Source: an uncultured Mycoplasmatota bacterium | GTDB lineage: Bacteria; Bacillota_I; Bacilli_A; RF39; UBA660 | DNA: 34,090 nt | Direction: 5' to 3' | Assembly: GCA_947574215.1 (NCBI GenBank) | Contig: CANPIX010000013.1 | Span: forward strand, 1 to 34,090 | Part shown: positions 1-34,090 of the stretch, in pieces | How the letters are laid out: the number at the start of each line of letters is the position of its first letter | Numbering within the stretch: the first letter of the stretch is position 1 | Notes under the pieces: model-generated | Seen by the model: the letters and a program-made list of their open reading frames with translations, nothing else | What the model was told of the DNA's origin: nothing | Databases searched by the model: none | Translations under genes and position numbers: made by a program

Positions 1-24
1 AGTAATGATTTTTTAATCATTACT
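1..24 (-). terminator. Inverted repeat at the left edge, probable terminator
   Basis: A perfect 10-base inverted repeat (AGTAATGATT / AATCATTACT) with a four-base loop lies just beyond the stop codon of the leftward gene that ends at 34. Its position fits an intrinsic terminator for the gpmI unit. The T-tract expected in the leftward direction would fall outside the window, so this cannot be confirmed. Confidence 0.5.
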
Positions 25-33
25 TAATCATTT

Positions 34-1413
34 TTACTTTTGCTTTTTCCATTTTTTATAGAGTTTTGCTATTAAAAGCCCCAAACTTATTCCCAGTAAA
101 AAATCAATTATTATAAAAATAAAAGTTTTATTTATATTCGCATCAATCAATGGGATTTTTATACTATTTTCATTGGTTTTGGTTTCTTCTATTTCCCATT
201 CTTTTTGTTCTTCGTCTTCTCCTTCAGGACTTTTATCTGAAGGAATTGTTTCTATTATTGGCTTTTTAATTTCTTCTTGATTTGAAGAATTTGTATCGTT
301 ATTAACGATAGGATCTTTTTTAGAATCCGTAGAATTATTTGGATCTTTTGTAGGATTTGATGGATGAGAATTCGACGTATCATTGGAAGTGTTATTATTT
401 TCGTTTTTATCAATTGATGCATTTTCATGCAAAATATAAAATAAATAACTATTTTTAGTAATACCATCTTCTGCTGTAATTGTTAATTTACAAGTTTTCG
501 TATCCTCAGTGATAGAACATGGTTTACTTGTGTATTTTTGCTTATTGCTGTTTGTAACAAATGTAAAATAAATATTTTTTGTATTTTTATCTACTTTTAC
601 ATTGTACTCCTTAATATTAGCTGAAAATTTCTTTGTTAACGTTCCACCATGGACTTCTAAATTAGAAATACTTGCGTCATTCGATAAAATAAGGTTATTT
701 TCATTTTTACGCGTCACAGTGATCGTATACGTTTTTTGATTTCCAGCTTCTGCCTGTGTAACAATTTTACAAAGATTTATCCCTACTTTTAAAGAACAAG
801 ACAATCTCGAAATGATTTTAGTTTTGCTATTGTTTGGAGTCGCTTCGAATGTAATTTTGTCGGTTTGGTTTTCTACCGTCATACTATAAAGTTCGAGAGT
901 AGATTCAAATATAGGAGATAATTTCCCTTCATTTGCTTTTAAATATTTTAAAGAAGCGTCTTTGCTAATTTTACAAGTAGCGTCGTAAATAGCTTTTGAA
1001 ACTATGTTTCCATTTTCCCCAAAATAGTTTCCATAAGAATCTATATGGCATTTATTTAATCCATATTTTAAATTATTTACTGTATATTCACTATTGTCTG
1101 TCATTGTAACTTCAATTGTAGCCACTTTATAATTTCCAGAACTTCTTCCATTATGGTAAAAATAAAATGAATGGCTGTTATCTGTTTTGTTTATCCACGA
1201 AGAACTCATATTTATTTTGGTGATCTTTCCATTTGTTATTTTTAAATCACCAGAGATATAATTTAAATTCATATTTTCTATGGTTAATGTAAATTCATAA
1301 GTGTTGTTTGAGGTTTTAACTGGATTATTAAATCGAATGGCACCTGCATTTACCATTAAAGGCAAAAGCATTACAGCTATTGTTAACAAGAAAATAATTT
1401 TTAATTTTTTCAT
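34..1413 (-). CDS. Membrane-anchored protein with two cadherin-like beta-sandwich repeats
   Basis: 459 residues, probably surface-exposed. Visible parts: an N-terminal signal peptide (residues 1-23), a beta-rich region of about 120 residues, two related repeats at about 152-236 and 246-329 of the cadherin-like beta-sandwich type (each opens with 'DAS.. L' and ends in 'T.....YTITV'-like strands), a low-complexity Asn/Ser/Asp/Pro/Glu-rich stretch (331-420), and a C-terminal transmembrane helix (430-449) with a short Lys-rich tail. Each repeat has a Cys-x8-Cys pair (206/215 and 299/308), a possible disulfide. The start has a strong ribosome site (AGGGGG, 5-6 bases upstream) that overlaps the end of gpmI. 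Only 10 bases separate the two genes, so they are likely co-transcribed. The family is known from Gram-positive surface and spore-associated proteins. The exact role here is unknown; adhesion or envelope structure is inference. Confidence 0.75.
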   Translation of the reverse strand: MKKLKIIFLLTIAVMLLPLMVNAGAIRFNNPVKTSNNTYEFTLTIENMNLNYISGDLKITNGKITKINMSSSWINKTDNSHSFYFYHNGRSSGNYKVATIEVTMTDNSEYTVNNLKYGLNKCHIDSYGNYFGENGNIVSKAIYDATCKISKDASLKYLKANEGKLSPIFESTLELYSMTVENQTDKITFEATPNNSKTKIISRLSCSLKVGINLCKIVTQAEAGNQKTYTITVTRKNENNLILSNDASISNLEVHGGTLTKKFSANIKEYNVKVDKNTKNIYFTFVTNSNKQKYTSKPCSITEDTKTCKLTITAEDGITKNSYLFYILHENASIDKNENNNTSNDTSNSHPSNPTKDPNNSTDSKKDPIVNNDTNSSNQEEIKKPIIETIPSDKSPEGEDEEQKEWEIEETKTNENSIKIPLIDANINKTFIFIIIDFLLGISLGLLIAKLYKKWKKQK

Positions 1414-1423
1414 AAAATCCCCC

Positions 1424-2929
1424 TTACTTTATCAGTAAACTTTCACTATCTTTCATTTCTTTTGGTTTGGCAATGTCCATATAATCTAAAATAGTAGGTG
1501 CAATATTAGTTAAATCCCCTTCTTCTTTTAAAGTCACATTTTCATCTACAATCAAAAAAGGAACTTTTGCTAAAGTATGCGTTGTTATAGGTTCATTGTT
1601 TTCATCAAACATTTTATCAGCGTTACCATGATCAGCGGTTACGATGACTTTGTAAAAATTATTTTCTGCTTCTTCTAAAAGTTTTCCTAAACAAACGTCC
1701 ACCGTCATAATTGCCTTTACTGTTGCGTCGTTATTCCCAGTATGCCCCACCATATCTGGATTTGCAAAATTCACCAATATAAAATCCACATCTCTTTGCA
1801 TACAAGCAATTGTTTTTTTAGTTACCTCTACAGCGCTCATTCGCGGATCCAAATCGTAAGTTTTCACCTTTAGAGAAGGGACTAAAACTTTTGTACAATT
1901 TTCAATATTTCCTTCATACTTTCCATCAAAAAAATAAGTAACATGAGCGTATTTTTCTGTTTCTGCAATTCTTGCTTGTGACAAGCCTAATTTTGATAAA
2001 TAGATCCCTAAAGGATTTTCAACGTACTCTTCCTGTAAAAAAGATATGTTTTTTATTTTTTTGTCAATTGGAACAAAAGAGTATACTTCTAAATCCTGAT
2101 AACTGACAACTGGAAAATTATTATAATCTTTATTTACTAAAGAATCAAGTATTTGTTTGGCTCGATCGGTTCGATAATTCATCCAAATTAGAGTATCTCC
2201 ATCTTTTATAACACCTTCTGATTTTAATACAATAGGAGGTAGGAATTCGTCCGTTACATCTTTTTTATAACATGTATTCAAAGCACCTTCTACGGTTTTT
2301 ACTTGTGCGCCTTTACCTTTTGTTATTAAATCGTAATACATTTTTGTTCGATCCAATTTGTTATCACGATCCATTGCATAATATCTTCCGCATAATGTAG
2401 CAATTTTTCCAATTTTTCGTTCTTTTAGTTTTTCTTCTAAAATTTTGATATATTGATAAGCCACCGTTTTTTTGGTATCCCTACCATCCGTTATTAAATG
2501 AAAATATATATTTTTAATCCCATTGTTCACCAAATGATCATAGAGTTTTAAAAAATGTTGCATATCAGCGTGTACTAAACCATCGCTAAATAGGCCCATA
2601 ATATGAATAGATGCATTTTTTTCTTTTGTTTTTTTTATTAAATTTTGATAGTTTTCATTTTCTTCTATTTCATTATCTAAAAAAGTATGAATTCGATCAA
2701 TATCTTGTGGAAGTTTTCTTCCAGCACCAATCGTCATATGACCAATTTCACTATTTCCAAATTGTCCTTTTAATAACCCGATTGGCTCTTCTGAGGCCCA
2801 TAGCAAAGAATGGGAATATTTATTCCACAAGTTATTAAAATTTTTAGGATTGGCTTCTTGAATGGCATTTCCTGTACTTTCTTCATTATATCCAAATCCA
2901 TCGAGAACAATTGTCAAAATCTTTTTCAT
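1424..2929 (-). CDS. gpmI: 2,3-bisphosphoglycerate-independent phosphoglycerate mutase
   Basis: Interconverts 3- and 2-phosphoglycerate in glycolysis, a cytoplasmic enzyme of the alkaline-phosphatase superfamily that uses two Mn2+ ions. The 501-residue length matches the family (about 510). Seen: the N-terminal metal site 'VLDGFG', the catalytic-serine segment 'FGNSEIGHMTIGAGR', 'HADMQHF', 'DGRDT', 'GRYYAMDRD' and the C-terminal metal motifs 'ANPDMVGHTG' and 'TADHGNADKM'. I place the start at the ATG ending at 2929 because AGGTGA lies 5-6 bases upstream and the protein then begins at the usual 'MKKILTIVLDG'. An in-frame start 16 codons further upstream would run over the promoter. It stands apart from the gap-pgk-tpiA operon and has its own promoter. 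Confidence 0.96.
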   Translation of the reverse strand: MKKILTIVLDGFGYNEESTGNAIQEANPKNFNNLWNKYSHSLLWASEEPIGLLKGQFGNSEIGHMTIGAGRKLPQDIDRIHTFLDNEIEENENYQNLIKKTKEKNASIHIMGLFSDGLVHADMQHFLKLYDHLVNNGIKNIYFHLITDGRDTKKTVAYQYIKILEEKLKERKIGKIATLCGRYYAMDRDNKLDRTKMYYDLITKGKGAQVKTVEGALNTCYKKDVTDEFLPPIVLKSEGVIKDGDTLIWMNYRTDRAKQILDSLVNKDYNNFPVVSYQDLEVYSFVPIDKKIKNISFLQEEYVENPLGIYLSKLGLSQARIAETEKYAHVTYFFDGKYEGNIENCTKVLVPSLKVKTYDLDPRMSAVEVTKKTIACMQRDVDFILVNFANPDMVGHTGNNDATVKAIMTVDVCLGKLLEEAENNFYKVIVTADHGNADKMFDENNEPITTHTLAKVPFLIVDENVTLKEEGDLTNIAPTILDYMDIAKPKEMKDSESLLIK

Positions 2930-2948
2930 ATTCTCACCTATACTATAA

Positions 2949-2977
2949 ATTATACTATTAGAAATAAAAAAACTCAA
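2949..2977 (-). promoter_or_regulatory. Promoter of gpmI
   Basis: On the minus strand TTGAGT (2972-2977) and a perfect TATAAT (2949-2954) are separated by exactly 17 bases, about 20 bases upstream of the gpmI start. The -35 hexamer lies inside the terminator hairpin of the upstream gene. Confidence 0.7.
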
Positions 2978-3003
2978 AACTTTCTTTTAACTTTTGAGTT
3001 TTT
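2967..3003 (-). terminator. Intrinsic terminator of the 2987-4204 gene
   Basis: Arms AAAAACTCAAAA and TTTTGAGTTTTT are complementary across a 12-base loop, followed on the minus strand by a run of T. The hairpin includes the stop codon of the gene it ends and the -35 element of gpmI. Confidence 0.8.
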
Positions 3004-4204
3004 CTATAATGCTGCCCTCACTCAATTGTCTTTTTCTAACTAAAAAAATATCTTCGGAGTAATTGTTAGGAAAATAAAAAGTATAATTTTCATTGATTTT
3101 TACATAAAAACTTTTGACACCATCAGTCCATCTCATAATTTCATCATAAAGGACCTTATCTTCTTCAGGATCTGGCATTGATGTTTTACCAGACACATAG
3201 TAACACGCTAATTCTTTTATGAAATCCTCACTATAATCATTATATTTGTCTTTAAAATTAGCACACATACAAATGATTCCTGCTTCCGGCGTTGCAAATT
3301 CCATTAACTCCCACGAAAGATTTTTCATTCCTCCGAAATTATTTCGATTATTGGAAGAATAACTTCCTTCTTCACCTATTTCAATTAAAGATACTGCTAA
3401 AGCTAGGCTTTTGTTACGAATATTAAATACGTCACATATTTCTGCAAAAAATGCACTGTATTTTTTACCATTGCTTAAATAGAATTCGTTCATATCATCG
3501 TGTGGTATCGTTTCTATTTCAGTTGTTGTTAGCAAATTATCTTTACTCAAACCAAAATCATCTAAATCTTTAATTAACGCATCTTTATTTAAATAATAAA
3601 CAAAAAGAATACAAGCGGTTTTGGCATCTTCTAAATCACAATCTTTACAATCTATTATCGCTGAAAAATTTTTATAGTTTTCTGTAGTTAATTTTGCCAA
3701 TTGAATTACTTTTTCACTATCCAAATGAAAATAGTTACTATACTCAGTTAAATAAGCTTCGTATGTTGCAATTCTTTCTATTTCTTGTTCCTTTTCTAAA
3801 ATTATTTTTTCCATGTATTCTTTGGATTCTATTAATTCTGCTTTTTTATCGAGCAAATAGGTGGATGAATAAAGTTCAACTAATTTACTTTTAGTATTGA
3901 AATCTTTCTCATAAGAAATTTCTTCTTGCGGATAAATCCCTGTAAGTATTTTTAATAATCCTAACATTCCTAAAAAACATATCCCCTTAGTTGTTAGATT
4001 TGAATAATTGAATGATTTTTCTAATAATTTATTATAACGTGCTACAACATATCTACAAATATTTTCGTATTTCTTATCTACAACAAAACTTTCTTTATCA
4101 GAACATATTATTACAACTTCACTATTAACCTTTACTTTTATTTCTAAATGATTTAGTATTTTTAAATAGGTTTGTTGCTTTTTTTCTAATTGATTTCTTT
4201 TCAT
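2987..4204 (-). CDS. Unknown protein with a glucosaminidase/lysozyme-like C-terminal segment
   Basis: 405 residues, function not recognised. The N-terminal 260 residues are charged and largely helical, with a Glu/Lys-rich segment (about 120-150) that may be coiled coil. I see no signal peptide; one short apolar stretch (74-90) is too weak to call a membrane helix. Residues about 266-321 resemble the active-site region of glucosaminidase/lysozyme-like domains: 'LAVSLIEIGEEG', then 'NNFGGMKN' (288-295), then 'EAGIICMCANF'. In those families the Glu of such a segment (here E275 would fit) is catalytic and the 'NN.FG..' motif follows it. This is resemblance, not proof. The ATG has AGAGGTG 6 bases upstream. 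It forms a single-gene unit with its own promoter (4244-4272) and terminator (2967-3003). Confidence 0.65.
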   Translation of the reverse strand: MKRNQLEKKQQTYLKILNHLEIKVKVNSEVVIICSDKESFVVDKKYENICRYVVARYNKLLEKSFNYSNLTTKGICFLGMLGLLKILTGIYPQEEISYEKDFNTKSKLVELYSSTYLLDKKAELIESKEYMEKIILEKEQEIERIATYEAYLTEYSNYFHLDSEKVIQLAKLTTENYKNFSAIIDCKDCDLEDAKTACILFVYYLNKDALIKDLDDFGLSKDNLLTTTEIETIPHDDMNEFYLSNGKKYSAFFAEICDVFNIRNKSLALAVSLIEIGEEGSYSSNNRNNFGGMKNLSWELMEFATPEAGIICMCANFKDKYNDYSEDFIKELACYYVSGKTSMPDPEEDKVLYDEIMRWTDGVKSFYVKINENYTFYFPNNYSEDIFLVRKRQLSEGSIIEKLKS

Positions 4205-4243
4205 TTTTTCACCTCTTTTTATTTTTTAACACAACAGCTAAAA

Positions 4244-4272
4244 ATTTTACTATACATTTTTTGATTTGTCAA
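4244..4272 (-). promoter_or_regulatory. Promoter of the 2987-4204 gene
   Basis: Minus-strand perfect TTGACA (4267-4272) and TAAAAT (4244-4249) with a 17-base spacer, 40 bases upstream of the start codon. A good match to the vegetative SigA consensus. Confidence 0.75.
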
Positions 4273-4370
4273 ATTGTTCTTTTTGGATTCTCTTTATTGT
4301 TTCTTAAATATCACTATAATTTAAAGTTGTTTATGGTATTTTTATTTTCGAAGCTTATTTGCATAAAATT

Positions 4371-4396
4371 TAAAAAACTATGCAATTACATAGTTT
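4371..4396 (-). terminator. Hairpin terminator in the intergenic region
   Basis: AAACTATG (4375-4382) and CATAGTTT (4389-4396) form an 8-base stem with a 6-base loop, followed on the minus strand by TTTA and AATTTT. It lies 190 bases beyond the HAD gene stop, so it ends either a long 3' tail of that gene or a separate short transcript. Confidence 0.6.
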
Positions 4397-4444
4397 AAAA
4401 ATATCTATTAAAAAAACATACTAGTGACATAATCATTAAAGTCT

Positions 4445-4468
4445 TCACATAATAATCTTATTGTGTGA
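4445..4468. repeat. Dyad symmetry element
   Basis: TCACATAATAA and TTATTGTGTGA are inverted copies with one mismatch, separated by two bases. The near-zero spacing suits a protein-binding operator better than an RNA hairpin. No known regulator can be named from sequence. Confidence 0.45.
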
Positions 4469-4572
4469 CTTATAGAATCCGTCATTATTTTTGTTATATA
4501 AAAGAAAAATAAGAATACTTACCACGATTGCTCTTAGTCCAATATTTTTTTAAATTTTTTCTTTAACTTACT

Positions 4573-4586
4573 TGAAAACGCTTCCT
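4573..4586. promoter_or_regulatory. cre-like catabolite control site
   Basis: TGAAAACGCTTCCT fits every position of the degenerate CcpA-site consensus TGWAARCGYTWNCW. It overlaps the stop codon of the HAD gene and no rightward gene follows, so its target is unclear. A chance match is possible. Confidence 0.3.
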
Positions 4587-5313
4587 AAATTAACATCAGA
4601 AATTCTTTATAAGTTTTTATACTATAATCAGTAATTGCTTCTATTTTATATCTATCTATATCAGCATATTGATCATAAACATTTACACATTCGATTCCTG
4701 CATTTTTACTTGCTAAAACGCCAGTATACGAATCTTCAAATATCAAGAATTCACTTGGAGTGGCATTATAATATTGTACTATTTTGTTATAAATTTCTGG
4801 ATGTGGTTTTTTATTTTCTACATTATCTATCGTAAGTATTAAATCAAAGATTTTTTTAATATCCATTTGTTCTAACATTTTTTTATTTGTTTTAGAATAA
4901 ATGTCCAACTGAACTTGGGTTGTCATAGTTGCTAAAATAAGAATAAATCCAAGACTTTTCAATTTTAATATTAGTTCAACAACATTTGGTTTAAAATCTA
5001 TTTCATTTTCTAAAATCTCATTTGCAATATTTGATCTAATTTTTGTTAATTTTTGTTTATCCACTTTAGCAAAATTATATTTATTTATTAAATATTTAGA
5101 ATATTCTAAATAGGTATCACCTGTTTGAATCTTATGTAAAAATAAATCTCTATCAAATTGAATTTTCTCTAAATCTACATTAATTCCCGCATATCTCTTA
5201 ATCAGTATTTGATCAGTCCTGTTCCATACCCCGACAGAATCAATTAATGTGCCATCCATATCAAATATTATATATTTCTTTTTATTCAATTCAATTTGAT
5301 CAATACTTTTCAT
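4585..5313 (-). CDS. HAD-superfamily phosphatase, beta-phosphoglucomutase-like
   Basis: 242-residue cytoplasmic HAD-IA hydrolase. Motif I 'FDMDGTLIDS' (nucleophile and acid/base Asp), motif II 'LATMTT', motif III 'KKPHPEIY' and motif IV 'FEDSYTGVLASKNAG' are all visible, with an alpha-helical cap between motifs I and II. These are the marks of beta-phosphoglucomutase/sugar-phosphatase relatives. The substrate cannot be read from sequence. The start is placed at the ATG ending at 5313, because GGAGG lies 7-8 bases upstream and the family's N-terminus begins there. A start 29 codons further upstream would cross the promoter and the spo0A terminator. It lies downstream of spo0A but appears to be separately transcribed. 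Confidence 0.85.
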   Translation of the reverse strand: MKSIDQIELNKKKYIIFDMDGTLIDSVGVWNRTDQILIKRYAGINVDLEKIQFDRDLFLHKIQTGDTYLEYSKYLINKYNFAKVDKQKLTKIRSNIANEILENEIDFKPNVVELILKLKSLGFILILATMTTQVQLDIYSKTNKKMLEQMDIKKIFDLILTIDNVENKKPHPEIYNKIVQYYNATPSEFLIFEDSYTGVLASKNAGIECVNVYDQYADIDRYKIEAITDYSIKTYKEFLMLI

Positions 5314-5345
5314 AAATATCCTCCAACTTTCTTTCTTGTTAAAAT

Positions 5346-5373
5346 ATAATAACACGTATTGAAAGTACTTCAA
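5346..5373 (-). promoter_or_regulatory. Promoter of the HAD gene
   Basis: Minus-strand TTGAAG (5368-5373) and TATTAT (5346-5351) with a 16-base spacer, immediately after the T-run of the spo0A terminator. Confidence 0.5.
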
Positions 5374-5374
5374 C

Positions 5375-5398
5375 AAAAAAAGACCATTTCTTTTGGTC
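5375..5398 (-). terminator. Intrinsic terminator of spo0A
   Basis: GACCA/TGGTC stem (5382-5386 with 5394-5398), 7-base loop, then seven T on the minus strand. It starts 5 bases after the spo0A stop codon. Confidence 0.7.
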
Positions 5399-5403
5399 AT
5401 TTC

Positions 5404-6168
5404 TTATGAAACTACTAATTTATTATTTAATCTTAAATTGTCTGCTAATGTTGCAATAAATTCAGAATTGGTTGGTTTACTTCGATCGTAATCCACACTA
5501 TGTCCAAACAATTCTTCCATTAAGTCATAATCTCCTCTAGCCCAACTCACTTCAATTGCATGACGAATGGCTCTTTCAACACGACTTGCTGTTGTATCAA
5601 AACGTGTTGCTATTTCAGGATAAATGCATTTGGTTATTCCGCCGATCATATCTGGATTTTCATACATCATGTATATACTTTCACGAATGTATTGATAACC
5701 ACGAATATGTGAAGGTATGCCCAAAGAATGAAGAAGCTTACTAATTGCTAATTCTACTTTATTGTTTTTCTCTTCTTCCTCTACCATTTCTGCATTCATT
5801 ACATTTAAAATTCTTTTTTCTAAAGCTTGCATATTTATGGGTTTTAACATAAAGTAATCTACTTTATATTGATTGACCATACGAATTGCTGCTTCTTTAT
5901 TATAACTTGTGAGAATGATTATATTTTTATTAATATTTTGCGTTTCCATTTCTTCTAAAATGCTTATTCCATCTACTTCAGGCATTATAATATCCATAAG
6001 AATTAGATCGAATTCATTTTTATGGTTTAAAATATACTCCATTCCCTCTTTTCCATTATTAATGGCTTTTACTACATTAATTACTGCGTGACTACTAAAA
6101 TACTGCTTCGTTTTACTAATAACTGACTCATTATCATCAATTATAAGAACGTTTATTGTTGATTTCAT
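5404..6168 (-). CDS. spo0A: Sporulation master response regulator Spo0A
   Basis: 254 residues, family length. N-terminal receiver domain: acidic pocket D11/D12, phospho-acceptor D59 in 'LILMDIIMPEVDG', T87 and K109 in 'MLKPIN'. C-terminal DNA-binding domain carries the Spo0A hallmark 'TTASRVERAIRHAIEV', preceded by 'GIPSHIRGYQYIRE' and followed by 'KPTNSEFIATLADNLRL'. Phosphorylated Spo0A binds 0A boxes and commits the cell to sporulation. The start is the ATG ending at 6168, because AAGGAG lies six bases upstream; two upstream in-frame ATGs overlap that site. In Bacillus the gene follows spoIVB; here it follows tpiA. A perfect TATAAT is at 6214-6219 without a clear -35. A 0A-box-like sequence lies upstream. 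Confidence 0.96.
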   Translation of the reverse strand: MKSTINVLIIDDNESVISKTKQYFSSHAVINVVKAINNGKEGMEYILNHKNEFDLILMDIIMPEVDGISILEEMETQNINKNIIILTSYNKEAAIRMVNQYKVDYFMLKPINMQALEKRILNVMNAEMVEEEEKNNKVELAISKLLHSLGIPSHIRGYQYIRESIYMMYENPDMIGGITKCIYPEIATRFDTTASRVERAIRHAIEVSWARGDYDLMEELFGHSVDYDRSKPTNSEFIATLADNLRLNNKLVVS

Positions 6169-6213
6169 CCTCTTCTCCTTTTTCATTTTCAAAATTTTAC
6201 TGCACGCAAATTT

Positions 6214-6290
6214 ATTATAAAACAGGTAAGAAAAGAATTGCTAGAAAATGTTTTGTCTTGTTATGTAAAATGGTGTAAAAATTTGTCGAT
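6214..6290 (-). promoter_or_regulatory. spo0A upstream region with -10 and a 0A-box-like sequence
   Basis: Minus-strand TATAAT at 6214-6219, 45 bases before the spo0A start, has no recognisable -35. At 6284-6290 the plus strand reads TGTCGAT, one mismatch from the 0A-box core TGTCGAA. Spo0A autoregulation is known in Bacillus; here it is inferred only from this match. Confidence 0.35.
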
Positions 6291-6292
6291 TT

Positions 6293-7021
6293 TTATAAAT
6301 TTTCTAACACTTTACATACATTTTCAGGGTTATTGGCACAATTTCCCAAAAGGTAGCCATCTATATTGTCAACTTTTGTTATTTCTTTTATGTTTTTTGT
6401 ATTAATACCTCCCCCATAAAGAATTGGTAAAACACAATTGTATTTTTTTTCTACTTCATTTTTTATTTTTTCAGCAATATTATTTATAACTCTTGTATTG
6501 ACAATGTCTTGTTTATTTATTGCCCAACATGGTTCATAAGCCAAAATTAGATTTTCTATTTCCTTTAAAGTCAATTCAGCAAATATTAGGGAAATTTCTT
6601 TTTTTAACTCTACTAAAGTTTCGTCCATTGTTTGTTTTATTTTTTCTCCAATACACAAAACAACTTTAATACGTTGCTTCGTTGCGTTTTGAATTTTCAT
6701 TATAATTTCAGAAAAAGAATCATTGCTTTCAAAATGATTAACCAAAACATAGGAAACTTTTAAACTCTTTAATTGTGTTGCTAAAATTTCTCCTGTTAAA
6801 GAACCCGTATCATGCGGGGATAAGTTTTGACTTCCAATCTTATAAGGAGCGTCGTAAAAGAAACTTAAATAAACGCTGGTGGGAAACAGTACAAATTCTA
6901 TATTTTCATCTATTTTTACATTAGATAAGCTTTTTTTGTATGCTAAAATTTCCTTCAAAGTCTTATTGGATTTTAAATTACACATCAAGTATTTCAATTT
7001 CTTCACCATCCATAATGGCAT
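6293..7021 (-). CDS. tpiA: Triosephosphate isomerase, divergent
   Basis: Interconverts dihydroxyacetone phosphate and glyceraldehyde 3-phosphate. The catalytic residues can be matched: Lys17 in 'CNLKSNKT' (family 'GNWKMNKT'), His96 in 'VNHFES' (family 'GHSER') and Glu163 in 'AYEPCWAI'. Other conserved elements are altered: the flexible loop lacks the usual 'GTGK' (here 'INKQDI'), 'YGGS' reads 'YGGG', and the last phosphate loop 'GGASL' reads 'GNCAN'. I keep the longest start (ATG ending at 7021) because AGGA lies 4-5 bases upstream and strand beta-1 ('KKLKYLMCN') would be lost with a start at 6985. It overlaps the end of pgk by 44 bases in another frame, which suggests translational coupling. 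Last gene of the glycolytic operon. Confidence 0.88.
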   Translation of the reverse strand: MPLWMVKKLKYLMCNLKSNKTLKEILAYKKSLSNVKIDENIEFVLFPTSVYLSFFYDAPYKIGSQNLSPHDTGSLTGEILATQLKSLKVSYVLVNHFESNDSFSEIIMKIQNATKQRIKVVLCIGEKIKQTMDETLVELKKEISLIFAELTLKEIENLILAYEPCWAINKQDIVNTRVINNIAEKIKNEVEKKYNCVLPILYGGGINTKNIKEITKVDNIDGYLLGNCANNPENVCKVLENL

Positions 7022-8189
7022 CTATTCCTACCAAATGGCCTTTCGTTAAATATTCAAGCGTAGCTCCTCCTCCAACGGATAGATAGGTAAAATCGTCTTT
7101 AAATCCTAAATTTTTCACAGCACTGACAGAGTCTCCTCCTCCTACAACTGTGATAGCGTTTTGATTTTTTAAAATATTTAATAATTCTTTTGTTCCATTA
7201 GAAAATCGTATATCTTCATAAACACCCATGGTTCCATTCAAAAAGATAGTTTTGCTTTTTTTGATGGCCGTTTTGTATTTTTCTAAGGTCCTTACTCCTA
7301 CATCTTTGATAACTTCATTGTCACCGATTTCATCTATTTTTTTATAACGAGCGTAATGTTCGTCATAAGTACTTCCAACTAAGGCATCTAAAGGTAGCAT
7401 TAATTTTTCTCGATAGGTTAGAAGAATTTGTTTTAAAGTTTCTAACGTTTTTTCTTTTTCCGTTGCTAGAGAGGCTCCAATATTAAAATTTAATACTTTC
7501 AAAAAACTATTGGCAATCCCTCCTGCTAATAGTAAATAGTCACACTTAGGTAACAAAGTTGAGATTAGTTCCAATTTATCTTCTATTTTTCCTCCACCCA
7601 TAATTACGCTAAAAGGATGTTCTGGATTCTGCAAAAATTTATCAATCGAAATTAATTCCCTTTCTACGGAAAAACCAATGCAACTAGGTATGTATTTTGC
7701 TATTCCAACAACCGAAGCATGATTTCTATGACTAGAAGCAAAAGCGTCCATAACAAATACATCTGCTAAAGAAGCAAAAAAAGAGGAAACTTGTAAATCG
7801 CAACGAGATTCTAACTGATTTGGGATGTCTAAAAATCTTGTGTTTTCTAACATGAGCAAATCGCCAGGGAGCATAATTTCAATTCTTTTGGGTAATTCTG
7901 GATCTAGTATTTCACGACTAAAATAAACTTCTCTTCCTACTAATTCTTTTAACCTTTTTGCAACGGGTTCTAAAGTATTATAAAGCTTATCTTCTTCCGT
8001 CTTTACTTTACCCATATGGCTTAAAATAATTATTTTACAGTTGTTTTTTATTAAATATTGAATGGTTTCTAAACTAGCAACAATTTTCGTATCATCTAAA
8101 ATTTTACCATTATAGATTGGTACATTGTAATCGCATCGAACAATTACGGTCTTGTTCTTTACATCCATATTTTCAATTCGTAACTTCAT
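6978..8189 (-). CDS. pgk: Phosphoglycerate kinase
   Basis: Transfers phosphate from 1,3-bisphosphoglycerate to ADP in glycolysis; cytoplasmic. 403 residues, near the usual 390-400. Substrate-binding N-domain: 'VIVRCDYNVP', 'ILSHMGKVK', 'LLMLENTRF', 'VMDAFASSHRNHAS'. Nucleotide-binding C-domain: 'VIMGGGKIEDKLELI', 'FLNGTMGVYE', 'VVGGGDSVSAV'. Start at the ATG ending at 8189, since AGGTG lies about 6 bases upstream; an ATG two codons earlier is too close to that site. It begins 34 bases after the gap stop codon and overlaps tpiA at its 3' end. Confidence 0.96.
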   Translation of the reverse strand: MKLRIENMDVKNKTVIVRCDYNVPIYNGKILDDTKIVASLETIQYLIKNNCKIIILSHMGKVKTEEDKLYNTLEPVAKRLKELVGREVYFSREILDPELPKRIEIMLPGDLLMLENTRFLDIPNQLESRCDLQVSSFFASLADVFVMDAFASSHRNHASVVGIAKYIPSCIGFSVERELISIDKFLQNPEHPFSVIMGGGKIEDKLELISTLLPKCDYLLLAGGIANSFLKVLNFNIGASLATEKEKTLETLKQILLTYREKLMLPLDALVGSTYDEHYARYKKIDEIGDNEVIKDVGVRTLEKYKTAIKKSKTIFLNGTMGVYEDIRFSNGTKELLNILKNQNAITVVGGGDSVSAVKNLGFKDDFTYLSVGGGATLEYLTKGHLVGIDAIMDGEEIEILDV

Positions 8190-8223
8190 TTTCATCACCT
8201 TTAATTTTCTATTTAATAAAAAC

Positions 8224-9234
8224 CTATTTTGTTTCAAACATTTTTTTTGCTGTACGTAACATTTGAGAGGTATATCCTACTTCGTTATCGTACCAGCAAG
8301 CAATTTTAACTAGTTGCGAAGAACCAACATTTAATACATTGGTCAAGGATGCATCTACTAAAGAACCACATCTTTTTCCTATAATATCGCTGGAAACAAT
8401 TGGATCATATGTCACTTTTAATGTTTCACTTTGATTGTCTAAAAGTGTTTGATTGATATCTTCTTTAGTTACTTTTGTTCTTAATTCTAATGTTATATCG
8501 CAAATGGAACCATCACTTACAGGAACTCGATAGGCTAGTCCATCCAATTTACCAGAAAGTTCTGGAAGTACTTCATTAATTGCTTTAGTAACTCCTGTAG
8601 AAGTTGGAATAATATTTTGCGCTGCAGATCGTCCTCTTCTTTCTTTAATTCCTTTTTTATGAGGAATATCAAGAGTAGCTTGATCGTTTGTGTAAGCGTG
8701 AATAGTACTCATAAATCCTTTTTCTATTCCAAAATGAGTGTTTATTATTTTGAGTACTGGAGCAAGACAATTGGTTGTACAAGAAGCTGCCGATAAAATT
8801 CGATCGCCACTCATAATTTCGTTTTCATTCACTCCAAATACTATGGTTTTAATCCCACCTTTTGCTGGTGCAGAAATTAATACTTTTTTTGCTCCTGCCT
8901 CTATATGTTTTTTTACATCATCCAAATTCGTAAATAAACCTGTACATTCCAATACTAAATCGACATCCAATTCTCTCCAAGGTAAATTTATAGGATCTTT
9001 TTCTTTATAAACTGTTATTCTTTTTCTTTTGTTAATTACCAATTCGTCATTTTCAAAAGCAATTAAATCCTCATGAAAAGAACGATGATTGGTATCGTAT
9101 TTTAGCAAATACGCCAACTCCTCGGCACTTGTTAAATCATTAATGGCAACAATATCAAAATCAATCCCTGTAATCATTTCTCGGAAAGCTACTCTGCCAA
9201 TTCTTCCAAATCCATTTATAGCAACTCTTATCAT
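8224..9234 (-). CDS. gap: Glyceraldehyde-3-phosphate dehydrogenase, type I
   Basis: 336-residue NAD-dependent glycolytic dehydrogenase. Rossmann motif 'INGFGRIGR' at residues 7-14, Asp33 after strand beta-2 ('INDLT'), which favours NAD over NADP, catalytic Cys152 in 'SAASCTTNCLAP', 'TIHAYTNDQ' with the catalytic His, and 'RRGRSAAQNIIPTSTG'. AAAGGA lies about 10 bases before the ATG. Only 17 bases separate it from the kinase-like gene upstream, so the two are co-transcribed. No CggR-type repressor gene accompanies it, unlike in Bacillus. Confidence 0.97.
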   Translation of the reverse strand: MIRVAINGFGRIGRVAFREMITGIDFDIVAINDLTSAEELAYLLKYDTNHRSFHEDLIAFENDELVINKRKRITVYKEKDPINLPWRELDVDLVLECTGLFTNLDDVKKHIEAGAKKVLISAPAKGGIKTIVFGVNENEIMSGDRILSAASCTTNCLAPVLKIINTHFGIEKGFMSTIHAYTNDQATLDIPHKKGIKERRGRSAAQNIIPTSTGVTKAINEVLPELSGKLDGLAYRVPVSDGSICDITLELRTKVTKEDINQTLLDNQSETLKVTYDPIVSSDIIGKRCGSLVDASLTNVLNVGSSQLVKIACWYDNEVGYTSQMLRTAKKMFETK

Positions 9235-9251
9235 ATTATATCTATCCTTTC

Positions 9252-10889
9252 TTAACCGATAAATTCTCGAAGTATCGAGTCTTTACTAATGTATTCACTT
9301 GATATTGGGTAAAAACCTCTTAGAGAGTCAATTAAACGTCTTGCTTCTGCATAATAGGGCGAATCTAGTCCAACCGAATACAATAAAGGCTCTACAAATA
9401 CTTTTAATACACCTATTTCAAATGGATAGGCGGTATTTATTATACAATCAGCTTGGTGTATAAAAGGAAATATGAATTTTTCTTCTCCTTCTCTGACACT
9501 TTGCCAAAGTTCTATCGTTTTTGAAACGTCTGTACCACGAGTTCGGTTGTCCCTAATGATTCTTCTTAATAGACGTAAATCAACCGTTGAAACGTAATTA
9601 TGTCGATCAATTCCCAGCGGAATAAATGGACTTAAATAAATTTTATATTTGTGTTTCTCCTCTATAGAGGACGTTAATTCTTCGTTTAATCCATGTAATC
9701 CTTCTATTAACAAGATACTATTATCTTTCATTTTGGTAATTTTAGTACTTCGATTTTTCTTTTGAATTACAAAATCATAAATCGGTAAATGTATACTGGC
9801 GCCATTTAGTAGGTTTGTTAAATCATTATTAAACATTTTTGTATCAATAGCATTTAAAGATTCAAAATCAAATTCTCCTTGTTCATTTACTGGAATTTCT
9901 TCTCTTTCTTTATAATAATCATCTACAGAAATAGGAATTGTATCGTATCCCAAAGCTTTCAAATAGCTAGAAAGCCGTTTGGTTGTTGTCGTTTTTCCTG
10001 TAGAAGAAGGCCCAGATATTAAAACCATTTTTATTTCGTTTCTATTGTGAATTGCGTTAGCAACTTTTGCAATACTTTCGTTAAAAATGAGTTCACAAGA
10101 ATGAATAAATTCTTGAATTGTACTCCTACTAATTTCTTCATTTAAATTAGCTAAATAAGATGTGTGCATAAGTTTAAGCCAATTTTGTCCTTCTAAAAAG
10201 GTGTTAATAATCTTTTCGTGATGTATATATTCTGGTACTACGCCTTCTGTACGACTGCTTGGATATATTAAGACCACACGATTATCGTCTAAAAATTTCA
10301 AATCAAATTTATTAATACTTTTGGTGCTATAAGGCATATCAGTATAATAATAGTTGTATACATTTTTTAATTTATAAAAACTTACTATATCGTTATTCGT
10401 ATTATGAATATTTATAGCCTTTTCTTCCTGATTGTGCTTTTTGAAGTATTTTATTGCTTCTTTTTTTTCAACATTGTATTTGATAATTTTTTCGTCACTT
10501 TGAATAATTTTAGACATAGCTTCTTTCAATTTATTCCTATCTTCTTTTTCTAATGTTTTCCCTTTTATTTCTGCCATAATTCCCTTTGGAACGCTATGTA
10601 AAAAGAGTACCTCTACATTAGAAAAGATTTCTTTTACAGCGACTTCAAAAATAAATTTTAAAGCGGATTGATACATACGATAGCCATAAGGGTTTAAAAC
10701 ATCCAAAAAAGATACAGACGAATCCTTTACGATTTTCGTTTGCATTGGAAGTATCTCACCATTTACTCTTGCCCCAATTATGCTGTGTTTCATTTTAGGT
10801 TGATAAAATTCTGAAATTTCGTATAATGGTGTGCCATATAAAAAATTTTTTTGCGTCTCATCTGGAAACGTAATCCTAATATCTCGCAT
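9252..10889 (-). CDS. TGS-domain nucleoside (uridine) kinase-like protein
   Basis: 545 residues. Domains in order: a TGS-like domain (about 1-62), a segment related to the second additional (editing-adjacent) domain of threonyl-tRNA synthetase (about 65-190), and a C-terminal P-loop kinase of the uridine/phosphoribulokinase class. Walker A 'GPSSTGKT' is at 293-300, 'ISVDDYY' at about 320 corresponds to the acidic substrate-site strand, followed by 'LLIEGLHGLN' and 'LRLLRRIIRDNRTRG'. The same architecture is widespread in Firmicutes and is annotated as nucleoside kinase or uridine kinase; its physiological substrate is not well established. SD GAGGGG lies about 6 bases before the ATG. First gene of a leftward operon with gap, pgk and tpiA, an unusual partner for central glycolysis genes. 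Confidence 0.85.
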   Translation of the reverse strand: MRDIRITFPDETQKNFLYGTPLYEISEFYQPKMKHSIIGARVNGEILPMQTKIVKDSSVSFLDVLNPYGYRMYQSALKFIFEVAVKEIFSNVEVLFLHSVPKGIMAEIKGKTLEKEDRNKLKEAMSKIIQSDEKIIKYNVEKKEAIKYFKKHNQEEKAINIHNTNNDIVSFYKLKNVYNYYYTDMPYSTKSINKFDLKFLDDNRVVLIYPSSRTEGVVPEYIHHEKIINTFLEGQNWLKLMHTSYLANLNEEISRSTIQEFIHSCELIFNESIAKVANAIHNRNEIKMVLISGPSSTGKTTTTKRLSSYLKALGYDTIPISVDDYYKEREEIPVNEQGEFDFESLNAIDTKMFNNDLTNLLNGASIHLPIYDFVIQKKNRSTKITKMKDNSILLIEGLHGLNEELTSSIEEKHKYKIYLSPFIPLGIDRHNYVSTVDLRLLRRIIRDNRTRGTDVSKTIELWQSVREGEEKFIFPFIHQADCIINTAYPFEIGVLKVFVEPLLYSVGLDSPYYAEARRLIDSLRGFYPISSEYISKDSILREFIG

Positions 10890-11077
10890 TTTATACCCCT
10901 CGTATTCTAGTTCATTTTATCATAAAATCTAAAATTTTGCACGAAAAGTTTTTGTAGAAAGTTGAAGAAGAAACTAGTAACATTCCCTTTTTTCTCTTTC
11001 CATTTAGCAAAAATAGACAACTTTTTTTCGTATAAATTTCCAATCATTTATCTAATATAGTAATAGGTGATTTCAAA
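10890..11077. promoter_or_regulatory. Divergent promoter region between the kinase-glycolysis operon and clpP
   Basis: 188 bases serving both directions. For the leftward operon a TATGAT/TAAAAT-like -10 lies about 20-25 bases before the ribosome site. For clpP, AT-rich hexamers near 11036 and 11055 could serve. Neither has a clear -35. I find no CtsR direct repeat and no CIRCE inverted repeat for clpP. Confidence 0.35.
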
Positions 11078-11641
11078 GTGAATATTATTCCAACCGTAGT
11101 AGAAAAAAGTAGTAATCATGAATACGCATACGATTTGTATTCAAGGTTGTTAAAAGATCGAATTGTTTTTTTAACAGGAGAAATTAATATGGCTTCTGCT
11201 AATGTGGTGATAAGTGAGCTTTTGTATTTAGATTCATTAAATCATGAGGAGATTTGTTTGTACATTAATAGTCCAGGGGGAGAAGTTTGTAGTGGATTTG
11301 CTATTTTTGATACAATTGAATTTATAGAAAGTAACGTTAGAACCATTGTAGTTGGTATGGCAGCGAGTATGGCAGCTTTTTTACTAGCTTGTGGCGATAA
11401 AAGGTGTGCTCTTAAAAACGCTGAAATCATGATCCATCAACCTCTTGGAGGAATTCAAGGACAAGCAACTGATATTAAAATTGTTGCAGATCACATTCTT
11501 AAGACAAAGAAAAAATTAATTACTATTTTAGCAAAAAGAACCAAGAAAAAAGCTTCAATTTTAGAAGCCGATATGGAAAGAGATTTTTATATGGATAGCG
11601 AAGAAGCACTTGAATATGGAATTATAGATGAAATTCTATAA
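11078..11641 (+). CDS. clpP: ATP-dependent Clp protease proteolytic subunit
   Basis: 187-residue serine peptidase that forms a two-ring 14-mer and degrades proteins fed by Clp ATPases. Catalytic triad: Ser in 'GMAASMAAFLL', His in 'MIHQPLGG' and Asp in 'ERDFYMDSEEALEYG'. The substrate-groove motif 'YINSPGG' and the handle segment 'QGQATDI' are present. It is about 10 residues shorter than the Bacillus protein, mainly at the C-terminus. Start codon is GTG, supported by AGGTGA eight bases upstream and by 'NIIPTVVEK' matching the usual N-terminus. One of only three plus-strand genes here. The residue after the catalytic Ser-Met is Ala where Gly is usual, a mild substitution. Confidence 0.95.
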   Translation: MNIIPTVVEKSSNHEYAYDLYSRLLKDRIVFLTGEINMASANVVISELLYLDSLNHEEICLYINSPGGEVCSGFAIFDTIEFIESNVRTIVVGMAASMAAFLLACGDKRCALKNAEIMIHQPLGGIQGQATDIKIVADHILKTKKKLITILAKRTKKKASILEADMERDFYMDSEEALEYGIIDEIL

Positions 11642-11651
11642 TTTTTTATTT
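11621..11651 (+). terminator. AT-rich terminator of clpP
   Basis: ATTATAGA and TCTATAAT form an 8-base stem with a 6-base loop that includes the clpP stop codon, followed by TTTTTATTTT. Weak stem, but correctly placed. Confidence 0.55.
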
Positions 11652-12278
11652 TAAACAAATAGATGTATAATCTTGAGGTGTTAAATTTCTCATTCTATTT
11701 AAAACCTCTCCCTTTGAATTTTGTAATAATTCTTGAAAATAAAATAATTGCAACTTATTAAATTTTTCCGTAGCGGAACCTTTAGAAATTTTTTCTAAAC
11801 TTTTTCCATGGTAATAATAAGTTTCCGTTTGCATTATATAATTAGGTAAATTTATAAGCAATGAATTGGCACAAAATGTTTCAAAATTATTCATATCCAC
11901 TAAAATGGGATTGTTGGTTTCTAAATCACAATATAAAGAATACATTTGTAAACCTTTTGGTAAAGGCTGATTCGCATTTTTCCAATTTATACTTACAAAT
12001 TCCGATTGAATACCATCAATTTCAGAATTCGTTTTTTGAATAAGATTTAAATATACCATTATATTATTGCTTTGGTTGGTCTCTTGAAAAGTAGATAAAA
12101 AGGCTCTTTTTATGATTTCTTCTTTCTGAATAGAAAGTATTTTTTCTTCATTTATACCATAATAATCAAATGCAAAAGATTTCAAATCCTTATCATTAAA
12201 ACATTCTAGCATTTTTCTTTTACCTTCTAATAATTGTTTGTATTTTCTGCGTGCGATATCTAACTCTCTGTCTGTCAT
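11646..12278 (-). CDS. Conserved-looking protein of unknown function downstream of whiA
   Basis: 210 residues; I recognise no family. The N-terminus ('MTDRELDIARRKYKQLLEGKR') is basic and helical, the remainder mixed, without signal peptide or membrane helix, so probably cytoplasmic. A conserved-looking segment 'SIQKEEIIKRAFLSTF' lies near residue 62. Start at the ATG ending at 12278, with GAGG 7 bases upstream; the longer reading starts before that site. It begins 42 bases after the whiA stop with no terminator between, so it is probably co-transcribed. It converges on clpP, leaving only four bases between their stop codons. Confidence 0.6.
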   Translation of the reverse strand: MTDRELDIARRKYKQLLEGKRKMLECFNDKDLKSFAFDYYGINEEKILSIQKEEIIKRAFLSTFQETNQSNNIMVYLNLIQKTNSEIDGIQSEFVSINWKNANQPLPKGLQMYSLYCDLETNNPILVDMNNFETFCANSLLINLPNYIMQTETYYYHGKSLEKISKGSATEKFNKLQLFYFQELLQNSKGEVLNRMRNLTPQDYTSICLK

Positions 12279-12320
12279 TTCAATTCCTCTTTTCTTGATA
12301 AAATATATTATCATTATCAC

Positions 12321-13253
12321 TTATTTTTGTAAATTGTTTTCATATTGATTCATTAATTTTTTCATTTTAATGAAATGATGATTTATTCCAGATTTTCCTA
12401 TTTTATAATCCGTTTCTAATGAAATAATTTCTGCCAACTCTGCATAAGAAGATTCGGGATATTTGTATCGATACTCTAAAACAATTTTAGTATGTTCATC
12501 GAATAAATCCATTAAATTATTTTCTTTTAAGTAGGTTATATCTTCTATTTGCTTCATTCCTGTTGTAGTCGTCTTTTCTTGATTGGCTATTTCACAATTA
12601 TTAAGACGATTTACCATATTTTTATGATCTCTATAAATACGTATATCCTCAAAATAAAATAGAGAATTGACGGCTTGAAACATTTTGATTATATCACTGA
12701 TAGCTTCCGCACTTTTAATATATGTCATGTAACGATTTCCTCTTTTTATTACTTTAGCATCCAACTTTAAACTTTTTAAAATCAATTTAATAAAATCTGC
12801 ATCGGTTTTGTTTAAAAATACAAATTCTAAATGGTATCCGCTTGTGCTTGGATCATTTATTGAACCCGTAGTTAAAAAAGTCCCTTTTAAATAAGCAATT
12901 TTTTCTTGAAACGCTTCAAAGTAATTTTCATTTGCTTTTTTCTTTTTTCCTTTTTCAAAAAGATACAAAGATTCTAATATGTAATTTATTTTCTCTTTAA
13001 TTTCTAAAATATAAATTTGTTTAATACGAAATCTTTTTTGATTTCGTACAACAATTTTAATATCTATTCCAAAGATTTCTTTCAGATAACTATAAATACG
13101 TCGAATTATTTTGGCATTTTCACTTGTAATGGTAATTTTATTTTTTTCAATTTTTGCATCATAACGTAATATTGCAGAAAGCTCTGCTCTTTTTTCTAAG
13201 ATGTCACTATTGTATTCTGTAATTTCTTCTTTTAAACGAGTAGAAAAAGTCAT
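12321..13253 (-). CDS. whiA: DNA-binding protein WhiA
   Basis: 310 residues, family length. WhiA combines a LAGLIDADG homing-endonuclease-like fold without nuclease activity and a C-terminal helix-turn-helix. Visible: N-terminal 'FSTRLKEEI', 'RAELSAILR', the LAGLIDADG-like segment 'YLKGTFLTTGSINDP' followed by 'YHLEF', 'NRLNNCEIANQEKT' and the HTH end 'IGKSGINHHFIKMKKL'. In Firmicutes it influences cell division and chromosome segregation; in Streptomyces it controls sporulation septation. It usually follows rapZ and yvcK; neither is adjacent here. AGGAG lies 7 bases before the ATG. Confidence 0.93.
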   Translation of the reverse strand: MTFSTRLKEEITEYNSDILEKRAELSAILRYDAKIEKNKITITSENAKIIRRIYSYLKEIFGIDIKIVVRNQKRFRIKQIYILEIKEKINYILESLYLFEKGKKKKANENYFEAFQEKIAYLKGTFLTTGSINDPSTSGYHLEFVFLNKTDADFIKLILKSLKLDAKVIKRGNRYMTYIKSAEAISDIIKMFQAVNSLFYFEDIRIYRDHKNMVNRLNNCEIANQEKTTTTGMKQIEDITYLKENNLMDLFDEHTKIVLEYRYKYPESSYAELAEIISLETDYKIGKSGINHHFIKMKKLMNQYENNLQK

Positions 13254-13273
13254 ATAAATTCTCCTTTTGGACT

Positions 13274-13279
13274 ATTATA
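13274..13279 (-). promoter_or_regulatory. -10 element of whiA
   Basis: A perfect minus-strand TATAAT sits directly after the T-run of the upstream terminator. The -35 position would fall inside the hairpin and matches the consensus poorly. Confidence 0.5.
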
Positions 13280-13281
13280 CC

Positions 13282-13314
13282 AAAAAAAGAAAAGGAAAAC
13301 ATTCCATTTCTTTT
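13282..13314 (-). terminator. Terminator of the ftsE-ftsX-hydrolase operon
   Basis: Arms 13285-13297 and 13302-13314 pair over 12 of 13 positions with a four-base loop, followed on the minus strand by further T. It begins at the stop codon of the M23 gene. Confidence 0.75.
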
Positions 13315-14566
13315 AACCATAATAAGCGGTTCTCGTAGACCAATTGTAACCTTTTTTATTGTTAAAACCTGGTGGTTTTATTTGTCTTGATTTGGGAGTT
13401 CCTGTTTTGGCTGAATAAAAGCCTGTCATTACCCCAAAATGTAAGTGGGCTCCAGTCGTACAACGATCGTATCCACCACGGCTTGTAGAAGTTGACCCTC
13501 CCCCAACAGTACCAATAATAGTATTTTGAGTCACAACTTGACCCATTTTTACATTTATTTTAAGCAAATGATAATAATAAGTTGTGTATTGCTTTCCTCC
13601 GACAACAACATTAATGAATAACATGTTTCCACCGCAACTATACCTTGAAATAATTCCTGAAACCGTTCCAGCTGCCGCAGCGTAAATAGGAGTACCTTCA
13701 GAATTTCTACCAATATCGATTCCACTGTGCCAACTCGATTTTTTTCCCGTGATTGGATCGGTCCTACTTCCCCAAAGACTTGTTACGGATCCTTTCACTA
13801 ATGGTTTTAACCAACCAGCATTGTATGGAGTATTTGTGCAATCTGTTAATAATTCCTTATCTCCTAAATAACTTTTACTACTTGAAGCACATAATTTTGT
13901 GTATGTGTTTACTTGTTCTTGGGCGGTTTTTATCTGCGTATCAATATCAAGAGCAAATTTATCATACGATTCTAAGTCACCATATAAATCTTTTACAGCA
14001 TTCTCTAAAGTAACAATTTTCTTTTCCAATTCTTTTTCTTTTAAAGCTAAATCTTTTTTTAATTGTTCATTTTGTTCTATTAAATTTTCTAAATCTTTTA
14101 GATTTTTTTGATTAGAAGAAGTAATTTGCTCTACAGCTGCAATACGCATGACTAATTCTGTTATGGAAGAAGCATCTGTTAAATATTCTAAATAAGCATT
14201 TTGGCTTTGCATCTGTTGTAAAGCAATTAAAACTTTTTCTGTTTGTTCTTTTAAACCTTCAATTCGAATATTAGATTCTTGTATTTTTTCTTCAGCTTTT
14301 AGTATGTCCGATTCAGCCTTCGTAATTTCATCCTCAGCATTACGAATCGCTCTTTTTTTAGCCTCAATTTGTTGTTTTGTACTTTCCTTTTCTGCATCAT
14401 TTTGGGCTTTTTGTTTTTTTAAATCTGCTAGTATTTGTTTTAAATCTCCTAACGTTTGTGGTTCTTTTTCTGCAGCTTGAACAGGAATAATCCCAAAAAT
14501 ACAAATAAAGCTGATTAAAAAAATCATTGTAAAACTAAATATTTTTTTTAATATTCTTCTTATCAT
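13313..14566 (-). CDS. Secreted coiled-coil M23 peptidoglycan hydrolase (PcsB/EnvC-like, FtsEX partner)
   Basis: 417 residues. Signal peptide (about 1-31, 'PVQAA' cleavage region), long coiled coil (about 38-225), then a LytM/M23 domain (about 255-385) with zinc and catalytic residues intact: His280 and Asp284 in 'HSGID', His333 and His374/His376 in 'GAHLHFG'. FtsEX is known to activate secreted hydrolases through their coiled coils (EnvC-amidases in E. coli, PcsB in streptococci, CwlO in Bacillus). The adjacency strongly suggests that role here. M23 enzymes cut peptide cross-links. Unlike EnvC this domain keeps all metal ligands, so it should be an active hydrolase. Start overlaps the ftsX stop (ATGA). 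Confidence 0.88.
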   Translation of the reverse strand: MIRRILKKIFSFTMIFLISFICIFGIIPVQAAEKEPQTLGDLKQILADLKKQKAQNDAEKESTKQQIEAKKRAIRNAEDEITKAESDILKAEEKIQESNIRIEGLKEQTEKVLIALQQMQSQNAYLEYLTDASSITELVMRIAAVEQITSSNQKNLKDLENLIEQNEQLKKDLALKEKELEKKIVTLENAVKDLYGDLESYDKFALDIDTQIKTAQEQVNTYTKLCASSSKSYLGDKELLTDCTNTPYNAGWLKPLVKGSVTSLWGSRTDPITGKKSSWHSGIDIGRNSEGTPIYAAAAGTVSGIISRYSCGGNMLFINVVVGGKQYTTYYYHLLKINVKMGQVVTQNTIIGTVGGGSTSTSRGGYDRCTTGAHLHFGVMTGFYSAKTGTPKSRQIKPPGFNNKKGYNWSTRTAYYG

Positions 14567-15465
14567 ATTTTCAAATACTTCCTTACCGCACGATAACTTC
14601 CAATCATCCCAATTACGCTTCCCATGATTAGAAGCAATCCTGCTATATACAAAATAAAATTAAAAGGTTCTGTTAGTCGTACAATTTGAGTAAATAAATA
14701 TCCATTAAAATGATCGTATAACAATACATAGCCATAAATAGTTACGATTATAGGAATTATACTTCCTAAGACTCCTAAGAAAAGTCCTTCGAACAAAAAT
14801 GGCAAGCGGATCGAAATATTGCTAGCTCCTACTAAACGCATAATCTCAATTTCACTTTTTCTCGAAAAAATTGTTAGTTTAATAGTATTTCCGATTAAAA
14901 AAGCCGTTACCAAAACTAATGCAAAAACTAAGATAATGGTTACTTTTTCTACAACATCAAAAACTTTAACTAAATTTTCAGCCATTCCTTCTCCATAATC
15001 AGCGCTTGCAACCATTTCATTTTTTTTAATTTGTTCGGTTGTTTCTTTTAAGTAAGCAACATCTTTTACTGTTATTATAAAGGAATTTAATAGTGGATTG
15101 TTTTCTAAAAACTCTAACGCAGTACTAAATGTATCTGAATAGCTTTTCATTTCAACTTTCCACTCGTCTTTACTTTTAAATTTATAACTTTCTACGTTCC
15201 CATTATTTTTCATTTGGTCCAAATGATTTTTTAATTCTGTAATATTTTCATCTGTAGCTGTATCTTTCATATAAACTACAATGGTAAGTTCTTTTTCTAA
15301 ATCAGTAGTTATGTGTCTTACGTTGTAAGAAATGATCATTGCCACTGCCACTAAAACAAGCGTTATACTACTGCAAGTAATTGCTGCCGTTGATAAACTG
15401 AAGTTACGAACTACGCTTTTAAAAGCATCTCTAATACCGCGGGTTACTATTCTAATTGCTTTCAT
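14563..15465 (-). CDS. ftsX: Cell-division ABC transporter permease FtsX
   Basis: 300 residues, normal for Gram-positive FtsX. One N-terminal transmembrane helix, an extracellular loop of about 125 residues, then three C-terminal helices, with the cytoplasmic segment 'EIEIMRLVGAS' typical of the family. FtsX passes the ATPase signal from FtsE to an extracellular hydrolase. The start at the ATG ending at 15465 gives the usual N-terminus ('MKAIRIVTRGIRDAFKSVVR'); AAGGAAG lies 11 bases upstream. It overlaps ftsE by 14 bases and its stop overlaps the hydrolase start, so the three genes are translationally linked. Confidence 0.93.
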   Translation of the reverse strand: MKAIRIVTRGIRDAFKSVVRNFSLSTAAITCSSITLVLVAVAMIISYNVRHITTDLEKELTIVVYMKDTATDENITELKNHLDQMKNNGNVESYKFKSKDEWKVEMKSYSDTFSTALEFLENNPLLNSFIITVKDVAYLKETTEQIKKNEMVASADYGEGMAENLVKVFDVVEKVTIILVFALVLVTAFLIGNTIKLTIFSRKSEIEIMRLVGASNISIRLPFLFEGLFLGVLGSIIPIIVTIYGYVLLYDHFNGYLFTQIVRLTEPFNFILYIAGLLLIMGSVIGMIGSYRAVRKYLKI

Positions 15466-16153
15466 GAACGATATAACTTCCTTTCTTTTCATCTGCTGCC
15501 AAAACACCATTTTCTAGCAAAATAACTCTTTTTTTCATTTTATTTACAATTTCTCTATCATGTGTAGCCATAATAATCGTTGTCTCAGATTCTTTATTAA
15601 TTTTGTCTAAAATGTTTACAATTTCTTTTGAAATATCTGGGTCTAAATTTCCAGTTGGTTCATCACAAATTAAAAGTTTTGGTTCATTCACTATTGCTCT
15701 AGCAATACAAACTCTTTGCTGTTCTCCCCCAGACAATTGATTTGGAAAACTACGCATTTTATCTTTTAATCCTACTCTTTCTAAAGCTTTGACTACTTTT
15801 GGTCGAATATCTTTTGTATGCATACCAATAGATTCTAATGCGAAAGCAACGTTTTCATAAACAGTAAGTTTTGGAAGCAATTTAAAATCTTGAAAAACAA
15901 TTCCTAATTTTCTTCTCAATTTAAAAACTTTGGAATTTCTTAATTTTGCCACATTAATCCCACCTACATATACTTTTCCATTCGTAGGTTTTTCTTCGCG
16001 ATACAGCATTTTTATTAAAGTGGATTTTCCACTACCACTTGCTCCAATAGCAAAGACAAATTCGCCTTTTTCTATTACTAAATTTAAATCAGCGATAGCT
16101 GTAACTCCATTGTTGTATACTTTATAGCAATTTTGTACTTCAATTAACTTCAC
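15452..16153 (-). CDS. ftsE: Cell-division ATP-binding protein FtsE
   Basis: 233-residue ABC ATPase. Walker A 'GASGSGKST' (37-45), Q-loop 'GIVFQDFKLLP', signature 'LSGGEQQRV', Walker B 'LLICDEPTGNLD' and switch 'MATHD' are all present. 'FQDFKLL' and 'PTGNLDPD' are typical of FtsE. Works with FtsX at the membrane to control peptidoglycan hydrolysis during growth or division. The start codon is GTG, supported by GAGGTGG about 7 bases upstream. First gene of a three-gene operon. Confidence 0.95.
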   Translation of the reverse strand: MKLIEVQNCYKVYNNGVTAIADLNLVIEKGEFVFAIGASGSGKSTLIKMLYREEKPTNGKVYVGGINVAKLRNSKVFKLRRKLGIVFQDFKLLPKLTVYENVAFALESIGMHTKDIRPKVVKALERVGLKDKMRSFPNQLSGGEQQRVCIARAIVNEPKLLICDEPTGNLDPDISKEIVNILDKINKESETTIIMATHDREIVNKMKKRVILLENGVLAADEKKGSYIVHESN

Positions 16154-16169
16154 TACTATTCCACCTCAT

Positions 16170-16188
16170 ATTATAAGTCATTATATCA
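16170..16188 (-). promoter_or_regulatory. Promoter of ftsE
   Basis: Two minus-strand TATAAT boxes (16170-16175 and 16180-16185). The distal one is preceded by TG with one base between (TGATATAAT), the extended -10 form that tolerates a poor -35. The 287 bases between this gene and the next contain no other clear feature. Confidence 0.5.
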
Positions 16189-16440
16189 TTTTTTTTATTT
16201 TAAATAAATGGTAAATTTCTCCGTAAAAAATCTTTTGTTTCTTGAATCATCATCTTTTTTAACTTCCGTTCTTAACACTTCTTTACTAAAAAATGAAAGT
16301 ATTCTGAGAAATTGCATTTTGCTTAGAGAAAATAGCTTTTCTTAACATTTATTATTTTTATGATGCAAAATTTCTAAATTGTAGAAAACTTATTAGTGTT
16401 TTTTTGGTATTTTCTAAAATGAATTTAATCCTAATTGTAA

Positions 16441-17367
16441 TTAAAAAAACTTTTTATTTAAATTGTTCTTTCTATTATTTTTTTTATAAATTCCACCTTT
16501 TACTTCATAGCAATCATTTATAACAAAAAAAGCTTCTTTATCTATTTCTAATACCATCTCTTTAAAATAATAATAATCACGATTCGGAACTACACACATT
16601 AAAACAATACTTTTTTCTCCACTAAACCCTCCTTTGGCTTGTAGTAAAGTAACTCCTGTTTTTAATTCTTCTGTAATAAACGTTTTTACTTTTTCTTGTT
16701 CTTTAGTATAAATAAAAAACAATTTACTATTTGATACTCCAATTAAAATTCGATCAATAAGTGTAGTATTTAAAAATAAAACAATTAAAGAATAAATAAA
16801 TTTATTTGCTCCAAAAACAATACATCCAAATAACATGATTACAATATTAATTGAAAAAATGGCTTTTCCTTCTGGAATTTTTCCATATTTGTTCATGATT
16901 TTCATCACAATATCGCTTCCTCCAGTATTGAACCCTATTTTATAAATAATTCCATTGGCAACACCGCATAAAATTCCTGCAATAATTACAACCAAAATCA
17001 TACTATCTAATTCTATATACGGAAGAATATATTTGGCTAGTGGTTCAGTAACTGAAATAAAAAACGGGAATAACAACGAACCTATAATGCATCGACTTGT
17101 TTCTTTCCATCCAAGAAAAATTATTGCCATAATTATTAGTACAACACTTGTTAACCCAATAAAAATAGAAGGTGAAAGCCTAAATAATTTTTCCATAATA
17201 ATAGCAAGCCCACTTGTACCTCCTATAACGATTTGATTAGGAACCAAAAACAAATTATAGTTTAGCGCTAGCAATGCTATACTAATTATAAGAAAAAAAT
17301 TGCGAATGTAAAAATTCTTTTTTGTTACTATATTTTTTATATTTCTTAAGTCAAAATTTAAGTCCAT
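16441..17367 (-). CDS. YitT-family membrane protein
   Basis: 308 residues. N-terminal membrane domain of about five helices (about residues 20-205) with the family landmarks 'VPNQIVIGGTSGLAII' and 'GFNTGGSDIV', then a cytoplasmic C-terminal domain (about 215-295) of the DUF2179 type: 'GVTLLQAKGGFSG' and 'IDKEAFFVINDCYEVKG'. Members are numerous in spore formers; function unestablished, transport has been suggested. Start at the ATG ending at 17367, with GGTGA 6 bases upstream; an earlier in-frame ATG at 17379 lies within the site. A TATAAT lies about 15 bases upstream of the ribosome site. Divergent from gerQ. Confidence 0.85.
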   Translation of the reverse strand: MDLNFDLRNIKNIVTKKNFYIRNFFLIISIALLALNYNLFLVPNQIVIGGTSGLAIIMEKLFRLSPSIFIGLTSVVLIIMAIIFLGWKETSRCIIGSLLFPFFISVTEPLAKYILPYIELDSMILVVIIAGILCGVANGIIYKIGFNTGGSDIVMKIMNKYGKIPEGKAIFSINIVIMLFGCIVFGANKFIYSLIVLFLNTTLIDRILIGVSNSKLFFIYTKEQEKVKTFITEELKTGVTLLQAKGGFSGEKSIVLMCVVPNRDYYYFKEMVLEIDKEAFFVINDCYEVKGGIYKKNNRKNNLNKKFF

Positions 17368-17399
17368 ATTTTTCACCATACTTATTATACTAAACATTT

Positions 17400-17427
17400 G
17401 CATAATTTAAAATAAGTATCATAAAAA
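17400..17427 (+). promoter_or_regulatory. Possible SigE-type promoter of gerQ
   Basis: GCATAATT (17400-17407) matches the mother-cell SigE -35 consensus, and CATAAAAA (17420-17427) matches six of eight positions of its -10. The spacer is about one base short of the usual. Bacillus gerQ is SigE-dependent, which makes this plausible but unproven. Confidence 0.35.
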
Positions 17428-17448
17428 TTAGTAGAGGTGAAAGAAATA

Positions 17449-17826
17449 ATGAATGGTAGTTATTATCAAAATCCAACGTTTCCTGGAGCAACTGATTCAT
17501 CTGGTTTTAATGGAAATTTTACGCAAACGACTCCTCCTGGAAATATAAGTTATAATCCAGATTTGGATATGGAACAAAGCTACATTGAAAATATCTTAAG
17601 ATTAAATAAAGGAAAAAGAGTTAATGCCTATGTATCGTATCCTGACTCTTTAGAATGGAGAGATCGTGTTTACAAAGGTATTATCGAGGAAGCTGGAAAA
17701 GATCATTTAATTTTGAGTGATCCTAGTACAGGTAAGTGGTATTTAATTCGCATGATTTATTTGGATTATGTGGAATTTGATGAACGTATAAATTACAGTC
17801 ATTCTTATTCAGAAAAGACATTTTAA
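17449..17826 (+). CDS. gerQ: Spore coat protein GerQ
   Basis: 125 residues. The N-terminal third is Gly/Asn/Pro/Thr-rich and disordered. The C-terminal domain is nearly diagnostic: 'MEQSYIENILRLNKGK', 'VYKGIIEEAGKDHLILSDP' and 'MIYLDYVEFDERINYS'. In Bacillus GerQ is an inner coat protein, cross-linked by transglutaminase, needed for correct localisation of the cortex-lytic enzyme CwlJ and so for germination. Start at ATG 17449 with AGAGGTGA 8 bases upstream; the upstream GTG is part of that site. A monocistronic plus-strand unit with its own terminator. With spo0A it shows that the organism forms spores or did until recently. Confidence 0.94.
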   Translation: MNGSYYQNPTFPGATDSSGFNGNFTQTTPPGNISYNPDLDMEQSYIENILRLNKGKRVNAYVSYPDSLEWRDRVYKGIIEEAGKDHLILSDPSTGKWYLIRMIYLDYVEFDERINYSHSYSEKTF

Positions 17827-17829
17827 AAC

Positions 17830-17861
17830 AAGCCCTTTTTTCTTATAAATAGGGCTTTTTT
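17830..17861. terminator. Bidirectional terminator between gerQ and the HExxH gene
   Basis: AAGCCCT/AGGGCTT, a 7-base stem containing three G-C pairs, followed by five T on the plus strand. It includes the last codons and stop of the convergent minus-strand gene. Confidence 0.85.
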
Positions 17862-19015
17862 GATTCATTATTTCTTTCTTTTACATAAAAATTCATATCT
17901 TCAATTGCTGTTTTACAAATCGTTATTATTTCCGAACTCAATTCCTTTTCATACATTCCATTTTTATAAACTAAATTTAATAATTCAGAATAAAAATTCC
18001 ATACTTTACTAAATTTTAGTTCTAATAAGTCAGGAGTATTTCTTATAGCGCACTTATTAAAAAAAGATTCATAATCTTCAATAAATGTTCCTGTTAAGGG
18101 AAATAACTTTTCATATTTTGAGTCATTTTCTAATCGACAACTTTTAGGATCATCTAGAATAAATATTTTATTATGATGAAGTTTTTTTGCAATTTTAATA
18201 GCTAATTTTTGAGTGCGTATTTCATTTATTATACGGTTTGTTTTCTTTTTATTTTCAATAGAAATTCCTATACTATTTCCAAAGGTTTCGATTTGGTGAA
18301 TAATTTCATGAATTAAACAAACATCTAAAGATTGAATATTTCGATTAAGAAGAGCCATCACTGGAATTTTTACAACACATGCTGACATTGTTTTATTATT
18401 TGGCTCATAAAAATGAAATGCATGTGGATTGGTTTTATAAAGCAAATTTCTAACACTATTTGTAGACAATTGTAAGTGAAATCGTTTTTTTACGGCTTCT
18501 TTTATTTCTTCTCCTAAACAAGAATTTTCAATTATGCGATTTCGGTACTGTATTTGAATTTCTTGACAAAACTCTAAAAAATTCTTTGCCTTTTTTAATA
18601 AATTAGAAGAATTGTTTTCCCATTTTCCTATTATATTGCATATTCTTTTTAAGTCTATTTCATTTTTTAATATTTTTTCAAAAATAAATTCACTATTAAT
18701 TTCTTCCCTTTTTACTTGAGGAAAATTTTGTTCTATGTATTCTTTAATTAATTGGCAATATTTTTTTTTAAATTTTGCTTCTGCTCGGGAAAAATCGTCA
18801 TATCTTTTTAAAATCGCATTTATAGTAGAATTATTAAAATCCTTTGTATGATGAATACAATACACATATTCTTCGATTGGCAAACTAGAAAAATCAAATA
18901 ATATATGTTTGAATCTCTCTAAAATAATATAACGAAATTCTTCTCCATAATTACGAATTATTTCGTCTATAATAAGAAATTTATATTTTTCAAAATTTTC
19001 ATTTACATTATTCAT
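17843..19015 (-). CDS. Putative zinc metallopeptidase of unrecognised family
   Basis: 390 residues. Residues 236-240 form HEIIH inside 'LDVCLIHEIIHQIETFG', a standard zincin helix with flanking apolar residues. Glu265, 25 residues after the second His, lies in 'INEIRTQKLAIKIA', the 'NE..T...A' pattern typical of the third ligand in gluzincins. Upstream, 'AFHFYEPNNKTMSACVVKIPV' could be the preceding beta strand. No signal peptide or membrane helix, so probably intracellular. The 230-residue N-terminal part is helical and charged and matches nothing I know. GGAG lies 15 bases before the only usable ATG, an unusually long spacing; an in-frame TAG excludes an earlier start. It follows the MBL-fold gene by 22 bases, so co-transcription is likely. 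Confidence 0.65.
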   Translation of the reverse strand: MNNVNENFEKYKFLIIDEIIRNYGEEFRYIILERFKHILFDFSSLPIEEYVYCIHHTKDFNNSTINAILKRYDDFSRAEAKFKKKYCQLIKEYIEQNFPQVKREEINSEFIFEKILKNEIDLKRICNIIGKWENNSSNLLKKAKNFLEFCQEIQIQYRNRIIENSCLGEEIKEAVKKRFHLQLSTNSVRNLLYKTNPHAFHFYEPNNKTMSACVVKIPVMALLNRNIQSLDVCLIHEIIHQIETFGNSIGISIENKKKTNRIINEIRTQKLAIKIAKKLHHNKIFILDDPKSCRLENDSKYEKLFPLTGTFIEDYESFFNKCAIRNTPDLLELKFSKVWNFYSELLNLVYKNGMYEKELSSEIITICKTAIEDMNFYVKERNNESKKPYL

Positions 19016-19037
19016 TAATTTCTATTATTTCTCCTTT

Positions 19038-19535
19038 TTATAAATAATAAGAAGTATGCTTTTTTTCTTCCCCTAAAGTTGTAGAAGGACCATGTCCTGG
19101 ATATATTTTTATTTCATCGTTGTAGGAAGAAATCAATTGCAAACTTTTTTGCATTTCTTTTATGTCCCCTCCTGGTAAATCCATTCTTCCAATAGTTCCT
19201 TGAAATAAAAAATCTCCTGTAAACATTACTTTTTCATTTGGAAAATAAAAAGTAACAGAGTCTTTAGAATGCCCTGGAGTTTTAATTGTTTCGTATAAAA
19301 ATTCATTGGACTTCTCATTACATTTTAATTTGTACTTTTCTAAAAAATACGATAAAGCTCCAGTATGATCAAAGTGATTATGAGTTAATAAAACTTCAAC
19401 TAGTTCTAAATTATTTAATTCTTTTTCAATTTTTTCTTTTTCAGCGCCTGGATCAATCAGGAGGGCTTTTTTTCCTAAAATTAATAAATAACAGTTTGCT
19501 TGCAACTCACCTACCGGTAGACATTTTATTTTCAA
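19038..19535 (-). CDS. Metallo-beta-lactamase-fold hydrolase, glyoxalase II-like
   Basis: 165 residues. Motif 'THNHFDHTG' gives the HxHxDH zinc ligands. 'TPGHSKDSV' supplies the next His, 'FTGDFLFQGTIGR' the bridging Asp, and 'YPGHGPSTTLGEE' the last His. This is the small YcbL/YqgX glyoxalase-II-like subgroup that hydrolyses thioesters; the substrate is not known. I place the start at TTG (19535), because GAGG lies 7 bases upstream and the family N-terminus 'LKIKCLPVGELQANCY' begins there. A longer ATG start would include the -10 box TATAAT at 19558-19563. Confidence 0.85.
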   Translation of the reverse strand: MKIKCLPVGELQANCYLLILGKKALLIDPGAEKEKIEKELNNLELVEVLLTHNHFDHTGALSYFLEKYKLKCNEKSNEFLYETIKTPGHSKDSVTFYFPNEKVMFTGDFLFQGTIGRMDLPGGDIKEMQKSLQLISSYNDEIKIYPGHGPSTTLGEEKKHTSYYL

Positions 19536-19557
19536 AATAATTCCTCTTTTCTTTTTT

Positions 19558-19600
19558 ATTATAACAAACTTATTAAAAATTTTAAAATACATGTTATAAT
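19558..19600. promoter_or_regulatory. Divergent promoter pair, MBL hydrolase and LemA-like gene
   Basis: Perfect TATAAT on the minus strand at 19558-19563 and on the plus strand at 19595-19600, each about 20 bases before its start codon. Both lack a strong -35. The two promoters share about 30 bases of AT-rich sequence. Confidence 0.5.
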
Positions 19601-19618
19601 AAATACTAGGTGAAACGT

Positions 19619-20164
19619 ATGAATTTATTTTTTATTTTTTTACTGTTAATTATTTTAGGTGCTAGTTTAGCAATTGTTTATATATTGTACTTTAATAAAA
19701 TGCAGTTTTTAAAAACTAAAATAGAACAGGCAGAAGGAATTATCGATGAAACTTTGAGAAAACGTTATGATTTATTGGTACGAGGAGATAATATTGTAAA
19801 ATCCACCTTAAAAGATGAAAAAGAATATTTTAAAGAATATTTGAATTTAAAAAATAAGAAAATTACAAATTTTGATATGGATCGCAAATTAAAAGAAGCT
19901 TTTCACACATTAACAAAATTTAAAGACGACTATCCTGAATTAAATGAAAATACGGAGTTAAAGGATATATTTTTTTCTATTAAAGAATCCGATGAAAAGA
20001 TTGTAGCTATTACTAGTTATTACAACAAAAACACAAATTTATTAAATGAGTTAATTCGAAAATTTCCTTCAAATTTTGTAGCTAAATTTCATCATTTTAC
20101 GATTCGTTCTTTTTTTGATGGAAAAGACATGACGGATACTGTTTATGATGATTTTAAATTATAA
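19619..20164 (+). CDS. LemA-family membrane protein
   Basis: 181 residues. One N-terminal membrane helix (about 3-25) followed by a long helical domain: 'IEQAEGIIDETLRKRYDLL' corresponds to the LemA pattern of two antiparallel helices, and 'ITSYYNKNTNLLNELIRKFP' followed by 'VAKFHHF' matches the conserved 'YN..V...N..i..FP....A...gf' signature. LemA proteins are common in bacteria; no biochemical role is established. Start at ATG 19619, with AGGTGA 5-6 bases upstream. Its stop codon is two bases from the stop of the convergent gene. Confidence 0.8.
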   Translation: MNLFFIFLLLIILGASLAIVYILYFNKMQFLKTKIEQAEGIIDETLRKRYDLLVRGDNIVKSTLKDEKEYFKEYLNLKNKKITNFDMDRKLKEAFHTLTKFKDDYPELNENTELKDIFFSIKESDEKIVAITSYYNKNTNLLNELIRKFPSNFVAKFHHFTIRSFFDGKDMTDTVYDDFKL

Positions 20165-20165
20165 T

Positions 20166-21002
20166 TTACTTCATAATTAGTCTTCGCTTGTAATTTTCTT
20201 CTAATAATGCAAGTATTTTTTCTCTTTCTTGAGAATATTCTTGAATTATTTTTTTGGCACCTTCCTCTCCTTTTTTTCCTAAATAAGAATCACATAAATA
20301 CAATTTTTTTTCTAAAATATTTTGTATAGCGTTCATTAACTTATATTTACTAAAATTATTTTGTAAAGATTCATTTAATACAATTATTCTTTTATTTGGA
20401 TTGTTTAAAAAAGATACTGGACTTATTTGAAAATTGGGATTAATCATTCTTTCTCTACAATTATATACGTATTGAATTAAATCTTCTTTTGTAATTTCTT
20501 GGTAACTATAAATTAATGTTAAAATTTGAAACACCTCAAGCCATTCTCCGTAAAACCCATAACCCCCTCCTCTTTGCGAAACATCCACTCGTTCAATTCG
20601 ATAGTCTCCATGCGATTTTTTTGTATTTCGGACAAAATTATTCATTAATAATTTTTTCATTAGAAAAGAGGTACAAAATTCAATACTTATTGGAACATCT
20701 TCTAAAGGCTCGCTCTCTATTTTTTGGATAATTTCCTGAAATTTTTCAGAATTTATAATTGTCTTTCTAGTAATAGAATACTTCGTTTCATAAAGGAATT
20801 TTTCATCAACTAGTTGTTTTAGTCTCTTAGAAACATAATAAAAATGATGTTTGTCATTAATAGAAAAATAAATATAATTTTCTTTATTTTCTAATAGTTC
20901 TCCTGTATTAAATGAAAAATGTTGATAAGAATTCAAACCTTCATAACGATAATATTTTGGTAAATTAGAAAGTTGATAGTACAATTCTTCATATAAAGTC
21001 AT
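20166..21002 (-). CDS. Unknown cytoplasmic protein
   Basis: 278 residues; no family recognised. No signal peptide or membrane helix. Rich in Tyr, Glu and Lys, with a Gly-rich turn 'SQRGGGYGFYGEW' near the middle followed by an apolar helix, and a basic helical C-terminus ('QEREKILALLEENYKRR'). Start at the ATG ending at 21002, since AAGGAG lies 6 bases upstream; a longer in-frame reading would cross the terminator of the preceding gene. It is separate from the split gene upstream, which has its own terminator at 21051-21074. Confidence 0.55.
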   Translation of the reverse strand: MTLYEELYYQLSNLPKYYRYEGLNSYQHFSFNTGELLENKENYIYFSINDKHHFYYVSKRLKQLVDEKFLYETKYSITRKTIINSEKFQEIIQKIESEPLEDVPISIEFCTSFLMKKLLMNNFVRNTKKSHGDYRIERVDVSQRGGGYGFYGEWLEVFQILTLIYSYQEITKEDLIQYVYNCRERMINPNFQISPVSFLNNPNKRIIVLNESLQNNFSKYKLMNAIQNILEKKLYLCDSYLGKKGEEGAKKIIQEYSQEREKILALLEENYKRRLIMK

Positions 21003-21050
21003 AAATTTCTCCTTTTCTATATTTATTGTATATTGCCACAAAGAAATTAT

Positions 21051-21074
21051 AAAAAAACAACCAAAAGTTTGGTT
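21051..21074 (-). terminator. Terminator of the split coiled-coil gene
   Basis: AACCAA/TTGGTT stem (21059-21064 with 21069-21074), four-base loop, followed on the minus strand by G and seven T. It overlaps the stop codon of the gene at 21073. A TATAAT for the next gene follows at 21046-21051. Confidence 0.65.
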
Positions 21075-22386
21075 ATTCATTTTTATTAAGTAAATTCCTT
21101 TTATCAAAAATTTTCTTTTCTATTTTTAAAGTTCTAGATAATTCTTCTTTTAGTTCTTCTATATCTTCAGTAAGATTAGTATTATTCTCTACATACGGAA
21201 GCAACTTTTCTATAGTATTAAAAAGGTTTATATTTTCGTCAAATAAATTTCTTGCTCTTCTATAAAGTTCATTTAATTTTATTTCTTTTTCATTAATATC
21301 TTTTTTATATTCTGTGAGTTTTTCGTAATTTTTAATAAGCTCTTTTAATGCCACTACAAATCCCCCTATCATTAATTCTTTTGTTCCATCTTTGTTTTCT
21401 TTTTTTACTATATTCTCTAAAAAAGCCGTTTCTATTAAGTCGTCTATAAAAAAAGATATTATAAGTAGTAGCATCAAAAAGAACATTTCCGCCCCTTTAC
21501 TGTAAGTTGTTATTTCTTCTATCGTTACTAATTTTTCTACAATAGAATAAGTTTCAGCATATAGATCACTTATACTTAAAGAAATTTTGGATTCTTGATT
21601 ACTTTCTCCTTTAATTCCAAGCGCTTCTAAATTTATGTTTAGATATTCTTCTAATGGCATTTCTTCTAAATTATTCAAGTCGTATGTCGTACTATTTCTT
21701 ACGTAATAACCATCTTCTTTCTCGAATGGTTCATATTCTATTAATCGTACTGTATCTATTTCTTCATTAAAAATTTCTTCTTTTACAGGCAACTTACCAT
21801 CTAAAGAACTATAACTTTCTATTTCAACGTTATACTTTTTAAAAGATGCAATTGTAATTATCTTTGCAAGTTTAGAACTTCCTACTACTAATCCTACAAT
21901 CGTCCCAATGGAAGTAGTAAATAATGCTACATTTCCCCACATCTTTTTTTTATGAATATAACTCCATTCTTTAAGTTCCGCTATGTGATTTTCTTTTTTA
22001 TCAATATCTTTTTCTATATCTTTTGCTTTTTTATAATATTGACTGGCTTTTTGGGATAGCATTTTAATCTTTTCTTTTAACTCTTCTTTATTTGTTGTTG
22101 CTCTAATGATTGTTATAATAAAACTTTCTTCTAAATAATTAACATTTATTCCTTCTGCATCAATTTTATTTTTTTGTAATCTAATTTGCGAATATTTTTT
22201 ATCATTTAAATCTAAACTTTCTAATTCTTTTACAACTTGTTTATCTAAATTATAGGTGTGAATTTCGTCTTTTTGCAATTCGTGTAATGTAGGACTTGTT
22301 TCTAATACTTTTATTTCTTCTTTAATAAATTCATAAGTTAACTTATAGATATCTTCTACTAATGGTCCTTCCACTTGATAATCCAA
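21073..22386 (-). CDS. Downstream part of a frameshifted membrane/coiled-coil protein
   Basis: 437 codons from the first in-frame TTG. I do not recognise the family. Helical charged N-terminal part, a first membrane helix (about 150-170) after a Lys cluster, a middle segment of about 125 residues, a second membrane helix (about 299-318), then a coiled-coil C-terminus (about 350-430). Positive charges suggest that both ends are cytoplasmic and the middle segment faces outward. No ribosome site precedes the TTG. Deleting one copy of the 10-base duplication at 22378-22397 joins this frame to the upstream part at 'DTLDYQVEG', giving about 564 residues. So this is most likely the larger part of one gene, silent or poorly expressed in the present form. 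Confidence 0.65.
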   Translation of the reverse strand: MDYQVEGPLVEDIYKLTYEFIKEEIKVLETSPTLHELQKDEIHTYNLDKQVVKELESLDLNDKKYSQIRLQKNKIDAEGINVNYLEESFIITIIRATTNKEELKEKIKMLSQKASQYYKKAKDIEKDIDKKENHIAELKEWSYIHKKKMWGNVALFTTSIGTIVGLVVGSSKLAKIITIASFKKYNVEIESYSSLDGKLPVKEEIFNEEIDTVRLIEYEPFEKEDGYYVRNSTTYDLNNLEEMPLEEYLNINLEALGIKGESNQESKISLSISDLYAETYSIVEKLVTIEEITTYSKGAEMFFLMLLLIISFFIDDLIETAFLENIVKKENKDGTKELMIGGFVVALKELIKNYEKLTEYKKDINEKEIKLNELYRRARNLFDENINLFNTIEKLLPYVENNTNLTEDIEELKEELSRTLKIEKKIFDKRNLLNKNE

Positions 22387-22777
22387 AATAATCCAAAGTA
22401 TCAGATTTTTTTAGTTTATCTAATAATTGTAATAATCGATTTCGAAAGCGTTCTAAATCTTCTTTTTTCTTTTCCTTTGATATCATATATTCTTTTAAAA
22501 CTAGATTAAAGGAAGAAACTTTTAGATAAATTTCGTACTTATTTACTTCATAGTATATCCCGTCTAATTTAGAAATGGCTTTAATATAAGCATCTGCAAT
22601 AAAAGCCTCCTTAAAAACTGTATTCGTATTATAACTTGTTTTTTCATTACATTCTACGATAACATCTTCTAATAGTTTTTCATGTTTGGAAACATCTAAT
22701 CCAATATTTTTTAAACGATCCAGCGCTTTTTTCACTTTATAAATACTTGTTTCAAATTCTATCGCTTTATCATTCAT
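22343..22777 (-). CDS. Upstream part of the frameshifted membrane/coiled-coil protein
   Basis: 144 residues, of which the first 130 are the proper N-terminus of the joint protein; the last 14 ('FGLSSGRTISRRYL') are out-of-frame sequence. Largely helical ('KVKKALDRLKNIG', 'KKKEDLERFRNRLLQLLDKLKK'), no membrane helix. A GGGG-rich ribosome site lies about 6 bases before the ATG, and a strong promoter precedes it, so transcription appears intact. It overlaps the downstream frame by 44 bases. Confidence 0.65.
   Translation of the reverse strand: MNDKAIEFETSIYKVKKALDRLKNIGLDVSKHEKLLEDVIVECNEKTSYNTNTVFKEAFIADAYIKAISKLDGIYYEVNKYEIYLKVSSFNLVLKEYMISKEKKKEDLERFRNRLLQLLDKLKKSDTLDYFGLSSGRTISRRYL
22378..22397. 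repeat. Perfect 10-base tandem duplication causing a frameshift
   Basis: ATAATCCAAA occurs twice with no gap (22378-22387 and 22388-22397). Ten is not a multiple of three, so the second copy shifts the reading frame. Removing either copy fuses the two flanking frames. Confidence 0.9.
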
Positions 22778-22808
22778 CTACATCCCCGCCTTTACGTGTT
22801 TTTCAGAT

Positions 22809-22838
22809 ATTATAGTTTTTCTTCGATGTTTTTGTCAA
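22809..22838 (-). promoter_or_regulatory. Promoter of the split gene
   Basis: Minus-strand perfect TTGACA (22833-22838) and perfect TATAAT (22809-22814) with an 18-base spacer, about 30 bases before the start codon. Confidence 0.8.
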
Positions 22839-22848
22839 CGAATAGTAT

Positions 22849-22876
22849 AAAAAATAACTTTTACGAATTATTTTTT
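22849..22876 (-). terminator. AT-only terminator of the rplI-ung operon
   Basis: AAAAAATAA and TTATTTTTT form a 9-base stem of A-T pairs with a 10-base loop, beginning at the end of ung. Thermodynamically weak but correctly placed. Confidence 0.45.
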
Positions 22877-23532
22877 AAGTCCCAATCGATAGGAGACATG
22901 TTACTGTTTTTTAAAAATTCATTGGTTTTAGAAAAAGGCTTACTTCCAAAGAATCCATAACTGGCAGAAAATGGACTTGGATGAGCAGAAGTTAGCACTA
23001 AATGTTTTGAATTAGTGATAAATTTCTTTTTTTCTTTAGCAAAATTTCCCCAAAGAATAAATACTATTGGTTCTTCCTTATTATTTAAAGTTTTAATTAT
23101 ATAGTCCGTAAGACGCTCCCATCCTAAATTTCTGTGACTAGCAGGTTTATCTTTTTCTACAGTTAATACTGCATTTAAAAGAAGGACGCCTTGATGGGCC
23201 CAATAAGATAGATCGCCTTCTTGAATTGGAGTTATTCCTAAATCATTTTCCAATTCTTTATAAATATTTTTAAGTGAAGGGGGAACCTTAATTCCTTTTT
23301 GTACAGAAAAAGAAAGCCCATGTGCTTCTCCAGCACCGTGATAAGGATCTTGACCAACAATTACAACTTTCACATTTTTATAGGGCGTTAATTTTAAAGC
23401 GTTAAAAATATAATCCTTTGGTGGAAAAATAGTTTTACTTTTGTATTCACTCTCCACAAGTGAATAAAATTTTTTAAATCCATCACCTTCAAAGACTACT
23501 TTTAACACTTCATCCCAATCATTCTGTAACAT
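22861..23532 (-). CDS. ung: Uracil-DNA glycosylase, family 1
   Basis: 223 residues, family length. Removes uracil from DNA to start base-excision repair. Water-activating loop 'GQDPYHG' with Asp62, 'GLSFSV', 'LLLNAVLTV', 'WGNFAKEK' and the Leu-intercalation/His loop 'HPSPFSA' with His184 are intact. GGAG lies 9 bases before the ATG. It starts 17 bases after rlmH and is the last gene of the operon from rplI. Confidence 0.96.
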   Translation of the reverse strand: MLQNDWDEVLKVVFEGDGFKKFYSLVESEYKSKTIFPPKDYIFNALKLTPYKNVKVVIVGQDPYHGAGEAHGLSFSVQKGIKVPPSLKNIYKELENDLGITPIQEGDLSYWAHQGVLLLNAVLTVEKDKPASHRNLGWERLTDYIIKTLNNKEEPIVFILWGNFAKEKKKFITNSKHLVLTSAHPSPFSASYGFFGSKPFSKTNEFLKNSNMSPIDWDLKNNS

Positions 23533-23549
23533 ACAACGACTCTCCTTTA

Positions 23550-23987
23550 TTATTTATGATAACTTTCATGATTAATGATTTTAAAAGCACGATATATTTG
23601 TTCTAACAAAATTCCACGGAATAAACCATGTGGATAAGTAAGTTTAGAAAAAGACAAATGAAAATTACTAAGTGCTTTTATTCTTGGAGTTAATCCTAAA
23701 GAGCTACCAATAATAAAAGTAATATTGCTATTTGTCAAAAAAGTTTTTTCTAAAAAATTAGCAAATTCAGTACTTGTTACTTCTTTTCCTTCAATTTCTA
23801 ATGTTATTATATACTCTTTTTTATCCAAATATTTTAATAGATTTTCTTCTTCTTTTAAAATGTTTTCATCGTCTTTCAATTCTAAGATCTCAATTTTATG
23901 AAATTTTTGAATTCTTTTTTTATAATCTTCAATTAATTCGCATAAATATTTTTCCTTTATTTTTCCCAAACAAATAATCTTTATCAT
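23550..23987 (-). CDS. rlmH: 23S rRNA pseudouridine-1915 N3-methyltransferase RlmH
   Basis: 145 residues; SPOUT methyltransferase acting on helix 69 of the assembled ribosome. SAM-knot elements 'FIIGSSLGL' (family 'IGG..G'), 'SFSKLTYPHGLFRGILLEQIYRAFKI' in overall layout, and the C-terminal 'YHK' are present. The second Gly of 'IGG' is Ser. 'INRGEPYHK' of the family reads 'INHESYHK', one residue shorter. Start overlaps the walJ stop (ATGA), and AAGGTGG lies 5 bases upstream. Confidence 0.94.
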   Translation of the reverse strand: MIKIICLGKIKEKYLCELIEDYKKRIQKFHKIEILELKDDENILKEEENLLKYLDKKEYIITLEIEGKEVTSTEFANFLEKTFLTNSNITFIIGSSLGLTPRIKALSNFHLSFSKLTYPHGLFRGILLEQIYRAFKIINHESYHK

Positions 23988-24745
23988 GATACCACCTTAG
24001 TGATTTCACTTCGATTGGCACAGATTATTTCTTTAAAATCAATCTCGTATTCTTCAAATGTTTCTTTAATCATTTCCAAAGCTTTTTCCTTTGTATTGTT
24101 AATATGACTTAAGTGCATAAGTACTATTTTTTGTGTGTGAGGACCTATCAACTTGCTTAAATAAAATGATGAATCTTTGTTAGATAAATGTCCACAACTC
24201 CCTACAACACGTTTTTTTAACCATTTAGGATAAGGACCATTTAAAAGCATTTCTATATCATGATTGCTTTCAAATAAATAAATTTCTTTGTCTTTTAATA
24301 ACTCAAAGTACTTACGATTTATGTAACCTGTATCGGTGACATAAACAACAGATTGGCCTTTATTTTCTAAAATAAAATTTCTGGCGTCGGGAGCGTCATG
24401 ACTTGATTTAATGGATTTTATTTTAATGTCTTTTAAATAAATATCCTCTTCGTAGATCATGATGTTATCATACTCTTTAATATCCTCTAGTTCATAAAAC
24501 ATCTTTTGACTTAATAAAACAGTTGTTTTGTAACGACTCACAAATGTTTTTAAGGCACTTGTATGGTCTTTATGCGTGTGACTAATCAAAATATAATCAA
24601 TTTCTTCTGGACTCACATGTATACTTTCTAGTTTTTCTTTAATGTATTTAGCATTTCTGCCTAAATCAATTAATAATTTTATTTCTTTTGTTTCTATATA
24701 GGTTGCATTCCCCTCAGAACCACTTGCTAAAACAACTACTTGCAT
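23984..24745 (-). CDS. walJ: MBL-fold metallohydrolase WalJ (YycJ)
   Basis: 253 residues. 'VLASGSEGNATYI' is the YycJ signature N-terminus. 'SHTHKDHTS' carries the HxHxDH zinc ligands, 'SSHDAPD' and 'VTDTGYI' the next, and 'HLSN' and 'MHLSHINNT' the C-terminal ones. WalJ/YycJ is a putative 5'-3' exonuclease; in Bacillus it links to the WalRK operon and mismatch repair. Here the walRK genes are absent from the window and it sits between an M23 protein and rlmH. GGAGG lies 12 bases before the ATG, slightly long. Confidence 0.92.
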   Translation of the reverse strand: MQVVVLASGSEGNATYIETKEIKLLIDLGRNAKYIKEKLESIHVSPEEIDYILISHTHKDHTSALKTFVSRYKTTVLLSQKMFYELEDIKEYDNIMIYEEDIYLKDIKIKSIKSSHDAPDARNFILENKGQSVVYVTDTGYINRKYFELLKDKEIYLFESNHDIEMLLNGPYPKWLKKRVVGSCGHLSNKDSSFYLSKLIGPHTQKIVLMHLSHINNTKEKALEMIKETFEEYEIDFKEIICANRSEITKVVS

Positions 24746-24748
24746 TAC

Positions 24749-26248
24749 TTATAAAAACCTCCATGGATTTAACCATTTTCCTCCTTGATTTGGCATGCCT
24801 TCTGAAACACCAAAATGTAAGTGAGGACCTGTTGACGAACCACTACTTCCCATGTACCCAATAATTTGTCCTCGTTTAACTTTATCGCCTTCATTTACTT
24901 CAACATTTTGCAAAAGATGAGCGTACATTGTGTAGTATCCTGTATGATGATCAATAATTACATGATTTCCATAAGTACCTCCACATTGATTTCGATAACT
25001 TCCAATATTTGCACAATTTTTTTCTGTTGCAATTACAGTACCATCTTTTGAAGCGTAAATTGGCGATCCCATTCCCGTTCCTGAAATATCGATGGCATTA
25101 TGAAATGATCCCCAACGATATTCAAAACCAGAAGTAATAATATAAGGACGATTAGTGGGCCATCCCCAAGCACGACCATTATCTACATAATTTCCAGAAG
25201 GTTTTGATCCACCTTTGGTTACAATTTCGTTTTGCATCTCACGAATCGTAATCGAACTAACTTTTCCAACCCCTTGGTTGGTTTCTCCATTTACAAGTTG
25301 AATGTCTTTTGTAATACGCTCTATTCCTGTAATTCCAGATTGGGTTACTTCATTAAAAGTAATCGGTTTGGTAGCGTCAAATTTTTCTTCTGTATCAAAT
25401 TTTTGCTCTTCGTCAGAGATGGAATGTACATCTTGTACCAAAGTTAATACAGGATTGATCAATGCAATATCTACTTTATCTCCAATAGCTAATATGCTGT
25501 TTTCTGTTTTATATTTTGGATTAGCGATTAAAAATTCTTGTGGGTTCAATGAGTTTTCTTCCGATATAGAAGCAATTGTGTCGCCTTTTTTTACAGTATA
25601 ATCCGATTTTTCTTTTTCAGGACCAAATAATAAATATTGTGTTAATTCATTTGTATCTGTATAAATCTTTTCTTTGACACTTATATAAGTTGGTTTTATA
25701 GTAATCGTTTCTCTAAAATACATATTTTCAATGATTTCTCCAACTTCTTTAATAGGTTCTTGTTCATTATTGATAAAGGCATAGAATGCTTTTTTATCTA
25801 CGAAAGCAGTTACCACATTAGTAAGAGCATTTTTAAATACACTTTCATCTAAAACGTATAAAGTAATATCCGATTTTTCTTCATTATTGAATTTAATCTT
25901 TATCATATAGCCTTCTACAGTAAAATCATCTTTGTCTTTAATCGTATTGTATATTTCTTTTGCTGTAGTTATGTTTTCATCATAAGTATTGTATTCAGTT
26001 ATTACAAAACCATTGGGAGGATATACACTGGATACTTGGTATGTTGCTTTTATTTCTTTTTGTTCTTCATTTATTAAAGCATAAAGTTCTTTTTTATTTT
26101 CAATCAATCCTAGTTTGTTGCCATTTAAATACACTTGATATACTTTTTTTGCATAATCAAAATCTCGATTGGTTAAACCAAGTATAATTAATAAAACTCC
26201 TATTATACTAGTAATCAAAATTGTTTTGGTTAAATCACTTTTTTTCAA
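24749..26248 (-). CDS. Membrane-anchored LysM/G5-like/M23 cell-wall protein
   Basis: About 499 residues. N-terminal membrane anchor (about 8-25), a region of about 190 residues with two related segments ('KKELYALINEEQKEIK', 'KKAFYAFINNEQEPIK'), a LysM domain (about 215-263: 'YTVKKGDTIASISEENSLNP'), a G5-like beta segment (about 265-345), and a C-terminal M23 domain with all metal ligands: 'HNAID', 'AHLLQ', 'GPHLHFG'. Probably binds and cuts peptidoglycan outside the cell. The start is uncertain: TTG ending at 26248 has AGGGTGA 5-6 bases upstream, whereas GTG at 26257 overlaps that site. It begins about 12 bases after dnaB. Confidence 0.85.
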   Translation of the reverse strand: MKKSDLTKTILITSIIGVLLIILGLTNRDFDYAKKVYQVYLNGNKLGLIENKKELYALINEEQKEIKATYQVSSVYPPNGFVITEYNTYDENITTAKEIYNTIKDKDDFTVEGYMIKIKFNNEEKSDITLYVLDESVFKNALTNVVTAFVDKKAFYAFINNEQEPIKEVGEIIENMYFRETITIKPTYISVKEKIYTDTNELTQYLLFGPEKEKSDYTVKKGDTIASISEENSLNPQEFLIANPKYKTENSILAIGDKVDIALINPVLTLVQDVHSISDEEQKFDTEEKFDATKPITFNEVTQSGITGIERITKDIQLVNGETNQGVGKVSSITIREMQNEIVTKGGSKPSGNYVDNGRAWGWPTNRPYIITSGFEYRWGSFHNAIDISGTGMGSPIYASKDGTVIATEKNCANIGSYRNQCGGTYGNHVIIDHHTGYYTMYAHLLQNVEVNEGDKVKRGQIIGYMGSSGSSTGPHLHFGVSEGMPNQGGKWLNPWRFL

Positions 26249-26260
26249 ATCAATCACCCT

Positions 26261-27616
26261 TTAAAAAATTTCTTCACTTTCTGTTTTTTGGTAATTTTTA
26301 AAACTGCTTTTATTCAGTTCAAATAGAACCTCAAATAAACCAGTAGATCCACGTCGATGTTTAGCAATAATTACTTCTGCTGGAACTATATTCATTTTAT
26401 TATCAGCGGTTTTGGTTTCAAAATAATCTTGACGATTGATAAACAATACCATATCAGCGTCTTGTTCAATAGAACCTGATTCACGTAAATCCGCTAATCT
26501 AGGCTGATTGGAATCTTTTCTTTGTTCGGCACTACGATTTAATTGTGCAAGAGCAATTACAGGAACTTTTAATTCCATAGCCATTGTTTTAAAAGCACGA
26601 GAAATATCCGATACTTCTACTTGACGAGATTCCGTTCTTCCTCCTGTTGTTACTAGCTGCAAATAATCTATGACTACTAAAGCCAAACCTTTCTCACTAT
26701 TAGCTAATCGGCGACATTTTGCTTTTATTTCAGCTGAAGTAATCGACGCATTGTCTTCAATATAAATATTCGTATCAGCAAGTTCACTCATTGCTTCGTT
26801 GTATTTTTTCCAATCGGTATGATTAAGCATTCCTGTCTTTAATTTTTCACCTTCTATGCTTCCAACAGAACTTATCATACGATTTACTAATTGTTCAGCA
26901 CTCATTTCTAAATTAAATACAGCAATCGCTTTATCGGTTGTAAACGCTGCATTGGTGGCAATATTTAAAGCAAAAGCTGTTTTTCCCATACCAGGTCGAG
27001 CTGCCAATATAATAAGTTCTCCTTCATGAAGACCACTTGTAGCTTTATCAAGTTCATAAAATCCAGTTTCTAATCCAGTAATAGCACTTTTATTTTTTGC
27101 AATTCTTTCTAAATTTTCTTGGGCTTGCCTTAATGCTTCACTAATTGGTGTGAATTCGCTAGTTGTTCTAGCACGTGCAACGTCTAATACTTTTTTTTCA
27201 GCACCATCCAAAAGAAGTGACAAATCTTTTTTTTCTTCATAGGTCTCTGTAATAATATTCGTTGCGGTATCAATTAATTTACGTCGTATTGATTTTTCTT
27301 TAATAATTTTAATATATGAATCTAAATTAGCCGTAGTGGCAACAGAGTCAATAATTTCACTAATATAATCTAATCCGCCAATGGCATGCAAATTTTTTTG
27401 TTTGTCTAGTTCATTTTTTACGGTTGTAATATCCACTGGCGTACTTGTTTTATGCAATTCTAAGAGAGCTTCGAAGATTTTTTGATTGGCTTCATTATAA
27501 AACATATTGGTATCTACTTCTTCACAAACTTTTTCTAAAGCATATTTATTTAAAAAGCATACACCTAAAACGCTCATTTCAGCTTCAACATTTTGAGGCA
27601 TTTGTTTCACAGCCAT
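26261..27616 (-). CDS. dnaB: Replicative DNA helicase
   Basis: 451 residues; hexameric 5'-3' helicase (named DnaC in Bacillus). N-terminal helical domain (about 5-105, 'PQNVEAEMSVLG'), linker, then RecA-type motor: Walker A 'ARPGMGKTAF' (207-213), 'NLEMSAEQLVNR', Walker B 'LVVIDYLQL', 'ALAQLNRSAEQR' and arginine-finger region 'AKHRRGSTG'. No intein. AGGTGA lies 4-5 bases before the ATG, and 16 bases separate it from rplI. Confidence 0.97.
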   Translation of the reverse strand: MAVKQMPQNVEAEMSVLGVCFLNKYALEKVCEEVDTNMFYNEANQKIFEALLELHKTSTPVDITTVKNELDKQKNLHAIGGLDYISEIIDSVATTANLDSYIKIIKEKSIRRKLIDTATNIITETYEEKKDLSLLLDGAEKKVLDVARARTTSEFTPISEALRQAQENLERIAKNKSAITGLETGFYELDKATSGLHEGELIILAARPGMGKTAFALNIATNAAFTTDKAIAVFNLEMSAEQLVNRMISSVGSIEGEKLKTGMLNHTDWKKYNEAMSELADTNIYIEDNASITSAEIKAKCRRLANSEKGLALVVIDYLQLVTTGGRTESRQVEVSDISRAFKTMAMELKVPVIALAQLNRSAEQRKDSNQPRLADLRESGSIEQDADMVLFINRQDYFETKTADNKMNIVPAEVIIAKHRRGSTGLFEVLFELNKSSFKNYQKTESEEIF

Positions 27617-27632
27617 ATCTTCACCTACTTTC

Positions 27633-28076
27633 TTATTTTTCTTTTATTTCAATTGTAATTTTAAATCTCACTTTTTTATGCAATTCTATTTCAATTTCAT
27701 GACATCCAAGAGAGTCGATAGTTTCTTCTAATCGAATACATTTTTTATCAATAGAAAAACCTGATTTTTTTAATTCTTCACTAATTTGCTTAGAAGAAAC
27801 AGAGCCAAAAGTTCTTCCTTCTTTACCTGCTTTTAATAGAAAAATTAATTTTTTCTTTTTTATCTCTTGTGCTATTTGTTCGCATTCTTCTATTCGTTTT
27901 TTTTCTTCATTTTGTCTATTTTCTAATTCATTATCTAAAACTTCTTTACTTTTTTTAGAATAAGGAACGGCTAATTTATTTTTAATTAAAAAGTTATTTG
28001 CATATCCATCACTAACTTCTAAAATATCATCTTTTTTTCCTTGTTTTTTTACATCTTGTAAAAGAATTACTTTCAT
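27633..28076 (-). CDS. rplI: 50S ribosomal protein L9
   Basis: 147 residues, family length. N-terminal globular rRNA-binding domain '[30 protein letters not shown]', long connecting helix (about 45-75) and C-terminal domain. The start is the ATG ending at 28076, with GGAGG 9 bases upstream; the longer reading would include the promoter. First gene of the operon to ung. Confidence 0.96.
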
Positions 28077-28101
28077 GATACGAAGCCTCCGTTTCGTTAT
28101 T

Positions 28102-28130
28102 ATTATAACATTAACCAACACTTTTGTCAT
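28102..28130 (-). promoter_or_regulatory. Promoter of the rplI-dnaB-ung operon
   Basis: Minus-strand ATGACA (28125-28130) and perfect TATAAT (28102-28107) with a 17-base spacer, about 25 bases before the rplI start. Confidence 0.75.
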
Positions 28131-28247
28131 TTTTTACTTACCGTTTTCAATTTTTTAAGCTAAATAAAAAATAGGAGTTGTTGGTATTAATTATTGTAAC
28201 AAATAATTCTTTCTTTTCAATTCCTAAATTTTTACATTTTTATGCAT

Positions 28248-28278
28248 AAAAAAAATTCACCTTATTAGTGAATTTTTT
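28248..28278 (-). terminator. Terminator of the 28277-29923 gene
   Basis: AAAAAATTCAC and GTGAATTTTTT form an 11-base stem with a 7-base loop, followed by T-rich sequence on the minus strand. It includes part of the stop codon. Confidence 0.8.
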
Positions 28279-29923
28279 AAGCTATTTCTTTTTTTGATTT
28301 TGCTTTATCCATAGGTAGAATTGGTGCTTCTTCTAATTTATCAATTTGCTCCAAAATTTCTTCTTTTGGTTCTAAAGAAACGTATTTTTGATCACTTTCT
28401 AATTTCTCAGCCCATATTGATAAGAATAGCTCAGAAGATTCTTCTCCACGTGTAGCAATAAATTGATTTAAGTAATCTACTCCTCCCAATTTTTCTATAG
28501 TATCTGGAGAATAAATTTGTAACCAGTCAGGTAAATCAAAATTGTTTCTTTTGAAAGTAAATAAGTTTTTCATTTGCTCTACTGTAACATTTGGCTTTTG
28601 AATAGAGTCGTCTTCTTTCATATAAGAAATATCAAGCATTTCTTTTTCAACATTTTCCTCAGCCCATTTCATAGTTTCTAATGAATCTTTAGCACTAATT
28701 TTATCAATCATTTCTGCAAGTTTTGAAGAAAACAAGTATTGAAAATTGTTTAATATTTCAGTTAATTTATTTCTTAATTCTTTACTGTAATATTGTGTAG
28801 ATAAAGCAAGGGCCATTACTTGGAACCAATCATTTGTATTCGCAACTCCCCAGTGTCCAAAATCAACACGTTCTTTTTCGTCTTGAAATTTTTTACTTAA
28901 ATTTCCTAATTTTTCTGTTAATAAGTTTGATAAAGTTACACCAAAAAAGTTATTATTTTCTCCGATACGCCATACATCTGAAATACAATTAGCTTCTTCA
29001 CATTTATTGTATACTGCCATATTTCCATCAGTAAGATCAATTGTAACCTCTATACCTTCTTTATCATAATTGGCTTCTGATGTTGGTTTGCTATAATAAT
29101 CAAATGCTGGATAGTTTTTACGATTACAAATCAAAGACATAGTAGCACCATAGTAACCTAATTTCCTTGTATCAGGATATGGATCTTTGTTTCCAAAAAT
29201 TTCTACTTCTTCCATTGTAGTTTCCACTGCTGGAAGACTTTCCTTTAACTTAATATTCGCTGTACCATTTAATAAAAAATATTCATGTAATTTACTACTA
29301 GGTGCGTATTTTTCATTTATATCAGTAATGGTATGATAACCAAGTTTAAAACCTTTTACACCTGTTAAATAATGATACAAAAGTTGTATCGGCATATCTT
29401 CGTGTGTATCAAAGTTTTCATATATAAATCGAGTAGTTCTTTTATTTATTTTTACTTTGTCTCTTTTTGCCCACCAATCGTAAGCGTCTTGCAATGATAA
29501 TGTTTTTACATAAGATGGTAAATTTTCCAAATCATCTCCATAAATACTAAATATTTTTTTGTAAGGAAGTTCTGATATATGATGTATATCTACTTCTCCT
29601 AAAGAATTTACTGTACGGAAAAGAATAGGATCACCCATCTCATCTTTGTAAACATTAATAATTTGGAATTCTGATTGATTTGATGTCGTATCAATTAATT
29701 TATTTAAATCAAACTCCGCCTCTAAATATTCTATAGGATTTTGAGTGAATGATTTATAATTTCCTAAATTAACTCGTATATTGGAACAGCTGGCTAATCC
29801 ATCTGGAGTAACCGATCTCCATTCTTGTTTAATTGGCTTAGTAGAATCTACATCCACTATAAACATTTGATAAGGTACATTTTCACTTTTTGATCCTTTA
29901 GATAAACCTACTAGTACTTTCAT
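28277..29923 (-). CDS. Large unknown cytoplasmic protein
   Basis: 548 residues; no family recognised. No signal peptide, membrane helix or nucleotide-binding motif. Acidic, Tyr/Trp/Asn-rich middle part; the C-terminal 40 residues are Glu/Lys-rich and probably disordered. The N-terminus 'MKVLVGLSKGSKSENVPYQMFIVDVDS' gives a beta-alpha-beta-like opening. Cysteines occur only in the first 330 residues. Start at the ATG ending at 29923, with AGAGG 6 bases upstream; a TTG two codons earlier overlaps that region. It is a single-gene unit with its own promoter and terminator between two essential operons. Confidence 0.6.
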   Translation of the reverse strand: MKVLVGLSKGSKSENVPYQMFIVDVDSTKPIKQEWRSVTPDGLASCSNIRVNLGNYKSFTQNPIEYLEAEFDLNKLIDTTSNQSEFQIINVYKDEMGDPILFRTVNSLGEVDIHHISELPYKKIFSIYGDDLENLPSYVKTLSLQDAYDWWAKRDKVKINKRTTRFIYENFDTHEDMPIQLLYHYLTGVKGFKLGYHTITDINEKYAPSSKLHEYFLLNGTANIKLKESLPAVETTMEEVEIFGNKDPYPDTRKLGYYGATMSLICNRKNYPAFDYYSKPTSEANYDKEGIEVTIDLTDGNMAVYNKCEEANCISDVWRIGENNNFFGVTLSNLLTEKLGNLSKKFQDEKERVDFGHWGVANTNDWFQVMALALSTQYYSKELRNKLTEILNNFQYLFSSKLAEMIDKISAKDSLETMKWAEENVEKEMLDISYMKEDDSIQKPNVTVEQMKNLFTFKRNNFDLPDWLQIYSPDTIEKLGGVDYLNQFIATRGEESSELFLSIWAEKLESDQKYVSLEPKEEILEQIDKLEEAPILPMDKAKSKKEIA

Positions 29924-29971
29924 ATTCAACCTCTTTCTTTTAAAATAACTCTTTTATTCTTATTCTATCCC

Positions 29972-29980
29972 ATTATAGCA
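29972..29980 (-). promoter_or_regulatory. Extended -10 promoter of the 28277-29923 gene
   Basis: Minus strand reads TGCTATAAT, an extended -10 box, about 50 bases before the start. TTGACT lies only 11 bases upstream of it, too close to act as -35 for this box. Confidence 0.6.
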
Positions 29981-30112
29981 TAACTATTAGTCAAAATCTA
30001 CCTTGTTTTTGCATTTATTAGACAATATTTAACATCTTTTGAGCATGAAAAATTTCCTAATTTCTTTTTTTTTATAGAATTTTTTCACTTTCATTTTCTT
30101 CAAATTAACAAA

Positions 30113-30146
30113 ATAAAAACATTCCTGTTTTTTAGAATGCTTTATT
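30113..30146 (-). terminator. Terminator of rpsF-ssb-rpsR
   Basis: CATTC/GAATG core stem (30120-30124 with 30135-30139) extended by A-T pairs, 10-base loop, T-rich minus-strand tail, starting at the rpsR stop. Confidence 0.55.
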
Positions 30147-30357
30147 TTACAAATGGTATTAATGCCATAAATCTAGCGTATTTGATTTGTTCAGCAATGT
30201 GTCTTTGATGCTTTGAACAAGCACCTGTCATACGTCTAGGCATAATTTTACCTTTTTCATTTATATATTTATTTATAATCATTACGTCTTTATAATCTAC
30301 GCTTTTTCCAGCACACATTTGACATATCTTTTTCTTTTTTCTACGAAATTCTGCCAT
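30142..30357 (-). CDS. rpsR: 30S ribosomal protein S18
   Basis: 71 residues. 'YKDVMIINKYINEKGKIMPR' and 'RMTGACSKHQR' are family signatures. It is the cysteine-containing form: Cys12-x2-Cys15 and a later Cys-x2-His ('CSKH'), a possible zinc site lacking in many relatives. Binds S6 on the 30S platform. GGAG lies 7 bases before the ATG. Third gene of the rpsF-ssb-rpsR operon. Confidence 0.97.
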   Translation of the reverse strand: MAEFRRKKKKICQMCAGKSVDYKDVMIINKYINEKGKIMPRRMTGACSKHQRHIAEQIKYARFMALIPFVK

Positions 30358-30372
30358 GTTTAATCTCCTTTC

Positions 30373-30837
30373 TTAGAATGGTAAATCATCATCACTTAGA
30401 GCAATTTCTTCTCCAAAATCTTTAAATGGATCTTCTGAAATATCCGAAGTTGGTATACTTGTTCCTGATTCATTAAAATTCGAATGACTGTTTGAATTTG
30501 GATTGGTAAAGCCATCGTTATTTTTTGATCCTAAAAATGTACAGTTATCACATATGATATCTGTTGTGTATCTTTTAGAGCCATCTTGTGCATCGTAAGA
30601 ACCTGTTTGTATTCTACCTTCAATAGCTACTTGACTTCCCTTTATACAATATTTTGCAATATTCTCTGCTTGTTTGCGCCAAGCAACGCAGTTAATAAAA
30701 TCTGCTCCTCGTTCGCCATTTTGATCTTGAAATGGACGTGATACAGCAAGAGTAAAACGAGTTACATTGGCTCCGCTCATTGTTGTACGCATCTCTGGAT
30801 CTCTTGCAAGTCTACCGATTAATATTACTTTATTCAT
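30373..30837 (-). CDS. ssb: Single-stranded DNA-binding protein
   Basis: 154 residues. N-terminal OB fold (1-105): 'MNKVILIGRLARDPEMR', 'TLAVSRPF', 'DFINCVAWRKQAENIAKY', 'GSQVAIEGRIQTGSY'. Gly/Asn/Ser-rich linker, then the acidic tip 'DDDLPF' that recruits repair and replication proteins. GGAG lies 6 bases upstream; 3 bases after rpsF. Confidence 0.97.
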   Translation of the reverse strand: MNKVILIGRLARDPEMRTTMSGANVTRFTLAVSRPFQDQNGERGADFINCVAWRKQAENIAKYCIKGSQVAIEGRIQTGSYDAQDGSKRYTTDIICDNCTFLGSKNNDGFTNPNSNSHSNFNESGTSIPTSDISEDPFKDFGEEIALSDDDLPF

Positions 30838-30840
30838 TTT

Positions 30841-31131
30841 TTACTCCTCGTCTAATCGAATGGTTAGATGTCTTAATATATTTTCATTAATAGATGCTTT
30901 ACGGTTAAGTTCACTGATGGCTGTGTTATTTGCTTCTACAATCATAACATAATAATATCCATTAATTTCTTTTTTAATAGGATAGGCAAGTTTTTTTTCA
31001 CCTAGTTCATTAAATTCTACAATTTTACCTTTATTTTCTGTGATAATATTTTTCATAAATTCAGCAGATGCTTTTATATTATCACTTTCGTTTGTAGATT
31101 TGACAATGAACATAATTTCATATTTTTTCAT
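30841..31131 (-). CDS. rpsF: 30S ribosomal protein S6
   Basis: 96 residues, family length; 'YEIMFIVKST', 'ELGEKKLAYPIKKEINGYYY' and 'RHLTIRLDEE' match S6. Forms a dimer with S18 on the 30S platform. AAGGAGG lies 9 bases before the ATG and can be masked by the leader (see regulatory entry). First gene of the operon. Confidence 0.97.
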   Translation of the reverse strand: MKKYEIMFIVKSTNESDNIKASAEFMKNIITENKGKIVEFNELGEKKLAYPIKKEINGYYYVMIVEANNTAISELNRKASINENILRHLTIRLDEE

Positions 31132-31140
31132 TTTTCTACA

Positions 31141-31197
31141 CCTCCTTATGGTCTATTTGGCTTTAGAGTTACTAAAGCAAGGAGTAATTCCATACTC
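31141..31197 (-). promoter_or_regulatory. Structured rpsF leader that can mask the ribosome site
   Basis: In the transcript, a 7-base hairpin GCTTTAG-TAACT-CTAAAGC (31160-31178) is directly preceded by CTCCTT (31179-31184), complementary to the AAGGAG of the ribosome site (31142-31147); 12 unpaired bases would bulge out between. An upstream hairpin GAGTA-TGGAAT-TACTC (31182-31197) uses part of CTCC and so excludes the masking stem. Autoregulation by the S6:S18 complex is known for this operon in other bacteria. That this is its site is inference. Confidence 0.5.
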
Positions 31198-31203
31198 GGG
31201 ATT

Positions 31204-31232
31204 ATTATAACAAAAAAAACATTGTATGTAAA
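31204..31232 (-). promoter_or_regulatory. Promoter of rpsF-ssb-rpsR
   Basis: Minus-strand TTTACA (31227-31232) and perfect TATAAT (31204-31209) with a 17-base spacer. Transcription should start about 31197, at the foot of the first leader hairpin. Confidence 0.8.
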
Positions 31233-31355
31233 TGTTTAATTTCTCCTTATTTTATCCTATTTTTTTTCTATTTTTTTATGACTAATTTTCTTTATGTGAA
31301 CTTAATAAAATGCATTTTGTTTTTCTATTTATAGTTCTACAGAAAAAAGAAATAA

Positions 31356-32474
31356 TCATTCATGATACTCTAAATTTGTACTACTATTCATAATTTTCTT
31401 TAAAACTCTTTTGTATTCTTCCCCTTCTAATATACATGGTTGGTAATTATTTAAATCTGATTGACTAGATAAAGAACATGGAATTATCGTTATTGAGGTA
31501 TTTTTTAATAGTTTATTTTTATATTGAAATGTTGCCTGAAAAATCATAGTATCTTTATCGTTTGGATTTTTATTTCCGCCAAAAACAAAGTTTCCTAAAG
31601 AGTACACTATATATTTCCCCTGATAATTTTCAATTCCTTGCAAAACATGAGGATGATGTCCTAATACCAAATCTGCTCCATGGTCTATAGCATAATGCGC
31701 AATATTTTCTTGGGTCTTATTTTGTTTATATTCTCTTTCAATTCCCCAATGATAAGTCATAATAATTAAATTAACTTGATTTTCTTTAAAATAAGAAATC
31801 GCCTTTTCTGTATTTACTTTAGCAGTTGTTTCATCCCATCCTGTTAATCCAGCAAGTCCAATTTTTATACCATTACTTTCTAAAATAGCATAATCATTAT
31901 ATCCAAAATAGGGTATGTTAGCTAAATCTAAGTTTTGTTTTGTATCTTGATATCCTTTTTCACCGTAATCAAACATATGGTTATTCGCCAGATTTACGGC
32001 TTCAATACTTCCTCTTTCTAAAATATTTGTATAATCCTTTCCTCCTTTAAAATTAAATTGTTTTGTAACTCGATATTCTTCTCCAGCTTCTGTTAAAGTA
32101 GTTTCTAAATTGGCTATAGTTAAATCGTCATTTTCCAAAATTTCCTTTACTTCCTCAAAAAAATAGCCATAGTCTTGTTCATTTTCTTCCAAAACATAAG
32201 GAAAACTTCTCGGATATCCAAAGTGTATGTCTGTACCTAAAGTGCAATCTCCTACAGCACTTATTGTTATGCTTTTCTCTTCTTCTTGTTTAGCCCAATT
32301 GTATTTTGTATTCTTTTTAGGGTTATCTTTTATAACGCCATTTGCAAAATTCATCTCATTTTCTTCTTGAAATGTCCCTTCTTGTTTTTCTTCTATTTTA
32401 CTACTTCCGGTTAAAAATAGCTCTAAGCTTATTGCCAGTAATATTAGTTTGGTTCTTTTTAAAATAGTTTTCAT
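31356..32474 (-). CDS. CapA-family metallophosphatase (poly-gamma-glutamate synthesis-like)
   Basis: 372 residues. N-terminal apolar signal segment (about 7-22), a low-complexity acidic linker, then a calcineurin-like PGA_cap domain: 'AVGDCTLG' (75-80), 'ANLETTLT', 'LANNHMFDYG' (about 163-171), 'TYHWGIE', 'GHHPHVLQGIE' (272-281) and 'YSLGNFVFGG'. Relatives are CapA/PgsA, which act in capsule polyglutamate export; many Firmicutes have CapA proteins without a capsule operon, as here. The lipobox-like 'FLTGSS' has Ser where a lipoprotein would have Cys. Start at the ATG ending at 32474, with AGGTG 5-6 bases upstream. Confidence 0.88.
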   Translation of the reverse strand: MKTILKRTKLILLAISLELFLTGSSKIEEKQEGTFQEENEMNFANGVIKDNPKKNTKYNWAKQEEEKSITISAVGDCTLGTDIHFGYPRSFPYVLEENEQDYGYFFEEVKEILENDDLTIANLETTLTEAGEEYRVTKQFNFKGGKDYTNILERGSIEAVNLANNHMFDYGEKGYQDTKQNLDLANIPYFGYNDYAILESNGIKIGLAGLTGWDETTAKVNTEKAISYFKENQVNLIIMTYHWGIEREYKQNKTQENIAHYAIDHGADLVLGHHPHVLQGIENYQGKYIVYSLGNFVFGGNKNPNDKDTMIFQATFQYKNKLLKNTSITIIPCSLSSQSDLNNYQPCILEGEEYKRVLKKIMNSSTNLEYHE

Positions 32475-32500
32475 TTTTACACCTTTTTTCAAATGTTTTT

Positions 32501-32528
32501 ATAATATCATACATTTTTTAAATTACAA
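32501..32528 (-). promoter_or_regulatory. Promoter of the capA-like gene
   Basis: Minus-strand TTGTAA (32523-32528) and TATTAT (32501-32506) with a 16-base spacer, about 25 bases before the start. Confidence 0.5.
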
Positions 32529-32555
32529 GCCTGTGATCTATTAAATAAATATAAT

Positions 32556-32738
32556 TTATACTTTTTCAATTTTTATCTTATAATGACATACTTTTAAAAT
32601 TTTTAAAAAAAGCAATAAACTAATTTTATTTAAGTTTGTTTCATATCTTGAATATTGTTGCTGAGGAATTCCTAACTGACCTGCTAATTCTTTTTGAGTA
32701 AATCCACTATTTTTTCTTATCTCTTTTAAATTTATCAT
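32556..32738 (-). CDS. Small Cro/CI-type helix-turn-helix protein
   Basis: 60 residues, almost entirely one Xre-family HTH: 'IRKNSGFTQKELAGQLGIPQQQYSRYET' forms helices 1-3, followed by an apolar helix and a basic tail. Probably a DNA-binding regulator; the target is not evident. Its ATG overlaps the stop of the upstream surface-protein gene (ATGA), and no ribosome site is visible, so it may depend on translational coupling. An antitoxin role is possible but no toxin gene is adjacent. Confidence 0.75.
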   Translation of the reverse strand: MINLKEIRKNSGFTQKELAGQLGIPQQQYSRYETNLNKISLLLFLKILKVCHYKIKIEKV

Positions 32739-34090
32739 ATGGCCAAAACCGTTCGAAAGCTAGCGGCTGTACCAATACTACCTGCATCACGAGCAAAAGT
32801 AAAAATACCAGTACCGAAACCATAGATGTAATAGCCCCCACGGCAAAACCAAGGATACGTTTGAAACAAAAACCAAGCTTCGTCTTTATACCAAGAACTG
32901 ATTTGTCTAGTTTCACTTCCATATTGAACATTCGAAAATGGTCCCATCTCTCCTGTTGCATCTCCTAATATCCTTCGATTGTAGGTAACGTAACTTGTAT
33001 CATATTGGTATGTATCGTAATATCTTGAATCTGGCAAAGTAACTCCATTACTTAAATTTTCACCGAACCCATATGGTCCATTGAATCCGGAATGGTATTT
33101 GCTATTTGGCCCGCTTAGTGGTGTGGTATTATTTGCATTTAACATAACTCCCATCACATATTCCCAGGCCCCTCCACTCATATCATAGATTCCTGTATAG
33201 TTTCCAGTTGTTGATGCAACTACTGAGGATGGATTCTTGTAGTTGATGGTTACATTTCCATCTACTCCTAGTGATGTCCCTTCGTATTGGTTACAGCTTT
33301 CATTCGTCCCTGTATACCCACAAGTTGGCTCTTGTGTAGCACTATACCCTGTTATATACGATGCATTATTGTTGATTCGTACACTTCCATTACTTCCATA
33401 TTTACTATGTTGTAAATAGGCAACCGCTCCCCATTCTGTATTCTTCATCATATGACTTTCTAGTTCTCTTTTGTAGTTGTAACTTACTTGATGGGCATTC
33501 GCTACTTGGATCCCTCTCCAACTATATACATTGGGTTTGATTTGGAGTTTGTTAGAATCAGATGTATTGACTTGGGCACTCGCTGTTGTTGTGGCTCCTT
33601 TGTAGCCACTTTCAAACTTTCCTACCCATAATCCATTTGTCCCAAATGCTAAAAACGCTGGATGGGTCATATAGTCTCCTACTTGACAGTTTCCTCTTGT
33701 CCCTGAAGTTCCTGGGGTTGTGCATTCTCCTTCTTTTGTATCACTTGTATTTTCTATTCCAAATCGAATCGCTATTTCATGGACTTTACTTTCATCAATT
33801 GTAGTTAGACTTTGGTATTCTCCTAAGTCCCATAGTTGGTAACTGTATTTTGGAATCCATACAAAGTAACTTTCTATATTGCTTTCGGGGATTACATCGT
33901 AAGCATAGTATTCTATACTTTCGTCTTCTAAGATGACTGCATTGGCCCATCTTTTGTTTCCATAGTTATACCATTCCGTTGTTACGTTTGCTTTGGTTAC
34001 AATTCCGTTTTCATCGATTTCGACTGGTATTAGATTTTCAGAAAGTACTGGGTCTGCTCCTTTTAGAAGACTTTCTTTGTAGTTTTTGAT
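32735..34090 (-). CDS. Surface-protein-like gene with FGE-like C-terminus, 5' end outside the window
   Basis: The frame is open from the right edge (34090) to the stop at 32735, 451 residues; the true start is beyond the window. The ATG at 33670 is internal. N-terminal part: 'GADPVLSENLIPVEIDENG', 'WYNYGNKRWANAVIL', 'SYFVWIPKYSYQLW'. C-terminal part: 'YDMSGGAWEYVMGVM', 'WFCRGGYYIYG' and terminal 'ASFRTVLAI', the layout of formylglycine-generating-enzyme/C-type-lectin-like folds ('GNVWEW', 'RGG', 'FR'). Cys pairs suggest extracytoplasmic disulfides. Such proteins are often found with a prepilin-type N-terminus in Clostridia-related genomes, which cannot be checked here. Base composition is distinctly richer in G+C than its neighbours (29 of 60 at 33061-33120). 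Confidence 0.7.
   Translation of the reverse strand: MKNYKESLLKGADPVLSENLIPVEIDENGIVTKANVTTEWYNYGNKRWANAVILEDESIEYYAYDVIPESNIESYFVWIPKYSYQLWDLGEYQSLTTIDESKVHEIAIRFGIENTSDTKEGECTTPGTSGTRGNCQVGDYMTHPAFLAFGTNGLWVGKFESGYKGATTTASAQVNTSDSNKLQIKPNVYSWRGIQVANAHQVSYNYKRELESHMMKNTEWGAVAYLQHSKYGSNGSVRINNNASYITGYSATQEPTCGYTGTNESCNQYEGTSLGVDGNVTINYKNPSSVVASTTGNYTGIYDMSGGAWEYVMGVMLNANNTTPLSGPNSKYHSGFNGPYGFGENLSNGVTLPDSRYYDTYQYDTSYVTYNRRILGDATGEMGPFSNVQYGSETRQISSWYKDEAWFLFQTYPWFCRGGYYIYGFGTGIFTFARDAGSIGTAASFRTVLAI

Follow-up and report, generated by a model that had tools for sequence, protein, structure and literature searches.

The gene at positions 21073-22777 of the window (the whole stretch of DNA analyzed here, 34,090 nucleotides) is very likely a single ancestral accessory gene, encoding a product of about 564 amino acids, that was recently frameshifted by an exact 10-bp tandem duplication, an ordinary loss that is reversible only in principle. 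By comparison with related sequences, the insertion could be shown to be derived, to equal one repeat unit and to break the reading frame, with the remaining gene undamaged. We found no sign that the site is a maintained or evolved on/off switch, and an ordinary recent gene inactivation is therefore the most likely explanation. This reading is based on one static draft assembly.

The duplication and the two reading frames

The gene and its flanking signals comprise the following features:

22809-22838, minus strand: consensus SigA-type promoter motif TTGACA-18-TATAAT, 12/12 positions (motif scan)
22778-22797, minus strand: region 5' of the ATG, with an AAAGG ribosome-site-like sequence (sequence)
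22343-22777, minus strand: upstream fragment, 144 amino acids from an ATG; codons 1-130 homologous to the family N-terminus, then 14 out-of-frame residues (ORF list, homolog comparison)
22406-22412, minus strand: seven consecutive A shortly ahead of the repeat, bordering the stretch open in both frames; theoretical RNA-polymerase slippage site (sequence)
22378-22397, minus strand: exact tandem duplication 2 x TTTGGATTAT; one unit is a derived 10-nt insertion (sequence; single copy in orthologs)
21073-22386, minus strand: downstream fragment, 437 amino acids from a TTG inside the repeat; matches the remainder of the family protein by homology and includes the two predicted transmembrane segments (ORF list, homolog comparison)
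21045-21073, minus strand: weak terminator-like hairpin (AACCAA-loop-TTGGTT) followed by T7 (read by eye)

A first-pass annotation of this DNA had reported an exact 10-base duplication at 22378-22397, and the sequence bears this out. The positions form the exact 2x10 tandem ATAATCCAAA, on the minus strand two back-to-back copies of TTTGGATTAT in the context ...GATACTTTGGATTATTTTGGATTATCAAGTGG..., and the matching bases are confined to these ten with none extra beyond. The 20-mer occurs once in its own genome assembly (1.11 Mb, 40 contigs). Taken alone, the repeat would be unremarkable and would prove little, given that shuffled windows lead one to expect about 1.05 exact tandems of 2x9 to 2x15 (3 seen in the window) and 0.25 exact tandems of period 10 (2 seen). 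It becomes meaningful because the orthologs have one copy and the insert is exactly one unit. The second exact 10-bp tandem of the window (TAATTTTTGT) comprises 2.1 copies and is located at 5037-5057, within a HAD-like gene that is intact; a control on this repeat found no close ortholog to tell whether it is derived.

A change of the repeat by 10 nt (+1 modulo 3) shifts the frame and leaves two frames, which run as the first-pass annotation had described them: the upstream one, from 22777, runs off after the repeat, and the downstream one, ending at 21073, starts inside it. The annotated interval 22343-22777 matches the upstream fragment, whereas the affected gene in full extends over 21073-22777. 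The downstream frame is open from 22410, directly after a TAA at 22411-22413, and overlaps with the upstream frame from 22410 to 22343. The first 130 of about 564 codons remain in the correct frame, the two predicted membrane segments are encoded downstream of the lesion, and according to the homolog comparison the lesion takes away a conserved part of the protein. The earlier figure of about 564 residues after deletion of one copy is in line with the codon count of the two parts (130 + 434), which also fits the orthologs of 550-569 amino acids. The 437 downstream codons contain no further stop or frameshift, in agreement with the earlier view that the gene is otherwise intact. With regard to the flanking signals, the perfect SigA promoter stood up to the motif scan. 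The supposedly proper terminator turned out to be weaker, as its stem is AT-rich and comprises 6 bp with 2 G-C pairs before the T7, and a strict terminator scan found nothing meeting its criteria.

The run of seven A lies directly 5' of the region that is open in both frames, and the loss of one A would lead into the downstream frame. Some full-length protein might thus arise by slippage of the RNA polymerase at this run or by +1 ribosomal frameshifting in the overlap, and slippage at an A11 run is indeed known to rescue tssM in Citrobacter rodentium (PMC4256274). However, we consider such a bypass very improbable. Runs of at least seven A or T are common, with 88 in the window, so this one is not special, and orthologs that need no rescue also have 5-7 A there. 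Moreover, most transcription errors at homopolymers are insertions, their frequency drops sharply as the runs get shorter, and a study of E. coli and Buchnera saw none that restored a frame (PMC5574713). At best, a bypass may yield traces of full-length protein.

Orthologs and the wider family

The gene is present in 4 of 22 genomes of the same genus, and a relative occurs in 23 of the 386 genomes of the family. The orthologs from genomes G002 (569 amino acids) and G017 (550 amino acids) are unbroken through the junction, as is the one from G003, which lies at a contig end, over the part present. In each of these three closest homologs the junction holds one unit only (GATACTTTAGATTATCAAGTAG in G002, GATACTTTGGATTACCAAGTAG in G003 and GGAACATTGGATTATCAAGTAG in G017), the 10-mer itself or something very close to it, and the translation reads KSDTLDYQVEG or a close form. 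Intact full-length homologs measure about 526-573 residues from stop to stop and span the junction, where an S-D/N-T-L-x-Y-like motif is common, and almost all of them possess a pair of hydrophobic segments, one around residue 290 and one around residue 445. All other full-length homologs are continuous at the junction, except for two that are broken in other ways, and no homolog in the wider-family alignment has a repeat or an insertion at the equivalent of 22378-22397. Since the orthologs are unbroken and carry a single copy, the extra 10 nt in the window are derived and frame-breaking and do not mark a conserved gene boundary. A division of all orthologs at the same boundary, which the first-pass annotation had named as evidence against its own reading, did not occur.

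Because the orthologs are continuous, two separate genes were rejected as well. In such an arrangement, the downstream ORF would be translated alone from its TTG or by coupling, and it is true that both frames are long and that a TTG stands at the head of the downstream one. However, no Shine-Dalgarno-like sequence precedes any of the four early starts (TTG 22386, GTG 22374, TTG 22278 and ATG 22062, the first ATG of this frame), just as the first-pass annotation had noted for the downstream frame in general. The TTG moreover sits within the new duplication and the orthologs are one gene, so that a true two-gene arrangement is hardly conceivable. Even so, the two fragments of the one broken gene could both be produced and act jointly, although a start signal is not apparent.

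The first-pass annotation had further thought of a minor population in a metagenome. It is unlikely, however, that a single copy prevails in the population and that the allele with two copies is a rare variant or stems from faulty assembly. With its 40 contigs, the draft was most likely assembled from a metagenome, as were its relatives, which leaves room for such an artifact. However, the insertion is clean and matches one 10-nt unit to the base, which would be unusual as a short-read error, and assemblers normally take the more abundant path. The one-copy allele was not found in viral contigs, although this is a weak test, and a scan of the genome contigs for a strain of the same species matched only the three known orthologs from the genus.

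The two homologs that are broken in other ways are a paralog in G002 (L011, 295-1899), where a nonsense codon, an in-frame TAA, follows after 86 codons, and a family copy in G404 (L024, 1492-3182), where a late frameshift leaves 496 amino acids plus 72 amino acids in another frame. The latter is apparently due to a small indel and not to a long tandem unit, and neither lesion is a tandem duplication like that of the window. These two independent breaks by ordinary mutations favor the routine loss of a dispensable gene. The family also forms tandem pairs of intact genes (L038, 1474-4608, and L028, 1450-4340; in G148 and in G060).

Age of the lesion

Approximately 7.2% of random substitutions in the downstream 437 codons create a stop. 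The presence of zero stops therefore sets, at P=0.05, an upper bound of about 0.032 neutral substitutions per site since the break, which is a rough limit, as synonymous distances are near saturation, and amounts to less than a tenth of the synonymous length of the window branch (dS about 0.41). Since the downstream codons are free of other damage, the break is recent. Their dN/dS is 0.36 (0.23-0.58) on the window branch versus 0.24 (0.17-0.33) on the sister branches (bootstrap P=0.09), the lesion being too recent to tell. As dN/dS on the window branch is not significantly raised, selection probably acted on the gene until recently.

Recent inactivation, one of the possibilities raised by the first-pass annotation, thus finds good support in the otherwise undamaged sequence, the limit on neutral divergence, the patchy distribution and the two independently broken copies. 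Patchy presence together with intact orthologs that lack the lesion is what characterizes a recent pseudogene; recency itself is equally expected for a gene kept by switching.

Genomic context and identity of the protein

The core gene order in the genus is rlmH, ung, then lemA. The genes ung and lemA are nearly adjacent in G002, G003, G016, G007, G012 and G018, with only about 60 nt and no gene between them in G002 and G003, and the gap is larger and variable in the other genomes, where it carries different or additional cargo. In the window, ung (22861-23532) and lemA (19610-20164) enclose a variable gap (20166-22777) with two genes, the broken one and another that is likewise unnamed (20166-21000). 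G021 possesses a relative of the latter but not of the former, and the orthologs of the broken gene in G002, G003, G017 and G028 have other neighbors than in the window. On the basis of this gene order, the broken gene is accessory cargo of a variable site between ung and lemA. In G014, ung is split into two frames (L059, 1412-2076), which is either real or an assembly error.

There is no paralog of the broken gene in its own genome, and no Pfam, NCBIfam, PADLOC or PHROG family matched it above the curated cut-off or with a clear E-value. The best family match, DUF6730 (E=1.8e-5), is below its cut-off and weaker in the orthologs. A match to the RTX N-terminal Pfam family (E=6e-4, below cut-off) in 1 of 16 homologs was dismissed as a chance similarity of coiled coils, and a profile searched against solved structures likewise gave only chance matches of this kind. 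A phage origin was discarded, with no phage match and no relative in viral contigs, as was a role as a defense-system gene, with no clear PADLOC match. The AlphaFold model of an intact relative is poor (pLDDT 46, pTM 0.28). What can be predicted from the sequence is a protein of about 564 amino acids with two transmembrane segments and with helical ends that probably form coiled coils. Elsewhere in the window, no Rfam RNA family was found, and the large ORFs at 28277-29929 (550 amino acids) and 17843-19015 (390 amino acids) have no Pfam match.

Discussion

The most likely source of the lesion is replication slippage; the duplication of one 10-nt unit in this way would account fully for the sequence. 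The footprint of an excised insertion sequence (a target duplication of about 10 bp) is less likely, as a search of the genome for the DDE_Tnp_1 family revealed no transposase of this kind, and a mutator genome was dismissed because MutS is present. The broken gene would yield an N-terminal fragment of 130 residues that has a false tail of 14 residues and lacks the two membrane segments, and the C-terminal part should be made in small amounts, if at all, so that the gene is presumably inactive. Its loss is apparently tolerated, which would be in line with a dispensable gene that comes and goes within the group. Collapse of the repeat at a low rate would restore the frame, making the inactivation formally reversible, but not by design.

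The first-pass annotation had also considered a reversible switch. This is possible insofar as any exact tandem duplication can collapse, but it received no positive support, with only two copies, no other genome with a repeat at this position, no conservation of the repeat and no second allele seen. In the case of slipped-strand phase variation, the 2x10 duplication would be the OFF state of a switch that selection favors because it makes a surface or membrane protein heterogeneous. The exact tandem unit that is not divisible by three and the otherwise intact gene are compatible with this idea, and spontaneous tandem duplications in pneumococcal capsule genes provide a precedent, as far as the citing articles relate it (Waite et al. 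2001, 2003, cited in PMC4022640, PMC13410964). However, we regard it as improbable. There are only two copies, and reversion would take place at up to approximately 1e-5, a value for an insertion of up to 9 bp (PMC4022640), which is far below the usual switches. No homolog has a repeat at the site, which speaks against a conserved predisposition, and the other broken copies of the family carry unrelated mutations. MutS is present, which suggests no mutator state of that kind, although loops of 10 nt are not acted upon by MutS. It is quite improbable that the repeat provides uncultured Bacilli-like bacteria of small genome size with a true low-rate ON/OFF switch for an uncharacterized family of membrane proteins that have two transmembrane segments.

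Understood as a recent inactivation, the locus cleanly documents the earliest stage of gene loss, for the most part an ordinary finding of a potentially revertible frameshift in a dispensable gene. It also points to an unnamed accessory family of membrane proteins of about 550 amino acids, patchily distributed in one family of uncultured bacteria, with two copies in tandem in some genomes and with at least three independent disruptions.

Among known systems, young pseudogenes of accessory genes offer a close parallel, with one disabling mutation, intact relatives, a patchy gene and other members broken independently. Unlike in most of them, the lesion in the window is an exact tandem duplication and hence easier to revert. 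Contingency loci based on slipped-strand mispairing, such as siaD of Neisseria, share with the window a direct repeat in the coding frame with a unit that is not a multiple of three. However, they possess many copies or long homopolymers that are conserved among strains, whereas here two copies occur in one genome only, and the repeat is neither conserved nor variable in number among the relatives, being single-copy or equivalent in G002, G003 and G017 and absent from the wider-family alignment. In the pneumococcal capsule genes (type 3 locus, cap8E and tts), tandem duplications are tied to phase variation, according to what the citing articles report (Waite et al. 2001, 2003, cited in PMC4022640, PMC13410964). 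There, as here, a tandem duplication inside the ORF inactivates a gene that is otherwise intact, and it can collapse back. However, phase variation of the capsule genes was reported in culture, whereas the present case comes from one static assembly, and its unit, at 10 bp, is short and lies within a gene of no named family.
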